DNA of 64,000 nt. Origin: Nocardia sputorum. GTDB lineage: Bacteria; Actinomycetota; Actinomycetes; Mycobacteriales; Mycobacteriaceae. A program made the position numbers and the translations under genes. Shown here in pieces: positions 1 through 64,000 of this stretch. A model generated the notes under the pieces. That model was not told the DNA's origin. It searched no databases and saw nothing but the letters and a program-made list of their open reading frames with translations. The DNA lies in contig NZ_AP026978.1 in assembly GCF_027924405.1 (NCBI RefSeq), positions 2,728,001-2,792,000 on the forward strand, read 5' to 3'. Position 1 is the stretch's first letter. Each line of letters starts with the position of its first letter.

Positions 1-291
1 TACCAGGCCGCCGACGCCATCGCCGCACGACTGACCGGCCGGAAGATCCCTCGCAATGCGATCGGCTACACCGGCCAGTGCATCAGCCTCGGCCGCCGCG
101 ACGCCATCGTGCAGTGGGTCACCCCCGACGATCAGCCCAAACCCTCCGCCCTCACCGGCCGGGCGGCCGCGCGAGTCAAAGAGCTCATCTGCAAGAGCGC
201 GGCCTGGAGCATCTCGCACCCGACAATGATGATCCCGTCCCGCCGTCGTCACATCACCACAGCCGAGCCGAGCCACGCGATCAACGCGTGA
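1..291 (+). CDS. NDH-2-like FAD-dependent oxidoreductase, C-terminal end (5' truncated by window)
   Basis: The frame is open from base 1 to the TGA at 289-291, giving the last 96 residues of a protein that begins outside the window. The segment starts YQAADAIAARLTG and continues with GYTGQCISLGRRDAIVQW, which resembles the C-terminal part of type II NADH dehydrogenase-like flavoproteins, where a dinucleotide-binding module is followed by a membrane-facing tail. Such enzymes oxidise NAD(P)H at the inner membrane face. The Rossmann motifs lie upstream, so the family call rests on the tail only. The gene converges on the TetR gene that follows, with 56 bp between stops and no clear terminator hairpin. 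Confidence 0.6.
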   Translation, partial: YQAADAIAARLTGRKIPRNAIGYTGQCISLGRRDAIVQWVTPDDQPKPSALTGRAAARVKELICKSAAWSISHPTMMIPSRRRHITTAEPSHAINA

Positions 292-347
292 CGCCGCGCC
301 CGCTACGGGCCGTGCCGAACGATCCGGCGGAGTCGCACTGGAAGTCG

Positions 348-947
348 TCAGGCGCGGTCGGGAAGCGGGTGGGACTCCAGGCTGCCCATGATCATGTCGG
401 TGAGTGCGGTGATCGCGTCGGCGGTGGTCGTGCGGCCGTGGTTCAACTCGATCGCGATGGCCTCGGCCGCGCCCAGGATGCCGACGCAGCGCAACCGCAG
501 CGCCGGGGGCGCCAGGGTCGAGTGTGGCTGGAGTGCGGCGGCCATCAGGTCGGTATAGCTGTCGTACATCTCGCGTTGGGCCGCCTCCATGTCCGGGTTC
601 CCCCTCAGCGCGGCGGAAATCGCGGTGAGCTCCGGCATGTCGGCGGCGCAGGCGAAGTAGACGGCACTGGTGACGCGGGCGACGTCCGTCGCGGTGGGTC
701 CGGCCTCGCGCAACGCTTGTACCGACGCGGCCCGCTGCCGTTCGTCGAGCCGCCGATAGAGGGCGAGCAGCAACCCGGGGCGGGTGCCGAAGTGGTCGTA
801 CACGACCGGCCTGGTCACTCCGGCGGCCTCGGCGAGAGTGACCAGGGTGAGGGCGTCGGCGCCGTGAGCGCGCACGACCGACAGTGCGGTCTCGAGCAAT
901 TGCTCGCGTCTGGCCTGCTTGGACAGGCGAGGCGGCGTGGTGGCCAT
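348..947 (-). CDS. TetR/AcrR family transcriptional regulator
   Basis: This 199-residue protein has the usual TetR length. An N-terminal helix-turn-helix lies at about residues 34-58 (LVTLAEAAGVTRPVVYDHFG), followed by a variable, mostly helical ligand domain. It is transcribed away from the saccharopine dehydrogenase-like gene at 1042, and a striking triple 13-mer (980-1018) sits between the two starts. That arrangement is typical of a repressor controlling itself and its divergent neighbour, so the neighbour is the most likely target. The ligand is unknown. The ATG at 945-947 is chosen because the usual Lys/Arg-rich TetR N-terminus follows directly. Confidence 0.9.
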   Translation of the reverse strand: MATTPPRLSKQARREQLLETALSVVRAHGADALTLVTLAEAAGVTRPVVYDHFGTRPGLLLALYRRLDERQRAASVQALREAGPTATDVARVTSAVYFACAADMPELTAISAALRGNPDMEAAQREMYDSYTDLMAAALQPHSTLAPPALRLRCVGILGAAEAIAIELNHGRTTTADAITALTDMIMGSLESHPLPDRA

Positions 948-979
948 CGATCCTCCCTTGCGTTGTCGGCCAAGTTTAG

Positions 980-1018
980 CTACACATTGTATCTACAGAA
1001 TGTATATACAAAATGTAG
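980..1018. promoter_or_regulatory. Probable TetR operator: three contiguous 13-mers
   Basis: The divergent intergenic region holds three abutting 13-mers: CTACACATTGTAT (980-992), CTACAGAATGTAT (993-1005) and ATACAAAATGTAG (1006-1018). The first and third form an inverted repeat with two mismatches, and the second is a near-copy of the first in direct orientation. The block is AT-rich in a GC-rich background and overlaps where both promoters should be. I infer cooperative binding by the adjacent TetR protein. Confidence 0.7.
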
Positions 1019-1041
1019 TTAGCTGGACGAGGAGTGGACAC

Positions 1042-2064
1042 ATGTCGGTACGGTCGGAATCGGTGCTGATCCTGGGCGGTTCGGGGCAGGCAGGGGCGGG
1101 TGCTGCCGCGATACTGCGGCGGTGGCATCCGGCACTGCCGCTGACCATCGCGGCACGTGATCTCGCGCGCGCCCAGCAGGTCGCCGACGAATTGGGCGCG
1201 GCGACGGCGGTGACCATCTATCTGGAGCGTCCGGACCTGGGTCTCGCGGCCGATCACGGCTACTCGGCGGTGGTCGCGGCGGTGTGGGACCGCAAGCTGT
1301 CGGGACTGCGCTTCGCGCAGGACCGCGGATTGCCGTATCTGAGCATCTCCAGTGGCTTGGTGGAGATCGCGCCGGAGATCGTCGCGGGCGCGCAGCGCGC
1401 GGAGGCCGCACCGGTTCTGGTGGCCAGTCACTATCTCGCCGGTCTCGTCGTCCTCGCGACGTTGGCGGCGGCCGAGCGGTTCGGTCGGGTAGACGCTGTC
1501 CGGATCGGCGCCGTGCTGGACGAAACGGACGCGGGCGGGCCCGCGGGGATGGCGGATCTGGAGCGGCTGTCGGCCGCTACTTCGGCGGGATGGCTACGGC
1601 GTGACGGCGTTTTCACCTGGCTGGCGGCTGCCGACGCCCAAGCCGGTGTGCGCAGCGTCGACGGTGTCGAAATACCCGGGCAGAGCATCCCCATTCTCGA
1701 CGTGCCGAGTATCGCGCTCGCCACCGGCGCGGAGGACGTTCGCTTCGACCTCGCGGTCGGGGAGTCCGCGGGCCGCCGCCGCGGCGCATCCGCTTCCACG
1801 GAGGTTCGGATCGACATCGAAGGAGCCGACGAGGTGGGCGAACCGTTGCGAACCAGCCGCTACCTGGTCCATCCGGCGGGGCAGCGGCCGTTGACCGCGC
1901 TCGGTATCGCCCTGGGCGTCGAGCGTTTGCTCGGGTTGCGCGGGCACGCCGTCGCGCCCGGCATCCACACTCCCGAAGCGTTGATCGATCCCCACCACGC
2001 GGTCGAGTGGATGCGCGAGATCGGCACCGAGTTCATCGACGTCCAGCCGCTGACACGCCGCTGA
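1042..2064 (+). CDS. Saccharopine dehydrogenase-like NAD(P)-binding protein
   Basis: The 340-residue product opens with a Rossmann motif, VLILGGSGQAG (residues 8-18), followed by an IAARDL strand-turn region as in saccharopine dehydrogenase NADP-binding domain proteins. These act on varied substrates, so no reaction can be given. The ATG at 1042 is preferred over longer frames because a GAGGAG-like Shine-Dalgarno sequence lies just upstream and the Rossmann fold starts at once. The promoter region is the 13-mer operator block shared with the divergent TetR gene, so repression by that TetR is likely. There is no transmembrane segment; the protein is probably cytosolic. Confidence 0.7.
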   Translation: MSVRSESVLILGGSGQAGAGAAAILRRWHPALPLTIAARDLARAQQVADELGAATAVTIYLERPDLGLAADHGYSAVVAAVWDRKLSGLRFAQDRGLPYLSISSGLVEIAPEIVAGAQRAEAAPVLVASHYLAGLVVLATLAAAERFGRVDAVRIGAVLDETDAGGPAGMADLERLSAATSAGWLRRDGVFTWLAAADAQAGVRSVDGVEIPGQSIPILDVPSIALATGAEDVRFDLAVGESAGRRRGASASTEVRIDIEGADEVGEPLRTSRYLVHPAGQRPLTALGIALGVERLLGLRGHAVAPGIHTPEALIDPHHAVEWMREIGTEFIDVQPLTRR

Positions 2065-2253
2065 TCGGACATTCGGCCGATGCCGTGCGCTGTCCCCGCT
2101 TGCCTCCGCCCGGAAGGCCGCCGCCGCGGCGATGGTCTGCGGCTGCCGGAATCCGTTCCTGCGCCGCAGTGCGGCGGCTCGTTGCTGTGAGATCGCCGAT
2201 GTGGAGGTCGCGTGCGTCCACCGGATGTCGGTGGGGTGGGGTAGGCAGGGGGC

Positions 2254-3357
2254 ATGACTCGATTCGTCCCAGCTCCGGACCCTTTCCGGCCCACGGCGGG
2301 TCCCCGTTTGCTGGACGTCCGTCGCCTGTGGGCCGAACCGGATGCGCTGGCGAGCGCGCGCGGGCAGCAGGTGCGCGCGCGCTTTCCCGACGCCGAGATC
2401 ATCACCGTGGCCTCCCATTGGAACATCGACCAGCTGCACGGCAACGCGGGCAATGTCGACCGCTGGATCCGGGTCAAGACCGAGGACCTCGTACTCGGGG
2501 TCAAGAAGTCGCTGACGGCCCGGCCGAACGGCCGTTCGGCCGACTGGATCGCACCCTCGACGTCCAACGGCTGCGCGATGGCGTGCGCCTACTGCTACGT
2601 CCCCCGCCGCAAGGGTTACGCCAACCCGATCACGGTGTTCACGAACATCGACAAGATCATCGGCTACCTGGAACGTCACGTGCGCAGGCAGGGATCCAAG
2701 ACCGTGCCGAATCAGTGCGACCCGCACGCGTGGGTCTACGACCTCGGCGAGAACAGCGACTGCTCCGTCGACGCGCTGGTCAGCGACAACGTCGCCGACC
2801 TGATCACCGCGTTCGGTGCGTGGCCCACCGCGAAGGCTTCGTTCGCCACCAAGTACGTCAACCGCGACCTGCTCGATCTCGACCCGCGCGGGCGGACCCG
2901 GATCAGGTTCTCGCTCATGCCCGAGACCGACTCGCAGCTGCTGGATCTGCGCAGCACGCCGATCCGGCAGCGCATCGCCGCGATCGACGACTTCGTGGCG
3001 GCAGGCTACGAGGTGCACGTCAACTTTTCCCCCGTCGTCGTCCGCCCCGGCTGGAAGGAGGACTGGGCGGAGCTGCTGGAGGAGCTCTCGGACGGTACGG
3101 GCGCCGCCTTCAAGGCCCAGGCCGCCGCGGAGATCATCATGCTCACCCACAACGAGCAACTGCACGAGGTCAACCTCGGCTGGCACCCGAAGTCCGAGGA
3201 GCTGTTGTGGCGGCCGCAGATCCAGCAGGCCAAGCGCTCCCAGTCGGGCATGTGGAATGTGCGTTATCGCAACGACGTGAAGGCGGCGGGGGTCCGGACG
3301 CTGACCGAGCTCATCGCCCAGCGGACCCCCTGGTTGACGGTGCGTTACGCGTTCTGA
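2254..3357 (+). CDS. Spore photoproduct lyase-family radical SAM protein
   Basis: The 367-residue protein carries a radical SAM cluster motif of the CX3CX2C type (C107, C111, C114; NGCAMACAYCY), the spacing used by spore photoproduct lyase (SPL). Further Cys residues follow at C155 and C170 (ENSDC), the latter near where SPL has its conserved hydrogen-donor Cys. The C-terminal part, with VHVNFSPVVV and GTGAAFKAQAAAEIIMLTHN, fits the SPL-family barrel. SPL repairs the thymine dimer of spore DNA, but this organism is not expected to form endospores, so substrate and role are uncertain. A 6-bp hairpin (CCACCG/CGGTGG, 2218-2234) lies just before the start. The gene stands alone and ends at a terminator-like hairpin. 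Confidence 0.8.
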   Translation: MTRFVPAPDPFRPTAGPRLLDVRRLWAEPDALASARGQQVRARFPDAEIITVASHWNIDQLHGNAGNVDRWIRVKTEDLVLGVKKSLTARPNGRSADWIAPSTSNGCAMACAYCYVPRRKGYANPITVFTNIDKIIGYLERHVRRQGSKTVPNQCDPHAWVYDLGENSDCSVDALVSDNVADLITAFGAWPTAKASFATKYVNRDLLDLDPRGRTRIRFSLMPETDSQLLDLRSTPIRQRIAAIDDFVAAGYEVHVNFSPVVVRPGWKEDWAELLEELSDGTGAAFKAQAAAEIIMLTHNEQLHEVNLGWHPKSEELLWRPQIQQAKRSQSGMWNVRYRNDVKAAGVRTLTELIAQRTPWLTVRYAF

Positions 3358-3367
3358 TGACGGACCG

Positions 3368-3387
3368 GCGGGTGATCGCCCACCCGC
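3368..3387. terminator. Hairpin between convergent genes
   Basis: GCGGGTG (3368-3374) and CACCCGC (3381-3387) form a perfect 7-bp stem with a 6-nt loop. It lies 10 bases after the SPL-family stop and 11 bases before the stop of the opposing DUF2293 gene. There is no U-tract, as is common in high-GC actinobacteria; it could end transcription from both sides. Confidence 0.5.
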
Positions 3388-3398
3388 TGACGGCAGAA

Positions 3399-4430
3399 CT
3401 AGCCGCGCCAGGTTTCGAGGACGTGGTCGACGGTGGGGCGGATCCTGGCCCTGGCCTCCGAACGGGGAATGCCGGTCATGAGGAGGTGGTCGTAGTCGGT
3501 GTCGCGGTGGCGGATGGAGGCTATGACGGCGAGGGTGAGCGCTTCGGGGGAGAGGAGTTTGGCGGCGGCGGTGCGCCCTACGCGGCCGCTGCCGCGGGCG
3601 GCGGCGTGTTCGGCGATCCGGTTGGCGCGGTCTGCGGGGCAGCCGGGGAACAGCCGGCGGATCTCGTCGGACATGCGGGCGCAGTATTCGACGTCCTGGG
3701 CGGTGCGTCGGATGCGGTCGCGTTCGCGGCGGCGGGCGCGGGCATCGTCGTCGGCCAGGCACTGCTGCTCGGCGCGGATGAGGGCGGCTTCCTCGACGAG
3801 GATGCCCAGCCGTTCGTAGCGTTTGCGTCGCCGATTGAGGCGGACCACGACGGCGGCGAGGGTGCTCTCCTTCTTGGCACGCCGGCTCAGCGCCGCGTTC
3901 CCGGCGGGCAGGAACTCGAGATGGTCGAGGTCCGAACAAGTCAGGCACAGCGGCCCGGCCGTGGAGGTGATCGAATACGGGCCGGTTTCGGCGCATTCGG
4001 CGCACGTCCACGGCTCCGCGGCCTCGACCACCGTCAGATCCGGTGCCCGGTTCTGGCGTTGGACGACCTGTTCGCGGCGCGCCGGGCTGAGCTGCGGGGA
4101 GAGCCAGTGCACCCGGAACACCTCGTCCGCGCCGTCGTCGGCGAACCGCAACGCCTCGCGATCGCGCCCACCCGACAGATACGTCGCTGTGCTCGCGGTG
4201 AGCCCGTGCTCGCGAGCCCACTCGCCCAGCAGGTCCGCCGCCTCGTGCATCCGCCGTGCGTCCACCGCCAGGATCTGCTCCAACGACCGCACCTGCCCCT
4301 GCCGCCAGCGATCGACCTGACTGGATCGCACCCACCCCAGAACGGCGAAGACGTCGACTGCCGACACATATTTGCGTTGGGCCAGCGCCGCTTCCGCAGC
4401 CTCTGCCACTCGCCGCCGCAGCTTGGACAC
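3399..4430 (-). CDS. DUF2293 protein with a four-Cys zinc ribbon
   Basis: The product is 343 residues from the GTG at 4428-4430. Its C-terminal 85 residues match the DUF2293 pattern: FPGCP near 261, IAEHAAARGSGRVGR (272-286), ASIRHRDTDYDHLL (304-317) and a final VLETWRG. In the middle, C143, C146, C162 and C165 (two CxxC pairs) should form a zinc ribbon. A basic, highly charged stretch (about 183-245) may be helical or coiled. The N-terminus has an LGWVRSSQVDRWRQG segment that looks helix-turn-helix-like. The function of DUF2293 is not known; nucleic-acid binding is plausible from the ribbon and charge. No upstream ATG is available, and a 12-bp palindrome abuts the GTG. Confidence 0.75.
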   Translation of the reverse strand: MSKLRRRVAEAAEAALAQRKYVSAVDVFAVLGWVRSSQVDRWRQGQVRSLEQILAVDARRMHEAADLLGEWAREHGLTASTATYLSGGRDREALRFADDGADEVFRVHWLSPQLSPARREQVVQRQNRAPDLTVVEAAEPWTCAECAETGPYSITSTAGPLCLTCSDLDHLEFLPAGNAALSRRAKKESTLAAVVVRLNRRRKRYERLGILVEEAALIRAEQQCLADDDARARRRERDRIRRTAQDVEYCARMSDEIRRLFPGCPADRANRIAEHAAARGSGRVGRTAAAKLLSPEALTLAVIASIRHRDTDYDHLLMTGIPRSEARARIRPTVDHVLETWRG

Positions 4431-4442
4431 GGGTTCGAACCC
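4431..4442. promoter_or_regulatory. 12-bp perfect palindrome abutting the DUF2293 start
   Basis: GGGTTCGAACCC occupies the bases directly upstream of the GTG start of the DUF2293 gene, in the region shared with the divergent arsR-arsC gene. Its position would suit a repressor site at the translation start or a leaderless promoter. Chance occurrence cannot be excluded. Confidence 0.25.
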
Positions 4443-4538
4443 TAGCGCACGTCGCGGACCGGCCCGGCGATCGGATCGCGACGGTGTACGGCATGTGCCG
4501 ATCGATCCGGCTGACGCGGATGCCGCGGAACGGTATTT

Positions 4539-4556
4539 CATCAAATGAATTTGATG
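4539..4556. promoter_or_regulatory. Probable ArsR operator
   Basis: CATCAAAT-GA-ATTTGATG is a perfect 8-2-8 inverted repeat. ArsR/SmtB proteins typically bind AT-rich ATCAA...TTGAT dyads of this kind. It overlaps the possible ATG starts at 4545 and 4554 of the ArsR-ArsC fusion, so the transcript is probably very short-leadered and autorepressed. Confidence 0.75.
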
Positions 4557-5327
4557 TATTCTGCCGTTGTGGTCGCCCCCGATCGAGTGCCGGTTCCGTT
4601 GCTGATGCGCATGGCTTCGCATCCGGTGCGGTGGGCGTTGCTGACCGAGTTGGCGTGCGGTGATCGCCGGGTGCGAGAGCTGGTGGCGGCGGTCGGCGAG
4701 CCGCAGAACCTGGTGTCGTATCACCTGCGGCTGCTGCGCACGTCGGGCCTGGTGGGCGCACGCCGCAGCAGTTTCGATGCGCGCGACACCTACTACCACC
4801 TGGACCTGTCGGCCTGCGCGAACGCTCTCGGCGACGCGGCCGTCGCCCTGCATCCGGCGCTGGCGCCCGCGCGCCGGGAGTGGCCCCGCGGCAGTTCGGT
4901 GCTGTTCCTGTGCACCGGTAACAGCGCGCGCTCTCCGATGGCGGAGGCGATGCTGCGGCATCGGGCCACCGGGGTGGAAGTCGCCAGCGCGGGTAGTCAT
5001 CCCGCGGCACGGATGCATCCGAACACGGCGCGCGTCCTGCGGGCTGATTACGGCATCGACCTCGAGCCCCGGCAGCCGCAGCCTCTGGAGGCGATCACCG
5101 GGCGGCGCTTCGACTACGTGATCACGTTGTGCGACAAGATCCGCGAAGTTCCCCGCGATCACGGAGCGGCCGTCACGACGCACTGGAGTCTGCCCAATCC
5201 GTCCACCGCCGCCGGCGCCGATCGTGCGACATATCCGGAATTCCGGCGCCTCGCAAGCGAACTCGATATCCGAATCGGATTCGGGCCGCCACTATCGCAG
5301 CAACGTCGAGTCCGCACGCCGGCGTAG
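4545..5327 (+). CDS. ArsR-type regulator fused to a low-molecular-weight phosphatase/arsenate reductase domain
   Basis: Residues about 15-95 form an ArsR winged helix (VRELVAAVGEPQNLVSYHLR, then a wing with RDTYYHLD). Residues about 117-240 form a LMW tyrosine phosphatase/ArsC fold with the CX5R loop CTGNSAR (C123-R129). Fusion of sensor and reductase suggests arsenic-responsive control of arsenate reduction. The usual general-acid Asp of the DP motif appears as Asn (LPNPS, N218). One further Cys follows in TLCDK (C196), without the third Cys of thioredoxin-coupled ArsC. The start is ambiguous: ATG 4545 and ATG 4554 both sit inside the operator, and GTG 4569 is possible. No arsenite exporter lies next to it. 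Confidence 0.85.
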   Translation: MNLMYSAVVVAPDRVPVPLLMRMASHPVRWALLTELACGDRRVRELVAAVGEPQNLVSYHLRLLRTSGLVGARRSSFDARDTYYHLDLSACANALGDAAVALHPALAPARREWPRGSSVLFLCTGNSARSPMAEAMLRHRATGVEVASAGSHPAARMHPNTARVLRADYGIDLEPRQPQPLEAITGRRFDYVITLCDKIREVPRDHGAAVTTHWSLPNPSTAAGADRATYPEFRRLASELDIRIGFGPPLSQQRRVRTPA

Positions 5328-5403
5328 ACACCGCCGGTCGGCGACCGCCCGTCCCGATCAACTCCGTGCCTGTCGAGGAAATGAACCAAAAGGAGACCCG
5401 ACC

Positions 5404-5799
5404 ATGACGACCGCGCCGACCGAACTCGCCTGCGTCCGCTATCTCGTCGACGATGTGCGCGCGGCGGTCGACTTCTACACCACTCACCTCGGCTTCACCG
5501 TCGACTTCGACGCCGCGCCTGCCTTCGCCGCTGCGCGGCGGGGCCCCTTGCAGCTGCTCCTGTCCGGGCCCGCGAGTTCCGCCGGACGCCCGATGCCCGA
5601 CGGCGCCACCCCGGCACCCGGCACCGGCTGGAACCGCATCCAGCTCGTCGTCGACGACATCTCCGCCGAAGCAGAACGACTGCGAGCCTCCGGCATCCCC
5701 TTCCGCAACGACATCATCAGCGGCCCCGGCGGACGACAAGTCCTGCTGCAAGACCCCGCGGGCAACCTGGTCGAACTGTTCCAGCCCGCCGCCTCGTAA
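5404..5799 (+). CDS. VOC superfamily (glyoxalase/bleomycin-resistance-like) protein
   Basis: The 131-residue protein shows one pair of VOC modules: VRYLVDDVRAAVDFYTTHLG at the start and a C-terminal DPAGNLVELFQP (117-128), the usual metal-ligand Glu region. VOC proteins include glyoxalase I, extradiol dioxygenases and antibiotic-binding proteins; substrate is not readable here. A strong AAAGGAG Shine-Dalgarno sequence precedes ATG 5404. The gene begins 76 bp after the ArsR-ArsC stop and ends 11 bp before the APC permease, so the three may be co-transcribed. VOC proteins occur in arsenic loci, but the link is only positional. Confidence 0.8.
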   Translation: MTTAPTELACVRYLVDDVRAAVDFYTTHLGFTVDFDAAPAFAAARRGPLQLLLSGPASSAGRPMPDGATPAPGTGWNRIQLVVDDISAEAERLRASGIPFRNDIISGPGGRQVLLQDPAGNLVELFQPAAS

Positions 5800-5810
5800 G
5801 CGCTTCTTCC

Positions 5811-7115
5811 ATGTCGAACGACGCATCGGCTGTTCCCGCATTGCCCGACGAACTCCGCCGCCGGCTGGGCGTGACAGACGCGGTGGTGATCGGGCTGGGG
5901 TCCATGATCGGCGCGGGAATCTTCGCCGCCCTGGCGCCGGCCGCGCAGGCTGCCGGATCGGGGCTGCTGGCCGGGTTGGCGATCGCCGCCGTGGTGGCCT
6001 ACTGCAACGCGACGTCCTCGGCACGGCTGGCCGCACGCTATCCGGCCTCGGGCGGCACGTATGTCTATGGCCGGGAACGCCTCGGCGATTTCTGGGGCTA
6101 CCTCGCAGGATGGGCTTTCGTCGTCGGCAAGACCGCCTCCTGCGCGGCCATGGCGCTGACCGTCGGCAGCTACCTCTGGCCGGCCCGAGCACACGCGGTC
6201 GCGGTCGCGGCCGTGCTCGCGTTGACCGCCGTCGACTATGCCGGAGTGCGGAAATCGGCGTGGCTGACCCGGGTGATCGTCGCGATCGCGCTGGCGGTGC
6301 TCGCAGCCGTGGCCGTGGCCACCCTCACCTCCGGCAGCGCGCAGGTGGCGCAGCTGCGCATCGGCGGGGATGTCACCGGCTCCGGTGTTCTGCAGGCTGC
6401 GGGCCTGCTGTTCTTCGCCTTCGCCGGATACGCGCGGATCGCCACGCTCGGGGAGGAGGTGCGCGACCCCGCCCGCACGATTCCGCGCGCGATCCCTCTG
6501 GCGCTCGGTATCACCCTCGTCGTCTACGCCGTCGTCGCGGTCGCGGCGCTGACTGTGCTCGGTCCCGGCAACCTCGCGTCGGCCACCGCGCCACTGACGG
6601 ATGCCGTCACCGCCGCCGGCGCCGATCGGCTGGCGCCGGTGGTTCGGGCCGGTGCCGCGGTGGCGGCGCTGGGGTCGCTGCTCGCGCTGATCCTCGGCGT
6701 CTCCCGCACGACCCTGGCCATGGCCAGGGACCGGCACCTGCCCCACGTCCTCGCCGCGGTCCATCCCCGGTACGCCGTGCCGCATCGTGCCGAGATCACG
6801 GTGGGCGTGGTCGTCGCGGTCCTGGCCGCCACCGTGGACGTGCGGGGCGCGATCGGTTTCTCCTCCTTCGGCGTGCTGGCCTACTACGCCATCGCCAACG
6901 CCGCCGCGTGGACGCTTTCCCCCGCCGAGAACCGCCCGCCCCGCGTCATCCCCGCGACCGGCGTGGCAGGCTGCCTGCTTCTCGCCTTCGCCCTGCCGGT
7001 GACCTCGGTTCTGGCCGGAGTCGCCGTTCTCGCGGTCGGCGCGCTCGCCTACCTCGCCCGCCGCACGCTGACACGCGGCCGAGTCACATCCGCCGAGACC
7101 ACGGCCACCGGCTGA
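5811..7115 (+). CDS. APC superfamily amino acid permease
   Basis: The 434-residue product is hydrophobic over nearly its whole length, with about 12 predicted membrane helices. The first helix carries IGLGSMIGAGIFAALAPAA, the glycine-rich substrate-site signature of APC permeases, and RYPASGGTYVYGRERLG follows in the helix 2-3 region. It should import an amino acid or related amine by proton coupling in the plasma membrane; specificity cannot be read. It starts 11 bp after the VOC gene, probably in the same transcript. A 7-bp hairpin 50 bp past the stop may terminate it. Confidence 0.85.
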   Translation: MSNDASAVPALPDELRRRLGVTDAVVIGLGSMIGAGIFAALAPAAQAAGSGLLAGLAIAAVVAYCNATSSARLAARYPASGGTYVYGRERLGDFWGYLAGWAFVVGKTASCAAMALTVGSYLWPARAHAVAVAAVLALTAVDYAGVRKSAWLTRVIVAIALAVLAAVAVATLTSGSAQVAQLRIGGDVTGSGVLQAAGLLFFAFAGYARIATLGEEVRDPARTIPRAIPLALGITLVVYAVVAVAALTVLGPGNLASATAPLTDAVTAAGADRLAPVVRAGAAVAALGSLLALILGVSRTTLAMARDRHLPHVLAAVHPRYAVPHRAEITVGVVVAVLAATVDVRGAIGFSSFGVLAYYAIANAAAWTLSPAENRPPRVIPATGVAGCLLLAFALPVTSVLAGVAVLAVGALAYLARRTLTRGRVTSAETTATG

Positions 7116-7164
7116 CCATCGGCGCGAGCGGCGTCGACGACGGGAACACTCGGCGGCGCGGCGC

Positions 7165-7184
7165 CCGACGGTGGCCGCCGTCGG
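7165..7184. terminator. Hairpin after the APC permease
   Basis: CCGACGG (7165-7171) pairs perfectly with CCGTCGG (7178-7184) across a 6-nt loop. It lies in the convergent interval between the permease and the alcohol dehydrogenase. The rest of the interval (7185-7335) shows nothing I can assign. Confidence 0.4.
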
Positions 7185-7335
7185 CAGCCGTGCCGGCGCG
7201 CGCCGGAACCCGGGTCGGCGCCCGTGGTGCATGCGCTGGTCAGAGGCGCATGGCGCGCTGGTAGTCGGCCGTGGCGACCGGTCGGCCCAGTCGATGTCAC
7301 CCCAGAGCGTCCTGACCTGGCCGGGGCGATGCGGG

Positions 7336-8358
7336 TCAGACGGTGAGCAGCACTTTGGTGGCGCGGCGCTCGTCCATGGCGCGATAACCTTCAGCGGCCT
7401 GCTCGAGGGGCAGGGTGAGGTCGAAGACGGCGCCGGGATCGATCTCGCCGCGCACGATCAGATCGACCAGCTGGGGCAGAAAACGCCGCACGGGGGCCGG
7501 GCCGCCGTGCAGGTGCACGCCGGAGAAGAACAGTTCCATGCCGTCGAGGTGCACGTCGTGGGCGACACCGACGTAGCCGACGTGCCCACCGGGACGCGTG
7601 CAGCGGATCGCCTGCTGCATCGACTCCTGGGTGCCGACGGCCTCGATCACCGAGTGTGCGCCGAGCCCGCCGGTGAGTTCCTTGATCCTGGCCACGCCCT
7701 CGTCTCCGCGTTCTTCGACGATGTCGGTCGCGCCGAACTTGCGTGCCAGCGCCTGACGGTCGGAATGGCGGCTCATGGCGATGATGCGCTCCGCGCCGAG
7801 CTGGGCCGCGGCCAGCACGGCGAGCAACCCGACCGCGCCGTCCCCGACGACCGCGACCGTCTTACCGGGCCCGGCTTCGGCGGCCACGGCGGCGAACCAG
7901 CCGGTGCCGAGCACATCGGAGGCGGCCAGCAGATGCGCGATCTGCTCGTCGCCCGGTCGGCTGGGAACGGCGACCAGGGTGCCGTCGGCGAGCGGGATGC
8001 GGGCGCGTTCGGCCTGGGTGCCGATCATGCCGATGGGCACGTTGTGCACGCACCGGCTCTGGTAGCCGGCGCGGCAGATCTCGCAGGTGTTGTCGGAGGC
8101 GAAGAACGATCCCACCACGAAGTCGCCCACCGCGACATCGCGGACCTCCGAGCCGATCTCCTCGACGACCCCGACGTACTCATGCCCCATCGGGGTGGGC
8201 CCGTTCAGCTTTTCGACCCCGCGGTAAGGCCACAGGTCCGACCCGCAGATACAGGTCGCGGTGACGCGGATGATCGCGTCGGTCGGCTCGATGATCCTCG
8301 GATCCTCCCGCTGCTCGACTCGCACGTCTCCGGGAGCGTGCATGACGACTCCACGCAT
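7336..8358 (-). CDS. Zinc-dependent alcohol dehydrogenase (MDR family)
   Basis: The 340-residue protein has the catalytic zinc site CGSDLW (C38) with GHE (H59-E60), and a GDGAVG dinucleotide motif around residue 178. The structural zinc loop keeps three Cys (C92, C95, C103); the usual first Cys is replaced by Asp (SDNTCEIC). These enzymes oxidise alcohols or reduce aldehydes with NAD(P)+. The ATG at 8356-8358 is chosen because MRGVVMHAPGDVRVE is the usual MDR start and an AAGGAG-like sequence lies upstream; a longer in-frame extension looks non-coding. The neighbouring upstream element is a decayed regulator, so current regulation is unclear. Confidence 0.85.
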   Translation of the reverse strand: MRGVVMHAPGDVRVEQREDPRIIEPTDAIIRVTATCICGSDLWPYRGVEKLNGPTPMGHEYVGVVEEIGSEVRDVAVGDFVVGSFFASDNTCEICRAGYQSRCVHNVPIGMIGTQAERARIPLADGTLVAVPSRPGDEQIAHLLAASDVLGTGWFAAVAAEAGPGKTVAVVGDGAVGLLAVLAAAQLGAERIIAMSRHSDRQALARKFGATDIVEERGDEGVARIKELTGGLGAHSVIEAVGTQESMQQAIRCTRPGGHVGYVGVAHDVHLDGMELFFSGVHLHGGPAPVRRFLPQLVDLIVRGEIDPGAVFDLTLPLEQAAEGYRAMDERRATKVLLTV

Positions 8359-8435
8359 AGTCGGTCTCTCCTTCGTTGTCTGTGCGGATCCCCCGCGTAA
8401 CGACCAGTCAACCCCGGTGCGCGCACCCGGGGGAG

Positions 8436-8937
8436 TCTCTGTCGTTGGGTGTGCGCGACCCCCGTCAAGATCTGCTGGCCACCAATCACCTGGGCCGCGC
8501 CTTCTACTCACCGGTCTTCGGGGCGGGCGGCCGCACGCCCAACCTGGCGCGATTCCAGTTCCTCGATCCGGCCGCCCGCGAGTTCTACCCGGATTGGGAC
8601 CTGTTCGCGCAAATGTGCGTGGCGATCATGCGTACCGAAGCGGGACGCGACCCGCACGACCGCGGCTTGCAGGAACTCGTCGGTGAACTGTCCACCCGCA
8701 GCGAAACCTTCCGCCGGCTGTGGGGAGCCCACGATGTCCGCACTCACGGAACCGGCACCAAACGCTTCCACCACCCCGAAATCGGCGATTGGTTCTGGCT
8801 TACGAAGAACTCGCCGTCACCGCCGAGCCCGGCCTCATCCTCATGATCTACCCCCGGAACCCGGCTCCGCCTCTGCCGAGCGCCTGCAGATCTTGGCCTC
8901 CTGGGCGGACACTCACTCGCCGGAGCAGACTCGCTAG
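8436..8937 (+). pseudogene. MmyB-type XRE regulator, truncated and frameshifted
   Basis: Three reading frames together spell the C-terminal ligand domain of an MmyB-like XRE regulator: DPRQDLLATNHLGRAFYSPVF ... ARFQFLDPAAREFYPDW in the first frame, then VLAYEELAVTAEPGLILMIY, then SASAERLQILASWADT to a stop at 8937. The first shift is near 8787-8790, where one T appears lost between GGCGA and TTGGTT; the second lies around 8845-8875. The N-terminal helix-turn-helix is absent: the sequence runs directly into the divergent dehydrogenase promoter region. Two shifts and a lost DNA-binding domain make it non-functional. In actinobacteria such regulators often sit divergent to a short-chain or medium-chain dehydrogenase, which fits the dehydrogenase next door. 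Confidence 0.75.
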
Positions 8938-8963
8938 GGGCTTCGGGGTCCGTCTCCTTCGTG

Positions 8964-8993
8964 GTCACGCCCGTCGGCCTGAGACGGCGTGAC
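8964..8993. terminator. Hairpin after the MmyB remnant
   Basis: GTCACGCCCGTC (8964-8975) pairs with GACGGCGTGAC (8983-8993) with one bulged C and a 7-nt loop. It is well placed to have terminated the MmyB-type gene. No U-tract follows. Confidence 0.45.
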
Positions 8994-9262
8994 CAATGCG
9001 CCTAAGTGACCTCATATTCACGATCATTCATCAGTATCGTGTCACGACGGTCGGTAATGCGACAAGGCATCCCTTCTTGACTGGAGGGCGGCTCCTTCAG
9101 TAGTGCCGCCGGTGGATATATGCTGCTCAGTCGGTTATGTCTCTGCTTGGAAACGCGGCGCGGGCACCGTGTGACAGGTACCGATCATTTCTGGCCAATC
9201 TCCATGCACGGGTCTGCGTTTCAGCTAATATGTAAATAACGATTCCCTAACAGAGGAGCGCA
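8994..9262 (+). other. Non-coding leader region of the small exported protein
   Basis: No coding frame with family resemblance is visible here. The stretch is lower in GC than its surroundings, and a TAATAT hexamer at 9226-9231 could be a -10 box for the gene at 9263, though no good -35 lies at standard spacing. A GAGGAG Shine-Dalgarno sequence follows just before the start. Confidence 0.35.
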
Positions 9263-9574
9263 ATGATGCGTACCCCCCTTCGCCTTGCCGCCGCTTCGGT
9301 CGCGGCGGCGACTCTGGTCGTCACCGCGGCCGAAGCGGCGGCCGAACCGAGCGGCACCGCTCCGGTGATCGCCGTGGCAGGCGAAACCGGCTCGTCGGCG
9401 CTGGACTCCGGATCGGCGGCAGCGCGCACGGGGGCGTGGTATCTCCAGCGCGGCGACGTCATCGGAATTCTCACGCTCCTGGTCGCCGCTCCCTTACAGA
9501 TACTGACCAGCGGCATCTGCGACCTGGCCACGATCTCGGCCCTCCCGAATCCGTGCGTCTCGCCGACCCGCTGA
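9263..9574 (+). CDS. Small exported protein of unknown function
   Basis: The 103-residue product begins MMRTPLRLAAASVAAATLVV, a basic start and hydrophobic core ending near AEAAAEP, which reads as a Sec signal peptide of about 28-30 residues. The mature part of about 75 residues has a hydrophobic stretch (DVIGILTLLVAAPLQIL) and two Cys (SGIC, PNPC) that could form a disulfide outside the cell. A GAGGAG ribosome site precedes ATG 9263. I do not recognise a family. Small proteins with this layout are common in the nocardial and mycobacterial envelope; the precise role is unknown. Confidence 0.65.
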   Translation: MMRTPLRLAAASVAAATLVVTAAEAAAEPSGTAPVIAVAGETGSSALDSGSAAARTGAWYLQRGDVIGILTLLVAAPLQILTSGICDLATISALPNPCVSPTR

Positions 9575-9928
9575 TCGGGGAGCAGGGCCTGTCTTCGAAC
9601 CCTCGGGCGTGAAAGTGGCCGGCGGCGGGGTCACTCCGGCGCTCGCACACCGCTGGGGCGCTGAATCGTCCACGTCGCCGCGGACATCAGCGGATCTGCC
9701 GTCCGTCGGGTGATCGGATCGCCGCGCCGGCCGAGGGGGAGCGCGGGCCGTGTGATTCCCCCTGTTCCACGGCAGAACTGGTGCGGGCGCATGGCTATTC
9801 GGACTTCCGAGTGGTGCGAACAAGCGTCCGGCGCTGCGGCGTGCAGCCTGATCGTGGTGATCCGAAGCGGTGGGTCGCCTCGCCTAGGCTGGCGGGGAGA
9901 TCGTTGTCGAGGAGCCGGAAGGTCTTGA
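9575..9928. other. 354-bp intergenic region, nothing assigned
   Basis: Short frames exist on both strands but none resembles a protein, starts well, or shows codon bias. The last 60 bases before 9929 contain CCTAGGCTGG and a purine-rich GAGGAGCCGGAAGG stretch, probably part of the promoter and ribosome site of the LysE gene. Confidence 0.5.
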
Positions 9929-10579
9929 GTGGACGCTCATCTCGTATGGGGTTTCGTAGCGGCGGTCCTGGTGGCCTATGTGGTTCCCGGCCCGGATTGG
10001 TTTGTGGTTCTGCGCCAGGCCTCCCGCTCGCGGGCTGCGGGTATGTGTGCGGCCATCGGCGTGCAATGCGGCTTGATCGTGCACATGGCGGCCGCTGCGG
10101 TCGGTGTGTCGGCGATTCTGTTGACCAGCGCCGAGGTATTCACCGTGGTGAAACTCGCCGGTGCCGCCTATCTTGTCGCGCTGGGGGCGCGCGCTCTGTG
10201 TGATGGCTATCGCGGTTGGCGGCGCCGGAACGCCGAGCGGGTCCCTGGCGTGCCGGCGCCGACTCCGGCGACGGGTTCGAAAGTGTTCGCTCAGGCGTTC
10301 ATCGCCAACGTATTGAATCCGAAAGCGGCGCTGTTCTTCGTCGCGGTGTTGCCCCAATTCCTGGCCCCGGCGAACCCGGTACTCCCGCAAGTGCTGCTCC
10401 TCGGCGTACTCGACATAGCCATCGGCTGCGCCTGGTGGCTGCTATTCGTGGTCACGGCCACGCGCTTCCACTCCCTGCTACGACGTCGACGGGCCCAGAT
10501 CGCCGTCGACACCCTCGCCGGCGTCGCGCTGACCGGTCTCGGCGGTGCACTCGCCTGCACCGACCGCGCGCGGGTATAG
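9929..10579 (+). CDS. LysE/RhtB family amino acid exporter
   Basis: The 216-residue membrane protein has about six hydrophobic segments and the family N-terminal signature VVPGPDWFVVLRQA within the first 30 residues. The central NVLNPKAALFFVAVLPQF stretch (about residues 130-147) is the second hallmark of LysE/RhtB transporters. Members export lysine, arginine, homoserine or similar solutes. The GTG at 9929 is taken as start because a GGAGCCGGAAGG ribosome site precedes it and the first helix follows closely. It stands alone between two intergenic regions of about 300 bp, and no LysG-type regulator is adjacent. Confidence 0.85.
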   Translation: MDAHLVWGFVAAVLVAYVVPGPDWFVVLRQASRSRAAGMCAAIGVQCGLIVHMAAAAVGVSAILLTSAEVFTVVKLAGAAYLVALGARALCDGYRGWRRRNAERVPGVPAPTPATGSKVFAQAFIANVLNPKAALFFVAVLPQFLAPANPVLPQVLLLGVLDIAIGCAWWLLFVVTATRFHSLLRRRRAQIAVDTLAGVALTGLGGALACTDRARV

Positions 10580-10865
10580 CCCGCGCGCGTGTCCGCGGGT
10601 TGCTGCCGAGAGCGGGCGCGGCGAGGGTGGTCGGGCACGGGCGAAGTTTCACGCGGGGGAGTGGGGGTAGGGCGTGCGGGAAGCCGACCTACGACGAAGG
10701 AATCCGCCGATACGCCGTTTACTCGCGCTGTTATGCGTTAAAGCTATTGCCGCACAATATAACTCAGGTGGACGAGAGTGATTGCCGGGGTTTGCGCCGC
10801 GTGGTTGGCGGTACCCGCACGACGGGAAGAGTTCTGAATTCGCTTGTCGTGCCGGAGGAGAGTGC

Positions 10866-11777
10866 ATGTTTCGTCATACCGATCATCTGCAGTTCGATGT
10901 CAAGCCCGAGAAGCCCGATCCGGTGTATGCGCGCAAGCTCCAGGAGCTGATCGGTGGCGCGTTCGGGGAGATGACCGTCACCATGCAGTACCTGTTTCAA
11001 GGGTGGAATTGCCGGATGCCCGGCAAGTACAAGGACATGATCATGGATGTGGCGACCGAGGAGATCGGACACGTCGAGATGATCGCCACGATGATCGCGC
11101 GGCTGCTGGAAGGAGCCCCCGCGACGCGCGCTACCCAGGAAGCCGCGGCTGATCCGGTGGTGGCGGCGGTGCTGGGTGGGATGGATCCGCAGCAGGCGAT
11201 CGTCTCCGGGGGCGGGGCGTCGCTGTCGGACAGCAACGGGGTGCCGTGGAACGGCCGGTACATCGTGGCCAGCGGCAACCTCCTGGCCGACTTCCGCGCC
11301 AACGTGGCCGCCGAGTCCCACGGCCGCATCCAAACCGCGCGCTTGTACAACATGACCGATGACCCCGGGGTCAAGGACATGCTGAAGTTCAACCTCGCGC
11401 GGGACACCTACCACCAGAACCTCTGGCTCGCCGCGATCGAGCAGCTGAAGGAGGACGGATTGGAGGGCACGGTCACGCCGAACGCGTTGCTCGACGAGGA
11501 GCACGCCGAGCACGCGACCAGCCTCTGGCATCTGTCCGACGGCCCCGATGCGGGCGAGGGCCGGTGGGCGACCGGTGTCGCTGCGGACGGTGTGCACCAG
11601 AACGGCTTCCTCGCCGACCCGCAGCCGCTGGGTGACAAGGCCTCGGCGCCGCCGCCGGACCCGCAGCTGTACGCCACCTACGACGGCTCTCGAGGCAAGC
11701 CGCGTTCCGCGGCGTTGGGTACCGAGGCGGGACTGGTCGGCAAGGTCAAGGACGCCCTGGACCCCAGCAAGCCCTGA
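10866..11777 (+). CDS. Manganese (non-haem) catalase
   Basis: The 303-residue protein matches the di-manganese catalase family over its full length. The five metal ligands are in place: E35 (GAFGEM), E66 and H69 (EEIGHVEM), E150 (AAESHGR) and H183 (RDTYHQN), with nearly the same numbering as the lactobacillal enzyme. It disproportionates hydrogen peroxide in the cytosol without haem. The ATG at 10866 follows a GGAGGAG ribosome site; the 90-residue in-frame extension upstream is not used. The 286-bp upstream region is AT-rich just before the gene (around 10710-10770) and probably holds a stress-type promoter. The C-terminal tail (PLGDKASAPPPDPQ onward) is the usual disordered extension. Confidence 0.93.
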   Translation: MFRHTDHLQFDVKPEKPDPVYARKLQELIGGAFGEMTVTMQYLFQGWNCRMPGKYKDMIMDVATEEIGHVEMIATMIARLLEGAPATRATQEAAADPVVAAVLGGMDPQQAIVSGGGASLSDSNGVPWNGRYIVASGNLLADFRANVAAESHGRIQTARLYNMTDDPGVKDMLKFNLARDTYHQNLWLAAIEQLKEDGLEGTVTPNALLDEEHAEHATSLWHLSDGPDAGEGRWATGVAADGVHQNGFLADPQPLGDKASAPPPDPQLYATYDGSRGKPRSAALGTEAGLVGKVKDALDPSKP

Positions 11778-11919
11778 CACTCGGGGATCGCCGGGCCGGC
11801 GCCACCTGCGTTCTCAGCGAACCAGGCCGGCGCCGGTCCAGCGGATTTCGGAGACCGTCCCCGGCGTGATTGTGTCCGGCTCGCGGGGTATTCGCGGAGT
11901 GGGTGAACGGAGGTGGCTC

Positions 11920-12546
11920 ATGCCAGGGAGTGGCGATCGGGAATGGTTCGCGACGGAGCCGGCGCGGGCACGGTTCGCGCAACAGCTGCTGCGATCCGCC
12001 GCCCGGCCGGAGCACATTGCGGAGGTCATCGCGGAGATCGTCGGCGACCGTATCGAGGTGGGACCGGTCCAGGCAGGCCCTGGTTCGCTGGTATGCGTCA
12101 CCGCGACCGGTTGGCCAGGCGATGTTCGGGCCGACGTCTATGACGGCCAGGAGTGGGACATCGCCGTGGAGGTGCCGCTGAGGCTTCGGCTGCGGGTGGA
12201 CTTCGCCGGTGTCCTCGCACGGTTCGCCGCCGCGGTCCGGGTGCGCATGCGAGTCCAGCTGGTGCCGCAGGACCCGTGCGCGGTGTTCGTCCGCACCGAG
12301 GAGGTGACCGAGGAGCACGTGGACGTCCGACTCCGCGCGGTGGATCGTCCGGCACGGCTGATGGGCCGGCTCGGCGATGTGCGCTCCATAGTCGCCGAAC
12401 ACATCGTTGCTTACATCGGGGAGCTGCTGTCGAGCCCGGAAGTGCGCGAGCTGCGGCATATCGATATCGCGCAGGTCATCGAGCGCGCGTGGGAGGCCGG
12501 TCTGGTCATCGATCCGGCAGCGCGGCCGATGACCCACAGCGCCTGA
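11920..12546 (+). CDS. Conserved-looking hypothetical protein, 208 residues
   Basis: ATG 11920 follows a strong ACGGAGG ribosome site. The protein alternates beta-like strands (GSLVCVTATGWPGDVRADVYD, WDIAVEVPLRLRLRVDF) with helices and has no Cys cluster, membrane helix or signal peptide. The central part (about residues 75-145), rich in alternating Val/Arg, looks like a lipid- or ligand-binding beta sheet, followed by helical REL-HIDIAQVIERAWEAGL. I do not recognise the family. It lies 142 bp behind the catalase and may be transcribed with it or on its own. Coding potential is good and there is no overlap with another gene. Confidence 0.7.
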   Translation: MPGSGDREWFATEPARARFAQQLLRSAARPEHIAEVIAEIVGDRIEVGPVQAGPGSLVCVTATGWPGDVRADVYDGQEWDIAVEVPLRLRLRVDFAGVLARFAAAVRVRMRVQLVPQDPCAVFVRTEEVTEEHVDVRLRAVDRPARLMGRLGDVRSIVAEHIVAYIGELLSSPEVRELRHIDIAQVIERAWEAGLVIDPAARPMTHSA

Positions 12547-12655
12547 CCCGCGCAGGCCGGTCGAGCCACTTCGTCCACCTCGCCGATCGAGCAACCCGCC
12601 GCCGGCCGCAACCGTGACACCGGGCCGAGCGAGGCGGCCATGCGGGCGCGGCGCA

Positions 12656-13348
12656 TCAAGGGGCCGAGCGGAGTTCCACGCAGCACTCCCCGGCCTTGGG
12701 GGACAGCACCGCGTCAAGGGTTTCCGCTTCGAGTCCGGTGAGCAGGCCCGCTAGGTAGGCGTGGTTGAGCCCGCATACGAGTTCGGGTTCGGCGGCGGCG
12801 AGCGGATGAAAGGGGCAGTTGCGCAAGCGGAGGCAATCGGGCGCGGGACGAGCCGGTTCGAAGCCCTGTTCGGCGAGCAGCGATTGCAGGACCGTGAGGG
12901 CGCGTTCGGCGCCGAGTCGCCCCGGCCGCGCCTGTTCCCGTGCGGCCCGGCCGAGGGCTTCGCCGCGATCGGTCGCGACCCGGTGCGCCGCGTCGCGAGC
13001 GGTCTCGCCGGCGCCGTGCGTGAGTACCGCGCCCATCAGAATCTCGGCCAGTACTTCGTGGCGGCGTTCGGGAATGCTCACCCGCACCTCGGTGTCGGCG
13101 GGCTGATACACCTTCGGCGCGCGCCCGACCTTCCGGATGCCGCCGACCTGCTGGTAGCTCGCTCGAAGAAGTCCGGCGGCGACGAGCTTGTCCAGATGGA
13201 ACGCCGCGAGTTTCCGTGAGATCCCGACCTGTTCGGCGGCTTCGTCGCGGGTGACCGGCCGGCCGGCGCGGCGGATGAACCAGTACATCCCCCGCCGCAG
13301 CTCGTCATCGAGAGCGGCGACGGCGCCGATCGCCGATTCGCTGGTCAC
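12656..13348 (-). CDS. Winged-helix regulator with C-terminal Cys cluster (SufR-like)
   Basis: The 230-residue protein from GTG 13348 has a DeoR/ArsR-like winged helix at residues 20-85 (VTRDEAAEQVGISRKLAAFHLDKL spans the helix-turn-helix). Its C-terminal third carries C172, C178, C192, C222 and C223, with the DCLRLRNCPFH and VCGLNH motifs. This matches the SufR-type regulators whose Cys residues hold an iron-sulfur cluster; whether it senses Fe-S status or redox here is inference. It diverges from a DUF2231 membrane protein, a small membrane protein and folE. A CCAA-N6-TTGG dyad near 13431-13444 in the shared region could be its site. Confidence 0.75.
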   Translation of the reverse strand: MTSESAIGAVAALDDELRRGMYWFIRRAGRPVTRDEAAEQVGISRKLAAFHLDKLVAAGLLRASYQQVGGIRKVGRAPKVYQPADTEVRVSIPERRHEVLAEILMGAVLTHGAGETARDAAHRVATDRGEALGRAAREQARPGRLGAERALTVLQSLLAEQGFEPARPAPDCLRLRNCPFHPLAAAEPELVCGLNHAYLAGLLTGLEAETLDAVLSPKAGECCVELRSAP

Positions 13349-13472
13349 CAGACCAGAGTAACGCCGATCGGGTTGGTCGCAACGAATCAGCCACTCCGGC
13401 ACGGTGCGGACTTGACCGGCCCGGTGGATAACGCCAATAATCTTTGGTGTAAATAATGCCAGGGAGGTCATC

Positions 13473-13985
13473 GTGAGCAGTGCCATGCAGCAGGCCAAGA
13501 CGCCGGTCAGCGCTGCGCTGGCCGGTCCGTATGGTCATCCGTTCCACCCGATCCTGGTCACCGTGCCGATCGGCGCATGGGTGGCGAGTTCGGTGTTCGA
13601 CATCGGCTCGCACGTGGTCGACGACCCGGTCTTCCTCGCCCGCGGCGCGGTCTGGCTGATCGCGCTGGGCGTGCTGGGTGCGCTGGCCGCGGCGGCGATC
13701 GGGTTGCTGGACTTGTTCGCCATTCCCACCGGGACGCCGGCTTTTCGTACCGGGCTGGTGCACATGAGCCTCAACCTGATCGTCACCGTGGCGTACGCCA
13801 TCAATTTCTGGTGGCGCGGCACCGGCACCGGACCCCACGGTGCCGTCCCGGCCGGGCCGCTGTCGTTGTCGATCGCCGGTCTCATGACGGTGGCCGTGTC
13901 CGGTTACCTCGGCGGAAAGCTCGCCTACCACTACGGCGTCCGGGTGGCCGACGAGACCACTCAGGCCACCGGCTACCACCACTGA
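13473..13985 (+). CDS. DUF2231 family membrane protein
   Basis: The 170-residue product has four predicted membrane helices and the DUF2231 start GPYGHPFHPILVTVPIGAWVAS, in which two conserved His (GHPFHP) could bind metal or haem. Other His-bearing segments follow (THLVHM-like GLVHMSLNL, KLAYHYGVRV). The family is thought to be redox-related in the membrane but has no settled function. The GTG at 13473 follows an AGGGAGG ribosome site. It heads a likely transcript with the small membrane protein at 14020 (34 bp gap) and folE (2 bp gap), divergent from the Cys-cluster regulator, which probably controls all three. Confidence 0.8.
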   Translation: MSSAMQQAKTPVSAALAGPYGHPFHPILVTVPIGAWVASSVFDIGSHVVDDPVFLARGAVWLIALGVLGALAAAAIGLLDLFAIPTGTPAFRTGLVHMSLNLIVTVAYAINFWWRGTGTGPHGAVPAGPLSLSIAGLMTVAVSGYLGGKLAYHYGVRVADETTQATGYHH

Positions 13986-14019
13986 ACACTCATCCGATTC
14001 CTTTCCGTCAGGAGACATC

Positions 14020-14436
14020 ATGGGCATCGCGGCCTTGCTGCTCTGGCTGCTCACCGCCGTAGGCGGCTTCGTTCTGCTGGGTACCTGGATCGCCAAAGGC
14101 GGCGCGCGGCAACCGAACAGCAGTCACTTGCCCGCACCGGTCGTGTTCGGGCACTTCCTGCTCGCCGTCGTAGGGCTGATCGTGTGGATCGGCTACCTCG
14201 TCGTCGACGAAGACGCGTTGGCATGGGTCGCGTTCGTGCTGCTGCTTCCGGTGGCGCTGCTCGGATTCGCCATGGTGGTGCGGTGGCTGCCCGTGTACCG
14301 AGCGCGTACGACGGCCGAGACGGCCGAACCGGCGGAACGACATTTTCCGGTCGCGGTCGTCGGTGGCCACGGTGTCTTCGCCGTCGCCACCGTCGTGCTG
14401 GTGCTGTTGACCGCCCTCGGCGTGGGCGGGAGCTAG
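14020..14436 (+). CDS. Small four-helix membrane protein of unknown function
   Basis: The 138-residue protein contains four hydrophobic spans: near residues 3-23, 42-63, 66-88 and 115-136. The sequence between the last two (PVYRARTTAETAEPAERHFP) is polar. No known motif is visible apart from a few His (LPAPVVFGH, VVGGHGVF) within membrane segments, which resembles cytochrome-like or DUF2231-type partners. A CAGGAG ribosome site precedes ATG 14020. It lies 34 bp after the DUF2231 gene and its stop is 2 bp before the folE start, so the three are almost surely one transcript. Confidence 0.75.
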   Translation: MGIAALLLWLLTAVGGFVLLGTWIAKGGARQPNSSHLPAPVVFGHFLLAVVGLIVWIGYLVVDEDALAWVAFVLLLPVALLGFAMVVRWLPVYRARTTAETAEPAERHFPVAVVGGHGVFAVATVVLVLLTALGVGGS

Positions 14437-14438
14437 CC

Positions 14439-15035
14439 GTGCCGCAGCCCGCGCTACGGGTCGTCCACGAGCCCGCCACCGAGGTGGATCTGACCGCCGC
14501 CGAGCATGCCGCCCGGCAATTCCTGACCGCGCTCGGCGTCGGCCTGGACGACGAACACCTGCACGCCACCCCGCGGCGCATGGCCCGCGCCTACGCCGAA
14601 CTGTTCACGCCCCGCCCGTTCGACCTCACCACGTTCCCCAACGACGAGGGCTACGACGAACTCGTCCTGGCTCGCCGCATTCCGCTGCGGTCGGTGTGCG
14701 AACACCACCTGCTGCCGTTCGTCGGCGTCGCCCACGTCGGCTATCTGCCGGGTGAGCGCATACTCGGATTGTCCAAACTCGCCCGTATCGTCGAGCATTT
14801 CTCCCATCGCCCCCAGGTGCAGGAACGGCTGACGAAACAGATCGCGGACTGGCTGGCCGAGAACCTGCAACCGATCGGAGTCGGCGTCGTCATCGAAGCC
14901 GAACACACCTGTATGACCCTGCGTGGTGTCCAAGCCGCAGGCACGACCACCGTCACGTCGACGCTGCTCGGCACGCTGCGTGAAGACGCCCGCTCACGGC
15001 AGGAGTTCTTCTCGCTCACCGGAATCGCGTCCTGA
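14439..15035 (+). CDS. folE: GTP cyclohydrolase I
   Basis: The 198-residue protein has the zinc and catalytic residues of GTP cyclohydrolase I: C87 and H90 in SVCEHHLLPFVG, and C158 in HTCMTLRGV. It converts GTP to dihydroneopterin triphosphate, the first step of folate and pterin synthesis. The GTG at 14439 is taken as start because it lies 2 bp after the preceding stop; longer frames upstream overlap that gene. It is not beside other folate genes but behind two membrane proteins and divergent from a Cys-cluster regulator, so it may be a second, specially regulated copy. Whether another folE exists in the genome is not visible. Confidence 0.9.
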   Translation: MPQPALRVVHEPATEVDLTAAEHAARQFLTALGVGLDDEHLHATPRRMARAYAELFTPRPFDLTTFPNDEGYDELVLARRIPLRSVCEHHLLPFVGVAHVGYLPGERILGLSKLARIVEHFSHRPQVQERLTKQIADWLAENLQPIGVGVVIEAEHTCMTLRGVQAAGTTTVTSTLLGTLREDARSRQEFFSLTGIAS

Positions 15036-15143
15036 GCGATCGAGTGCCATGGATGCGGGTCCAGGAGTTCGACCGCTACCTTTCCCGCCGGCGTGGGGAT
15101 TCGGCGGCGTTTCCGCCGCGCCGGCGGTGGTATGCCCTGACCG

Positions 15144-16784
15144 ATGACGACCTCGTCCGAATACGACAGTCGCCTGCGGAGTCTGGCCGCCGAGAAATTC
15201 GGCTGGCCGCACCTGCGCGACGAGCAGCTGACCGCCATGGAGCACATCATGGCCGGTCGGGACGTGCTGGTCGTGCTGCCGACCGGTGCCGGTAAGTCGG
15301 CCATCTACCAGGTGCCCGCGTTGTTGCTGGACGGTCCGGCCGTGGTGGTGTCGCCGCTCCTCGCGTTGCAGCACGATCAGATCGAGAGCATCGGTGACAG
15401 CAGGGCCCCGGGCGCGGTCGCGTTGAATTCCACTCAGAGCAGAAGCGAACGCCGAGCGGCGTGGGCTGCCCTGCGTCGCGGCGCTGCCGAATTCGTCTTC
15501 CTCTCGCCGGAGCAGCTGGCCAACGATGATCTGGTCGACGAACTCGCCGGTTTGCGGGCTTCCCTGTTCGTGGTGGACGAGGCACATTGTGTTTCGGCGT
15601 GGGGGCACGACTTCCGGCCGGACTATTTGCGGCTGGCCCCGGTGATCGAGCGACTCCGGCATCCGAGGGTGATCGCTTTGACGGCGACCGCCGCACCACC
15701 GGTCCGCCGCGAGATCGTGAACCGGTTGGGCATGCGCGACCATCGCGAGGTGGTCGCCAGTTTCGATCGGCCCAACCTGCACCTGGCTGTCGACCGATAC
15801 ACCGGCGACTCCGAGAAGCGCGACGCGGTGATCACGCGCATTCGAACCCTGACCGCCGACCCGGCGACCGGCCGCGGACTCGTGTATGTGGCCAGCCGCA
15901 AGGACAGCGAGTTCTACGCCGAAGAATCAGCCGCGGCCGGTATCCGGGTCGCGGCCTACCACGCGGGCATGAAGGCCGCGGTCCGCGACCAGGTGCACCA
16001 GCGCTTCCTTTCCGGCGAGATCGATGTGGTCGTGGCCACCTCGGCATTCGGGATGGGCATCGACAAGCCCGACGTCCGTTTCGTCGTCCACGCGTCGGCG
16101 CCGGATTCGCTGGACTCCTACTACCAGCAGATCGGCCGGGCGGGACGGGACGGCGAGCCCGCCCAGATCCTCTTGTTCTACCGCCCCGAGGATCTGAGCC
16201 TGCAGAAGTTCCTCACCGCGCGAGCGGTCCCGGAGGACACCATCGCGGAGGTCGCCCACGCCCTGTACCGGCATGATCGTCCCGTCCGACCGTCCCAGCT
16301 CGAGGTCGACGCCGCCCCCGCTCGGCGCACGCGGGCGATCAACCTGCTCGAACAGGTCGGCGCGATCACGAACACGGAAAGCGGTCTCTTGCAGCCAGAT
16401 CCCGGGGGCACCCCCGGCCGGGCGGTCGAGCAGGCGGCGGACGCGGCGCGGGCGTACGAAGAACTGACTCGCTCGCGCATCGAGATGATGCGCGGCTACG
16501 CCGAGACGACCAGCTGCCGACGGCAGCATCTCCTCGGGTACTTCGGTGAACAGCTGCTCGACCCGTGTGGCAACTGCGACACCTGTGCTATGGGAACCGC
16601 CGCGCGGCGCGCACCGGGCGCCACCGAGTTCCCTGCGAACACCACTGTGCGGCATCGTGATTGGGGGGCAGGGACGATCATGTCCGCCGAGGCCGATCGC
16701 ATCACGGTGCTGTTCGAGGAAGTCGGTTACAAGACCCTGTCCCTGCCGGAGGTGCGTGAGCGCCATCTGCTCAGCCGAGCCTGA
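15144..16784 (+). CDS. recQ: RecQ-family ATP-dependent DNA helicase
   Basis: The 546-residue protein contains the helicase motifs in order: Walker A PTGAGKS (K51), DEAH box (residues 145-148, VVDEAHCVSAWGHDFR), a TATA motif III, and the C-terminal helicase half with SAFGMGIDKPDVRFVVH and QQIGRAGRDG. A zinc site of the RecQ-Ct region is kept (C458, C475, C478, C481). After it comes a short domain (about residues 495-546) in place of a classical HRDC domain, with RHRDWGAGTIM. It unwinds DNA during recombination and repair. The ATG at 15144 is immediately before the conserved start. It is monocistronic, and the 178 bp to the opposing gene show no clear terminator. Confidence 0.92.
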   Translation: MTTSSEYDSRLRSLAAEKFGWPHLRDEQLTAMEHIMAGRDVLVVLPTGAGKSAIYQVPALLLDGPAVVVSPLLALQHDQIESIGDSRAPGAVALNSTQSRSERRAAWAALRRGAAEFVFLSPEQLANDDLVDELAGLRASLFVVDEAHCVSAWGHDFRPDYLRLAPVIERLRHPRVIALTATAAPPVRREIVNRLGMRDHREVVASFDRPNLHLAVDRYTGDSEKRDAVITRIRTLTADPATGRGLVYVASRKDSEFYAEESAAAGIRVAAYHAGMKAAVRDQVHQRFLSGEIDVVVATSAFGMGIDKPDVRFVVHASAPDSLDSYYQQIGRAGRDGEPAQILLFYRPEDLSLQKFLTARAVPEDTIAEVAHALYRHDRPVRPSQLEVDAAPARRTRAINLLEQVGAITNTESGLLQPDPGGTPGRAVEQAADAARAYEELTRSRIEMMRGYAETTSCRRQHLLGYFGEQLLDPCGNCDTCAMGTAARRAPGATEFPANTTVRHRDWGAGTIMSAEADRITVLFEEVGYKTLSLPEVRERHLLSRA

Positions 16785-16962
16785 GGCGCGTCCTTGGGCG
16801 CTCTGGATCGTTCGTGACCGGTCGCGGCGGAACCGAGTCTGTCCGGACCGCGGGCCGGCCGAAGTCGCCGACGCGGTACCGGCCGACCTGCGTGCCGGGT
16901 TGCGAACGGCGTCGGTGCGGCGAGAGCGGACGCTGGTGAAGGGTGAGCGTGCGCGGACCGCG

Positions 16963-17391
16963 TCATGGGCGCTGGAAGTGCCATTGCTGGACGTCGCTGG
17001 TGGGCACGTAGTGGGTCAAACCGATCTGTTCGGTGCCGATGTCCGGTGCCGATAGGGCGAGGACGAGGTCACTGGCGGGCCAGACGGCGATGCGGTAGCA
17101 ATCGGGCTGGGTTTCGTCGGTCATGATCTGCCATCCCATCGGAGTCCCGCTGCATTCGACATGCGCCCCTTCGCACACCAGGTCGAGGCCCAGGCGGGTG
17201 CCGGTGCGGCCGTTCGCGATGAACCAGATCCCTTCGCCGAATTCCGGCGCGCTCGACAACAGCCAGTGCTGCCAGCCGTCCTCGACACCCGGTTCGCCTA
17301 CGACTCTGACCTGATCACCGCTGTCGAGCGACAGCACCCGACCCGTGCCGACGTTGACGATGCGATACACACCCTCATCCAACTCAGCCAC
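16963..17391 (-). CDS. Beta-trefoil (ricin-B-like) protein
   Basis: The 142-residue protein repeats a trefoil pattern: GVYRIVNVGTGRVLSL at the start, GIWFIANGRTGTRLGL in the middle and DCYRIAVWPASDLVLAL near the end, each about 45-50 residues apart. QxW motifs occur at WQHW and at the C-terminal VQQW. This fits a single ricin-type trefoil, as in lectin modules or trefoil protease inhibitors (I66-like). No signal peptide is visible, so it appears cytosolic. The ligand is unknown. It converges on recQ and has 311 bp of unassigned DNA upstream. Confidence 0.65.
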   Translation of the reverse strand: MAELDEGVYRIVNVGTGRVLSLDSGDQVRVVGEPGVEDGWQHWLLSSAPEFGEGIWFIANGRTGTRLGLDLVCEGAHVECSGTPMGWQIMTDETQPDCYRIAVWPASDLVLALSAPDIGTEQIGLTHYVPTSDVQQWHFQRP

Positions 17392-17702
17392 AATCCGCCG
17401 TCCTCACTGTGTGCCCGGATCCGTGCCACCCGCAGGAGCGCCGGCGGAAGATCGGCATCTGGCGGCTGGGCCTGTGGTCCGGGAGAATTCGTGCACTACC
17501 GAACTACCCGGCCGGGGATGAGTGAATCACGTCGATCCGGCGAATCAGCCGGAGTCGTGCGGTCGCGCGGCAGGTATCGCGCTCCCCGGGCCTGCGGATG
17601 CCGGCGCTGTCCGGATCACCGATGCCCGCCGCCGGTGACTCCTTCGCGGTGTCCGTCGGCGATGTGGTTGCGGAGTAAGAGGCCGCGTCGGGTTCGTGCA
17701 GA
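17392..17702. other. 311-bp intergenic region, nothing assigned
   Basis: The interval lies upstream of the trefoil gene and downstream of the epimerase gene, both on the minus strand. No frame has family resemblance. It probably holds the promoter of the trefoil gene, but no clear -10/-35 pair is visible. Confidence 0.45.
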
Positions 17703-18680
17703 TCAGCGGGCGGCGGCGAGCGCGGCGAGCGTCTCGGCGGAGGTATGGGCCGGCTTCCAGCCGAGATTCCGCTTCGCACGGCTGGTGTCCATGACGACGG
17801 GCGTGCGGACGATGTGCAGCCACTCGAGGGTGGCCGGCACGAAGGGGAGGCGGGCGAGGGCCGCGGACGCGGCGGTGGCGGCGACCGCGGGGACGCGCAC
17901 CGGCCTGCCGCCCAGTGCGGACACCACGTCGGACAGGGTGAGCGTGCCGTCGCCCGCGATGTTGTAGGCGCCGGGCGGCGCATCCGCGGTGGCGGCCAGC
18001 GCGATGGCCGCGGCCACGTCGTCGTGGTGGACGAGTTGCAGCGGGTGGCCGGGATCGGGAACCACCGGCTTGAACAAGGAATTCGACCGGGCCAGCGTAC
18101 GCAGCGGGCCGGGAAGCTTCTCCCACGGCAGGTCGTGCAGGGCCGGCGCCTGAGGACCGGCCACGATGCACGGCCGCAGCACGAACACCTCGAGGCCGGA
18201 GCCCGCGGTGATCTCCGTGAGCGCCGCCTCGCACGCGGCCTTCTGCTCGGAGTAGTAGTGCTCGGGCGAGCCGTCGGGCGGCACGTCCTCGGTGATGGGG
18301 GAGGGATTGTCCGGGTGGTAGCCGTAGGCGGCGACCGAGGACGTGTAGACGAGGCGGCGGGGCCGCTCGGCGGTCGCTGCCGCCTCGAAGACGTGGCGGG
18401 TGCCCGCGAGGTTCACCCGCGCGCTCTCCTCCCGTGAACCCATGATCACGAACGCCAGGTGGATCACCACGTCGGCGTCCGCGACGAGTGCGTCCACGGC
18501 GGCGCGATCGAGAATGTCGCCGCGCCGGTACTCGGTCTTCGTCCAGCCGTGCGCGGCGGGGTCGAACGGACGGCGGGCCATTCCGACGATCCTGTCCACA
18601 GCGGGGTCCTGTTCGAGCGCGGTGACGGCGGAGATGCCGATCTCGCCGGTCGGCCCGGTGACGGCGACGGTGATACCCAT
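17703..18680 (-). CDS. NAD-dependent epimerase/dehydratase (extended SDR)
   Basis: The 325-residue protein has the extended-SDR Rossmann motif VTGPTGEIG (residues 7-15), the LVYTSSVAAYG strand (110-120) with the catalytic Ser, and YSEQK (Y143, K147). Overall length and order fit NAD-dependent epimerases/dehydratases or reductases of sugars and related compounds. The substrate cannot be deduced, and the gene is 3.8 kb away from the glycan locus and isolated, so I do not assign it there. Upstream (18681 onward) is a long unassigned leader shared with the divergent NCS1 gene. Confidence 0.8.
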   Translation of the reverse strand: MGITVAVTGPTGEIGISAVTALEQDPAVDRIVGMARRPFDPAAHGWTKTEYRRGDILDRAAVDALVADADVVIHLAFVIMGSREESARVNLAGTRHVFEAAATAERPRRLVYTSSVAAYGYHPDNPSPITEDVPPDGSPEHYYSEQKAACEAALTEITAGSGLEVFVLRPCIVAGPQAPALHDLPWEKLPGPLRTLARSNSLFKPVVPDPGHPLQLVHHDDVAAAIALAATADAPPGAYNIAGDGTLTLSDVVSALGGRPVRVPAVAATAASAALARLPFVPATLEWLHIVRTPVVMDTSRAKRNLGWKPAHTSAETLAALAAAR

Positions 18681-19153
18681 GCGACCGGGATTCCCCGACG
18701 CCCGTGAGCGAAACGGTGCCGCGGGCTTCGCGTTGCCGCTGGTGCCACACTCGGTCGGTCGGTTCGTCGGATCGTAGCGTCCCTGGTGCCGGGTGAGAGG
18801 GACCCCGGCGGCGGCGAAGACTCAGCGGTTCGATGACGAGCGGGCGCCCGCTCCCGGATCTTGCTGCCGCTACATAGCGAGCCGTTGAATAGTGACTTAT
18901 AGCTGGTCTATTCGGTGTCATGCCCTGGCATAACGGCTGGCTGCGCCTGCGTGTAGTCGAGCGTCGGACGGTCAACTCCTGTTGCCCGAGGATGTTGCCC
19001 GCTGTGCACCCGTCTCTGGCCGTCCTAGTTGTCCTGTCAACTTCAGTTACGAAGAACTCATTCGACCCATACAATGAGCCGATAAACAACGGCTCGATAT
19101 CTAGGTGCGCGTGGCTGGTCTCGGTCCCGCCGCCGTCGAGGAACGGATGCCCC
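18681..19153. other. 473-bp divergent intergenic region
   Basis: No convincing gene is present. The part from about 18870 to 19100 is unusually AT-rich for this window (TTATAGCTGGTCTATTCGG and similar), which suggests promoter or horizontally acquired DNA. An ATGCC-CT-GGCAT dyad near 18921-18934 is a weak operator candidate. A long in-frame extension of the NCS1 gene begins at 18920 but has no protein-like character. Confidence 0.4.
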
Positions 19154-20638
19154 ATGGCTATGAGTTCAGCGAAGCCCTCGGACTGGTCCTTCGAGCGGAA
19201 AGGCGCCGAATGGGTCGCCGATGAGGAACGTCGCGGTAAGCCGCGCGCCTTGTTCTGGCCGTGGGCGGGCACCAGTTGCAATGTGGTCTTGGTGTCGTTC
19301 GGCCCGTATGTCACCGCGCTCGGCCTCGACTGGCATCTGGCAGCGCTCGCTGCCGCGGTGGGAGCGGTCCTGTCCTTTCTGCTGCTCGCCTTGGTGTCGT
19401 TGGCCGGGCAGCAGGGCGGGGCGGCGACCATGGTGGCCGGCCGGGCCGCATTCGGCTTCCACGGCAACAAGATCCCGGCGCTGCTGAGTTATCTCGCGTT
19501 GGTCGGGTGGGAGACCTTTTCCGCGGTCTTGGCGACCCTGGCGGCTCGCACCGTGGCACATCGGCTCGACCCGGATATGGATACCGGACCGCTCATGGTC
19601 GGCACCCTGCTCACGGTCATCGTGGTGACCACGGTGATCGGCATCTACGGTTGCCACGTGATCCTGCGGATCCAGAAGTGGTTCGCCATGGCGTTCACCG
19701 CGCTGTCCGTGGTCTATGTCGTGCTGACGCTGCCCAGGATCTCGTTCGCGACGCATGGCCAGGTGAGCCTGGGCGCGTTCGTGGGCGGCGTGATGCTGGT
19801 CGCCAACACGCTCGGTCTGAGCTGGGTCAACTGCGCCGCCGACTACACCCGCTACCTTCCCCGGGACGCCGACAAGCGTGCGCTGGTGGGCTGGATCACC
19901 TTCGGCGGCACCGCTCCGGCACTTGTCCTGATGGGATTCGGGACCGTTCTGGCAGTCGGGGATCCGGATGTCGCGGCGCTGGCCGCGACCGATCCGATCA
20001 GTGCGCTGTCGGCTCATCTGCCGACCTGGTTTCTGGTGCCCTATCTGATCCTCGCGCTGGTCGGCTTCGTGTCGGGCTCCATCATCGGCCTCTACTCGTC
20101 AGGACTCGCTCTGCAAACAGTGGGCGTCCGGGTCCCTCGGCACTACACGGTCCTGATCGACGCCGTTCTGATCGCGGCTGCCGGTGGCTATGTGGCCTTC
20201 GCCGCGCCCGGATTCTTCGCTCCGTTTCAGGCCTTCCTGACCACGACCGGTGTCGTGATGGCCGCATGGACCGGAATCTTCGTGGTCGACCTGTGGCAGC
20301 GTCGCCGAATCGGATACGACCGGACAGCGCTGTACAGCCCGGTCGGCGGCTACGGAAAGGTGAACCGCGCCGGGGTCGGTTGCCTGATCGTCGCGACCCT
20401 CGTCGGGCTCGGTCTGGTCACGTCGCCCGATCCGCATATCGGTCCGCTGCTGGGCTACCTGTTCACACCAGCTGCCCGCGCGGGCGGATTGGGCAGCAGC
20501 AACCTCGGTGTTTTCGTCGCCTTGGTCCTCGCGAGCGTCGGGTATGCCGCTCTGCACCGAGTGCGTCCGCCCGCACCGGGGCGCACGACCGAGTCGATCG
20601 AGAGTCGGGATTCCGAGCCGGCCCGAGTCCCGGCGTAG
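19154..20638 (+). CDS. NCS1-family purine/cytosine permease
   Basis: The 494-residue membrane protein has about 12 hydrophobic spans. The start (residues 30-60: LFWPWAGTSCNVVLVSFGPY) and TMVAGRAAFGFHGNKIPALLSYLALVGW segments are typical of NCS1 cytosine/purine permeases, and WVNCAADYTRYLP is the helix 6 region. It should import a nucleobase or similar compound. ATG 19154 is preferred to the longer frame because a GAGGAACGG ribosome site lies upstream and homologous-looking sequence begins with SDWSFERKGAEWV; ATG 19160 is a close alternative. No catabolic partner gene is adjacent. Confidence 0.85.
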   Translation: MAMSSAKPSDWSFERKGAEWVADEERRGKPRALFWPWAGTSCNVVLVSFGPYVTALGLDWHLAALAAAVGAVLSFLLLALVSLAGQQGGAATMVAGRAAFGFHGNKIPALLSYLALVGWETFSAVLATLAARTVAHRLDPDMDTGPLMVGTLLTVIVVTTVIGIYGCHVILRIQKWFAMAFTALSVVYVVLTLPRISFATHGQVSLGAFVGGVMLVANTLGLSWVNCAADYTRYLPRDADKRALVGWITFGGTAPALVLMGFGTVLAVGDPDVAALAATDPISALSAHLPTWFLVPYLILALVGFVSGSIIGLYSSGLALQTVGVRVPRHYTVLIDAVLIAAAGGYVAFAAPGFFAPFQAFLTTTGVVMAAWTGIFVVDLWQRRRIGYDRTALYSPVGGYGKVNRAGVGCLIVATLVGLGLVTSPDPHIGPLLGYLFTPAARAGGLGSSNLGVFVALVLASVGYAALHRVRPPAPGRTTESIESRDSEPARVPA

Positions 20639-20952
20639 TCGGGAGCCTCTACGGCAGTGCGAATTCCGAGGTCCACACCACTCGTCCGCTGGGGTGACAC
20701 CGCCGGCGTCGAGCGCGGCGGACCCTCCTTCGCGTGCCTGTACCAAGCGTCGGCCGTGCATGCGGCCACCAGCCGATGCGATCGTGGCCTCCCGCCGGCT
20801 ACCCTTTCTGACATTCGGCGCCGACGAATCCGGTGATCCGCCATCGGGGAGTCGGGCGGGCCCGATCGAGGGATGGGACCGAGTCCTCGGGCGAATCATA
20901 CTGAGCCGGTGCCTTTTTCGTTCGTGTCGGTACCTGCCGCTAATCTGCTCGC
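20639..20952. other. 314-bp intergenic region, nothing assigned
   Basis: Frames here look like shadows. The last 50 bases before 20953 (CATACTGAGCCGGTGCC... TACCTGCCGC) probably contain the promoter of the following gene; no operator-like symmetry stands out. Confidence 0.45.
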
Positions 20953-21615
20953 ATGGTCGGACCGGACTCGGCGCTGCGCCGACTGACCCGCGATGCGCGG
21001 AAGTTGCTGCAACCCTATGGCTTCGACGGCCCGGAGGCCGTATGGGTGCGGGTGGTACCGGGTGGTGTGGCCTGCGTCGGCCGCTCCCGAACCGTGCGTA
21101 CCTGGACCGATGGGCAGCAAGAGTTGAAGTTCGGATTGACCCTGAGCGCTACGCCCACCGCTTGGTGGGAATTCTGTAATCGGCGCAACGCGCAGCGCGG
21201 TCTGCCGCTGGTGCCGCTCGAAGAGGCGACCGGACCGGGGCTGATCGACGACCACCCGCTGCCGGAGGATCTGACGGCGTTGTGGTCCCTGCGGGTGGAC
21301 CCGGCGCAACCTGGCCGGGCATTGCAGTCGGACGTCGACGTCATCCGCGCCGAGCTGCCCCGGCGGGTGCACGCCTACGCCCGCCGGGCGTTGCGGTTGC
21401 TGGAACCGGGCCGGTACCTCGAGGAACTGATGGCGCTGCCGGACCCGGTGATCGGAACGTGGGAGGCGATTGTCGTCCTGCTCGCGGACCGCGGGCCGGG
21501 TCCGCAACTGGAGGATGCGTTCGACCGATTCCGGGCGTGCTGCGTGGACGAGGACACCGCGGCCTACGCGGCGGACGTCATCGCGTACGCACGAGGCCGC
21601 GCGGCGCGGGTGTGA
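20953..21615 (+). CDS. Hypothetical protein, 220 residues
   Basis: The protein begins MVGPDSALRRLTRDARKLLQPYGFDG and continues with VWVRVVPGGVACVGRSRT and LKFGLTLSATPTAWWEFCN. This order (helix, strand pair, 'WWEF') is reminiscent of DUF4304-type proteins, whose function is unknown, but the match is not firm. The C-terminal half is helical (residues about 125-220). There is no signal or membrane segment. Codon use matches the surrounding genes and the start is clear, so I consider it a real gene. It converges on the hypothetical gene at 21668. Confidence 0.65.
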   Translation: MVGPDSALRRLTRDARKLLQPYGFDGPEAVWVRVVPGGVACVGRSRTVRTWTDGQQELKFGLTLSATPTAWWEFCNRRNAQRGLPLVPLEEATGPGLIDDHPLPEDLTALWSLRVDPAQPGRALQSDVDVIRAELPRRVHAYARRALRLLEPGRYLEELMALPDPVIGTWEAIVVLLADRGPGPQLEDAFDRFRACCVDEDTAAYAADVIAYARGRAARV

Positions 21616-21667
21616 GCGCGCGGCCGGCGCCGATCATCGGCGTCGGGCCGTGTTCACACGGGTCGCG

Positions 21668-22261
21668 TCAGCCGGCGAACGCGGGGAGTGCCGCGAATTC
21701 CGGCGCGAGCCGGGCGGTCGGGACGGTGTGCGCGATCCAGCGACGGGCACGGCTGAGCGGATGCTCGGGAAACTCTGCGTCCCAGCGGATGTCGTCGGCC
21801 GCGTTGTACGGCAGCCGACCCCGCACCTCGGGCGCGTAGGGATGCGGCGGGAACATATGGTCGAAACCGATCTTGGTGGCGAGGAGGGCCTCGCGCACAC
21901 CTGTGGTGCCGGTCTCGGGGCAGAGGATCTGCAGGACCGCGCTGCTGCGGGCCTTCGGGACGATCACGGACGCGGCGAACACCAAGCCCTGTGGCTGGTT
22001 CGGCAGCGGCAACTTCTCCATGCGCAGCAGCGCAGGCTGCGCGTCCAGCCACACCACGAAAGCTTCGATGAGGCAGCCGTTCTGCGCGCTTCTCTCGGCC
22101 AGGCGGCGGCGCAAGGTTTCCAGATCATCCAACGGCGCGGGCAGATCCGGGACGAGGTCGAAATACGACACGTTCACCGTGTCACCGGTCCGAGGATCGC
22201 GCCAGGTCGCGCTGTCGACCTGCTGCATTTCCCCGATGTCGAACGAAATAGGCACCGGCAC
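21668..22261 (-). CDS. Hypothetical protein, 197 residues
   Basis: The protein starts MPVPISFDIGEMQQVDSATWRDPRTGD and reads as a soluble alpha/beta protein with conserved-looking turns (FFDLVPDLPAPL-like YFDLVPDLPAPLDD; LRMEKLPLPNQPQGLVF; YNAADDIRWDAEFPEHPLSRAR). The final segment (residues about 150-185) places a DDIRWDAEFPEHPLS motif that recurs, in my recollection, in uncharacterised actinobacterial proteins. I do not assign a family. It lies 199 bp downstream (in transcription) of nothing coding; its promoter is in 22262-22460. Confidence 0.65.
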   Translation of the reverse strand: MPVPISFDIGEMQQVDSATWRDPRTGDTVNVSYFDLVPDLPAPLDDLETLRRRLAERSAQNGCLIEAFVVWLDAQPALLRMEKLPLPNQPQGLVFAASVIVPKARSSAVLQILCPETGTTGVREALLATKIGFDHMFPPHPYAPEVRGRLPYNAADDIRWDAEFPEHPLSRARRWIAHTVPTARLAPEFAALPAFAG

Positions 22262-22460
22262 AGATTATCCGCAGTCCACGGGTGCGGACGTCCGCGGTGG
22301 AGACCCACGAGGACTCCGACCCGCTCCAGCGGAACCGGAGCTGCGAACAAAGCTCATCTGGATACTCGGATATGCGCATTAGAACATGAATCTTCCCATC
22401 ATCGAGTGCCCTGGTTGGGGGGTCGGGGACTCGGCTCGGTTCTCCGTTCGCCACGGCCGA

Positions 22461-23783
22461 TCAGGCTCGGCTGCTGTCCGAAGCGCCGGTGGTGCCGTTG
22501 CCCAACAAGGTGAAACCGGTGCCGGTGAGCAGCTGCTCGTCGAGCAGGTTCCGGGTGTCGACGATCACGGGCCGGTCGACGTCGGTCGCGAGCTTCGCCC
22601 AGTCGAGCGAACGGAATTCGGGCCACTCGGTGAGAATCACGAGCGCGCCGGCATCCTTCGCCACCAGGTACGGATCGTCCACCACTCGAATACCGTCGAG
22701 ATCAGGGGTGCCCGCCGGGACGCAGGGGTCGTACGCGGTGACCGTGGCATCGTGCCGGGAGAGCTGCCTGGCGACCGCGACGGCGGGGGAGTCGCGCAGG
22801 TCGCCGGTACCGGCTTTGAAGGCGAGGCCGAGCACGCCGATGCGGGTCCCCGACAGCGAGCCGTCGACCGCGCCGGTCACCGCGCGGCGGATCTTGCGCA
22901 ACACCATCGCCTGCTGGTGATCGTTGGCGCGCAGGGTGTCTCGGACCAGAGCGAAGTCCACTCCGGATGCCTCCGCGGCCCGCAGCAGCGCGCGCGTGTC
23001 CTTGGGCAGGCACGAGCCGCCCCAGCCGGGGCCGGGAGCCAGGAAAGCGGGTCCGATCCGGTCGTCCATGCCCATCGCGCCGGTGACCTTCGTGATGTCG
23101 GCGCCGACCCGTTCACACAATTCGGCCAGCGTGTTGACGAACGAGAGTTTCATCGCGAGAAAGGCATTGCTGGCGTATTTGGCGAGTTCCGCGCTGGCCG
23201 AATCCGTGCGCAATACCGGCGCGCCGGTTCCGGCGTACAACGCCGCGACCCGCTCGGCCGACTCCTGATCGGGCTCGGCCGCGCCGACGACAACTCGGTC
23301 GGGGTGCAGGAAGTCCTCGACCGCGTGTCCCTCCCGGAGGAATTCGGGGTTGCTGACGACCGCGGTGCTCGCGAGACCGGACAGGGCGGCGATCCGCGCC
23401 GCCGTCCCCACCGGGACGGTGGACTTGGTGACCAGCACGCAATCCGGCGGTAGCACCGTGGACAACGCCTCGAGCGCGTCCTCGAGCACGCCGAGATCCG
23501 CCGTGCCGCCGGTGCCCATGGGGGTGGGCAGGCACAGCAGGACCACTTCGCATTCGTGGAGCGCTTCGGGATCCGACATGAAGACGAGCCGGTTCTCCGC
23601 GAGCCCTTCCCGCACCAGCTCCGGTAAGCCGGGCTCGACGATCGCGACCGTACCCGCGCGCAGAGCGGCTACCTTGGCCTCGTCGTTGTCGACACAGACC
23701 ACATGATGGCCCAAGTGGGCGAGGCAAGCGGCGCTGGTCAGCCCCACATAACCGGCGCCGACCACGCCGACGCGGCTACCCAT
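22461..23783 (-). CDS. ugd: UDP-glucose 6-dehydrogenase
   Basis: The 440-residue protein has the N-terminal Rossmann motif GVVGAGYVGL (residues 6-15) and the catalytic Cys C258 in GPGWGGSCLPKDT, with the central helix and second Rossmann domain of the UDP-glucose/GDP-mannose dehydrogenase family. It oxidises UDP-glucose to UDP-glucuronate with two NAD+. UDP-glucose specificity is inferred from the UDP-glucuronate decarboxylase-like gene in the same cluster. The ATG (23781-23783) overlaps the stop of the upstream GT9 gene by 8 bp, so it is the last gene of the eleven-gene operon. The C-terminal tail (TTGASDSSRA) is short and polar. Confidence 0.9.
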   Translation of the reverse strand: MGSRVGVVGAGYVGLTSAACLAHLGHHVVCVDNDEAKVAALRAGTVAIVEPGLPELVREGLAENRLVFMSDPEALHECEVVLLCLPTPMGTGGTADLGVLEDALEALSTVLPPDCVLVTKSTVPVGTAARIAALSGLASTAVVSNPEFLREGHAVEDFLHPDRVVVGAAEPDQESAERVAALYAGTGAPVLRTDSASAELAKYASNAFLAMKLSFVNTLAELCERVGADITKVTGAMGMDDRIGPAFLAPGPGWGGSCLPKDTRALLRAAEASGVDFALVRDTLRANDHQQAMVLRKIRRAVTGAVDGSLSGTRIGVLGLAFKAGTGDLRDSPAVAVARQLSRHDATVTAYDPCVPAGTPDLDGIRVVDDPYLVAKDAGALVILTEWPEFRSLDWAKLATDVDRPVIVDTRNLLDEQLLTGTGFTLLGNGTTGASDSSRA

Positions 23784-24726
23784 GGCGCACCTTCGCCCCG
23801 AGCAAACCGGTTGCGGCGGTGAGCACATGCTCGGGCCGCAGCCTCAGCAGCCCGGGATCCGGATGGCCGGAATGCGGATCGCCGACGGTCCCGGCCCAGA
23901 GTGTCACGTGCTGTTCCGCGTCGGCGGGCGGCCCCCACCGCTGCGGCGGTGTGGGGCCGAACAGCAGGACCGACGGTGTGCCGAAGGCGGTGGCGAGGTG
24001 CCCGACGCCGGTGTCGCCGCAGACGACCAGCGCCGCGTCGGCCACCAGCGCGGCGAGTTCGATCAGGCCGGTGCGCCCCGCGTACACCGCGGTGGGTGGT
24101 AGGCCGGCCTGCTCGGCGACCGCGTTCGCCAGCCGAATCTCCTCGCGCGTGCCGGTGATCACCACGCGGTGGCCGTCGGCGCCGAGTTCGCGGGCCACGC
24201 GAGCGAATCGTTCGGAGGGCCAGCGGCGTGCGGGATGCGCCGCGCCGGGATGGATCACGACCACGTTCGACTCGGCGGCGGGCGCCGGGGGAGCAGGCAG
24301 CCGCAGCGCGGTGGGATCGGCATGGATCCGGCTGTACCCCAGCAGCAGACACCAGCGGTCCACTTCGTGCACGTCCTCGCGCCACTCGGGGCCGGGCAGT
24401 CCGGGGTAGTCCGAATGGTGATGCGTCAGCAGCGTTTCGGGACGCGCCGCCAGGAGGTCACGGATGCTCTCCGGTCCGCTGCCGTGCAGGTTGACCGCCA
24501 GTCTCGGGGGCGCCGCGTGCCATCGCAGCGCACCCAGTCCCGCGGTCGGCAGCAGTTCGTCGACCGCGTCGATGAGATCGACAAGATCGCGCAGCGATTC
24601 CGGTGCGGCGAGCACCACACGGTCTTCCGGGTAGGCGTTTCGTAGCCCGCGCAAGGCGGGCACGGCGGTCAGCAGGTCGCCGAGCCCGAGCGCGCGCAAC
24701 ACGAGAATCGTGTCGCTCAAGGCCAC
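23776..24726 (-). CDS. Glycosyltransferase family 9 (heptosyltransferase-like) protein, first copy
   Basis: From the GTG at 24726 the protein has 316 residues. The N-terminal VLRALGLGDLLTAVPALRGLRNAYP is the ADP-heptose:LPS heptosyltransferase (GT9) signature, and the C-terminal domain shows the IHPGAAHPARRWP strand and CGDTGVGHLATAFGTPSVLLFGPTPPQRWGP. GT9 enzymes transfer heptose from ADP-heptose. An ATG at 24747 would add seven residues; I prefer the GTG because GGAAGAGGG lies just before it. It overlaps the SDR gene upstream by 10 bp and ugd downstream, so translation is coupled. With gmhA and hldE in the same operon, ADP-heptose is the likely donor. Confidence 0.8.
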   Translation of the reverse strand: MALSDTILVLRALGLGDLLTAVPALRGLRNAYPEDRVVLAAPESLRDLVDLIDAVDELLPTAGLGALRWHAAPPRLAVNLHGSGPESIRDLLAARPETLLTHHHSDYPGLPGPEWREDVHEVDRWCLLLGYSRIHADPTALRLPAPPAPAAESNVVVIHPGAAHPARRWPSERFARVARELGADGHRVVITGTREEIRLANAVAEQAGLPPTAVYAGRTGLIELAALVADAALVVCGDTGVGHLATAFGTPSVLLFGPTPPQRWGPPADAEQHVTLWAGTVGDPHSGHPDPGLLRLRPEHVLTAATGLLGAKVRHG

Positions 24727-25406
24727 GAACCCTCTTCCGACGCGCACACGACCATCTCCCTGACCTCGCAGCCGGGCGGCTGGCGCAGCGCGAACACCAC
24801 CGCGGCCGCGACGTCCTCGGGCTGGTTGAGTTTCGCGTCGGGCGGTGGCTTGTACTGCTCGTCACGGTCGTCGAAGAACGCGGTGTGCATTCCGCCCGGG
24901 ATCAGCAGCGTCACCCCGACGCTGCCCGCTGTCTCGGCGGCGAGCGCTCTGGTGAAGCCGACGACGCCGAATTTCGACGCGCAATAGGCGGTGGCATCAC
25001 CGACCGCCTTGATGCCGAGGGTGGAAGCACAGGTCACCACGGTTCCCTTGCTTTTCCGCAAGAACGGTAGGGCGGCACGGATGACGGCGGCGGTGCCGAA
25101 CAGGTTGACCTGCACCACGTATTCCCACTTCTTCGCGGGCACCTTGTCCAACGGGCCGCACGCATCGGTTCCGGCGGCGGTGAAGACGCCGTCGATCCGC
25201 CCACCCGCCCGCTCGGCGAGCTCGCGCACGGCTTGTTCGGCGGCGACGGTATCGGCGAGGTCGGCCCGCACGAAGTCGACGGGCGTCTCGGGCTCCACCC
25301 GATCGATCACGAAGGGACGCCCGCCGTTCTCGCGTACCGCGGCGGTGACCGCCGCGCCGAGTCCGGAAGCGCCGCCGGTGATCAGGACATTGCCGAGGGT
25401 TCGCAT
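24717..25406 (-). CDS. Short-chain dehydrogenase/reductase
   Basis: This 229-residue classical SDR has the cofactor motif GGASGLG (residues 11-17), a NAAG-like TAAGTD strand (77-81) and YCASK (Y141, K145). It belongs to the glycan operon by spacing: it starts 21 bp after hldE and its end overlaps the GT9 gene. The role is open: it could oxidise or reduce a sugar intermediate. It is far too short and differently built to be HldD, the epimerase that makes L,D-heptose. A strong AAGGAG ribosome site precedes the ATG. Confidence 0.85.
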   Translation of the reverse strand: MRTLGNVLITGGASGLGAAVTAAVRENGGRPFVIDRVEPETPVDFVRADLADTVAAEQAVRELAERAGGRIDGVFTAAGTDACGPLDKVPAKKWEYVVQVNLFGTAAVIRAALPFLRKSKGTVVTCASTLGIKAVGDATAYCASKFGVVGFTRALAAETAGSVGVTLLIPGGMHTAFFDDRDEQYKPPPDAKLNQPEDVAAAVVFALRQPPGCEVREMVVCASEEGSWP

Positions 25407-25427
25407 CGTGCTCCTTACGTTCTCGGG

Positions 25428-26810
25428 TCAGCCGCACGCCTGCGTCGCGGCGACCAGCTGGGTTGTCGAATAACCGCGAACAGTGGGAATCAGCGCGATC
25501 TCGCCGCCGTACCCGCGAACGACCGCGGCCTCCGGGAGGTCGACGCCGGTGTAGTCGCCGCCCTTGACCCAGACATCGGGGCGAAGGCGTTCCAGCAGTG
25601 CGCTCGGGGAGGATTCGTCGAACACGACGACGGCATCCACCGACGACAGTGCGATCAGCAGGCGGGCGCGGTCGCGTGCGGTGACGATCGGTCGGCGCGG
25701 CCCCTTCAAACGCCGCACCGAGGCATCGGAGTTGAGGCAGACCACCAGCGCGTCGCCCATGGCGCGAGCCTGGCGGAGCAAGCTCACGTGTCCGGGGTGC
25801 AATAGATCGAAACAGCCGCCGGTGGCCACGAGCCGGCCGCCGCGCGCCCTGACCCGCGCCGCCACCTCGAACGCCGACCCGCCCGCTTCCGTCGTGTCTT
25901 CCTCCCCGGTGGCGGTGCTGTCGCATGCGGACAACGTGGCCGCGCCGCCCGCGGCGACGAATCCGGCCGCCGCGTCCACGGCGTGCGACACCGCGTCGGC
26001 CACCGTCGACCCGTCGAAGAGTGCGGCGGTCGCGGCGGAGGCGAATCGGTCGCCCGCGCCGCAGGTATCCGAACCGACGTGCCCCGCGATCCGTATCCCG
26101 GCGGGCACCGGCACTACCGTGAGCCGCTTCCCATTGGCCAGCACCGCCCCGTTCGGACCGGTCGTGACCGCGACGGAATCCGCGGCCCACTCGTCGCGGA
26201 GGACCTTCGCCAACTCATCCGGTTCGACGTATCCCGGCGCGAACTGGCGTGCCTCCTCGAGATTCGGCGAGACCAGCGCCGCGCCCGGCGTCGGGGCGGG
26301 GCCGCGCGGATGCGGATCCCACACCACCGGCACGGACCGCGCCAGTTCGGTCAGCAGGCTGCGGATCTCCGGATGTGCGGCGACGCCCCGGCCGTAGTCC
26401 GCCACGAGGACCGCGCCGGCCGCCCGCAGTGCCCTGGTGACCGACGCGCTCACCGAGCCGCCGTCGGCGGTCCCGTCGCCGGTGTCCAGCCGCAACAGCG
26501 ACTGACCGGCGGCGCGGACGCGGGTCTTGCGTACCGTCTCGCCGCGCAGCGGCATCGGAACCACCTGGACGTACTGGTCCAGCAGGCGGGTGAGGAGTCG
26601 GCCGTCGTGGTCGTCGGCGGTCGCCGTGACCAGGGAGACCTCGGCGACCGACCGCGCGGCCAGCACGGCGGCCAGACCGGCGCCGCCCGGGCGCATCCAC
26701 CGGCGTTCCACGTCCACCACGGGCACGGGCGCCTCGGGCGACAACCGGTTGGCGACGCCCTCGATGTCGACGTCGAGCATGCTGTCGCCGATCACGACCA
26801 ACGGCTTCAT
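25428..26810 (-). CDS. hldE: Bifunctional heptose-7-phosphate kinase / heptose-1-phosphate nucleotidyltransferase (HldE-like)
   Basis: The 460-residue protein joins two domains. Residues 1-310 are a PfkB/ribokinase fold ending in DTCGAGDRF, where D254 of GAGD is the catalytic base. Residues 330-460 are a nucleotidyltransferase with HPGH (338-341) and GYSTTQLV. This is the HldE order: phosphorylation of heptose 7-phosphate at C1, then nucleotidyl transfer after GmhB removes the 7-phosphate. ADP is the expected nucleotide; this is inference. The ATG overlaps the gmhA stop (ATGA). A linker of about 20 residues (ATGEEDTTEAGG) separates the domains, as usual for the family. Confidence 0.9.
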   Translation of the reverse strand: MKPLVVIGDSMLDVDIEGVANRLSPEAPVPVVDVERRWMRPGGAGLAAVLAARSVAEVSLVTATADDHDGRLLTRLLDQYVQVVPMPLRGETVRKTRVRAAGQSLLRLDTGDGTADGGSVSASVTRALRAAGAVLVADYGRGVAAHPEIRSLLTELARSVPVVWDPHPRGPAPTPGAALVSPNLEEARQFAPGYVEPDELAKVLRDEWAADSVAVTTGPNGAVLANGKRLTVVPVPAGIRIAGHVGSDTCGAGDRFASAATAALFDGSTVADAVSHAVDAAAGFVAAGGAATLSACDSTATGEEDTTEAGGSAFEVAARVRARGGRLVATGGCFDLLHPGHVSLLRQARAMGDALVVCLNSDASVRRLKGPRRPIVTARDRARLLIALSSVDAVVVFDESSPSALLERLRPDVWVKGGDYTGVDLPEAAVVRGYGGEIALIPTVRGYSTTQLVAATQACG

Positions 26811-27370
26811 GTCGGTACCCCCAGTGCGTCGTCGAGCGCCGTGCACAGGGCGTGCACCAAGACCAGATGCACTTCCTGCACGGTGGCGGTGCTCGGCGCG
26901 TCCACGGCCACCGCGTCGTCGCAGAGGGCCGCGAGCGGATTGGGCGCGGGGCCGGTCATGGCCCAGGTGGTGACGCCGATGTCGTGCGCCGCTTTCGCCG
27001 CGGCCACCACGTTCTGGCTGCTGCCGCTGGTGGACAACAGAATGAGGACGTCGTCGGGTCTGCCGTGCGCGCGGACCTGACGCGCGAACAGCTCGGTCTC
27101 GCCGTAGTCGTTCACGATGGCGGTGCCCGCCGAGGTGTCGGCGTGCAGGGCGATCGCCGACAGCGGACGGCGATCGTTGCGGAAGCGGCCGACCAGTTCC
27201 CCCGTCAGGTGCTGCGCTTCGGCCGCGCTGCCCCCGTTGCCGCACGCGAGCAATCTGCCGCCGTTGTCCAGTACCACCGCCAGTTCTCGCCCCCATCTGC
27301 GGATACTCGGTGCGAAGCAACTGGTGCGCTCCAGCGCTGCGTGCAAAGCCGCGAAATGCTCCTCGATCAC
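26807..27370 (-). CDS. gmhA: Sedoheptulose-7-phosphate isomerase
   Basis: The 187-residue SIS-domain protein has the phosphosugar loops CGNGGSAAEAQH (43-54) and STSGSSQN (113-120). Residues H54, E58, Q165 and H173 keep the spacing of the metal and catalytic residues of E. coli GmhA (61, 65, 172, 180). It converts sedoheptulose 7-phosphate into D-glycero-manno-heptose 7-phosphate, the first committed heptose step. An AGGAGGTG ribosome site precedes the GTG at 27370, which overlaps the stop of the GT9 gene (GTGA). The stop overlaps the hldE start. This makes it a firm anchor for reading the operon as a heptose pathway. Confidence 0.92.
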   Translation of the reverse strand: MIEEHFAALHAALERTSCFAPSIRRWGRELAVVLDNGGRLLACGNGGSAAEAQHLTGELVGRFRNDRRPLSAIALHADTSAGTAIVNDYGETELFARQVRAHGRPDDVLILLSTSGSSQNVVAAAKAAHDIGVTTWAMTGPAPNPLAALCDDAVAVDAPSTATVQEVHLVLVHALCTALDDALGVPT

Positions 27371-28410
27371 CGCACACCTCCTGTCCGCAGACGCGCACGC
27401 CTGCCCGCACCGAGTTCTTCCGCCACCGTGACGACCTGCTCCGGGGAGATCGAGTCCAGGCACGGGTGCCCCACGACCGGGCATTCCCTGGCCCTGCTGC
27501 CGCGGCAGGGCGCGTGCTGGTCGCCGAGCATGGCCACCGGCACGCCGTAAGGCGCCCACCGCGCTGCGGGGACGACCGGTGCGAAGAGGGAGACCACGGG
27601 CGTCCCGACGGCCGCGGCCAGGTGCGCCGGCCCGGTGTTCGGCGCCACCACGACGCTCGCGTCGCGCAACACGGCGGCCAGCTCGGGCAGCGTGGTGGCG
27701 CCGCCGAGGTCGACGGCGTGCCGGCCGGCGACGGCGCCGGTGAGCGGCCGGTCGGCGGGTGCGCCGGTGACGACCACGCGGTGCCCGGCGCCGGTCAACG
27801 CGGCGACGATGGCCGCCGAACGGGACGAGGAGGGCTGTCGCGCCGGTACCGACGCGGCCGGATGCACCACCACGTAGCCCGGTTCGCCGGTGAGCGCGCC
27901 GACCTTCGGCAACGGCTGGCGGACGGCGAGTTTCCCGTCGTCCCCGGGGGGTAGGCGGAAACCGGCCGCCTCGGCGAGCGACAGCGCGCGCTCGGCTTCG
28001 GGCGGATCGCCTTCGACGCGATGGCGCAGATCCAGCAGCGAACCGGGGTAGTCCTCCGAGATGGCGCCGATCCAGGGGACGCCGGCCATCCGGAGCAACA
28101 GCGCCAGCGGCAACGGTGACTGGTGAAAGGACGTGAGGATCAACGCCAGGTCCAGGTCTAGCGCGCGGATCCGGTCGAGGAAGCCCTCGATGCCGGCCGC
28201 GGCGACCGCAGGGGGCTCCAGGTCGATCCACGGCGCGCACCAGGTCACGACCTGGTCCACTCCCGGCAACAGGTCGGCGGCGGCCCGGCCGCGCGGCCCG
28301 GACAACAGCGTCACCGAATCGACGTGCGCTGCCACCGCCCGCACGCACGGCCCGGCCAGCAGCACATCGCCGAAATTGTCCATGCGTGCGACCAGCGCCC
28401 GGCGTGTCAT
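27367..28410 (-). CDS. Glycosyltransferase family 9 (heptosyltransferase-like) protein, second copy
   Basis: The 347-residue protein starts RRALVARMDNFGDVLLAGPCVRAVA, the GT9 entry motif, and carries VVVHPAASVPARQPSS and APNTGPAHLAAAVGTPVVSLFAPVVPAARWAPYG in the donor domain. A Cys-rich stretch near the end (APCRGSRARECPVVGHPCLDSI) is found in heptosyltransferases of this kind. It should add a heptose or related sugar from a nucleotide donor. It is distinct from the other GT9 gene at 23776, so two linkages are likely. Both ends overlap neighbours by 4 bp (ATGA and GTGA), implying coupled translation. Confidence 0.82.
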   Translation of the reverse strand: MTRRALVARMDNFGDVLLAGPCVRAVAAHVDSVTLLSGPRGRAAADLLPGVDQVVTWCAPWIDLEPPAVAAAGIEGFLDRIRALDLDLALILTSFHQSPLPLALLLRMAGVPWIGAISEDYPGSLLDLRHRVEGDPPEAERALSLAEAAGFRLPPGDDGKLAVRQPLPKVGALTGEPGYVVVHPAASVPARQPSSSRSAAIVAALTGAGHRVVVTGAPADRPLTGAVAGRHAVDLGGATTLPELAAVLRDASVVVAPNTGPAHLAAAVGTPVVSLFAPVVPAARWAPYGVPVAMLGDQHAPCRGSRARECPVVGHPCLDSISPEQVVTVAEELGAGRRARLRTGGVR

Positions 28411-29906
28411 GGCACGCCCACCATCGCCAGCCGTACGGCTTCGGGCAGGTCCTGCGCCACGGTCGCTTCGCGGCGTGCGCGGTGCACCTCCTCGGGAAGG
28501 GTTCGCGCCGTCGGCACCAGGATCGCGCGGGCGCCCGCGGCCTGCGCGGCGGCGATGTCGGCGCCGGTATCGCCGATGACCACGCATCTGTCGACGTCGA
28601 CGCCGAGTTCCGCCGCGGCTCGCCGGATCAGGCCCGGCTCGGGTTTGCGGCACCCGCAGCCGTCGCCTTCGCCGTGCACGCACACCTGCCATGTGGCGAA
28701 CGGTCCGAGCAACTCCTCGACGCGGGAATTCACCGCGGCGAGCTGTTCGCGGCTGATCAATCCGCGCGCGACGCCGGATTGGTTGCTCACGATGCCGAGC
28801 TGGACGCCGGCCGCGCGCACCTTCCGGAGCGCGTCGACGGCCCCCGGCACCGGCTGGACCTTGGTGGGATCGGCGAGGTAGGGGACATCGACGATGAGGG
28901 TGTCGTCGCGGTCGAACAGCAACGCCAGCGGCGAGGCGTGGGAGGCGTTCCGGTGGCGCAGCTCGCCGCGCAGGCGATGCCAGCACGCAGCGGGTGGGAT
29001 CAGCGCGCTGCTCACCGTCATCCGGCCGATCTCGCCGGGCGTGCGCGGACCCGGCGCGATTCTGCGCGCGGCGAATTGGCCGGTCGACGCCAGCCAGACC
29101 GCGGCGAACGCCAGGGCGGGGCGCAGGCGGCCCGCGAGGCCGAGCGCCGCGGCCGCCGCGCCTGCCGCCGTGGTGAGCGCGTGCCGGGGCAGCAGCCCCT
29201 TGTCCTCGCCGATGCGCTGCCGCCACCGAGCGCCGTACTTCCGCCGCAGCAACGCGTTGTCGGCGTTCCCGCGCTGTGCGCGCACACTCGCCATGGGCCC
29301 CGATGCGCGGAGCGGATGGCGAGTGCTGCGTCGTCCGGCCGCGATGACGTACCCCGCGAGGCAGACCCGCAGCGCCAGGTCGGCATCCTCGCGGAACGCC
29401 CGCGGGAACCGTTCGTCGAACCCACCGACCGCGACCAGCGCGGACCTGCGGTAGGCCATGTCCGCGGTGATCCACCGCGCCGTGGCCAGCCGTGCGATTC
29501 CCCGTTCCGCGTCGGTCGGCTTGCGGTGCTCGGGCAGCGGAACCTCGATCCGGGCCGTGGACGCCGCCGTGTTCTCGTCGAGCTCCCGCAAGTCGTCGGC
29601 CAAGCGGGCAGGCCAATCCGGCGGAGTGAGCACGTCGTCGTCCAAGAACGCGATCCACGCGCCCGAGGCGGCCTGCCACCCCGCGTTCCGCGCCGCGGCG
29701 GGCCCACGGCCGCCCGAGCGGATGACCCGCACCGGCGGCACGGTCTCGGGCAGCGGCAGGTCGCCGGTGCCGGGCCGGTCGTCGACGACGATGAGCTCGC
29801 GTGGCTTCGGACCCGTCGCGGCCGCCAGCGACTCGAGCAGCGTCCGAAGACTTTCTCGGCCGGTGGTCGGGATGACGATGCTGTAGTCCACGGTCTGGCC
29901 GTTCAT
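28407..29906 (-). CDS. GT2 glycosyltransferase fused to a GmhB-like heptose-bisphosphate phosphatase
   Basis: The 499-residue protein combines two enzymes. Residues 1-240 are a GT-A glycosyltransferase with YSIVIPTTGR at the start and DDD (89-91, LDDDVLTPPDW); residues 250-325 are a linker rich in Ala. Residues 329-499 are a HAD-III phosphatase: LLFDRDDTL (nucleophile D332, D334), SNQSG, and the GmhB zinc loop C409-x-H411 ... C417-x-C419. GmhB removes the 7-phosphate of heptose 1,7-bisphosphate, the step missing between the two HldE reactions. The fusion therefore supplies the third pathway enzyme and a transferase in one chain. Starts and stops overlap the neighbours by 4 bp. Confidence 0.88.
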   Translation of the reverse strand: MNGQTVDYSIVIPTTGRESLRTLLESLAAATGPKPRELIVVDDRPGTGDLPLPETVPPVRVIRSGGRGPAAARNAGWQAASGAWIAFLDDDVLTPPDWPARLADDLRELDENTAASTARIEVPLPEHRKPTDAERGIARLATARWITADMAYRRSALVAVGGFDERFPRAFREDADLALRVCLAGYVIAAGRRSTRHPLRASGPMASVRAQRGNADNALLRRKYGARWRQRIGEDKGLLPRHALTTAAGAAAAALGLAGRLRPALAFAAVWLASTGQFAARRIAPGPRTPGEIGRMTVSSALIPPAACWHRLRGELRHRNASHASPLALLFDRDDTLIVDVPYLADPTKVQPVPGAVDALRKVRAAGVQLGIVSNQSGVARGLISREQLAAVNSRVEELLGPFATWQVCVHGEGDGCGCRKPEPGLIRRAAAELGVDVDRCVVIGDTGADIAAAQAAGARAILVPTARTLPEEVHRARREATVAQDLPEAVRLAMVGVP

Positions 29907-31525
29907 GCGCGGCGGACCATGAACGGACCGAGAGCGAGCAGATCGATCGGCGCGGAACCGAAGCACTCCAGGGCGTCGCGGGGCGAATCCACCATCGGCC
30001 TGCCCGCGGTGTTCAAGCTCGTGTTGACCACCACGGGCAAGCCGGTGCGCCGGTCGAACTCCGACAACATCCGCGCCAGGACGGGATTGTCGGCGGGATC
30101 GACGGTCTGCACCCGCGCGGTGCCGTCCACATGGGTCACGGCGGGGATCCGCGCGCGCCACTGCGGCGCGACGTCGTGGACGAACAACATGTACGGGCTC
30201 GGCAACGGCCCGCGTTCGAAGATCTCGGCTGCCCGGTCGGCCAGCACCATCGGCGCGAGCGGCCGGAACTGCTCGCGCCCTTTCACGTCGTTGAGGCGCT
30301 CGAGATTCGCCGACCGGCCCGGATGGGCGAGCAGCGAGCGATGTCCGAGCGCGCGCGGGCCGAATTCGGCCCGGCCCTGGAACCAGGCCACCACCTGGTC
30401 TTCCGCGAGCGCTTGGGCCACGTCGGCCGCGATGTCCGCGGATTTCGTGTAGCGGACCTTGGCCGTGCGCAGCACGGTCTCCAGCTCCGCGTCGGTCCAT
30501 TCGCGGCCGAGATCGGCTCCGCGCATCGGGGTGACCCGCTCGCCGAATTCGGCCGCCAATTGCAGCGCGGCGCCGAGCGCGGTGCCCGCGTCGCCCGAGG
30601 CCGGTTGGACCCAGACCCGGTCGTAGGGGCCTTCGGCGTGCAGCCGGGTGTTGGCCACGCAGTTCAGCGCGATGCCACCGGCCAGCGTGAGGTTCTGCTG
30701 ACCGGTCTGGCGATGCAGCCACGAGGTCAATTCGAGCAACACGTCCTCGAGCCGGCGCTGGACGCTCGCGGCGAGGTCGGCATGGTCCGGGCCGGGCGCA
30801 CCCGCGGTCACCGCGGGTGCGAACTCCGACCAGTCCACGGGTTCGGTGCGGAAACCGCCATCCCTGGTGGTGTACACGAGTTCGCGGAACCGATCGAGGA
30901 ACCGCGGGGTGCCGTAGGAGGCGAGAGCCATCACCTTGTATTCGTCGCTCGACCGGGTGAATCCGAGATGTTCGGTGAGGTCCTCGTACATCAGCCCGAG
31001 CGAGTGCGGCAGCTGCTGGGCGGCCAGTTCCACGAACTTGCCGTCCCGGTATTCCCCGGCCAGATAGGACTGACTCTCGCCGCGGCCGTCGGCCACCAGC
31101 ACCGCCGAATCGCCCGACGGGGCCGCGAGCGCGGCGGACGCGGCATGCGCCAGATGATGCCGCACGAAACGCACGATCGATGGATCGAGGCCGGGCAGTG
31201 CGGCCGTGAGAAACGCGGGTGCGCGGAAAGCGTAATCGGTTCTGGTATTTTCGCTTTTCTGATCGAGACCGCCGAGCGAATGGTCGACCAGGCGCGGGTC
31301 ATAGGAATAGCCCACCGCGTCGAGCTGCTCGGGACGCAATCCCGCTCGTTCCAGGCACCACGCGGCCGCTTGCTCGGGGAGCTCCCACGCGGAGAACGGC
31401 ACCGGCCGCTTGCCGTGCTTACGCCGAGTGAACCGCTCTTCCTCGGCGGCCGCGACGATTTCGCCGTCCACGATCAGGGCCGCAGCAGGATCATGAAATA
31501 TCGCGTTTATTCCGAGAATGCGCAC
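29903..31525 (-). CDS. NodU/CmcH-family carbamoyltransferase
   Basis: The 540-residue protein has the N-terminal motif ILGINAIFHDPAAAL, the HHLAHAASA motif (H123, H124, H127) of the carbamoyl-adenylate site, and the C-terminal FGPRALGHRSLLAHP and NTSLNTAGRPMV segments. The family moves a carbamoyl group from carbamoyl phosphate, via carbamoyl-AMP, to a hydroxyl, as in Nod factors, cephamycin and aminoglycosides. Here the acceptor is probably a sugar made by this operon. The GTG at 31525 follows AAAGGCGG. A 119-bp gap to the UXS-like gene, containing GACATATGTC at 31572-31581, may hold an internal promoter. Confidence 0.9.
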   Translation of the reverse strand: MRILGINAIFHDPAAALIVDGEIVAAAEEERFTRRKHGKRPVPFSAWELPEQAAAWCLERAGLRPEQLDAVGYSYDPRLVDHSLGGLDQKSENTRTDYAFRAPAFLTAALPGLDPSIVRFVRHHLAHAASAALAAPSGDSAVLVADGRGESQSYLAGEYRDGKFVELAAQQLPHSLGLMYEDLTEHLGFTRSSDEYKVMALASYGTPRFLDRFRELVYTTRDGGFRTEPVDWSEFAPAVTAGAPGPDHADLAASVQRRLEDVLLELTSWLHRQTGQQNLTLAGGIALNCVANTRLHAEGPYDRVWVQPASGDAGTALGAALQLAAEFGERVTPMRGADLGREWTDAELETVLRTAKVRYTKSADIAADVAQALAEDQVVAWFQGRAEFGPRALGHRSLLAHPGRSANLERLNDVKGREQFRPLAPMVLADRAAEIFERGPLPSPYMLFVHDVAPQWRARIPAVTHVDGTARVQTVDPADNPVLARMLSEFDRRTGLPVVVNTSLNTAGRPMVDSPRDALECFGSAPIDLLALGPFMVRRA

Positions 31526-31644
31526 GGGCCGCCTTTCTGTTCGAGACGCGGGACCTGCCGGTCTACCCGCTGACATATGTCTGGCGCTACCCGCTGAAGT
31601 CACGACTAAACCGATGCGCCGCCCGGCGCCCATCAGCGCGGCGA

Positions 31645-32604
31645 CTACCGAGCCGGTTCCGCCGCGCGTCCGGCGAACCAGTCGATCGTGCGGCGCAACC
31701 CCTCCACCCGGGTGATCACCGGCCACCAGCCCAATTCCCGTCGAGCCAGCGAGATGTCCGGGCACCGTCGTTTCGGGTCGTCGACCGCCCCGTCGACGTA
31801 CGTCACGACGGACCGGCTGCCGGTCAGCGACAGGATTTCCGCCGCGAGGCAGCGCACGGAGAGTTCGTGCGGATTGCCGATATTCACCGGTCCCGGATAA
31901 TCCGTGGCCGCCAGCGCGAGCAGCCCGCGCACCGTGTCGTCGACATAACACAGTGAGCGCGTCTGCTCACCGGTTCCGGCGATGGTCAGCGGCGCGTCCG
32001 ACAAGGCCTGTGCGATAAAGGTGGGCACCATACGACCGTCGTCGGTGCGCATGCACGGACCGTAGGTGTTGAAAATTCGGGCAATTCCGGTATTCACGCC
32101 TCTTTCCCGGCGAAATGCCATGGTCAAAGCTTCGGCATACCGCTTCGCTTCGTCGTAGACGCTGCGCGGACCGACGGGATTGACATGACCCCAGTAATTC
32201 TCGGTCTGCGGATGGACGGCCGGGTCACCGTAGACCTCGCTGGTCGACGCGAGCACGAAACGGGCGCCATGGCGCTCCGCCAGATCGAGGGCGTTCGCGG
32301 TCCCGAGCGAACCGGCTCGCAGCGTCTCGATCGGCAGCCGGAGGTAATCGGGAGGCGACGCGGCCGACGCGAGATGGAAGACCACGTCGAAGGCGCCCAC
32401 CACGGGCAGCGGTTCGGTGACGTCGTGCCGCCGCAGATCGAAGCCGGGCCGGTCGAGCAGCCGGGCGACGTTGTCCGGAGTCGACGTGGCGAAATTGTCG
32501 AGCGCGACCACGGCGGTGCCCGCGTCGAGCAGTTGTTCACACAGGTGCGAGCCGACGAAACCGCAACCGCCGGTGACCAACGCGCGTTCACAGGGTTCGG
32601 ACAC
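31645..32604 (-). CDS. UDP-glucuronate decarboxylase-like extended SDR
   Basis: The 319-residue protein has TGGCGFVGSHL (11-21), the DNFATSTPDNV loop, SVYDEAKRYAE (Y150, K154) and RIFNTYGPCMRTDDGRMVP. This combination is typical of UDP-xylose synthase (UXS) and close relatives that oxidise C4, decarboxylate and reduce UDP-glucuronate. With ugd in the same operon the flow UDP-glucose to UDP-glucuronate to UDP-xylose is plausible. dTDP-glucose dehydratases look related, so the exact reaction is not certain. It is 8 bp downstream of the GT4 gene, clearly in the same transcript. Confidence 0.82.
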   Translation of the reverse strand: MSEPCERALVTGGCGFVGSHLCEQLLDAGTAVVALDNFATSTPDNVARLLDRPGFDLRRHDVTEPLPVVGAFDVVFHLASAASPPDYLRLPIETLRAGSLGTANALDLAERHGARFVLASTSEVYGDPAVHPQTENYWGHVNPVGPRSVYDEAKRYAEALTMAFRRERGVNTGIARIFNTYGPCMRTDDGRMVPTFIAQALSDAPLTIAGTGEQTRSLCYVDDTVRGLLALAATDYPGPVNIGNPHELSVRCLAAEILSLTGSRSVVTYVDGAVDDPKRRCPDISLARRELGWWPVITRVEGLRRTIDWFAGRAAEPAR

Positions 32605-32612
32605 GGCGCCGC

Positions 32613-33920
32613 CTACCCGTGGCCGTTCGCGCGAGCACCGTGACCCATCGCCGGTGACCCGGTGGGAAGCCCGTCGTTCCCGGTGGGGTCGAGCGCACGG
32701 CCGTCCGTGGGCCCGCTTCCGTTCCCCGCGCGCACGGCCGGGGCGGTCACCCTGCGATACGCGTGCAGGGTCTCCGCGGCGATACGGTCCCAGGAGTAGC
32801 GCGCCTCGACCCGCTCACGTCCGGCCTGACCGTACTTCCGCCTGATCTCCGGCGCGGCCAGCAGATCCCGGACGGCGTCGGCCAGTTGCGCGGGCTCGTG
32901 CGGGGGGACCAGCCTGCCGGTCACACCGTCGACGACGGTGTCGATGAGGCCCCCGACCGCGGCGGCCACCACGGGAACGGCGCAGGCCATCGCTTCCAGC
33001 GGTGTGATGCCGAACGGTTCGTACCACGGCGTGCACACGGCGACGTCGGCCGACCTGAGCAGCGGCGCCATTCGTGTCCTCGGGACCTGGCCCAGCATGT
33101 GGAGCCGGTTTCGCACGCCGAGTTCGTCGGCCAGCTCCAGCAGCCTCCTGCCTTCCGGGTCGTCGGCGACGTCGCCGTCGTCCGGGCCGCCGACCAACAC
33201 CAGCTCGGTGTCCGGCAGAGCGGCCAGTGCGGTGATCGCGGTGTCGAAACCCTTGCGGGGCACCAACCGGCCCACGCTGACCATCCGGTGCTCGGCCGAC
33301 CTCGGTGCGCTCGCCCCGTGGGGGGTGAACTGCTCGAGGTCGACGCCGCAGGGAATCACCGATGTCCTGGACTGCGGCACGCCTATTCTGGCCAGTTCGA
33401 AAACCTCGTCGGTGCAGGTGGCGATGATGCGATCGGCGCGTTCGGCGATCGATTGCTCGAGGCGTACGCGGTCGGCCGGGCTGGTGTCGTCGGCTCCTTG
33501 GTGGCGGCGTTTCACCACCCCCAGCGCGTGGAAGGTCTGGACGACCGGGATGCCTGTGGGCCCAGCGGCCTGGAGGGCGGCCAAGCCGGACATCCAGAAG
33601 TGCGCGTGCACCACATCGGGGCGGCAGTCTCGCCACTGCTGTTGCAGGAAAGCGCCGAATTCGCTTATATGGGGCAGCAATTCGTCCTTCGGCAGCGGGT
33701 GGGCAGGCCCGGCCGGGACATGGATCACGCGATAGCCCTGTGCGGCGGTGACAGCATGCGGAGCCTGCGCGTCGTCGCGCCGCGTGTAGACGGTGACTTC
33801 GTGCCCCTGGCGGCACAGAGCCGCGGACAGCTCCGCGACATGGACGTTCTGCCCCCCGGCATCGACGCCGCCCAGCACGGCTAGCGGACTGGCGTGTTCG
33901 GACACCATCGCGATCTTCAT
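32613..33920 (-). CDS. GT4-family glycosyltransferase (MshA/sucrose-phosphate-synthase-like)
   Basis: The 435-residue protein opens MKIAMVSEHASPLAVLGGVDAGGQNVHVAEL, in which GGxxAGGQNVHV is the acceptor-side signature of MshA-like GT4 enzymes. The donor domain has VSVGRLVPRKGFD and the EPFGITPLEAMACAVPVV motif with the EX7E pair. The last 45 residues (APAVRAGNGSGPTDGRAL onward) are a low-complexity tail. MshA makes the mycothiol precursor, but the location in a glycan operon argues for a different acceptor. It starts 31 bp after the preceding gene and ends 8 bp before the UXS-like gene. Confidence 0.82.
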   Translation of the reverse strand: MKIAMVSEHASPLAVLGGVDAGGQNVHVAELSAALCRQGHEVTVYTRRDDAQAPHAVTAAQGYRVIHVPAGPAHPLPKDELLPHISEFGAFLQQQWRDCRPDVVHAHFWMSGLAALQAAGPTGIPVVQTFHALGVVKRRHQGADDTSPADRVRLEQSIAERADRIIATCTDEVFELARIGVPQSRTSVIPCGVDLEQFTPHGASAPRSAEHRMVSVGRLVPRKGFDTAITALAALPDTELVLVGGPDDGDVADDPEGRRLLELADELGVRNRLHMLGQVPRTRMAPLLRSADVAVCTPWYEPFGITPLEAMACAVPVVAAAVGGLIDTVVDGVTGRLVPPHEPAQLADAVRDLLAAPEIRRKYGQAGRERVEARYSWDRIAAETLHAYRRVTAPAVRAGNGSGPTDGRALDPTGNDGLPTGSPAMGHGARANGHG

Positions 33921-33951
33921 GATTCCGCCTTCTCTCTCCGGGACCCTGCCT

Positions 33952-34929
33952 TCATTCGGTGACCTCGGCGAGCAGGGAATCCCACCGGCGCAGGAAGACC
34001 TCGAGGCCGTAGTGCTCCAGCGCGAACTGCCGTCCCGATTTGCCCGCGAGCACCGCCAGGTCGGGTTCGTGGAGGAATTCCCGGAATTTCGCGGTGAGCA
34101 CCGCGATGTCGGTGGAGATGGCGCCTGCTTCCGGCGGCACGGCCGAGACGGCCTCGGTGGTGGCCAGGGCTACCACCGGCATGGCCAGGTGCATGGCTTC
34201 CAGGAGAGATAATCCCAGTGAGGTCCAGCGCGCGGTGTGCAGATACACCCGCCTGCGGGCCATTTCCGGATGCAATGCCGATTGCGGGAAGTCGCCGATT
34301 CCGCGAATGGGGTGTGCGGTGGGCCGGTGCGCTGTGAATTCGTCGGCTCCGATGCCGTACAGATCGATCGGCCCCGCCATCGCGAAGTCCGGCAACAGAT
34401 CACTTCCCGTGATCCTCCCGCGCCGCGCCGGCTCGTTGATCAGTGCCACGCCGTGCGGCAGTTCGCCGGTGTAGCGCGCGCCGGGGTCGACGATGCCGTG
34501 CGGCACGACCCGGGTGGGCGCGCGTCCGCTGTCCCACATCAAATCGTTGAAATGGGTGACGTGCACGATCGGGATGTCGGCGCGATCCGCCAGCGGATGC
34601 GTGGTGGTGGCCGCGCTGGGACGCGGAGTGTTGTGCTCGACGTAGATCGCCGGGATGTCGGCGCCGGGACGCCGACCGAGCCATCGTTCGGCGAGGTCGA
34701 TCTCCTCCGGACGCTGGAGCACGACGACGTCCGGCTCCGCTTCGCGCAACGCGTCCGCGGGCACCTCCCGCACGGACGGCCAGTCGCGGCCGCACCGGCC
34801 GCGCCCCCACGGCCCGCCGCCGTCCACCACGGGTACGAGGTAACGGTGCGGCCCTTGCACGAACGACGTCGTCCACGAGCCGTGCACGTGCCACAACAGC
34901 ACCGTGAGCCCCTCGGTCATTGCGGCCAT
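33952..34929 (-). CDS. Glycosyltransferase (GT-B-like), operon leader
   Basis: The 325-residue protein reads VLLWHVHGSWTTSFVQGPHRYLVPV at the start, then VVVLQRPEEIDLAERWLG and a C-terminal RRRVYLHTARWTSLGLSLLEAMHLAMPVVAL. The last block, with LSLLEAM, corresponds to the GT-B donor-site EX7E-type region, so I call it a retaining glycosyltransferase. It is similar in style to teichoic-acid or capsule transferases. It is the first gene of the minus-strand operon, divergent from the aldehyde dehydrogenase. ATG 34929 or 34920 may be the start. The short promoter region (34930-35090) shows no operator that stands out. Confidence 0.7.
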   Translation of the reverse strand: MAAMTEGLTVLLWHVHGSWTTSFVQGPHRYLVPVVDGGGPWGRGRCGRDWPSVREVPADALREAEPDVVVLQRPEEIDLAERWLGRRPGADIPAIYVEHNTPRPSAATTTHPLADRADIPIVHVTHFNDLMWDSGRAPTRVVPHGIVDPGARYTGELPHGVALINEPARRGRITGSDLLPDFAMAGPIDLYGIGADEFTAHRPTAHPIRGIGDFPQSALHPEMARRRVYLHTARWTSLGLSLLEAMHLAMPVVALATTEAVSAVPPEAGAISTDIAVLTAKFREFLHEPDLAVLAGKSGRQFALEHYGLEVFLRRWDSLLAEVTE

Positions 34930-35090
34930 ATCGGTAGCTCTTGCCTATTATTTTCGGATCAAACCTGGTCACGTGCCCGGCAGCGACCCAGCCCGGGGGG
35001 CGTCGAACGTCCCGGCGCAGCTGGGCGGCGGCACCGATCCGGCTGCGGCCCGGCGGGTTTGAACCGGAAATGCGCGGCAATGGCCGCGGT

Positions 35091-36482
35091 ATGAGCGCAC
35101 CGAACGCTGTCCCGTCCGCCACCGGGCTCCGGGCTTCCGAAACGATCGAGATCTTCGATCCCGCCACCGGTGCCGCCGTCGGCACGGTTCCCATGGCCGA
35201 TGCCGCGGAAATAGATCAGAAGATGGAGTCCGCCAACCGCGTTCAGCGGGGGTGGGCGCGGACACCGGCGGCCGAGCGGGCCGCCGCGCTCCGCGCCGGT
35301 GCCGCGCTGCTACGCGAGCGGGCCGATGAACTCGCCGAACTGAACCGCGCCGAAACCGGACGTCCGCACTCCGAGAGCAGGGAAGGAGTGCTGGCCGGCG
35401 CCGCGACCTTGGAGCAATACGCCGAAATCGGCCCGCTGCATCGGGGACGAAGCTTGCAGGGTGGTTTCGACGCCACCGACCTCATGGTGTGGGAGCCTCG
35501 CGGCGTCGTCGTAGCGCTGACGCCGTGGAACGATCCCGTGGCCGTATCCTGCGGTCTGCTCGGCGCGGGGCTGGTCACCGGAAACACGGTCGTGTACAAG
35601 CCGAGCGAACGCGCACCGCATACCGGCGCTCTGCTCGGTGATCTGCTCGCCCGTGGACTCCCGGAGGGGGTGCTGCAGACGATACAAGGCGATGGCAGGG
35701 TCGGCGCGCTGCTCGCCGCACGGTCCGATGTGGACGTCATCGCGCATGTCGGCAGCACGGCCACCGGGCGGTCGATCGCGCGCAGCGCCGCGGTCACGGG
35801 CACCAAGGCGCTGCTGGAGAACGGCGGCAACGACGCGCTGATCGTCGACGCGGGGCTGGATCCCGTCTGGGCCGCCGGTCAAGCCGCGCTCGGCGCGTTC
35901 GCGAACGCCGGTCAGATCTGCGTGTCCGTCGAACGGATCTTCGCGCATCGGGAAGTCGCCGAGCCCTTCCTGGCGGCGCTGCTGGCCGAAGCCGAGTCCA
36001 GGAAGGTGGCGCCGCTGGTCGACCGGCGCCACCGCGAGCAGGTCCACGCCCACGTGCGCGATGCCGTGGACGACGGCGCCGAACTGCTGACGGGCGGAGT
36101 GGTGCCGGAAGGCGCCGGTGCGCACTACCCGGCCACCGTGCTGGCACAGTGCGATCCGGCCATGCGGATCATGCGGGAAGAGACCTTCGGCCCGGTCGCG
36201 CCGGTACGGGTGGTGGATTCGTTCGACCGAGGCCTCGCGGAGGCCGCGACCGACGACTACGGGCTCGCGGCGACCGTGCTCACACCGTCGATGGCCCACG
36301 CCCAGCGCGCCTGGCGGGAACTGCCCGTCGGCACGGTGAAGATCAACGCGGTGTTCGGCGGCGCGCCCGGCGGAGCGGCGCACCCGCGCCGGGCCAGCGG
36401 ATCCGGCTTCGGTTATGGGCCCGAGTTGCTGGACGAGATGACCCAGACGAAGGTCGTGCACCTGCGCCCGGCCCCCAGTTAG
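35091..36482 (+). CDS. NAD(P)-dependent aldehyde dehydrogenase
   Basis: The 463-residue ALDH has catalytic E243 in LLENGGNDALI and C277 in GQICVSVER, with the ALTPWNDPVAVSCG and GSTATGRSI cofactor segments. It oxidises an aldehyde to the acid; the substrate is unknown. The gene diverges from the glycan operon with about 160 bp between, and the two GT2 genes follow on the same strand after 304 bp. Its link to the glycan pathway is positional only; a sugar aldehyde is a conceivable substrate. ATG 35091 lacks a good ribosome site; ATG 35070 is the alternative and adds seven residues. Confidence 0.85.
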   Translation: MSAPNAVPSATGLRASETIEIFDPATGAAVGTVPMADAAEIDQKMESANRVQRGWARTPAAERAAALRAGAALLRERADELAELNRAETGRPHSESREGVLAGAATLEQYAEIGPLHRGRSLQGGFDATDLMVWEPRGVVVALTPWNDPVAVSCGLLGAGLVTGNTVVYKPSERAPHTGALLGDLLARGLPEGVLQTIQGDGRVGALLAARSDVDVIAHVGSTATGRSIARSAAVTGTKALLENGGNDALIVDAGLDPVWAAGQAALGAFANAGQICVSVERIFAHREVAEPFLAALLAEAESRKVAPLVDRRHREQVHAHVRDAVDDGAELLTGGVVPEGAGAHYPATVLAQCDPAMRIMREETFGPVAPVRVVDSFDRGLAEAATDDYGLAATVLTPSMAHAQRAWRELPVGTVKINAVFGGAPGGAAHPRRASGSGFGYGPELLDEMTQTKVVHLRPAPS

Positions 36483-36786
36483 CGTCGAGCGCGCGCTCGA
36501 CCCGGGAACCGCGAGCGCGCACTCACCGACCCCGCTGATTGACCTGAGTCGCGCCCGGGTATGCGCCCGCACATGCGGGTACTTGTCACCGGGTGGCCCA
36601 GCTTCGCGCACGGGGAAGCGGCGGCCGCAGACGTGTCGAGGATGAGCCGAGCGCGGCTCTGGCATCCGCTGGGCAACACGTGACCCGGCGTGAAGTCCGT
36701 TCGGTCGTTGCGCGCTCGCGGGCCGCACGGCGTGAATTCCCTGCGGCCACCGTCGAGAGCCGGGAGTTGCTCGTGGGACGGTCGGC
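36483..36786. other. 304-bp intergenic region, nothing assigned
   Basis: No coding frame is convincing. The region contains CGCGCGCTCGACCCGGGAACCGCGAGCGCG (36488 onward), whose CGCGCTCG/CGAGCGCG ends can pair into a hairpin and may end the aldehyde dehydrogenase transcript. The promoter of the first GT2 gene should lie in the second half. Confidence 0.4.
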
Positions 36787-37671
36787 GTGAGCGGGCAGAA
36801 CGGGGCGAAGACGACAGTCGTCATCGCCACCCGCAACCGCGCTGCCGAATTGGTCCGCACCCTGACCGAGTTGCACACACTGCGCCCGCGCCCGGAGATC
36901 GTGGTGCTGGACAACGCTTCCGCCGACGACACCGTGGCGCGGGCGCGAGCATTCCCCGGCGTGCGGGTCGTCCCGCTGTCCCGCAACCTCGGCGCGGCCG
37001 CGCGCAACCTCGGCGTCGCGCTCGCCCGCACGCCGTACATCGCCTTCAGCGACGACGACTCGTGGTGGGCCCGCGACGCGCTTCCCGAAGCCGAGCGGCT
37101 GCTGGACGCCTGCCCCCGGCTCGGCCTCCTGGCGGGACGCACGCTCGTCGGCGCGGAGCACCGTGACGATCCCGTCAACGAACTGATGGCCACCAGCCCG
37201 CTCGGCCACCCACCCGGCCTGCCGGGGCCTTTGGTCCTCGGCTTCCTGGCTTGCGCGGCGATCGTGCGGAAGGAGGCGTACCTGCAGGCCGCCGGGTTCA
37301 GTCCGCTGCTGCACTTCGGCGCCGAAGAACGCTTGCTGTCCCTCGACATGGCGGCGTGTGGCTGGGACCTCTGCTATGTGGCGGCGGTGCGGGCCCACCA
37401 CCATCCCTCCACGCGCCGACCGCCTCGGGCGTGGCGCAAGCGGGCCGAACAGCGCAACAACGCGCTGATCGTCTGGATGCGACGGCCGCTGCGGCGGTGC
37501 GCGGCCGAGTCCGCCGGCCTGGTCGGCCGCACGGTGCGCGACCCCGGGACGTTACTGGCGGTCGCGGGACTGCTGCGCCGCCTGCCCCAGGCGTTGGCGC
37601 AGCGGCGCAGGCTGCCGCCGGAGATCGAGCGCCGGGCCAGGATCCTGGAACTCGCCCATGAAAGGAAGTGA
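36787..37671 (+). CDS. GT2 glycosyltransferase, first of a tandem pair
   Basis: The 294-residue protein has the GT-A fold: VVIATRNRAAELVRTL at the start, VVLDNASADDTV (39-50), the LGAAARNLG loop and DDD (89-91, FSDDDSWW). The C-terminal part, with an RAHHHPSTRRPPRAWRKRAEQRNNALIVWMRRPL stretch in pieces, is a basic, amphipathic tail like those that anchor GT2 enzymes to the membrane. It is paralogous to the next gene, with the same block order. Start GTG 36787 is inferred from the conserved N-terminus. Likely to act on the same glycan as the divergent operon. Confidence 0.82.
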   Translation: MSGQNGAKTTVVIATRNRAAELVRTLTELHTLRPRPEIVVLDNASADDTVARARAFPGVRVVPLSRNLGAAARNLGVALARTPYIAFSDDDSWWARDALPEAERLLDACPRLGLLAGRTLVGAEHRDDPVNELMATSPLGHPPGLPGPLVLGFLACAAIVRKEAYLQAAGFSPLLHFGAEERLLSLDMAACGWDLCYVAAVRAHHHPSTRRPPRAWRKRAEQRNNALIVWMRRPLRRCAAESAGLVGRTVRDPGTLLAVAGLLRRLPQALAQRRRLPPEIERRARILELAHERK

Positions 37672-37675
37672 CCGG

Positions 37676-38572
37676 ATGGGTACCGATCGCATGACGGTCG
37701 TCATCATCACCCGCGACCGTCGCGAACAACTGCTGGAAACCTTGGCGCACATGACCGCGCTCGCCGACGCGGCGCCGATCATCCTCGTCGACAACGGATC
37801 CACCGACGGCACCGCCGACGCGGTCGCCGCGGCTTTCCCCGCCGTCGAGCTCATCCGCTCGGCGGACAATCTGGGCGCGGTGGCCCGCAACATCGCGGTG
37901 GAGCGGACGGTCACGCCGTATGTGGCGTTCTGCGACGACGACACGCGGTGGCAGCCGGGTGCGCTGACCCGCGCCGCCGACCTGCTCGACCGGTATCCCG
38001 GCCTCGGCTCGGTGACCGGACGATGCCTGGTCGCACCCGATCTGCGCGAGGATCCGATCACGCCGGAACTGCGGTATTCACCGGTTTCCGGGCCCGACTG
38101 GCTGCCCGGCCCCGCCCTGCTCGGCGTGATGGCGGCCCTGTCCGCCTTCCGGGTCAGCGCGTTCCGGGAAGTCGGCGGCTTCTCCCGGCGCTTGTGGTTC
38201 GGCGGCGAGGAGGAATTGCTCGCGCTCGATCTCGCGGCACACGGCTGGTGGATGTGCTGGATCGAGGACATGCTGATCCATCACGAGCCGTCGACCTCGC
38301 GCGACGCGACCCATCGTCGCAGGCTCGGTATCCGGAACACGTTGTGGACGCTGTGGTTGCGCCGCCCGGCCCGCAGCGCCGCCCGGCGGACCGCCGCCGT
38401 GCTCCGGTCGGCACCGGCGGATCGGACGACGGCGGCGGCCGTCCTCGAGACGCTGCGCGGCATGCCCTGGGTCCTGCGGGAACGCAAAGTCCTACCGCCG
38501 CAGGTGGAAGCGGGTCTCGTGCTGTTGGAAGACTCGCAGCGTCGTTCGACCGCGCGTCGTTATGTGGGCTGA
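37676..38572 (+). CDS. GT2 glycosyltransferase, second of a tandem pair
   Basis: The 298-residue protein parallels the preceding gene: VVIITRDRREQLLETL, ILVDNGSTDGTAD (37-49), LGAVARNIA and DDD (87-89, FCDDDTRW), followed by EELLALDLAAHGWWMCW and a basic tail with HHEPSTSRDATHRRR. The two genes probably arose by tandem duplication and have diverged. An AAAGGAAGTGA ribosome site inside the end of the previous gene supports ATG 37676; an earlier ATG at 37658 would overlap that gene. Co-translation of the pair is likely. Confidence 0.85.
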   Translation: MGTDRMTVVIITRDRREQLLETLAHMTALADAAPIILVDNGSTDGTADAVAAAFPAVELIRSADNLGAVARNIAVERTVTPYVAFCDDDTRWQPGALTRAADLLDRYPGLGSVTGRCLVAPDLREDPITPELRYSPVSGPDWLPGPALLGVMAALSAFRVSAFREVGGFSRRLWFGGEEELLALDLAAHGWWMCWIEDMLIHHEPSTSRDATHRRRLGIRNTLWTLWLRRPARSAARRTAAVLRSAPADRTTAAAVLETLRGMPWVLRERKVLPPQVEAGLVLLEDSQRRSTARRYVG

Positions 38573-38772
38573 CGAGGCGTTTCGCCGGCGTGCTTTCCGG
38601 GCGAGAGCGCGGTCGCGTTGTTCCTCTGACCGCGGAATGCGCACGCGTTCCAGGTCGTCGAGAATGCGGAGAGCCGTTCGGGCGGTGTTCGCGCGGAGCT
38701 TCGATCGCCGTCGGCCGGTCATCCGAAGAGACGGGTGGATTCAGCGGGGCACTGGGGGATGTGCCGCTTTGT

Positions 38773-39576
38773 TCACTCGACTCGGCGGACCGGTTCTTTC
38801 CCTCCGGCTCCGGTGCCGCGCCACGGCAGGCGGCGAGATGACGACGGGCGGTTATACGTCCATTGGGCGACGGCGGCAACAGCCGAACCCAGCGAAACGA
38901 CACCCGCGAGGAGCGCCCAGTGGGTGAGGCCGGCGGTGTTGTAGGAGACCTGCCGGACTCCCGGTGCGATGAGGCTGCCGTTGCCGAAGGCCCAGCTGGT
39001 CACCATGCCGATTTGACCACCCAGATCTGAGGACCGTCCGAGCATGCCGCGCAGCTCGGGGGCTTTGCTGTTGACGTAGAGCACGGTGAGGACCACCAGC
39101 GCCGCGGTGACCACCGTGGACACCGTCGCGGCACGCGACAGCACCTCGGTGCGGTAGCGGAGATTCGCCGCCACCACGCAGACGGTGACGACGATCGCGC
39201 CTGCGGTGAGTATCGCCAGGGCGCCGCTGATTCGCACGGTGGGCGGCGGCGATGACGACCAGGCGTTCAGGAAAGAAGTGGTCGCGGTGATCCGTCCGAA
39301 GGCATCGGCGCGGGCTCTGCCGTCGGCGCCCACGGCGTTCAACCACGGCTGGAACAGCAGCAACAGCGTGACGATGCTGCCCGCCAGCGCGCCCAGGTAA
39401 CCCCAGTGGCCGTCGAGCGCCGACAAGGAGCCGCGGACACCAGCGCGCGGCTGCGCCGCACCCGGAACCTGGACGGGCCGAGTGTCCTTCGCTGACCACG
39501 GGGTTGGCTGCACGTCGCTCCGAATCAGAGGTAGGTCCGGTGTCGTGGACCGAGACGGACATGGCGGTCTCCGCAC
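38773..39576 (-). CDS. Four-helix membrane protein of unknown function
   Basis: The 267-residue frame has hydrophobic spans at about residues 58-78 (YLGALAGSIVTLLLLFQPWL), 115-137, 148-168 and 222-243. A polar, probably extracytoplasmic stretch with FGRITATTSFLNAWSSSPPP lies between spans 1 and 2. No known domain is apparent. The N-terminal 50 residues are polar and low complexity, and the start is uncertain. It converges on the end of the GT2 genes, 200 bp away; a part in export or regulation of the glycan is possible but not shown by the sequence. Confidence 0.65.
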   Translation of the reverse strand: MRRPPCPSRSTTPDLPLIRSDVQPTPWSAKDTRPVQVPGAAQPRAGVRGSLSALDGHWGYLGALAGSIVTLLLLFQPWLNAVGADGRARADAFGRITATTSFLNAWSSSPPPTVRISGALAILTAGAIVVTVCVVAANLRYRTEVLSRAATVSTVVTAALVVLTVLYVNSKAPELRGMLGRSSDLGGQIGMVTSWAFGNGSLIAPGVRQVSYNTAGLTHWALLAGVVSLGSAVAAVAQWTYNRPSSSRRLPWRGTGAGGKEPVRRVE

Positions 39577-39985
39577 TGCGGTCGTCCTGGGGACGGCGCG
39601 GCAGGAGGGTTGAGCCGGACACTAGAAGCCGGAGAGCCGCCGCAGAACTATTGCGATCAGCGCGATCTTGAATCCGGCGTCGCCACGCCGCGCCCGGTAC
39701 GGAGCCCGGCGGGATGGCCCTGCGGGCGCTGCGAGAACTGGCCGGGCCCGGCAGTCCCGGGACGCCGGCAGCCGCGCCTGCCGGATCGAGTGGGGTGACC
39801 GACTCGTCGGAGGGGAGAGCCGGTCACCCACAGCGGTTCCGAATCTCGTTGCGGCACATGGCAGCGCTCGTCTCGCGCCGTTCTGTGGCCGAAGTGACCG
39901 GCTTGCGAAGTCCGCAGTGCTGCTTGCTCACCCGCGCAACGGCCGAAAGATGATTCCGGAGACGTTGGGGAGATACAGTACGGCC
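39577..39985. other. 409-bp divergent intergenic region
   Basis: Longer frames run through here but look non-coding: they are Arg/Pro-rich and lack homology-like motifs. TACAGT at 39975-39980, six bases before the GTG at 39986, looks like a -10 element for a leaderless transcript of the SLATT gene. Confidence 0.4.
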
Positions 39986-40585
39986 GTGACAGAGCACCGA
40001 TCGCCCTTCGGCGGGGATCGCTCGCAGGACCTCGGAGTGCCGCCTTCGCTGGACCTCCGCACCGCCGACTGGTCGAGTTCCGATGAGACCCTTGCCCGGC
40101 TGTTCCAACGCGTCGAGGCGTATGCCATCGACGCGCGCGAATGGTATTCGCGCGACGGCCTAACGAAGCGGCGAATCAGCCTAGCCCTCACCGGGGCTAC
40201 GCTCGTTCTCGGCTTACTCGGAATACTGGTGCCGCTACTGACGACCGCCGGCATCGACGCCATCGATCCCAGCTGGGGATTCGTGCTGCTGGCCTGCGCC
40301 GCCGGCACTGCCGCGTTCGACCGGTTCTTCGGCGTCTCCACGGCATGGATTCGTGATCTCCGCAGCGCGCAGTCGATCAACGCGATGCTGTGCGATTTCC
40401 AGCTGGAGTGGGCGTCGGTGTCTCGTGGTCCCGCCAATTCGAACGGGGAGATCGACCGTCGGATGGGGTTGCTGCGAGACTTCTCCTATCGGGTCAACGA
40501 GGTGATCGCACACGAAACCGATAGCTGGGCAGGCCAAGTGCAGCCCTCGGTCACCGCGCGGATGAGCAGGTTCGATCGGAGGTAG
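39986..40585 (+). CDS. SLATT-domain two-helix membrane protein
   Basis: The product is 199 residues from GTG 39986. After a soluble N-terminus, VEAYAIDAREWYSRDGLTKRR leads into two adjacent membrane helices (ISLALTGATLVLGLLGILVPLL and SWGFVLLACAAGTAAFDRFFG), followed by a helical STAWIRDLRSAQSINAMLCDFQ region. This is the layout of SLATT domains, which are proposed pore-forming effectors in nucleotide-signal-linked conflict systems. Neither an SMODS-type nucleotidyltransferase nor a SLOG gene is adjacent, so it is an orphan; such solo SLATT genes are frequent in actinobacteria. ATG 39950 is an alternative start; the GTG is favoured by the -10-like TACAGT right before it. Confidence 0.7.
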   Translation: MTEHRSPFGGDRSQDLGVPPSLDLRTADWSSSDETLARLFQRVEAYAIDAREWYSRDGLTKRRISLALTGATLVLGLLGILVPLLTTAGIDAIDPSWGFVLLACAAGTAAFDRFFGVSTAWIRDLRSAQSINAMLCDFQLEWASVSRGPANSNGEIDRRMGLLRDFSYRVNEVIAHETDSWAGQVQPSVTARMSRFDRR

Positions 40586-40679
40586 CGGCGGGAAGCCTCC
40601 CGCCCGGATGGTCAAGAGGCAAGCATCGACAACGCGGTGTGGGCGCGGGCGATCGGAGCCTGCGCTCGCACGGTAACTG

Positions 40680-40713
40680 AACCAATCAGGTGACAAGATT
40701 GAACTGGTTGGTT
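40680..40713. promoter_or_regulatory. Operator-like inverted repeat before the SDR-PPOX gene
   Basis: AACCAATCAG (40680-40689) and CTGGTTGGTT (40704-40713) form a 10-bp inverted repeat with one mismatch across a 14-nt spacer. It ends 11 bases before the ATG at 40725, so it overlaps the expected promoter and transcript start. TetR-type proteins use such dyads; the partner is not adjacent. Confidence 0.55.
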
Positions 40714-40724
40714 AAATTCGTGGC

Positions 40725-41972
40725 ATGAAGCATGTTGTGGTCGCGGGTGGAACCGACGGAATCGGCCGGGCGGTCGCGCTGGAGCGCCTGGCCGAGGGCG
40801 ACTCCGTCGTGGTGATCGGTCGAGACGCGAGGAAGGGCGAAGGCTTTCTCGCCGCCGCGGAGGCGCTCGGCGCGGTCGACCGGGCGCACTTCGTGCCCGC
40901 GGATCTCAGTTCGATCGAGGCGACTCGCCGGGCGATCGACGCCGTCCGGGCCCGGTTCGCCACGGTGGATGCCCTGGTGCTGTGCGCCCGGCACTACCGG
41001 TCCGATCGGCTGGCGACCGACGAAGGCTTCGAGTACACCTTCGCGCTGTTCTACCTGAGCCGATTCGTGCTCAGCTACGAGTTGGTCGACTTGTTGAACG
41101 CCGCCGAGCGCCCGATCGTCGTGAATGTCGCGGGCCCGGGCAGCGGCACCGGCGAAATCCGCTGGGACGACCTGCAACACGAGCGCGAGTACCACGGAAT
41201 GCACGCCCTCGCCCAGGGCGGCCAGCTCAACGATCTGCTGGGCATCGAGTTCGCGCGCAGGCCGGTGTCGGCGCGAGTACGATACGTCCTGGTGCACCCG
41301 GGGGTGGTCGACACCGCCCTGTCCGGTGACTACGACGCCGAGACGACGGCCCGGATCGAAGCACTGCGGCGTACCGCGCGACCGATCGACGAAGCCATCC
41401 GCCCGATCCTCGACGTCCTGGACGATCCACCGGCCGATCCGCTGACCGCCCTCGCGCAGGGCCGGCCACTGGACGTGCACGGACCCGCGTTCGACGCCGC
41501 GGCGGCCGCACGGCTCTACAGCGAGACGACGAAACTGCTCGGCCGGCTGCAGTCAGCGGCCTCGGGCGTTTCCCCGGCCAGGTTGCGTCAGGTCCTCGAC
41601 GCGCCCGTCTTCGGTGTGGTGGGCACGATTCAGCCCGACGGCAGTCCGCACCAATCGGTGGTGTGGATCCTGCGAGACGGTGACGACGTGCTCTTCGCGG
41701 TGGGGGCGGGCAGTCGCAAGGAGCGCAACCTGCGTCGTGACGCCCGAGTGAGCGTGCTGGTCAACCCGCCCGAACAGCCTTACACCTACGCCGCGATCCA
41801 CGGCACCGCCACCCTCTCCGCCGAAGGCGGCCTCGAGCTGCGGGATCGCCTGGCGCGCAAGTACACCGGCATGACCTACCTCGAGCACAACCCGGAAGCG
41901 GCGGCCACGTATGGAGATACCCCGATGCTCGTCGTCCGGGTGACCCCCGACCGAGTAGTCGGCCGACTCTGA
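40725..41972 (+). CDS. SDR domain fused to a PPOX/F420-binding split-barrel domain
   Basis: Residues 1-250 resemble an SDR: VVVAGGTDGIGRA (4-16), FVPADLSS and VHPGVVDTAL (190-199). At the place where the YxxxK pair belongs (ALAQGGQLND, 161-170) neither Tyr nor Lys is present, so ordinary SDR chemistry is doubtful. Residues 284-412 form a split barrel of the PPOX/FDOR type: RLRQVLDAPVFGVVGTIQPDG, SVVWILRDGDDVLFA, RKERNLRRDARVSVLV and MLVVRVTPDRVVGRL. Such barrels bind F420, FMN or haem. The fusion is unusual. The gene is preceded by an inverted repeat and ends before a hairpin shared with the opposing MpaB gene. Confidence 0.8.
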   Translation: MKHVVVAGGTDGIGRAVALERLAEGDSVVVIGRDARKGEGFLAAAEALGAVDRAHFVPADLSSIEATRRAIDAVRARFATVDALVLCARHYRSDRLATDEGFEYTFALFYLSRFVLSYELVDLLNAAERPIVVNVAGPGSGTGEIRWDDLQHEREYHGMHALAQGGQLNDLLGIEFARRPVSARVRYVLVHPGVVDTALSGDYDAETTARIEALRRTARPIDEAIRPILDVLDDPPADPLTALAQGRPLDVHGPAFDAAAAARLYSETTKLLGRLQSAASGVSPARLRQVLDAPVFGVVGTIQPDGSPHQSVVWILRDGDDVLFAVGAGSRKERNLRRDARVSVLVNPPEQPYTYAAIHGTATLSAEGGLELRDRLARKYTGMTYLEHNPEAAATYGDTPMLVVRVTPDRVVGRL

Positions 41973-42011
41973 GCCGCACTCGGCTCTCTGCACCGACTGA
42001 AGCGCGTGACT

Positions 42012-42039
42012 TCCCCGGCTCGTCATGGCATGCCGGGGA
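42012..42039. terminator. Hairpin between convergent genes
   Basis: TCCCCGGC (42012-42019) pairs perfectly with GCCGGGGA (42032-42039) across a 12-nt loop, 40 bases past the SDR-PPOX stop and 70 bases past the opposing MpaB stop at 42109. Probably serves both genes. Confidence 0.5.
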
Positions 42040-42108
42040 GTTGGCCGGCGACGCCCGGTGACGGCGAACACGGTCGGGATCGGCGCGAAAGGCGTCCGCG
42101 AGCGGAGG

Positions 42109-43398
42109 TCATCGGCGTAGCGCCCCGCCGGCCTCGAAAGCCGCTTCGCGACCCTGCATCTGAGCGCGGTACCAGTTCTCGCGATGCCAGAGCATGAGCT
42201 TCTCGTGCGCCCGCGCGAAGGGCGGGAACGTCCTGCGCAGGATCTCCATCATCGTGATCAAGGGAAAGCGCAGCAGCGGGATGACGATCCAGGGAAACGC
42301 CGGCGGCATGATGTAGCGGCGCCGGGTCAAGGGAACCATGTACATCGCGGAGTACACCGAGTTGATGCGAAAGTTGTACGCCTCGCGCAGCCGCGTGAAG
42401 CCGCGGTGGCCGTCGCGGGGCGCGAACGCCATCGGATAGGACTCGATCAACTCCGCACCGTGCCGCCCCGCGTCGTAGGAGCGGGAGGCGATGGTCATGG
42501 CCAGCACACGCAACGAGTCGAGGACCGTCTCCGGGTACCAGCGCAGCCGGACGCCGAGCAGGTAGCCCATGTACTTCTGGAAATGCAGCAACGCGCGGAT
42601 TTCCGAGGGGGTCGTCTGGTAACCGAGCGCCCAGAGCCCGAGCCCCGGGGTGACGCTGCCGGCCAGCAAGGTCAGCATCTGGTAGGTCTGGCTGATCGGC
42701 AGGCCCCACCGGTCCATGTCCCACTCCGGATGCTCCGCGACCTTCGCGCGGACCGAGACGTGCATGATGCGCACCTTCAGCGCGGTGGCACGTCCCGCCG
42801 ATCCCGGCGTCAGCAACGCGCCGGGCTGTGAGACATCGATCCAGAAGCGGGTCGTCTCCAGGAAGCGGCGTAGCGCGCTGTCCCCGGCGTACCCACCGGC
42901 CAGTGACAACGGCGTCGCGACCGCGGCCTCGGTGTACATCTCGAGAGTTTCCGCGCCGGCGAAGCTGAACAGCATGGTGCCCCACCGCCGCCAGATCGCG
43001 GCGCCTTGTTCGACCAATTCGGGTATCACCCACGCGGGGACCGTCTCGAATTCCTCGAACAGCGCGCGCATCGACTCCGGTGCGTCCGGTACGGCGTCTA
43101 TGCCTGCCGCGAGGGCGATCTCGAGCATCTCGCGGCCGGCTTGCCGACCGATCTCACCGTGCATGACCTCAGCGACGAACCGCTCCGCGACCGGATCACC
43201 GGTGAAGAGGTCCTCGCACAGCGCGACGGCTTGCGCATCGGTCGGAAACAGCTGCTTCCCGGTGACTTTCGCGAAAAGACGCTCGATGCGCCGAACTCCG
43301 GGGCTGCGACGCGCTTCCCAGTAACGGAACGCTGTCGGGCACTTCACCGATGGTTCCGCGACGGCATCCGCGCCCGCGGGCGGGACTTCCACTGGCAT
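42109..43398 (-). CDS. Oxygenase MpaB family protein (DUF2236), first copy
   Basis: The 429-residue protein from ATG 43398 fits the MpaB/DUF2236 family, a mostly helical haem-associated oxygenase group related to latex-clearing proteins. Visible landmarks are PEWDMDRWGLPISQTYQML, GYQTTPSEIRALLHFQKYMGYLLGVRLRW, and a helical C-terminus with HEKLMLWHRENWYRAQM. The substrate is unknown. An AGGAG ribosome site precedes the ATG. Upstream lies a long regulatory region with palindromes, and a divergent TetR gene at 43847 is the likely repressor. Two further MpaB-family genes occur at 57624 and 59530. Confidence 0.75.
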   Translation of the reverse strand: MPVEVPPAGADAVAEPSVKCPTAFRYWEARRSPGVRRIERLFAKVTGKQLFPTDAQAVALCEDLFTGDPVAERFVAEVMHGEIGRQAGREMLEIALAAGIDAVPDAPESMRALFEEFETVPAWVIPELVEQGAAIWRRWGTMLFSFAGAETLEMYTEAAVATPLSLAGGYAGDSALRRFLETTRFWIDVSQPGALLTPGSAGRATALKVRIMHVSVRAKVAEHPEWDMDRWGLPISQTYQMLTLLAGSVTPGLGLWALGYQTTPSEIRALLHFQKYMGYLLGVRLRWYPETVLDSLRVLAMTIASRSYDAGRHGAELIESYPMAFAPRDGHRGFTRLREAYNFRINSVYSAMYMVPLTRRRYIMPPAFPWIVIPLLRFPLITMMEILRRTFPPFARAHEKLMLWHRENWYRAQMQGREAAFEAGGALRR

Positions 43399-43648
43399 GG
43401 GTGAACTTCTCCTACTCTCCGATAGCGATCCGGCTCGGCCGGCGGGCCTGCTCAGGCCACCAGCTCGCGCCGGATCAGCCACGACCGCAAGTGGTCCTGC
43501 GCGAGGCTTTCGGGCTGGTCGACCAACGAGTGGGTGAGGCGGGGCGTTTTGCAGCACCCAGGGGATTCGCAAAATTTCCGGCGTCCGATCCGCGACTCAT
43601 GTTCGAACCCTTCTCGGGCGGCCCCGTCGGGCGCCCACTGCGGCGAAC

Positions 43649-43686
43649 ATACCATTGGGTATAGTCATCGGTACCATTTTGAATGG
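43649..43686. promoter_or_regulatory. Paired palindromes in the MpaB/TetR divergent region
   Basis: ATACC-ATTG-GGTAT (43649-43662) and CCATT-TTG-AATGG (43674-43686) lie 12 bp apart in the 448-bp gap between the divergent MpaB and TetR genes. The shared CCATT core suggests two sites for the TetR protein. The rest of the gap (43399-43648 and 43687-43846) shows no coding sequence I can support. Confidence 0.5.
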
Positions 43687-43846
43687 AAGTGCAGGTCCGT
43701 TGCGGATCTTGCCGAAGGAAATCGGTGCGTGGCGGATTCGGCGCCGGCGCTGCACAGGCGCGGCGGACGGTCGTCGCGTCGAAGCAGCCGCGTGTTCGGG
43801 TCGCCTACGATCGTGTGGTGATTTCCACCGACACGGGGCCGCACCG

Positions 43847-44518
43847 ATGACAGCGGACCGGCCGTCGGCAGCCGACGGCATCCGGCCCTCCGACGTGGGC
43901 GCAACGAACGCCGCGCCGCGGCGTTCCCGGAAAGCCGCGGCCCAGCAACGCGGCCGCACCCCGCGGCTGTCCTATGAGGCATGGGTCGACGGGGCTTTGA
44001 CGCTGCTCGCCCGAGAAGGTGTCTCCGCCATCAGGATTCCCCGGCTGTGCCAGGAACTCGGCGTCACCAAAGGCAGTTTCTACTGGCATTTCGACGACAT
44101 CGAACAGCTCATGGCGGCGATGGCCGACCGGTGGACCGCCCGCCAGAGCGAGATCATCCGCGCGCTCGGCGCGATAGCGTCCGTTCCGGTCGAGCAGCGC
44201 ATCGCCGATATGGCCGCCAATCTCATCGACCAAGGCACCTGGGCCACCGAAGCCACCGTGCGTGAATGGGCGCGCAGCGACGAGAAGGTGGCCGAAACGG
44301 TGCGCGCCTTGGATCGGCAGATCTTCGAAACGGTGCGAAAAGCGATGTTGGAGCTGGGCTTCACGCCCGACGGAGCGCGTCTGCGGGCCGGTGCGATGGT
44401 GTATCTGGGCATCGGCTTCATCCACGGTCGTGACAGCCTGCCCGCGCCGACCGCGGAAGACGCCAGAGCGATTCTCGAGCTGTTGACCATTCCTGCTCCG
44501 AAGCGAACCCGTTCGTAG
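43847..44518 (+). CDS. TetR family transcriptional regulator
   Basis: The 223-residue protein has a polar, low-complexity N-terminal extension of about 40 residues, then a TetR helix-turn-helix at 61-84 (RIPRLCQELGVTKGSFYWHFDD). The ligand domain follows with RIADMAANLIDQGTWATE and AMVYLGIGFIHG. It is divergent from the MpaB gene at 42109 and most likely represses it through the palindromes at 43649-43686. The ATG at 43847 is chosen because upstream frame sequence is not protein-like; a later start within the extension is possible. Confidence 0.88.
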   Translation: MTADRPSAADGIRPSDVGATNAAPRRSRKAAAQQRGRTPRLSYEAWVDGALTLLAREGVSAIRIPRLCQELGVTKGSFYWHFDDIEQLMAAMADRWTARQSEIIRALGAIASVPVEQRIADMAANLIDQGTWATEATVREWARSDEKVAETVRALDRQIFETVRKAMLELGFTPDGARLRAGAMVYLGIGFIHGRDSLPAPTAEDARAILELLTIPAPKRTRS

Positions 44519-44578
44519 ACCTATGGTCAGCGGGGCTGGGCGGACCACGCTCGCTACCGGCGGGGAAGCGCCGCGCCA

Positions 44579-44722
44579 ACGGGTGTAGCCGGTGATGTCG
44601 CGGATCCAGCTGATGAAGTCCGCAGCGTCCGCGTCGCTGCCGTGGCCCGCGTCCCAATACATCGCGGCGTTCACGTCCGCGCTGCGGTTCTCAGCGGCAT
44701 TGCCGGCGAGGGGAAGGGGGCG
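44579..44722 (-). pseudogene. C-terminal fragment of a tannase-like alpha/beta hydrolase
   Basis: A 48-codon minus-strand stretch reads GNAAENRSADVNAAMYWDAGHG then SDADAADFISWIRDITGY. The MYWDAGHG piece, with a His in the position of the hydrolase triad, and the following DFISWI..ITGY resemble the end of tannase/feruloyl-esterase-like hydrolases. It is closed upstream by an in-frame stop at 44723-44725 and has no natural stop downstream, running into the antisense of the TetR gene. No start or body is present, so it is a remnant. The rest of 44519-44919 holds nothing else I can assign apart from the leader of the next gene. Confidence 0.4.
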
Positions 44723-44919
44723 TCAGTGGTCCGGCGGGCGGTCGGCGTCCTGATCGGTCGCTTCCGGTGCGGTGGGATCGCGCTGCCACGCAAGTGCTCG
44801 TGCACCGCCGACCAGAAGTCATCGTCGGCGCTCGACGGCGCGGGCTTCGATCGGCGGGGTTCGCCACCGGGGCTGTGGTTCGCGGCCGTCCGGCCGACGT
44901 GCATACGTAGACTTTCGGC

Positions 44920-45363
44920 GTGACCGATCTCGCGGACTTCGCCCAGCTGATCGCCGGCGATCACGGACTCTGCGTCGTCTCCACCCTTCGAGCCGACCAC
45001 ACCATTCACTCGTCACTGGTCAACGCGGGCGTGTTGCGGCACCCCGAGACCGGTGCCGATGTGGTCGGCATGGTGGTGCGCGGCGGTGCGCGAAAATTGG
45101 ACAACATGCGTGCCCGGCCGCGTGCGACGATCGTTGCTCGCGTCGGCTGGCAATGGTGCGCCGCCGAGGGGCCGGTATGGATCGCCGGTCCGGACGACCC
45201 GGCGGCGGGCGTCGGCGCCGAGCGGTTGCGACTGCTGCTGCGTGAGGTGTTCACCGCGGCCGGTGGTGTGCACGAGGACTGGGACGAGTACGACAGGGTG
45301 ATGGCCGCCGAGCGCAGAGCGGCGGTGTTGATCCTGCCGGAGCGTGTCTACGGCAACAGCTGA
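44920..45363 (+). CDS. PPOX-class F420-type oxidoreductase
   Basis: The 147-residue split-barrel protein reads LCVVSTLRADHTIHSSLVNAG, DVVGMVVRGGARKLDNMRARPRATIV and GWQWCAAEGPVWIAGPDD, which is the standard pattern of small PPOX/FDOR proteins that bind F420 or FMN. Reactions range from biliverdin reduction to flavin-like redox chemistry; no substrate is evident. GTG 44920 is the only sensible start. Its stop overlaps by a few bases the end of the thioester-reductase remnant on the other strand. Confidence 0.8.
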   Translation: MTDLADFAQLIAGDHGLCVVSTLRADHTIHSSLVNAGVLRHPETGADVVGMVVRGGARKLDNMRARPRATIVARVGWQWCAAEGPVWIAGPDDPAAGVGAERLRLLLREVFTAAGGVHEDWDEYDRVMAAERRAAVLILPERVYGNS

Positions 45364-45836
45364 GAACGTCGTCCTGCGCGGCGGACTTGTCGGCCGCCCG
45401 CCCGTAGCTCGCTCGCCATAGGGCGAGCGGACTCCGACACGGGTGCACGCGGAACTCTCCCGTCCGCGAGCGCCACCGACGTGGTGGAGATGAAATGCAC
45501 CGGCACGCCCTGCCCTTGTAGCGCCAGACGCAGCACCGTGCGTGTGCCTGCGACGTTCGCGCCACGCAGCCGCGCATACGGTTCGACGTGGTTGACGCGC
45601 GCACCGTTGTGCAGGACCGCATCCGACCGGGACAGAACTCGAAAAAGTCTCTCGCTCAGACCGAATCGGTCCTGCTCGAGATCGCCGACCACTGGAACGA
45701 TCCGGGAAGCCATGCCTGGTCGCCACAGCCGGTAGTGCCGCAGCCCGGCCTCGATCCGGGCGAGTGCGTCACCTCCGTCGCCGGCCCGGACCAGGCAGAA
45801 GATATCGGCCTCGGTGCGGGCGGTCAGTTCACTCAG
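45348..45836 (-). pseudogene. Thioester-reductase domain remnant (carboxylic acid reductase/NRPS type)
   Basis: The minus strand reads LSELTARTEADIFCLVRAGDGG, RIVPVVGDLEQDRFGLS, DAVLHNGARVNHVEPYARL and HFISTTSVAL, the order of the NAD-binding thioester-reductase domain that ends carboxylic acid reductases and some NRPSs. The fragment is about 160 residues. The glycine-rich Rossmann start is decayed (around 45840-45870), no N-terminal adenylation or carrier domain is found upstream, and the C-terminal part turns into Arg-rich noise before a stop at 45348. It is therefore a relic. 45837-46038 shows only degraded sequence and the next promoter. Confidence 0.65.
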
Positions 45837-46038
45837 CCCCCAACGTCCCCTCGAGCGTCACCGTGTCGGTCACGCCAGTATCGATCGCTCGTCCAGGGTG
45901 CGGCGAGCCCGATCATCAAGGGGCACCAGCCTCGGGCGGCTCCTCGTAGTCTCCGTTTTCGGTCTGCCTCTGTGGCGCGAGTCCGACCTTCGAGCCGAAC
46001 ACCGTGGCGGCGCTGCTGACGAGGCGCGCGTCAGACAA

Positions 46039-46080
46039 TTGACGGCAGGTGCCATCAGACTTAATGTGAGGGCACTTGCC
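46039..46080 (+). promoter_or_regulatory. Strong promoter with two operator-like sites for the acyl-CoA dehydrogenase
   Basis: TTGACG (46039-46044) and TAATGT (46062-46067) are separated by 17 bp, close to the ideal sigma-A promoter. Two copies of a GGCA-NN-TGCC dyad are present: GGCAGGTGCC (46044-46053) between the boxes and GGCACTTGCC (46071-46080) just past the -10, exactly 27 bp apart, each followed by ATCA. Their placement would block initiation when a repressor binds. The repressor is not encoded next to it. Confidence 0.7.
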
Positions 46081-46104
46081 ATCACTTCGAAAGGCGGCAT
46101 CGCC

Positions 46105-47817
46105 ATGGCCCTGTTCAACCCGAAGACCGACACGTTCGAGGAGTTCGACCCCGCCACGCGGGCGCGGCTACGGTCGGTGGTCGACTTCTTCGAGAAAAAG
46201 GGCAAGCAGGCGCTCACCGGCGACGCGCACCGGGCGGAGTGGTACGAGGACTGGATGGAATTCCTGGCCGAGAGCCGGATCATCGCCCACATGGCGACGC
46301 CGCGAGCGCATGCGGGCGGAGATCCGGGCAAACGCTGGGACACCGCGGTCATTTCCCGGTTCAACGAGATCACCGGTTTCTACGGATCGCAGTACTGGTA
46401 CGCGTGGGGTGTTTCGACGCTCGGGCTCGCCACCATCTGGCAGAGCGCCAACGAAAAGGCCCACCTCCGAGCCGCCGAGGAGCTCGACCGTGGCGGGATC
46501 ATCGGGTTCGGATTGTCGGAGAAGGATCACGGCGCCGACATCTACGCCACCGACATGCTGCTCACCCCCGATGGCGCGGGCGGTTTCACCGCGACCGGCA
46601 GCAAGTACTACATCGGCAACGGCAACGTGGCCAGGATCGTGCCCACCATCGGGCGGCGGACGGACTTGGACGGCCCCGACGCATACGTCTGGTTCATCGC
46701 CGACAGTCAGCACCCCAATTACCGGCTGGTCAAGAACGTCATCCACGGTCAGAATTTCGTCTCGGCCTACGATCTGGCGGACTATCCCGTCGCGGCGGAC
46801 GACGTGCTGCACGTCGGCCGCAAAGCGTTCGATTCCGCACTCGCCGCGGTCAACTGCGGCAAGTTCAATATCGGCATGGTCGCGCTGGGCATCGTAGAGC
46901 ACTGTTTCTACGAGACGATCAACCACGCCAGTGCAAAGATCCTGTTCGGGCATCCGGTCACCGACTTCGCGCAGGTCCGGCAGATCCTCGACGACAGCTA
47001 CGTACGCATGAACGCCATGCGGCTCTACCACGAACGGGCGATCGACTACATGCGCTGCTCCACTCCGGAGGACCGCCGCTTCGTGATGTTCAATTCCATC
47101 GGCAAGATGAAAGTGACCCGCGAGGCCGAGCGGGTATTCCGGGAACTGTCCGATGTCATCTCCGCCAGGGGTTTCGAGAAGGACTCCTACTTCTCCACCG
47201 CGCGCGGCACCATCGATTCCATGCCACGACTGGAGGGTACCGCGCACGTCAACATGGCGCTCACGCTGAAATTCATGCCGAACTTCCTGTTCAATCCGGC
47301 CGAGCTGCCTCCGGTGCCGGTGCGGCGGGATCCCGGTGACGACGAGGCGCTGTTCCGGCAGCCGAGCGCTGCCGGATTGAGCAAGGTGCGATTCGCGGAT
47401 TGGCGGCCGGCCTACGCGCCCTACCGTCATCTGCCCAATGTGGCCCTGTTCCTCGAGCAGGCGGAGCGATTCACCCAGTTCCCGGTCGAGGCTCCGCCGA
47501 CGTCGATTCAGCTGGAAGATCTGGACTATCAGCTGGCGGTGGGGGAATTGTTCACGCTGCTGCCCTACGGCCAGCTCATTCTGGAGCAGGCCGCACTCGT
47601 CGGGACTTCGGAAGATTTGGTGGACGCCATTTTCGAGGTCTTCGTGCGCGATTTCTCCGCGTACGCACTCAACCTGTTCTCGAAGGCGTCCTCGACACCG
47701 GCGCAGCAGGACTGGGCGATGAATGTCCTGCGCAAACCCGCTGTCGACGAGCAACGAATCGCACGTCTGCACGACGAGGTGATGAGCTACGCGGGCGCAT
47801 TCCAGATGAATCCGTAG
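46105..47817 (+). CDS. Acyl-CoA dehydrogenase family protein
   Basis: The 570-residue flavoprotein has the large-ACAD layout. Key segments are IIGFGLSEKDHGADIYATDMLL (flavin and substrate side), TGSKYYIGNGNVARIVPTIGRR, the RMNAMRLYHERAIDYMRC helix and GTAHVNMALTLKFMPNF. The C-terminal extension of about 120 residues (from FRQPSAAGLSKVRF) is longer than in short-chain ACADs. It should oxidise an acyl-CoA thioester to the enoyl-CoA; chain length is not readable. ATG 46105 follows GAAAGGCGG and the promoter described before. It is monocistronic: a 12-bp perfect hairpin follows the stop at 88 bp. Confidence 0.85.
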   Translation: MALFNPKTDTFEEFDPATRARLRSVVDFFEKKGKQALTGDAHRAEWYEDWMEFLAESRIIAHMATPRAHAGGDPGKRWDTAVISRFNEITGFYGSQYWYAWGVSTLGLATIWQSANEKAHLRAAEELDRGGIIGFGLSEKDHGADIYATDMLLTPDGAGGFTATGSKYYIGNGNVARIVPTIGRRTDLDGPDAYVWFIADSQHPNYRLVKNVIHGQNFVSAYDLADYPVAADDVLHVGRKAFDSALAAVNCGKFNIGMVALGIVEHCFYETINHASAKILFGHPVTDFAQVRQILDDSYVRMNAMRLYHERAIDYMRCSTPEDRRFVMFNSIGKMKVTREAERVFRELSDVISARGFEKDSYFSTARGTIDSMPRLEGTAHVNMALTLKFMPNFLFNPAELPPVPVRRDPGDDEALFRQPSAAGLSKVRFADWRPAYAPYRHLPNVALFLEQAERFTQFPVEAPPTSIQLEDLDYQLAVGELFTLLPYGQLILEQAALVGTSEDLVDAIFEVFVRDFSAYALNLFSKASSTPAQQDWAMNVLRKPAVDEQRIARLHDEVMSYAGAFQMNP

Positions 47818-47904
47818 CCACACCACCGGATCGAAAGCCGCACCGGCCACAGCAGGACGATGCGTCGGGCCGTCGGCCGCGAGCAGGTGTGTCCGGAAAC
47901 ACGA

Positions 47905-47935
47905 CGGTCCGTGCCCTTGTACCGGGCACGGACCG
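47905..47935. terminator. 12-bp perfect hairpin after the acyl-CoA dehydrogenase
   Basis: CGGTCCGTGCCC (47905-47916) and GGGCACGGACCG (47924-47935) pair perfectly around a 7-nt loop (TTGTACC). It stands between the acyl-CoA dehydrogenase and the opposing AhpD-like remnant and is likely a bidirectional terminator. It is the second most stable stem of this kind seen in the window. Confidence 0.65.
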
Positions 47936-47955
47936 CTGGTCCCGAACAGGTCGGA

Positions 47956-48150
47956 TCAGGCGTAGGTTTCTCCCGCCGCGGGGCGGGCTGTCGCACCATG
48001 GCGTTGATGCGGTTGAAGGCGTTCATCGCGGCGATCAGCGAGACCAGCGCGGCTAGCTGCGCTTCGTCGAAATGGGCGCTCGCGCGCTCCCAGACCGTGT
48101 AAAAACGCCTGGAACATCGGGTTACGTCGGTAGTCGAGCGGGGGACGCAT
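47956..48150 (-). pseudogene. AhpD-like carboxymuconolactone decarboxylase-family gene, internally deleted and frameshifted
   Basis: The start is intact: a CAGGAG ribosome site, ATG at 48150 and MRPPLDYRRNPMFQAF, a usual AhpD-like N-terminus. The frame then changes and YTVWERASAHFDEAQ, LAALVSLIAAMNAFN and RINAMVRQP follow, which belong to the C-terminal helices. The final AAGETYA and stop at 47956 return to the first frame. About 80 central residues, including the CxxC redox pair, are missing. The AT-rich region upstream (48160-48192, with ACGATA...TATCGT) still looks like an operator-promoter. The gene cannot make a working peroxidase-like protein. Confidence 0.7.
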
Positions 48151-48303
48151 CGGGAACTCCTGATAGAACGATATAATTATTCTATTATCGTATCGAGTAG
48201 GTGGAGTGCGTCGCAGGTTCCGCGCGGGGGCGACCAGCTTTCGGGCAGGTGGAACGTTCACCATCGCGTGCGGCGCCGGACACGGCGAGCGCCGGTTCGC
48301 TGT

Positions 48304-48344
48304 ACAGGCAGACCTGTCTCTGTTAGTAAGGAAGAACAGGTCTG
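48304..48344 (+). repeat. Perfect 9-bp inverted repeat in the STAS gene leader
   Basis: CAGACCTGT (48309-48317) and ACAGGTCTG (48336-48344) are exact inverse complements across 18 nt. A further ACAGG at 48304 pairs with CCTGT at 48313, so the element can fold in two ways. It ends 63 bases before the STAS start. It may be a regulator site in the promoter or a leader RNA stem; the sequence does not decide. Confidence 0.5.
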
Positions 48345-48407
48345 TCTTGAAGCTGCAGGATGGGCCCGACTGAGCGCCTTCAGGCGCGAAACGAATCGAG
48401 TGCCCAT

Positions 48408-48845
48408 ATGAGCACAACATCGCACGATCTCAGCGGCCTTCTTCAGCCCACGGAAGACGTTCCCTTCGGATTGCGCGCGACGGTCGAACGTCGCGGCGCG
48501 GCGGCCATCGTCCACGCTCACGGCGAAGTCGACGCCTACACCCTGCCGACCTGGCGCAAAGTCCTGCGGGATGCCGCCACGGCCACCGCGGCGCCGGGGC
48601 TGGTGGTGATCGACACCAGCGGCCTGGACTTCATGGCCTGTCGTTCCATACTGGCCTTGGCCGAGGAATCCGAGGCGTGCCGGCGCCGGGGCGTCCGGCT
48701 GTGCGTGGTCGGCCGCCGGTCGACCGTGACCCGCGTCGTCGACCTCCTGAATCTCGACGCCCTTCTGCCCATCTACTCGTCCGTCGACGACGCGCTGGCC
48801 GACGCGGTCCCGAGCGGGCTTTCCCGGCAAAGCGAGGCGGTATAG
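48408..48845 (+). CDS. STAS-domain anti-sigma factor antagonist-like protein
   Basis: The 145-residue protein is a single STAS domain: AAAIVHAHGEVDAYTLPTWRKVL, GLVVIDTSGLDFMACRSILALAE (64-86) and VVGRRSTVTRVVDLLNLDAL. In SpoIIAA-type antagonists the loop is FMDSSG, with the Ser phosphorylated by an anti-sigma kinase. Here it is FMACRS, so the acceptor Ser is replaced by Cys78, though S80 lies close. It may bind a partner without phospho-control. No sigma or anti-sigma gene is next to it. ATG 48408 is chosen over 48360, as it starts after the inverted repeat region and gives the usual length. Confidence 0.82.
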   Translation: MSTTSHDLSGLLQPTEDVPFGLRATVERRGAAAIVHAHGEVDAYTLPTWRKVLRDAATATAAPGLVVIDTSGLDFMACRSILALAEESEACRRRGVRLCVVGRRSTVTRVVDLLNLDALLPIYSSVDDALADAVPSGLSRQSEAV

Positions 48846-48877
48846 CGTCGCGCGGTCAAGTCGATGTGACATCTCTG

Positions 48878-49027
48878 ATGCGCAGGGGCGGGCTCGGTGA
48901 CTTGCATGCGACCATCTGCCGGGCCCTGCGTCTCGAGTACGACGACCGGCCGGAACCGGTGGCGGAAGTGCAACTGCCCGAAGGGGTGCAAGCGCGGGAC
49001 CTCTCCGCCGATCTGTCCGGCGCCTGA
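48878..49027 (+). CDS. Possible small protein (49 residues), uncertain
   Basis: A frame from ATG 48878 reads MRRGGLGDLHATICRALRLEY and ends LPEGVQARDLSADLSGA. It has a plausible helix and balanced composition, begins 32 bp after the STAS gene and ends 22 bp before the opposing MarR stop. There is no clear ribosome site and no family match, so it may be chance or the end of a lost gene. Confidence 0.25.
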   Translation: MRRGGLGDLHATICRALRLEYDDRPEPVAEVQLPEGVQARDLSADLSGA

Positions 49028-49049
49028 GCGCGGAGTCGGGCACGGCGGC

Positions 49050-49571
49050 CTACGCCGGCCCGGCGGACCGGAGCGCGGCCGCGAGTGTGGTGAGGGCCGC
49101 GGTCAGTACGGCGCGTTCGCTCGCGGGCAGCCGGTCGGTGAGCGCGGTCTCGTGCTCGAGCAGCGCGGGCACGACTCGTTCGGTGAGGCGGTGGCCTTCC
49201 GGCGTGAGGGTGACCAGCACGCCGCGTCGGCTGGCCGCGGTGGGTTCGCGGGTGATCAGGCCTGCCGACTCGGCACGGGTCAGGCGCTGGGAGATGGCGC
49301 CCGCGGTGACGAGGCTGCGCGCGGCGATCTGGCGGGTGGTCAGCTGGTAAGGCGGCCCCGACCGGCGCAGGGTGCTGAGCAGATCGAGAGTGGATTCGTC
49401 GATGCCCAAGCGCTGCAGGGTGCGCTGCCGTTCGTCGGTGAGGAGTTTGGCGACTCGCCACAACGGGGTGAGGATCTCGATCGACTCGGTCCGCGCGCCG
49501 GGTAGTTCGCGGCGCCACGCCGCGGCGATCTGGGCGGGCGACGGTATCTCGTCCTGTGTTTCGTGCGTCAT
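49050..49571 (-). CDS. MarR family transcriptional regulator
   Basis: The 173-residue protein has the MarR winged helix: LTTRQIAARSLVTAGAISQRLTRAESAGLI for the helix-turn-helix, then the wing TAASRRGVLVTLTPEGHRL. Flanking helices should form the dimer. It is divergent from an SDR gene, and a perfect 20-bp palindrome lies in the 58-bp gap, about 22 bp from its start. This is the classical MarR arrangement, so autoregulation and control of the SDR by a small phenolic or similar ligand are likely. Confidence 0.9.
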   Translation of the reverse strand: MTHETQDEIPSPAQIAAAWRRELPGARTESIEILTPLWRVAKLLTDERQRTLQRLGIDESTLDLLSTLRRSGPPYQLTTRQIAARSLVTAGAISQRLTRAESAGLITREPTAASRRGVLVTLTPEGHRLTERVVPALLEHETALTDRLPASERAVLTAALTTLAAALRSAGPA

Positions 49572-49593
49572 TGCCGCAAGTGTCTCCCGTCGG

Positions 49594-49613
49594 TATATTT
49601 AGCGCTAAATATA
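49594..49613. promoter_or_regulatory. MarR operator: perfect 20-bp palindrome
   Basis: TATATTTAGCGCTAAATATA is a complete palindrome centred in the 58-bp gap between the MarR and SDR starts (49571 and 49630). The TTTAGCGCTAAA core fits known MarR-type sites, and the AT-rich flank makes a likely promoter. It is the cleanest operator in the window. Confidence 0.82.
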
Positions 49614-49629
49614 AACGAAGGGAGATGAA

Positions 49630-50355
49630 ATGCGTGGGACGGTCGTCGTCACCGGCGCCAGCGGGGGAATCGGCCGCCGAGTGGCACAGCGATTCGCCGA
49701 AGGCGGTGCCGAGGTGGTGATCACCGGGCGCTCGCCGGAGCGGGTCGAACAGGCGGCGCGGGAGCTGGGAGTGCGCGGAATCGTATGTGACGCCGGTGAT
49801 CCGACGGCGGTGGAGCGCTTCGCCGAGTCGGTGGGGCCCGAAGTGGATGTGCTGGTGAACATGGCCGGCGGCAACACCGATCTCGCCGCGGGCGGCGGCG
49901 GGACGCCTTCGTTGGCGGATCTGGCCGCGCAGTGGCAGGCCAACCTGTCGACGAATCTGCTGAGCGCGGTGCTCACCACCTCGGCGCTACGGGAACGTCT
50001 GCGGCCCGGCGGAGCGGTGATCAATGTCGGCTCGATCGGCGCCGAATACGCCGCGGGCTCCTACGGCGCCGCGAAGGCCGCGCTGGCGGCATGGTCGGCA
50101 GGATTGTCGGCGCAGCTCGCGCCGAAGGGAGTCACGGTGAACACCGTCGCGCCCGGTTACATCGAGAACACCGACTTCTTCCAGGGGCAGCTGAGCGACC
50201 AGCGGCGTACCTGGTTGATCGACTCCACACATGACAAGCGTCCGGGCGACCCGGATGACGTCGCCGGATTGATCGAGTTCCTGGCCTCCCCGCACGCCCG
50301 TCACATCACGGGGCAGACGATCCACGTCAACGGCGGCGCGCACACGACCAGATGA
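49630..50355 (+). CDS. Short-chain dehydrogenase/reductase controlled by MarR
   Basis: This 241-residue classical SDR has TGASGGIGRR (8-17), NMAGG (77-81), and SYGAAKAALAAW with the YxxxK pair. The C-terminus ends in HITGQTIHVNGG, the usual cap. It should reduce a ketone or oxidise an alcohol with NAD(P)(H). The gene starts 17 bp after the MarR operator, with an AAGGGAG ribosome site, so it is the prime target of that regulator. No co-transcribed gene follows within 400 bp. Confidence 0.88.
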   Translation: MRGTVVVTGASGGIGRRVAQRFAEGGAEVVITGRSPERVEQAARELGVRGIVCDAGDPTAVERFAESVGPEVDVLVNMAGGNTDLAAGGGGTPSLADLAAQWQANLSTNLLSAVLTTSALRERLRPGGAVINVGSIGAEYAAGSYGAAKAALAAWSAGLSAQLAPKGVTVNTVAPGYIENTDFFQGQLSDQRRTWLIDSTHDKRPGDPDDVAGLIEFLASPHARHITGQTIHVNGGAHTTR

Positions 50356-50787
50356 TCTCCGCGCGGCGGGGTTCGTGCGTGCACTCAGGATGCGGCTGAC
50401 CCGGTCGCCCGTCGGGTTCGACGAGGACGCCGAAGTCGCTCCCGGTGCTCCATCGGCTACATGGCAAGTGATGCAGGTCGGACGAGATACGGGATCGGCC
50501 GGAAAGGGTCGACCGGCCTCGGCGAACGCGCATTCACGTCGCGCGCACCGCCGCAGTCCGTCGGGTAGGGCCGGTGCGCAGTACTTGTATTCGCGCTGAT
50601 CACAATCCTGTCCGTGGGCTGGTGCGTGCGGTTGAATCCGGTATCACCTGCGTTCGTCTCCCGGAGAGCAGTCGCCGACGCCTCGGAACGTGCCGACCTC
50701 GGACTCGCGAGGGCGTCGCGGCCGAGGGGCCGGTGCCGGGACAGCGCCGAACCCGGGCAGGGCACAGCTTCAGACGAGGAGCACCAC
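50356..50787. other. 432-bp intergenic region, nothing assigned
   Basis: No frame looks like a gene, including the long in-frame extension ahead of the DUF1684 gene. AGTACTTGTATTCGCGCTGATCAC near 50580-50603 (in pieces) is a possible promoter region, with no matching -35 at a good distance. Confidence 0.4.
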
Positions 50788-51615
50788 ATGACAGTGCAGG
50801 CCGAGGCAACTCCGACCGACGCCTTCGTCGCCGACTGGGCGGACTGGCACCACACGCAAGAGTCGCGACTGGCCGACCCGCACGGATTCCTGGCCATCAC
50901 CAACCTGCACTGGCTCACCAGCGCGCCGCAGCGATTCCCGGACGCACCGGGCTCCTGGTCCACCGGCGCCGAGGGCGTCACAGTGGTTCTCGACGACGGT
51001 GACGAGCTGGTGATCGACGGGACACCGGTACACGGCAGGCACGGCTTCGGCGTCATCCCCGAACGCGGTGGGGTGAACGCCGTCTGGGGTGACGCTGTGA
51101 TCGAAGTCGCCAAGCGCGGGGGGTACGACATCGTTCGCCCGCGGCATCCCGACAACCCACTGCGCACCGCGTTCCAGGGCACGCCCGCCTATGCACCGCA
51201 CCCGAAATGGGTTGTCGCCGGGCGGTATGTACCCTTTCCGGAGCCGCAGCCGACCACTGTCGGCGCCGCTGTCGAAGGACTCGAACACGTCTACGACGCG
51301 CCCGGGCGGATCGAGTTCGAGCTGGACGGCAGGCCGCTGGGTCTGACCGCGTTCCCGGGTAAGGAACCCGGTAGCCTGACGGTGCTGTTCACCGACGAGA
51401 CCTCCGGTGTCACGACTTACGCCGCCAATCGTGTTCTCCACCTGTCACCGCCCGGCGCCGACGGATCGGTGGAGCTGGACTTCAACCGGGCCGCGAACTT
51501 ACCCTGCGCCTACACCGACCTGGCGACCTGCCCGCTGCCGCCGGCGGAGAACCGGCTGCCGGTCGCGATCGAAGCCGGTGAGCAGCTCCCGTACGAGCGT
51601 CGCCGAACCCGATGA
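50788..51615 (+). CDS. DUF1684 family protein
   Basis: The 275-residue protein shows the DUF1684 pattern: WHHTQESRLADPHGFLAITNLHWL at the start, a beta-rich middle (VVAGRYVPFPEP), and ELDFNRAANLPCAYTDLATCPLPPAENRLPV at the end. The family is of unknown function and has no clear catalytic residues described. ATG 50788 follows GACGAGGAG. The stop overlaps the next start (ATGA at 51612), so the DUF1684 protein and the luciferase-like monooxygenase are co-translated and may act together. Confidence 0.85.
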   Translation: MTVQAEATPTDAFVADWADWHHTQESRLADPHGFLAITNLHWLTSAPQRFPDAPGSWSTGAEGVTVVLDDGDELVIDGTPVHGRHGFGVIPERGGVNAVWGDAVIEVAKRGGYDIVRPRHPDNPLRTAFQGTPAYAPHPKWVVAGRYVPFPEPQPTTVGAAVEGLEHVYDAPGRIEFELDGRPLGLTAFPGKEPGSLTVLFTDETSGVTTYAANRVLHLSPPGADGSVELDFNRAANLPCAYTDLATCPLPPAENRLPVAIEAGEQLPYERRRTR

Positions 51616-52691
51616 GCGACACGACACCTCGGATCGGGACGTTGTCGTTCCTGACTCCGGGCAACTACCCCGACGACGACCCCTATTCGGGACTCGAGGA
51701 CACGCTGCGGCTGTTCGAATACGGCGAGCGCCTGGGTTTCGACGGCGCGTGGATCCGGCAGCGTCATCTCGAGCACGGCGTCGGGTCGGCCGCGGTGTTC
51801 CTGGCCGCCGCCGGGCAGCGCACCAGCCGAATCGAGTTGGGCACGGCCGTGATTCCGATCGGCTACGAGAGCCCGTTCCGGCTGGCCGAGGATCTGTCGC
51901 TGGCCGATGTGCTGTCGCGGGGCCGGTTGCAGGCGGGTTTCAGCGCGGGCACTCCGCCGCATGCCGACTTGATCGGCGACTTGGTCTTCGATGGGGACTG
52001 GCGCACCTACGACCTGTCCTACGGACGGATCTCCCGGCTGATCGAGAATCTGCGGGGCGGCTACCTCGGTGACGCGGACACGGTGATCCACTCCCCGGGC
52101 AATACCCAGCGGCCTCGATTGCAGCCACATAATCCCGGCTTGATCGACCGGCTGTGGTACGGCGGCGGCAGCATCCGCTCGGTCCGCTGGGCAGGAGAGA
52201 ACGGACTGAACCTGCTCACCGGCAACATCGTCTTCGGTGAGCGCAGCGACGATTTCACCACGACCCAACTGAGTCTGATCGACGACTATCGCCGGCTGGT
52301 CGACCCGGCCCGGCCCGCCCGTGTCGCGGTGGGGCGGGTGATCGTCCCGTTCGACAGCGCCGACCGCACGACTCGCGAGCGGTACCGGCAGTACGCGGCG
52401 AGCAGGCACGAGCGCACCACGGCGCCGCAGGGGGAGCGGCGCGTCCTGTTCGCCCCGGACCTCGTCGGTCCCGCCGCGGAAATCGTCGACCGGCTGCGAG
52501 CAGACCCGGTGCTCGCGCAGACCGCGGAGCTGCGACTGGAGTTGCCCTACGAATTCCACCGTGCCGATTACGAGCAGATCCTGCACGACACCGTGGAACT
52601 GATCGCGCCCGCGCTGGGTCGTCGCCCGGTGACCGGTCGGCCCGGCATCGAGCACGACACCGGCGAGGTGGCCGCGACCACTCGAGCCTGA
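51612..52691 (+). CDS. LLM-class flavin/F420-dependent oxidoreductase
   Basis: The 359-residue protein is a luciferase-like monooxygenase. The fold is shown by YGERLGFDGAWIRQRH, LGTAVIPIGYESPFRLAEDLSLADVLSRGRLQAGFSAG and the IRSVRWAGENGLNLLTGNIV segment. Cofactor may be FMN or F420; substrate is not clear. It overlaps the DUF1684 gene by 4 bp, so the pair is an operon. The gene ends inside a perfect hairpin that also contains the stop of the opposing esterase gene. Confidence 0.85.
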   Translation: MSDTTPRIGTLSFLTPGNYPDDDPYSGLEDTLRLFEYGERLGFDGAWIRQRHLEHGVGSAAVFLAAAGQRTSRIELGTAVIPIGYESPFRLAEDLSLADVLSRGRLQAGFSAGTPPHADLIGDLVFDGDWRTYDLSYGRISRLIENLRGGYLGDADTVIHSPGNTQRPRLQPHNPGLIDRLWYGGGSIRSVRWAGENGLNLLTGNIVFGERSDDFTTTQLSLIDDYRRLVDPARPARVAVGRVIVPFDSADRTTRERYRQYAASRHERTTAPQGERRVLFAPDLVGPAAEIVDRLRADPVLAQTAELRLELPYEFHRADYEQILHDTVELIAPALGRRPVTGRPGIEHDTGEVAATTRA

Positions 52692-52720
52692 CGCGAAAGG
52701 GGACGTGTTTTCGCGTCAGG
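52687..52720. terminator. Bidirectional terminator containing both stop codons
   Basis: CCTGACGCGAAA (52687-52698) and TTTCGCGTCAGG (52709-52720) are exact inverse complements with a 10-nt loop. The TGA of the LLM gene (52689-52691) lies in the left arm, and the TGA of the opposing esterase gene (complement of 52716-52718) lies in the right arm, at mirrored positions. The A/T run at the loop end gives a short U-tract in each direction. Confidence 0.75.
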
Positions 52721-53783
52721 TGCCCAGCGCCGCGGCGAACACGGGCCACGACTTGTGCAGATCTTCCTGCCAGTAGGGCCAGGAGTGGGTGCCGTTGCCG
52801 CGCAGGTCGACGGTGGCGGGAATCGCCAGCTGGTCCAACCTTTCGCGGAGTTGACGGGTGCAGCGGTCGGCGAATGCCTCCAGCGCGCCGCCGATGAGGA
52901 GCTGGTCGATCAGTTTGCCGGAGTTGTGCTCTATACCGGAGCCGTGGAGGGTGTCGTGTGGTCCGGGTGCGCCGGTGCCGGTGGAGACGTAGATGGCGGT
53001 ACCGCGCAGTTTGTCGGCGTGTAGGTAGGGGTCGTTGGCCGCCCACGCCGGGTCCGTCGGCGGACCCCACATGTTCACCACGTTGCCCCGGCGCCCGCCC
53101 ACCACCGCGCTCACGATCACCTGCCCTTGCGGATCACTGGTGCGCACACACCCGGAATACGAGCCGATCGCCCGATACAACCCCGGCGCGGCCAACGCCA
53201 ACTGGAACACCGATGTACCCGCCATCGAGATCCCCGCGATCGCGTTCGCCCCGTTGCCGCCGAACCGCGCGTCCACCAACGGAGGCAACTCCCGAGTCAG
53301 GAACGTCGCCCACCGCTGCCGCCCCAACACCGGATCATCGGCCCGCCAATCGGTGAAATACGAACTGGCGCCCCCGAACGGGATCACCACATTCACCTGC
53401 TTGTCCCCGAAGAACTCCACCACATCCGTGCGGCTGAGCCAGTTGCCGTCGGCTCCGCCATCGATGCCGTTGAGCAGGTACAGCGTCGGGGCCGGAGCCG
53501 ATCTGTCGGCGGCCGGAAGGACGCGGACGGTCACGTCGTTCGCCATCGCGGCGGAGTGGACCGTCAGTTCCACCATCCGCCCCGGTCCCGGTGTGGCCGC
53601 GGCGATATGCGAACGATCCGGGGTCGCGGCGATCGACAAGGGAAGTTCCGGTGGGATCGGCTCGGCGCTCGTCGGTCCGGCCGCACCGGTCGCGAATCCG
53701 AAGGCGGCGACGCCCAGCGCCGCGACCAGCCGCGCGGCCCGCGCCGCGCCACGGTGATATGGCGGCGGGGCAAAGGCATCCAC
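52716..53783 (-). CDS. Antigen 85-like secreted esterase/mycolyltransferase, minus-strand copy
   Basis: From the GTG at 53783 the protein has 355 residues: a basic start, a hydrophobic signal segment (AARLVAALGVAAFGFATGAA) and an export site near TSAEP. The alpha/beta hydrolase domain follows with GISMAG (nucleophile S186), and GTHSWPYWQEDLHKSW holds the triad His. The family includes the Ag85 mycolyltransferases and nocardial esterases of the cell envelope. The AGGAAGG ribosome site favours this GTG over ATG 53822. Residues coded by 52947-53426 are identical in DNA to those of the divergent copy, while both ends differ, which indicates gene conversion. Confidence 0.85.
   Translation of the reverse strand: MDAFAPPPYHRGAARAARLVAALGVAAFGFATGAAGPTSAEPIPPELPLSIAATPDRSHIAAATPGPGRMVELTVHSAAMANDVTVRVLPAADRSAPAPTLYLLNGIDGGADGNWLSRTDVVEFFGDKQVNVVIPFGGASSYFTDWRADDPVLGRQRWATFLTRELPPLVDARFGGNGANAIAGISMAGTSVFQLALAAPGLYRAIGSYSGCVRTSDPQGQVIVSAVVGGRRGNVVNMWGPPTDPAWAANDPYLHADKLRGTAIYVSTGTGAPGPHDTLHGSGIEHNSGKLIDQLLIGGALEAFADRCTRQLRERLDQLAIPATVDLRGNGTHSWPYWQEDLHKSWPVFAAALGT
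52947..53426 (-). repeat. 480-bp exact inverted repeat, left copy
   Basis: This block is the exact reverse complement of 54370-54849: I compared it across its whole length and found no difference, including at third codon positions. Outside the borders the two genes differ at once (GATGTGG at one end; a C versus G after GACACCCTC at the other). The identity therefore reflects recent conversion or duplication, not protein constraint. It covers the catalytic Ser region. Confidence 0.95.
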
Positions 53784-54048
53784 ACGCGGCCTTCCTGCGC
53801 AGGCGGGACAGAACTCGGCCAACGTTAGGCCGCGACCGTCTCGGCGTGCAAGGCGTCGTCGCGCCCATTGGGGTCGATGGGCAGTTCACCCGCCTTCCCG
53901 CTGGGAACGGCCACAAGGTTGCGAGTTTCCGTGCGCGGCAGCGCAGGTGATGCGGTTGACTCGAGGTCGGCTCTCGTAGTCGTTGCCTGTTCCCCGCCCG
54001 CGGAGCCGAGAGTATCGGCCGGGGTGCGGCCTCGAGATCGGAGGTGCG

Positions 54049-55080
54049 ATGTCGCTCACCCGTTCGCGGACACGAATCCTGCTGACCGTCCTCGCGATTG
54101 CGGCCATGACCGCCGGATCCACCGGTGCGGCGACGGGCGAGCCTGCTCCGGATCTCGCCGCTGTGTCGGCTCCGGACGGATCCCGGATCCACGACATCCG
54201 CGCGGAGTCCGAGCGGGTGCTCGACGTCGGCGTGTACTCGACGGCGATGAACAGCGTGACCCGGGTGCTCGTCCTGCGCGCGGCCGAGCCGGAGCGGCCC
54301 GCGCCGACGTTCTATCTCCTCAACGGCGCCAACGGCGGCATCAGCGACGGAAGCTGGGCCGACCGGACTGATGTGGTGGAGTTCTTCGGGGACAAGCAGG
54401 TGAATGTGGTGATCCCGTTCGGGGGCGCCAGTTCGTATTTCACCGATTGGCGGGCCGATGATCCGGTGTTGGGGCGGCAGCGGTGGGCGACGTTCCTGAC
54501 TCGGGAGTTGCCTCCGTTGGTGGACGCGCGGTTCGGCGGCAACGGGGCGAACGCGATCGCGGGGATCTCGATGGCGGGTACATCGGTGTTCCAGTTGGCG
54601 TTGGCCGCGCCGGGGTTGTATCGGGCGATCGGCTCGTATTCCGGGTGTGTGCGCACCAGTGATCCGCAAGGGCAGGTGATCGTGAGCGCGGTGGTGGGCG
54701 GGCGCCGGGGCAACGTGGTGAACATGTGGGGTCCGCCGACGGACCCGGCGTGGGCGGCCAACGACCCCTACCTACACGCCGACAAACTGCGCGGTACCGC
54801 CATCTACGTCTCCACCGGCACCGGCGCACCCGGACCACACGACACCCTCGACGGCGCGCACGGGTCCGGGATACAGCTGGCCTACCAGTTGATCATCGGC
54901 GCTCCGATGGAAGCCGTCACCAATCTGTGCACGCGCCAACTCCGGGATCGGCTGCGCGATCTGGGTGTACCGGCCACGTTCGAGCTGCGTCCGAGCGGAA
55001 CTCACTCCTGGGGTTACTGGCAGGACGACCTGCACAAGTCATGGGACACGATCGGTAGCGCGCTCGCCGATCGTCCGTAG
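54049..55080 (+). CDS. Antigen 85-like secreted esterase/mycolyltransferase, plus-strand copy
   Basis: The 343-residue protein starts MSLTRSRTRILLTVLAIAAMTAG, a Sec signal peptide, and has GISMAG with nucleophile S174 and a C-terminal GTHSWGYWQDDLHKSW with the triad His. It should be exported and act on trehalose mycolates or other esters of the envelope. A GGAGG ribosome site precedes ATG 54049. It is divergent from its paralogue at 52716, with 265 bp between starts. The N-terminal part and the segment after the shared tract (AHGSGIQLAYQLIIGAPMEA) differ clearly from the paralogue, so two related but distinct proteins are made. Confidence 0.85.
   Translation: MSLTRSRTRILLTVLAIAAMTAGSTGAATGEPAPDLAAVSAPDGSRIHDIRAESERVLDVGVYSTAMNSVTRVLVLRAAEPERPAPTFYLLNGANGGISDGSWADRTDVVEFFGDKQVNVVIPFGGASSYFTDWRADDPVLGRQRWATFLTRELPPLVDARFGGNGANAIAGISMAGTSVFQLALAAPGLYRAIGSYSGCVRTSDPQGQVIVSAVVGGRRGNVVNMWGPPTDPAWAANDPYLHADKLRGTAIYVSTGTGAPGPHDTLDGAHGSGIQLAYQLIIGAPMEAVTNLCTRQLRDRLRDLGVPATFELRPSGTHSWGYWQDDLHKSWDTIGSALADRP
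54370..54849 (+). repeat. 480-bp exact inverted repeat, right copy
   Basis: Exact reverse complement of 52947-53426, in the plus-strand esterase gene. The two copies face each other across 943 bp that hold both N-termini and the shared promoter region. Recombination between them would invert that segment and exchange the 5' parts of the two genes. Confidence 0.95.
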
Positions 55081-55123
55081 ACGCCATCGTCCTCGACGGA
55101 CACCACGGAGTTCTTCGCCGGGT

Positions 55124-55609
55124 TCAGTGGTCGGCGATCCAGGCGTCGGTGTATTCCGCTTCCGCGGCGAGCATCTCGACGAGCCTGGCCACGACGGCGG
55201 CCTCGATCTTCCTGCCGAACAGGGGGATGCCGACCTCGGCCGCGGCCTCGACGACCGCTACCGCCGCGTTGTCGCTCTCGGTGAGCCGGACGGTGCCGGT
55301 CACCTTGGCGGGCACGCCCTCCACACGGGCGTCGAAACTGCCGCCCTCGTGGGTGTAGGTCTCGGTGCGGGTGATGACCAGACCTTCGGGTCGCACCGCG
55401 GTGACGGCGCCGGGCAACTCCGCCGCCGGTACGGTCTGCACCATCCGCACGTGCAGCCGCTCCTCGGCCGCGTCGAACTCGACGAGCCGCGCGTCGGCCC
55501 CACCGACCTCCTCGACGCGGTCTTTCCAGTACTGCGCGTCGGCCAGCGCCGCGCGAAGCGCGTCGGCCGAATGGGAGTAGGTGGCCGTGTACGCCAACGG
55601 GGTCGCCAT
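55124..55609 (-). CDS. DUF2505 family protein (SRPBCC-like)
   Basis: The 161-residue protein reads MATPLAYTATYSHSADALRAALADAQYWKDRV and VTAVRPEGLVITRTETYTHEGG, ending with PLFGRKIEAAVVARLVEMLAAEAEYTDAWI. This is the DUF2505 pattern, common in mycobacteria and nocardiae and likely a START/SRPBCC ligand-binding fold. The ligand is unknown. ATG 55609 is chosen because the preceding residues in frame are not protein-like. It converges on the esterase gene with 43 bp between stops. Confidence 0.85.
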   Translation of the reverse strand: MATPLAYTATYSHSADALRAALADAQYWKDRVEEVGGADARLVEFDAAEERLHVRMVQTVPAAELPGAVTAVRPEGLVITRTETYTHEGGSFDARVEGVPAKVTGTVRLTESDNAAVAVVEAAAEVGIPLFGRKIEAAVVARLVEMLAAEAEYTDAWIADH

Positions 55610-55937
55610 ACCGGCACACGCTACCTGCTGCGCCGCCTCCGGAATCGGTGCATCGCCGCCGGGGCCCGCTGATCTCGCTGCGAGCGCGCGTATCGACAGT
55701 ACGTCTCCGATGGTGACAGCCAAAAGCTGTATTGCATTGTCACCCTGGGCAAATGATTGCTTCGACTGCGGCGGCATCGGCCCGACACGGTGACAGGCTC
55801 AGTCGATCTGCGGGCGGTGGGGAAGTTCTGCGCCGAAGGGGCGTTCGCCGGCCCGGGTCGCCCGGATTCGACGCGGATCATCGCTTGCAGGAGCCGAGCG
55901 CGGTGGGCGACTCCGGTCGCCCACCGCGGCGGACGGT
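55610..55937. other. 328-bp intergenic region
   Basis: This holds the promoter of the DUF2505 gene. TGACAGCCAAAAGCTG and TTGCATTGTCACC near 55712-55745 give an AT-richer patch, and TGACA/TGTCA are 20-odd bases apart, a weak dyad. No gene is visible. Confidence 0.4.
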
Positions 55938-57473
55938 TCATGTCTCCAGGAACGCCAGCATGTCCCGGCGGAGTTCCGGGTCGATCTCCCGCTCGGCGGC
56001 CGCCGCGACCCACTCGCGGGCTCGAGCCGGGCGAGTTTCCGGTGGCCAGGCGCCGAGCACGACGAGGGCGCCCCGGCGGCACCGGACGACCCGATTGCCG
56101 AGCGCGACCGGCAGTAGCGTGCGCCCGGCGCCTGGATGCTCGCGCAGATTCCAGACGATGACCTCGAACGCCCGGTCGGCCTCATAGCCGGGGCCCAGGC
56201 CCAGCGCTTCGGTCGGGCCGGTCGCCAGATCGTCGAGCGGAAGCAGCTCTTCGGCCAGAGCAACGACCTGCTCGACCGCGGTCCGGCCGGCATGGTGCAT
56301 TGCCCACTGCCAGACATAGGCGTTGTGGGGATCGCTCCGCAAGCGCGCGAACGCGTCCGGCAGCGCGCTCATCCCCAGTCGTCCCGCGCAGGAGAGCGCG
56401 ACCTCGAACGCGTGGGACCGGCGCTCGCCGGGAGTCTCGGAACCGGCCGGGACGGCGTGGGTCGCGAGTTCGCGCGTCACCAGATCGCGCCACCGCTGCT
56501 GCGCGGTGAGGGAGGCGTACCTGGCGCGCAGCCGGTCCGGCTCGCCGTCGGGCCACTCGAAGGCGGTGTCGGACGTCAGGCGTGCGAGAGTCAGCGCCGC
56601 GTCGAGCCGCCCGAGGGTGGGCTCGGCGCGGGCGAGCAGCTCGGCGAAGCGGTGCAGGGCGGGCACCGCGTCGTCGTAGTCGGACATGTCTTCGGCGGGG
56701 CCGCCGAGCGCGAGGGCCCGCAGGATGTCCGCCGCGCCGTCGAGCAGGGCGTCGTCGATGTCGTCGTCGAGCAGAGCCTCGTAGAGACCGCCGGTCGTGG
56801 CGGCGATCCACGCGAGATACTCGTTCATCACGCCGTTGCGGAAGCCGCCCCGCAGCAACCACGCTTTGATGTCGGGATCGACGCAGCCCTTCAGCCGTTC
56901 CACGGCGTGGATGCGCCCCCAGCCGTCGAGGCGCTGGGCCAGTTCGAAGACCGCGCGGTGCCGATCGGGCTGGGTTTTCATGAGCGCGACGACGGCGAAG
57001 AGGGCGAATTCCTCCAGCGATCCGAGCAACTGGAGCAGCTCGCGGTCGCGCTCGTCGCCACACGTGCCCAGCAGCACGATGCCGAGCTTGGCGACCTCGC
57101 GCCGGGTGGCGTTCTCGGTCACGAATCGTGCTGCGCGATGGAGCTTTTCGAGTGGATACGAGCGTGAGCTGAGTTCCGTCACCAGGTCGTCCGCGACGTG
57201 CACCGCCCGCAGGCCGGCGAAGTGCTCGAGCAGGCGGGCCGGATCGTCGAGGTCGGCGAGGATGCGATCGGTGAGTTCGGCGACGGGGTGCGTGTCCGAC
57301 CCGAAGTGATGTGTGCTGACGCCGTCGTAGACGACGCTGGGAAGGGCGATTTCGCCCGCTTCGTGGGGCCGCTCGTCCGGTAGGGGGTACCCATCACGTG
57401 GCCAAGGGCCGGGACCGTGCAGGGCGGAGAGAGATAGGGCGTGGGCCACGAACGTGGCCGCGTGGGGGCTCAT
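55938..57473 (-). CDS. Helical-repeat protein of unknown function, 511 residues
   Basis: After a mixed N-terminus (residues 1-60), the protein is almost entirely helical, with successive 35-45-residue units such as ELLQLLGSLEEFALFAVVALMK, RIHAVERLKGCVDPDIKAWLLRGG and VNEYLAWIAATTGGLYEALLDDD-like segments. This is what HEAT/ARM-like repeat proteins look like; I cannot assign a family and see no catalytic motif. An AATTACTATCA operator half-site lies 98-124 bp upstream (57571-57597), the same element as before the next MpaB gene, so it probably belongs to the TetR regulon at 58760. ATG 57473 is preferred; ATG 57566 would overlap nothing but reads poorly. Confidence 0.6.
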   Translation of the reverse strand: MSPHAATFVAHALSLSALHGPGPWPRDGYPLPDERPHEAGEIALPSVVYDGVSTHHFGSDTHPVAELTDRILADLDDPARLLEHFAGLRAVHVADDLVTELSSRSYPLEKLHRAARFVTENATRREVAKLGIVLLGTCGDERDRELLQLLGSLEEFALFAVVALMKTQPDRHRAVFELAQRLDGWGRIHAVERLKGCVDPDIKAWLLRGGFRNGVMNEYLAWIAATTGGLYEALLDDDIDDALLDGAADILRALALGGPAEDMSDYDDAVPALHRFAELLARAEPTLGRLDAALTLARLTSDTAFEWPDGEPDRLRARYASLTAQQRWRDLVTRELATHAVPAGSETPGERRSHAFEVALSCAGRLGMSALPDAFARLRSDPHNAYVWQWAMHHAGRTAVEQVVALAEELLPLDDLATGPTEALGLGPGYEADRAFEVIVWNLREHPGAGRTLLPVALGNRVVRCRRGALVVLGAWPPETRPARAREWVAAAAEREIDPELRRDMLAFLET

Positions 57474-57570
57474 CGAGCCGGGCGCAGGACGCCCTTTCCG
57501 TGGGAGATCATGGACATGAGGATGGCAGCTCGCCGGGCGGGACGCAACCGCGCCTCGCCCGCGCATTCTC

Positions 57571-57597
57571 TGATAGTAAATCCTCGAATTACTATCA
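57571..57597. promoter_or_regulatory. TetR operator copy 1 (TGATAGT...ACTATCA)
   Basis: TGATAGTAA (57571-57579) and TTACTATCA (57589-57597) form a perfect 9-bp inverted repeat with a 9-nt spacer. The 7-bp arms TGATAGT and ACTATCA recur at 58632-58659. It lies ahead of the helical-repeat gene and past the end of the MpaB gene. Confidence 0.75.
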
Positions 57598-57623
57598 TCG
57601 CCATGCCGGAGCGGCGAGGTCGT

Positions 57624-58610
57624 TCAGATCGGGCAGCCGCCTGCCGCGCCGGAGGGGGGTGCGAAGGAGTCCAGTGCGTACTTGCGGTGGAAGCGGACCA
57701 ACTTCTCGTATTGCAGGCGGTTGTAAGCCAGCGGAAGCAGCAACAGCCGATCCGGCAGCAGGCGCCACGCCGCTTGCAACACACACACGTACACGGCGAA
57801 CTCGAGGTGGTGGTGCCGCTTCATTTCGAAGCCGACCATGGCGCGGACGCCGGGGTGCATGACTTCGGCCGAGCACACCTGGATCACATGCCCGGCGAAG
57901 GGCCGCAGCAGCAGCCACAACGGCATGAGCGCCGTGCGAACCAGCGGCGGCAGCCCGAGGGTGGGCAGCGGAAGCCTGGTCAGTCCGGCGAACTGCTCGA
58001 CGAGGAACGGGTTGGCGGCCAGTTCGTGCTCGACCATCGCGTCGTAGTACTCGGTCGCCGACGCCAGATCCGGGGGCAGTTTGCCCGACCGGGCGGCCAG
58101 CTCCAGCCCGGAGAACCCTTCGCGCAGCATCTGATACGCGGCTTCCTTCTCCTCCGGGCGCAGCACCGTGCCGGTGCAGTAGGTGAAGGTGTTGAGCGCG
58201 ACGAACATCCCGCTGACACCCACCCAGATCCATGTCTGCGGGTTCAGGGCGCTGTAGCGGACGTCGTGGTAGTCGCCGCGCCCCCGGCCGTGCACGTCAC
58301 GATGGCGTTGTTTGAGCCATTCGGCTTCGGCCAGCCGGTCCGCGGGGTCGCCCCACATCGCCAGCAAGGCCGAGAAACCCGAACGGACCCCGCGATCGGC
58401 GAAGTTCGCGGCGAAGCGGCCGGTGCGGTCCACGGCGGCGGCGACGGGGACGAGCGCCACCTGATCGAAGGCGGAGCCGGCGAAGACGCCCGACAGCACG
58501 CTGCCGGTGTGCTTGCGGAATTCGGCGAGGACCTCGGGGCGCACCCGGGCCGATGGCGCGGCGCCGGCGGTGGGCTCGGAAACAACGGGCAGCTCTGCGT
58601 TCGTTGCCAT
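57624..58610 (-). CDS. Oxygenase MpaB family protein (DUF2236), second copy
   Basis: The 328-residue protein has the DUF2236 landmarks GSAFDQVALVPVAAAVDRTGRFAANFADRG-type N-terminus, WLKQRHRDVHGRGRGDYHDVRYSALNPQTWIWVGVSG and HPGVRAMVGFEMKRHHHLEFAVYVCV. The family is a haem-linked oxygenase group. The substrate is unknown. It lies between two copies of one operator, and is divergent from a TetR gene, so de-repression by that TetR's ligand is expected. The C-terminal tail (GGAAGGCPI) is short. Confidence 0.78.
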   Translation of the reverse strand: MATNAELPVVSEPTAGAAPSARVRPEVLAEFRKHTGSVLSGVFAGSAFDQVALVPVAAAVDRTGRFAANFADRGVRSGFSALLAMWGDPADRLAEAEWLKQRHRDVHGRGRGDYHDVRYSALNPQTWIWVGVSGMFVALNTFTYCTGTVLRPEEKEAAYQMLREGFSGLELAARSGKLPPDLASATEYYDAMVEHELAANPFLVEQFAGLTRLPLPTLGLPPLVRTALMPLWLLLRPFAGHVIQVCSAEVMHPGVRAMVGFEMKRHHHLEFAVYVCVLQAAWRLLPDRLLLLPLAYNRLQYEKLVRFHRKYALDSFAPPSGAAGGCPI

Positions 58611-58631
58611 GGGTCACCTCTGGACTACTGG

Positions 58632-58659
58632 TGATAGTGATATAGGTCTTAGACTATCA
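58632..58659. promoter_or_regulatory. TetR operator copy 2 (TGATAGT...ACTATCA)
   Basis: TGATAGT (58632-58638) and ACTATCA (58653-58659) are exact inverse complements across 14 nt, 22 bp upstream of the MpaB start at 58610 and 101 bp upstream of the TetR start at 58760. The arms match those at 57571-57597, which links the two promoters to one regulator. Confidence 0.78.
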
Positions 58660-58759
58660 TTCCTGCGGAGTAACCGGCGAGACCCGCTGCGCCCGGTCCG
58701 CGGAAACGGCTGGCGGTGGTGGCGAGGTGGCGCGACGGACGGGCGGTAGGCTCACGCCG

Positions 58760-59518
58760 ATGAGGGCGCACCGGAACGATTCGAGCAAGCCCGAGGCGGG
58801 CACGCGGCGGAACAGGGCCACGGGCCCGGTCGAACCGCACGCCTCCGCGCGCTCGCAGGGGCGGGTGGGCGACAACCCGACCGTCGCGGAGTTCTCGGCG
58901 GCGGTGGGTGACGCGTGGGCCGACCTCACCGCACTGGACGCCAGATCGCGCCGCATCGTCGACGCCGCCCGCGACTGCTTCGCCGAGGTGGGATTCGAGG
59001 AGACGACGATGGTCCGCATCGCCGAGGGGGCCGGCGTCGGCGTCGCCACGGTCTATCGCCGGTTCGGCACCAAGTCCGCCCTGGTGCGGTACGCCCTCAT
59101 GGCCGAATCACAGCGGGTCGGCATCATCGTGGCGGAGGCGGTGCAGCGCTCGGCGGGTCCGGTGAGCGCGCTGGCGGAAATGTTCTCGGCGTTCGTGAGC
59201 GAGGCGAAGGCCCCGCGTCTGCTGACGCACAGCCTGCGCGTCTCGTCGGCGGCCGGTGAACTCACGCGGTTCCTCACCGGTGACGAATTCATCGAGCAGG
59301 GCCGGACCTTGGTCGCGCGCTTCATCGTGCACTGGCAGAAGCGGGGCGAACTGGGCGTCTTCGACGCCGAGGTGGTCGCCGAGCTGTTCGTCCGCCTGAC
59401 GATGTCGTTCATCTCCAATCCGCGGGGCGCGCTGCCGCTCGCCGATGCCGCGGCGGCGAAGGAGTTCGCCCGGCGATTCCTGGCGCCACTGTTGTTCCCG
59501 CACCCGGGCGCAGGTTAG
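58760..59518 (+). CDS. TetR family transcriptional regulator with N-terminal extension
   Basis: The 252-residue protein has an unusual polar N-terminal extension of about 60 residues before the TetR helix-turn-helix at 83-106 (MVRIAEGAGVGVATVYRRFGTK). The ligand domain follows, with SAGPVSALAEMFSAFVSEAK and FVRLTMSFISNPRGALPL. Its operator candidates are the two matched dyads at 57571 and 58632. It likely represses the MpaB gene, itself and the helical-repeat gene. ATG 58760 follows TAGGCTCACGCCG, with no strong ribosome site, so the start is not certain. Confidence 0.88.
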   Translation: MRAHRNDSSKPEAGTRRNRATGPVEPHASARSQGRVGDNPTVAEFSAAVGDAWADLTALDARSRRIVDAARDCFAEVGFEETTMVRIAEGAGVGVATVYRRFGTKSALVRYALMAESQRVGIIVAEAVQRSAGPVSALAEMFSAFVSEAKAPRLLTHSLRVSSAAGELTRFLTGDEFIEQGRTLVARFIVHWQKRGELGVFDAEVVAELFVRLTMSFISNPRGALPLADAAAAKEFARRFLAPLLFPHPGAG

Positions 59519-59529
59519 TCACCCGGCGG

Positions 59530-60519
59530 CTACTGCTTGGGGCGCACGCGATAAGCCGCTGACTTCAGTTCCCGCTCCTGCATGCGCTGTATGCACCGAT
59601 GGTGCTTCCTGGCGTGGTAGGCGATGGGGAAGTAGGTGAGCCGCTCCGGAAGCACCCGATAGGCGAAGCGGATGACGGTGTAGACGCGTTCGAGCTGCCG
59701 CTGTTCCCGTTCGCTCCACTCGACCCCGACCATGGCGCGCAGGCGCGGATCGAGCAGTCCGACGATGGACAGGTAGTTGAAACGCAGCATGGGGCGGGCC
59801 AGCCCGCGGACGAGGGCGCGAAGGGGCCCGGGCAATGCCCGCAGTTGCTCGGTATCGCCGTCGCGCAGATCGGCGAACTGCCGGCGCACGTCGTCGGTCG
59901 CGCAGAGCACGTCGGTGACCATGTGCTCGTAGTAGGCGTCGAATTCCGCCCTATTCGAGGGGTAGCCCTTCATCGGTACGCGCAGGATCCGGGCGATGCG
60001 GATGTTGTCCGCGAGCAGATCATCGAGCTCGGCCGCGGTGAACTCGCGACCGATCAGCAGGGGCCCCGCCTTGGCGGTGGTCACGTAGGCGGTGGCGATC
60101 ACCCATTGATACGCCCCGGGATCGAGCGCGCTGATGTGCTTGCCCTCGGCGTTGCGCATGGTCAGCGGTTCGTGCAGGGACCGAAGCCGCTTGCCCTCCT
60201 CGATGGCCTCCAGACCGCCGTAGGTCCAGCGCAGCACCGAGTCGACGGAGCGGATCGCGCGGCCCAGCGGATCGGTGCGGGCGACCGAATACCGGTCGAC
60301 GACATCCCGGATCACCGGGTGCAGTCCCTGCATCGCGAACGCGGCGCCCTCGACCACGAGATAGGTCCAGTGACCGACCATCTCGGCGGTCATCGAATCC
60401 GGGGACACCAGCTCGATCCGCTCACCGTCGACCGACACCTCTCGGGTGGCAGCCGCCTTCGTGGTCGCTTCGGGAGTCGCCGTCTGGATTGTGACGGCAT
60501 TACGCGCGGCTCTGGTCAT
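59530..60519 (-). CDS. Oxygenase MpaB family protein (DUF2236), third copy, beside the mce operon
   Basis: The 329-residue protein has DUF2236 features: MVGHWTYLVVEGAAFAMQGLHPVI, GLEAIEEGKRLRSLHEPL, YQWVIATAYVTTAKAGPLL and LDPRLRAMVGVEWSEREQRQLE. An AGGAGAAG ribosome site supports ATG 60519 (or 60522). It starts 40 bp after the mas stop and so is probably the last gene of the mce transcript, an unusual partner for a lipid importer. It may oxidise the imported lipid; this is inference. It converges on the TetR gene, with only 11 bp between stops. Confidence 0.78.
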   Translation of the reverse strand: MTRAARNAVTIQTATPEATTKAAATREVSVDGERIELVSPDSMTAEMVGHWTYLVVEGAAFAMQGLHPVIRDVVDRYSVARTDPLGRAIRSVDSVLRWTYGGLEAIEEGKRLRSLHEPLTMRNAEGKHISALDPGAYQWVIATAYVTTAKAGPLLIGREFTAAELDDLLADNIRIARILRVPMKGYPSNRAEFDAYYEHMVTDVLCATDDVRRQFADLRDGDTEQLRALPGPLRALVRGLARPMLRFNYLSIVGLLDPRLRAMVGVEWSEREQRQLERVYTVIRFAYRVLPERLTYFPIAYHARKHHRCIQRMQERELKSAAYRVRPKQ

Positions 60520-60559
60520 CATCTTCTCCTGTTCGGGCACCATGGAAGCCGGTGCCTGC

Positions 60560-61240
60560 TCATCGCGGTGCGGGCGCGGGCAGATCCGGGGTGACGCCGC
60601 CGACGTCGGTGATGGTCCAGTCGGCGGCGCGGTTGAGCGTGACGGTGTAGGCGGCGGTCGCGGTGACGCCCTCGGGCGTCTGCCTGCTCCGCGAATTCAT
60701 GTCGACGAAAACCTGCACGACGTACAGATCACCGTCGCGCCGGGAGACTTTCGCGGCGAGCAGCTTCGCCGTCGCGGTGTATTCCATCTGGCTCAACCAC
60801 GGCCCGACGACGTCGACCGCCGCCGACAGCTTGGGTGCGAGCTGCTGGCTCACGCCGGTCTGCAGGGCTTTCCGCCATCCCTCGATATCGCCCGCCCGTA
60901 CCTGCGACACAGTGAGCGCGTATGTCGAGGCGGCCTGTTCGGCGGCCGCGTCGACCGCGAGCTGCGCACGCAGCGACGCCAGTTCGTCGTCGGAACTGTC
61001 GCCGAGCCGGCCGACAGCGAACGATACGGCGGCCACGACGGCGAGCGCGGTCACCACCAGCGCGGCGGCGGTGGAACGGGTTGGTCGTCGGGGAACGCGC
61101 AGGCGTCGTGGGCTTCCGGCCCTGCCGGGCGTGTCTACCGGTTCGCCTTGGTCATCGACGACGGCACGGTCGGGTTCGGCTCCGGGTTCACTTGCGGTGC
61201 GGCTCGCGGCCTTCCGGACGGTCTTGTCGGTGGTGCTCAT
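60560..61240 (-). CDS. mas: Mce-associated membrane protein
   Basis: The 226-residue protein has a charged cytoplasmic N-terminus (1-56), one membrane helix (57-76, TAAALVVTALAVVAAVSFAV) and an outer domain with AAEQAASTYALTVSQVRAGDIE, then PEGVTATAAYTVTLNRAADW. This is the layout of Mas proteins, which accompany Mce transporters and are thought to stabilise the complex. The start overlaps the MceF stop by 4 bp (ATGA), so it belongs to the operon. A second Mas gene, common in such operons, is not present; MpaB follows instead. Confidence 0.88.
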   Translation of the reverse strand: MSTTDKTVRKAASRTASEPGAEPDRAVVDDQGEPVDTPGRAGSPRRLRVPRRPTRSTAAALVVTALAVVAAVSFAVGRLGDSSDDELASLRAQLAVDAAAEQAASTYALTVSQVRAGDIEGWRKALQTGVSQQLAPKLSAAVDVVGPWLSQMEYTATAKLLAAKVSRRDGDLYVVQVFVDMNSRSRQTPEGVTATAAYTVTLNRAADWTITDVGGVTPDLPAPAPR

Positions 61241-62217
61241 CGTTCTCCTTCCCCGACCGGCGGTGTCCGGAGGGTGATCCGCAAGCGGTCGCCGGGTAAT
61301 GCGGTGAGGGCCCGGTCGAGCAGGGTCGCCATGTCGACCACCCCGAGCGAGGCCCCGGACGCCGACGAGACCGGCCGCAGCGCCACGCCGAGCGCGCCGA
61401 GTTCGGGAGCGAGCTGTCGCAGGAAGTCGACGAAACGCTGCTCCTCTTCCCGCCAGGAACCGAGCACTTCGCGACCGCGCAACAGCGCCGACCCCTCGAA
61501 CAGATACAGGTAGGACACGCCGAGCGTCTCCCCGAACCGGTCGAGTTGCGGCGGCGCGGCGGTCAGCGCGGGCCGCACCCAGTCGACGTCGGGCATGAGG
61601 CGCAGCAGATTACGCAGCACCGCTTCGAGCGAAGGCTGATGCCGGGCCAGCGTGAGCGCGAGCAGTCCGGCGGCTCGTGCGATGGACGGCGCCATCTGCC
61701 CGGCATGCTCGACCGCCGCGGCGAACGTGTCCACCAGCCGGCCGATCGCGGCCGCGTCGGTCTGGTCGAGCAGACGTGACGACGCGGCCAGCAGTTCCGG
61801 CACGGTGGCGGGCGTGTCGATCGTGCCGATCAGCTCGTCACCGTCGTGCAGGTAAGCCGTGCGGCCGGGGTCGTCGATCGGACCGGGCAGGAACGCGAAG
61901 ACGGGCTCGCCGAGCGCGGACAGGTTCTCGATCTTCATCGCGGTGTTCGCCGGGATCCGGTGGACGCGGTCGTAGGACAGCCGGACCCGGACGGCTCCGG
62001 GCACGCTGCGCACCTCGTCGACGGTTCCGATGTCGACGCCCCGGTAGACGACGGCCGAGCCGGGGCGCAGACCTGCGGCGTGGTCCATGCGCACCGTGAC
62101 GCGGTCGCGCGCGGCCATCGGCTCGACATCGAGGACGCCGAGCATCAGGTAGCCGCTGCCGAGCGCGGTGACCACCGCCAGCGCCAGGCCGGACAACCAC
62201 GCGGGAATCCGGGTCAT
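61237..62217 (-). CDS. MCE family protein, MceF-type
   Basis: The 326-residue protein has an N-terminal membrane helix (7-27), then the MCE domain with RVTVRMDHAAGLRPGSAVVYRGVDIGTVDEV and a helical C-terminal tail. These proteins form the periplasmic channel that carries lipids to the Mce permease. MceF is the last subunit, which fits its place after the MceE lipoprotein and before mas. It overlaps both neighbours by 4 bp. Lipid substrate (steroid, fatty acid or other) cannot be read from sequence. Confidence 0.88.
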   Translation of the reverse strand: MTRIPAWLSGLALAVVTALGSGYLMLGVLDVEPMAARDRVTVRMDHAAGLRPGSAVVYRGVDIGTVDEVRSVPGAVRVRLSYDRVHRIPANTAMKIENLSALGEPVFAFLPGPIDDPGRTAYLHDGDELIGTIDTPATVPELLAASSRLLDQTDAAAIGRLVDTFAAAVEHAGQMAPSIARAAGLLALTLARHQPSLEAVLRNLLRLMPDVDWVRPALTAAPPQLDRFGETLGVSYLYLFEGSALLRGREVLGSWREEEQRFVDFLRQLAPELGALGVALRPVSSASGASLGVVDMATLLDRALTALPGDRLRITLRTPPVGEGER

Positions 62218-63239
62218 GGCAGCACTCCGATCAGGCGGAGCAGGATGAGCGCGTCCACGTCCCGGTCGGAGCTGCCCGCGAGCCCGACGCGCCGCAGATC
62301 CAGTGCGGGGTCGCCGAGGAACGAAACGACTTTGCCGGACAGCACTTCCGCGAGCAGCGCGCCGTTGCCCACCCAGACCGTCGCGTCGGGCGAGGGCTCA
62401 CGCAACAGGATCGCCGTTCGCTCCATCGCGTCGTTGAGCGGGGGCAGCCGGGGGATGAGCCAGTCCAACCCGGTGGTGAGGGTGTTGACGTCGATCACGA
62501 CGTTGAGCACCGCGGTCATGAATTCCGGGACGCGCCCGAGCCGCCGTGCCGCGGTCTCCGAGAAGACGAATCCGACGTCCTCGCGCATCTGATGCAGTCG
62601 CTGCGTCAGTTGCGCGGTGGCAGCGACGATCCGGTCGATGTCGTCGATCCCGTCGGCCGCGTCACCGAGATCGGCGGCGATGCGCCCCGCCAGCTCCCTG
62701 GTCTCGGCGGGGTCCTCGGGCAGGGCGCTGCTCATCCGCTCGATGGCGTCCTGCATCCTGGCGGCGCTGCCCCCGTTGACGAACGCGGCCATCCGCTCGA
62801 GGATCTGCTCGATCTGCGGGCCGGTGCCGGTGTCGCGCAACGGAATCGTGTCCCCGTCGTGGAGCAGACCGGCGCGATCGTCGGGCGGTGGCGACAGCGC
62901 GAGGTAGATATCGCCGAGGACGGTGGTCTGCCGCAGCTCGGCGCGTGTTCCGACCGGGAGGCGCACGCCCGCGCGCACGTCGATGTGCGCCACCGCGGCG
63001 TGCGGCACGAGGTCGATCGAACGCAGCTGCCCGACGTCCGCGCCGTTGCTGCGGACCCGGGCGCCTGCGGGCAGGCTCAGCACGGTTTCGAATTCGATGG
63101 CGAGACGGTAGGTGGGCCCGTCGACTCCGGTTCCGGGTAGCGCGTGGTCGCTCGGGTCGAAACCGCAACCGGCGAGCAGGATGACGGTGATGCCCGCGTG
63201 CAGCAGCCGCCGTGCGGCCGGGCGCAGTCTCCGGTTCAT
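62214..63239 (-). CDS. MCE family lipoprotein, MceE-type
   Basis: The 341-residue protein has a lipobox LLAGC (C25) after a basic start and short hydrophobic segment, so it should be a lipoprotein, as MceE (LprK-type) is. The MCE domain follows: YRLAIEFETVLSLPAGARVRSNGADVGQL and RAELRQTTVLGDIYLALS. A helical C-terminal region completes it. The ATG overlaps the MceD stop and its stop overlaps the MceF start, each by 4 bp. It is part of a lipid import channel. The C-terminus ends in LIGVLP. Confidence 0.9.
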   Translation of the reverse strand: MNRRLRPAARRLLHAGITVILLAGCGFDPSDHALPGTGVDGPTYRLAIEFETVLSLPAGARVRSNGADVGQLRSIDLVPHAAVAHIDVRAGVRLPVGTRAELRQTTVLGDIYLALSPPPDDRAGLLHDGDTIPLRDTGTGPQIEQILERMAAFVNGGSAARMQDAIERMSSALPEDPAETRELAGRIAADLGDAADGIDDIDRIVAATAQLTQRLHQMREDVGFVFSETAARRLGRVPEFMTAVLNVVIDVNTLTTGLDWLIPRLPPLNDAMERTAILLREPSPDATVWVGNGALLAEVLSGKVVSFLGDPALDLRRVGLAGSSDRDVDALILLRLIGVLP

Positions 63240-64000
63240 CGCGTGCCTCCGACGGTTGCGAGGAGGGCCGCAGGCAGCGGCATCGCGGCGGACTTCGCCG
63301 AAAGCACCGCGCACGTCCGCGGATCCGGTACCGACGCGCACAGCGCCTGCGCGTCGGCCGCGCCGAGCACGAGTGTGGGTGGGCGGTAGTCGAACGTGAC
63401 GCCGGACCCGTCCTGGATCATGTTCCGCAACATGGTCATGACCCCCGGCACGCCCGCGAGCAGATCACGGGATTCCTCGGCCCTGGTTCGCGCCAACGTC
63501 ACGATCGGGACCGAGGATTCGAGGATCTCCATCAGGTAGGGGAAGTGGTGGTTGAACAACCGGTCGAGCGGGCCGATCGCCGCCGCGAGCTTGCCGACCA
63601 GGATCTTGACGATCACCAGGGTGCGTTCGAGCAGTTCCAGCCCGGGCCCGAAGGTGATCAGCGAGGTCTTGATGTCGGTCCATTCGGCGGCAGCGAACCG
63701 GCTCAATTCGGCGGAGTTGTCCAGCAGTTCGCCGAGCTGGGTCGCGAACGTGTCCGGCGCGGCCAGCAGATCCGACAACTGCCGCAGCTGCCGATCGACG
63801 GCCGGGCCGAGTCCGTGCACTTCGCGGTCCGCGCCGTCGAGCAGCGCTCGCAACGGTGTGGTGCCGTCCGGTCCGGGGCGGGTGATGTCGTCGAGCAGCC
63901 CGGTGAACGAGCCCAGCGCGTCGGATACGCTCACCGGTGTCGCCGTATGGTCGGGCTGGACGCACTGATCCGCGGGCAGCGCCGGTCCGCCCCGCGGCGA
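63236..64000 (-). CDS. MCE family protein, MceD-type, C-terminal part (5' truncated by window)
   Basis: The frame is open to the last base, giving 254 residues of the end of a longer protein. It reads RGGPALPADQCVQPDHT and then helical segments: LTRELLDNSAELSRFAAAEW-like ELLDNSAELSRFAAAEW, LERTLVIVKILVGKLAAAIG and PYLMEILESSVPIVTLARTRAEE. This is the helical tail domain of Mce proteins; the MCE domain lies outside the window. As it precedes MceE, it is MceD by position. The GTG at 63934 is inside the gene, not a start. Confidence 0.85.
   Translation of the reverse strand, partial: SPRGGPALPADQCVQPDHTATPVSVSDALGSFTGLLDDITRPGPDGTTPLRALLDGADREVHGLGPAVDRQLRQLSDLLAAPDTFATQLGELLDNSAELSRFAAAEWTDIKTSLITFGPGLELLERTLVIVKILVGKLAAAIGPLDRLFNHHFPYLMEILESSVPIVTLARTRAEESRDLLAGVPGVMTMLRNMIQDGSGVTFDYRPPTLVLGAADAQALCASVPDPRTCAVLSAKSAAMPLPAALLATVGGTR

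Follow-up and report, generated by a model that had tools for sequence, protein, structure and literature searches.

In the Nocardia locus described here, a core of about 160 codons shared by two divergent mycoloyltransferase/antigen 85-like genes has very probably been homogenised repeatedly by intrachromosomal gene conversion between arms that face each other across about 1 kb, with an occasional crossover that inverts the spacer; this assessment leaves aside the proposal concerning NucS that is discussed below. The pair lies in the window, the stretch of 64,000 nucleotides that was analysed, on a complete chromosome assembled as one contig of 7.43 Mb (genome W). The features are as follows.

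52716..53783, minus strand: g1, mycoloyltransferase/antigen 85-like gene, 355 aa (ORF list and PF00756; likely GTG start at 53783, listed ORF extending to 53822)
54049..55080, plus strand: g2, divergent paralogue, 343 aa (ORF list and PF00756; likely ATG start at 54049, listed ORF from 53983)
52947..53426, minus strand: left arm of the perfect inverted repeat of 480 bp, covering 160 core codons of g1 including the presumed catalytic Ser
54370..54849, plus strand: right arm of the perfect inverted repeat of 480 bp, covering the same core in g2
53427..54369, no strand: invertible spacer, with the N-terminal parts of the two genes and the 265 bp between them (53784-54048); its homologue is inverted in genome G085
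52716..52946, minus strand: outer C-terminal module of g1, unhomogenised, carrying the presumed triad's Glu and His
54850..55080, plus strand: outer C-terminal module of g2, unhomogenised, carrying the presumed triad's Glu and His
54757..54849, plus strand: A/C-rich end of the right arm, where the fourfold-site skew of the coding strand flips near 54757 (mirrored at 52947-53039 in the left arm)

Comparison of the window sequence with itself confirmed the claim of the first-pass annotation that 52947-53426 is the exact reverse complement of 54370-54849: the two form a maximal inverted run of 480 bp with 0 mismatches, aligned to the codons of their two divergent genes and separated by 943 bp. 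A repeat search that tolerated mismatches returned 511 nt at 98%. The only 40-mers that recur in the 64-kb window, direct or inverted, are those of the arm pair, and chance is therefore excluded. In bins of 20 codons, the identity of the paralogues was 100% inside the run, compared with 50 to 82% on the N-terminal side and 63 to 71% on the C-terminal side, with border bins straddling the ends. The divergence had been described as abrupt on both sides. This is so at the outer border, where 4 of the 5 bases before 52947 are identical and homology then breaks, but at the inner border mismatches build up gradually across about 25 bases.

Pfam analysis matched both gene products to PF00756 (E = 1e-32 and 3.9e-31). 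Comparison with solved structures, run with g2 only, gave the mycoloyltransferase Cmt1 as the best relative (E = 1.7e-65), followed by antigen 85-A (1.7e-27). On the basis of the domain match of both genes and the relation of g2 to Cmt1, the products are classed by sequence as mycoloyltransferase/antigen 85-like. Both proteins contain the Ser of a GISMAG motif and the His of a THSW motif (aligned to the solved relative in the case of g2), and their activity is putative. The Glu of the presumed catalytic triad was assigned in g1 and g2 by motif and is the putative third residue.

Related genomes were then compared for conversion, a check that the first-pass annotation had proposed. The genus search covered 150 genomes, with two candidates scored per genome and 26 re-examined, so that the number of pairs is a lower bound; a family-wide search found a match in 399 of 401 genomes, and its best rows, as listed, were used for no pair count. 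Exact arms were present in four Nocardia genomes (W, 480 bp; G125, 512 bp; G124, 491 bp; G085, 467 bp), whereas the longest exact inverted run in 17 other divergent pairs was 141 bp. The arms of W and G125 differ from each other at 46 of 480 sites, and each genome carries its own version twice. Forty of these differences are at third codon positions (41 synonymous and 3 nonsynonymous codons), in keeping with the earlier view that protein constraint, which we reject, does not account for the identity. In a further genome, G106, contig C68 ends and contig C71 begins inside the homologous arms; over 127 bp the two are exact inverted copies of each other, and comparison with W over 121 sites at the arm ends shows the same 3 differences in each. 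Homogenisation thus is seen in four genomes from two lineages and, by its contig ends, in G106.

Phylogenetic trees were in agreement with this. They omit G074, which has no pair, G106, in which the arms are broken, and L046, L058 and L062, whose species are already represented by other rows. In the core tree, both W copies and both G125 copies group with the g1 orthologues of exalbida, gamkensis and arthritidis (100/97); the parts flanking the arms, unlike the core, group by orthology. Because the arms are exact within genomes and divergent between them, they indicate concerted evolution by gene conversion. Conversion, as first suggested, therefore stands, each genome having its own arm sequence twice; it is strongly supported as recurrent concerted evolution in two lineages, and not as a single recent event. 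Five tandem pairs of antigen 85-like genes (in G020, G021, G062, G096 and G193) were used as controls; homogenisation is absent from all five, and their core identity is 71 to 82%.

Perfect identity by itself would also be compatible with a recent 480-bp segmental duplication or an assembly collapse, with no ongoing conversion. We consider this extremely improbable. Homology of the genes extends past both arm ends at 50 to 82%, pairs with separate N and C lineages occur at the 21 Nocardia loci examined, and four genomes each have their own exact arm sequence. The G000 and G085 assemblies are single contigs. Collapse, which had been named as an outcome that would overturn the reading, is judged unlikely since the genome is a single contig and the same pattern, with different sequences, is found in three other assemblies. 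Under conversion of the core, the tract ends would coincide with the ends of homology, and RecA-type homologous recombination is the probable mechanism. The donor in the W lineage was probably mainly g1, with g2 as recipient, a direction that we can only infer as the set contains no unconverted g2 of that lineage.

While the majority of exchanges would merely copy the core, an occasional crossover would invert the spacer. It had been predicted that recombination could invert this segment and swap signal peptides and 5' parts between the genes, and G085 bears this out on an evolutionary scale: the inversion has occurred, between species. The G085 spacer is inverted, with collinear flanks, relative to 11 of 11 syntenic loci, and all 55 comparisons among those 11 loci are collinear. 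Positions 2-990 of the 993-bp spacer of G124 align to positions 26-976 of the 1,003 bp in G085, in the opposite sense to both flanks. The pairing of N- and C-terminal lineages over 21 pairs was switched in 20 of 20 comparisons with G085 and unswitched in the 190 others. AU tests rejected the unswitched groupings for the C part (p = 5e-5 and 1e-42) and for the N part (8e-7 and 4e-6); in the N-part tree, bootstrap values had not yet stabilised. Two separate conversions, one of an N and one of a C segment, could yield the exchange of partners alone; that they did so here is very improbable, given that almost the entire spacer, intergenic DNA included, is reversed relative to both flanks, so that one inversion is enough.

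Such an inversion would place the C-terminal part of one gene behind the promoter, signal peptide and N-terminal part of its paralogue; both promoters would have to lie in the 265 bp between the genes (53784-54048). Either hybrid would still contain the Ser, Glu and His presumed to form the triad, and the functional effect may therefore be modest. The inversion was seen in one genome, that is, in 1 of 4 long-arm pairs and 0 of 17 others, numbers too few for linking inversion to arm identity. Four further comparisons, of G016 (three) or G028 (one) with the G090/G026/G015 group, were scored as inversions and rejected, as their scores were nearly equal or low (100 bits or less) and neither the phases nor the trees support them.

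The anatomy of the locus is like that of known invertible loci, and with the inverted state of G085 this could suggest a dedicated phase-variation switch, in which a recombinase flips the spacer often and the bacterium gains from changed N/C partners or promoters. We regard such a switch as unlikely. No match to the recombinase families PF00589 and PF00239, the two that were searched, was found within the window, which makes homologous recombination the likelier route; the nearest PF00589 (integrase) match is about 72 kb from the repeats, and a resolvase is more than 600 kb away. The arm ends are variable (467 to 512 bp), with no short fixed site evident. In addition, three of the four resolved long-arm genomes retain the common orientation, and this makes very frequent random flipping less likely.

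In the sap locus of Campylobacter fetus, inverted surface-protein genes have identical 5' regions, a promoter-bearing segment inverts, and whole cassettes are exchanged under one promoter. Unlike in sap, each Nocardia gene retains a promoter side of its own, and it is their middle portion that the two have in common. According to a title cited in PMC5634654, sap inversion also takes place without RecA. In Ureaplasma, inversions at UU172/mba are described as site-specific, frequent phase variation (PMC3047005), and at pneumococcal hsdS extensive inversions create cell-to-cell diversity in a clonal population (PMC4948785). The Ureaplasma and pneumococcal systems resemble the Nocardia locus in having inverted repeats in or beside coding regions, with inversion altering the ends that are joined or expressed; they differ in that the Nocardia arms are long and homologous, have no PF00589 or PF00239 match in their window and flank a spacer whose inversion is seen between species. 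A further parallel is the Saccharomyces flip/flop region (PMC9731477; 4-kb arms, a 24-kb segment, 15 genes), where recurrent homogenisation maintains the similarity of inverted paralogues within each species and the segment inverts over evolutionary time yet is stable in laboratory culture. Recurrent homogenisation and inversion of the intervening segment on an evolutionary time scale are common to both. Unlike the yeast arms, those of Nocardia sit within two coding regions, and inversion hence yields chimeric proteins. Concerted evolution of inverted coding paralogues and the resulting inversion in a relative can each be placed on the tree; the outcome here, in a mycolic-acid bacterium, is that two secreted enzymes of the envelope have swapped partner segments.

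Further inspection of the arms revealed a strand skew. Over the inner four fifths of the homogenised arms, the G/T fraction of the coding strand at fourfold sites was 0.89, compared with 0.50 in unconverted pairs; outside the arms, the same genes had 0.51 in the inner part and 0.46 in the outer part. Within these genes the skew is thus confined to converted tracts, while unrelated background genes reach 0.83 to 0.87. Changes in W and G124 were polarised at sites with at least 75% agreement of outgroup rows (63 and 39 fourfold sites in 129 codon columns): those from A or C to G or T (M>K) numbered 23/36 and the reverse (K>M) 4/66, compared with 21/88 and 21/68 in the control. T was found at 55 of 96 twofold pyrimidine sites versus 224 of 831, GGG and TTG codons are frequent in the arms, and purines account for 0.76 of the bases at fourfold sites versus 0.51. 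The commonest arm change relative to the outgroups was C>G (8, 9, 7 and 9 in W, G125, G124 and G085), and C>T numbered 1, 6, 5 and 5. The skew changes at alignment column 379, where K falls from 0.80 to 0.13 (dlnL = 17.7).

NucS, the actinobacterial mismatch endonuclease, offers a tentative explanation. Its family (PF01939) is present in 5 of 5 genomes and the MutL family (PF01119) in 0 of 5. The preferred substrates of NucS/EndoMS are G-T, G-G and T-T; in recombineering G-T and G-G are rejected and A-C, C-C, A-A and A-G accepted, and recombination of 517-bp fragments drops with identity (excerpts of PMC5290159, PMC8228993 and PMC11551744). Those barrier data come from laboratory assays, whereas the Nocardia signature lies in natural conversion tracts. 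NucS may filter the heteroduplexes of conversion and so drive the arm skew, a reading that we put somewhat short of an even chance. It would reject G-T, G-G and T-T heteroduplex mismatches and tolerate A-C, C-C and A-A, so that repeated filtered conversion would push the coding strand to G/T wherever it is the template strand that comes in, and to A/C beyond the initiation site. In its full form, which we hold to be possible but slightly more doubtful, conversion in NucS bacteria would be filtered per base: incoming A/C against A/C would pass and G/T against G/T would be barred, with a ratchet to G/T up to the start of the exchange and to A/C beyond it, and the arms would record strand polarity and starting point alongside the chimera-making inversion.

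There is an even chance that the skew arises from some other cause, namely single-strand deamination, transcription-linked mutation, GC-biased conversion, codon selection or regional bias. A>G and C>T changes on one exposed strand would likewise enrich G/T. Two background genes are similarly skewed, a katG-like gene (L060; 0.87) and a luciferase-like gene (0.83), with no repeat inside the locus examined; they match or exceed the W arm, at 0.80 and about the 99.9th percentile of 6,374 windows, which speaks against the NucS part. The A/C-rich end itself has weak support. In W, polarised changes there were K>M in 8 of 8 and M>K in 0 of 9, and the counts in G125 were 2 against 1, but columns 379-409 of G124 and G085 ran the opposite way (M>K 4 and 8, K>M none), and the pooled K was no lower in homogenised arms (0.33) than in other arms (0.32). 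Deamination, on the other hand, does not predict the excess of C>G over C>T or the purine share; the raised T at twofold sites and the frequent GGG and TTG codons argue against GC-biased conversion and codon optimisation, and neither the inner nor the outer parts of these genes are skewed.

Matches to MutS_V (PF00488), in 2 of 5 genomes (G124 and G085), are a further observation against the NucS part. A recent preprint on Mycobacterium tuberculosis (PMC13061034), in its available portion, reports paralogue conversion with a median tract of 101 bp and T>C enrichment and reads this as reduced NucS action; its suggestion that NucS repair is reduced during recombination runs counter to NucS filtering. 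Both studies concern paralogue conversion in a mycolic-acid bacterium, with a base-change bias considered alongside NucS; the features at the Nocardia locus are homogenised inverted arms of 467 to 512 bp, inversion and a G/T strand skew. The literature searched on NucS and recombination, in the portions available, contained no description of natural conversion tracts with a base signature that differs between the strands. If the NucS reading of the skew is true, the specificity known from cleavage assays and recombineering can be seen imprinted in natural genomes, sequence can be used to locate converted tracts together with their starting points and strand polarity, and the arms are a test of the NucS action during recombination that the preprint doubts. 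In the five tandem control pairs, the left-part G/T fractions were 0.23 to 0.54.

The 943-bp spacer between the arms of the repeat contains the N-termini of two divergent antigen 85-like genes and the intergenic region. The genes and the arms are as follows.
52716-53783, minus strand: g1, 355 aa, PF00756 esterase family
54049-55080, plus strand: g2, 343 aa, PF00756 esterase family
52947-53426: left arm of the exact 480-bp inverted repeat, within g1
54370-54849: right arm of the exact 480-bp inverted repeat, within g2
The arms are codon-aligned between the genes, and the exact inverted repeat reported by the first-pass annotation was confirmed; no other 40-mer recurs in the window. The chromosome is complete (a single contig of 7,431,165 bases). 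Signal peptides of g1 and g2 were assigned by eye. By sequence, the solved protein closest to g2 is the mycoloyltransferase Cmt1 (E 1.7e-65), followed by antigen 85-A (E 1.7e-27). The pair is flanked by luciferase-like and DUF1684 genes on one side and by a 201-aa open reading frame (ORF) with no Pfam match on the other. A 542-aa ORF (55938-57566, minus strand), with no Pfam match at E 0.001, is kept beside the pair in two other Nocardia genomes, G125 (80%) and G106 (92%). The DUF1684 gene adjoining the G106 pair (L153, about 11167-11538) may be shortened, since it matches only as two pieces.

Exact arms of similar length were found in G125 (512 bp), G124 (491 bp), and G085 (467 bp), compared with 480 bp at the window locus (W); none of the other 17 divergent pairs has an exact inverted run longer than 141 bp, and at the low end the maximum is under 30 bp. 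The G125 pair has the same neighbors as W, and the G124 and G085 pairs lie in another neighborhood. Within each of these four genomes, 20-codon bins of g1 and g2 show 100% identity in the core, against 46 to 94% in bins beyond or straddling its borders. Comparing the arms of W with those of G125, however, gives 46 differences over 480 sites, of which 40 fall at third positions; at the codon level, 41 changes are synonymous and 3 nonsynonymous. Each genome nevertheless has two copies of its own variant. The arms are therefore homogenized repeatedly, their identity being maintained rather than new, and the gene conversion proposed from the W sequence was borne out. G106, whose flanks are about 89 to 95% identical to those of W, has two contigs that stop at the arms and whose ends are identical to each other, in inverted sense, over exactly 127 bp, as an assembler would leave at an unresolved repeat. 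Over 121 positions, both of these arms carry the same three differences from W; the spacer was not found in the G106 assembly. In the core tree, both W and both G125 copies group with the orthologues of g1 in exalbida, gamkensis, and arthritidis (100/97), which points to g1 as the donor in this lineage, from which the set contains no unconverted g2. In those three genomes (L155, L156, and L157), g1 lies between the same neighbors as in W, with no g2 beside it; the arthritidis stretch gave no match to the luciferase-like neighbor. In about 10 kb of another locus (L165, in G144), two antigen 85-like genes lie on one strand and a third on the opposite strand; the three are 73 to 81% alike in the core and not homogenized.

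The first-pass annotation had also proposed that recombination between the arms could invert the spacer as a potential switch. Of this, inversion in evolution is documented, between species, by sequence comparison. When N- and C-terminal similarities were compared crosswise in 18 pairs, G085 was switched relative to the 17 others, weakly so for 3; extended to all 21 pairs, the comparison found a switch in 20 of 20 cases involving G085 and in none of the 190 others. In trees of 45 rows (21 pairs and 3 single genes), the G124 gene labeled P groups with the P gene of G085 for the N part (100/93) and with the M gene of G085 for the C part (98/94). Approximately unbiased tests, for which the groupings were named after the 20-codon-bin identity profiles had been seen, reject the unswitched groupings for the C part (p 5e-5 and 1e-42) and the N part (p 8e-7 and 4e-6). 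At the DNA level, the G085 spacer is inverted between collinear flanks relative to 11 of 11 syntenic loci (detailed for G124 versus G085), all 55 comparisons among which are collinear; W and G125 are also collinear with each other. Since every pair except G085 has the G124 phase, the simplest reading is that the G085 orientation is derived.

Homologous recombination between the arms is the likely route, because no match to either recombinase family searched (PF00589 and PF00239) was found in the window and the conversion tracts have variable ends, located where homology stops. In Mycobacterium smegmatis, according to PMC5290159, identical 517-bp fragments recombine at about 2.4e-6, and recombination is about 140-fold lower at 90% identity. 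Such identity dependence would account for pairs being either fully identical or clearly diverged. Inversion would fuse the promoter, signal peptide, and N part of one gene to the C part of the other. The presumed Glu and His lie in the C part and the Ser within the shared arm, and both hybrids should still be enzymes.

The unexpected part of the locus is a strand skew. At fourfold sites in the inner four fifths of the arm (columns 250-378), the coding-strand G/T fraction was 0.89 in the four homogenized pairs (both arms counted), compared with 0.50 in the 17 other pairs and 0.68 in three single g1 genes. Outside the arms, homogenized genes had 0.51 (inner part) and 0.46 (outer part), and other genes 0.53 and 0.41. 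When the arms of W and G124 were polarized against outgroups, 23 of 36 possible A/C sites had changed to G/T and 4 of 66 the other way; the comparison set of inner plus outer parts gave 21 of 88 and 21 of 68. The G125 and G085 arms, whose history overlaps that of W and G124, gave 30 of 36 and 3 of 66. At a separate set of sites, twofold pyrimidines, T was found at 55 of 96 in the arms (one arm per genome) versus 224 of 831. GC-biased conversion as the source of the skew does not predict this raised T, and deamination does not predict the excess of C>G over C>T among arm changes (33 versus 17, summed over four genomes with common changes counted in each). Near its outer end the W arm flips to A/C (8 of 8 G/T sites changed to A/C, 0 of 9 the reverse).

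The skew could instead reflect filtering of conversion heteroduplexes by the mismatch endonuclease NucS. NucS favors G-T, G-G, and T-T mismatches and has weak or no action on others, A-C above all (PMC8228993). Oligonucleotide work in M. smegmatis, as given in PMC11551744, found C-C, A-A, A-C, and A-G pairs accepted and G-T and G-G not, a rejected mismatch affecting a neighboring accepted one only moderately. Because of this preference, an incoming strand could turn G/T into A/C but never the reverse, so that the opposite strand would be enriched in G/T. If a break occurs close to the flip and newly copied strands anneal on each side, the coding strand is predicted to be G/T-rich before the flip and A/C-rich after it, which matches W. 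NucS was present in five of five genomes checked, none of which had a match to MutL (PF01119). MutS-family ATPase (PF00488) matches occurred in G124 and G085, both with NucS and without a PF01119 match, and none was found in the source genome, G125, or G106.
G124:C1:4178055-4179955: neighboring PF00488 matches
G085:C1:5123801-5125692 and 5428478-5430447: neighboring PF00488 matches

Several results count against attributing the skew to NucS. The background comprised 444 ORFs of the fetched loci, scored in 6374 windows with 75 fourfold sites each; G/T averaged 0.49 there, with a 99.9th percentile of 0.795; the W arm reaches 0.80, and the arms of G125, G124, and G085, absent from this ORF set, reach maxima of 0.91, 0.93, and 0.92. 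Two background genes exceed the W arm, with 0.87 for a katG-like peroxidase and 0.83 for a luciferase-like gene, and no repeat was found within their fetched loci. The peroxidase, from Nocardia vaccinii (L060:363-2627, minus strand), has the strongest coding-strand G/T skew in the background. The pooled A/C-rich end is no stronger in homogenized arms (0.33 versus 0.32). The best skew splits fall at column 379 in W, 359 and 391 in G125, 390 in G124, and 404 in G085; since G124 and G085 change in the opposite direction to W in columns 379-409, the flip point, if real, differs between genomes. Pair identity and skew gave Spearman coefficients of 0.71 (left) and -0.60 (right), with kinship ignored. 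A preprint suggests that recombination is accompanied by reduced NucS repair (PMC13061034).

Listings of open-license papers on antigen 85 conversion, Nocardia inversion or phase variation, Nocardia mycolyltransferase, inverted-repeat conversion, and NucS with gene conversion name neither the locus nor the skew. The nearest printed mechanism is the yeast flip/flop region, as described in PMC9731477. The skew deserves a genome-wide test. The arms of L155, L156, and L157 also have a mild G/T excess (0.61 to 0.65 of fourfold sites), as if it were the fading trace of former conversion.
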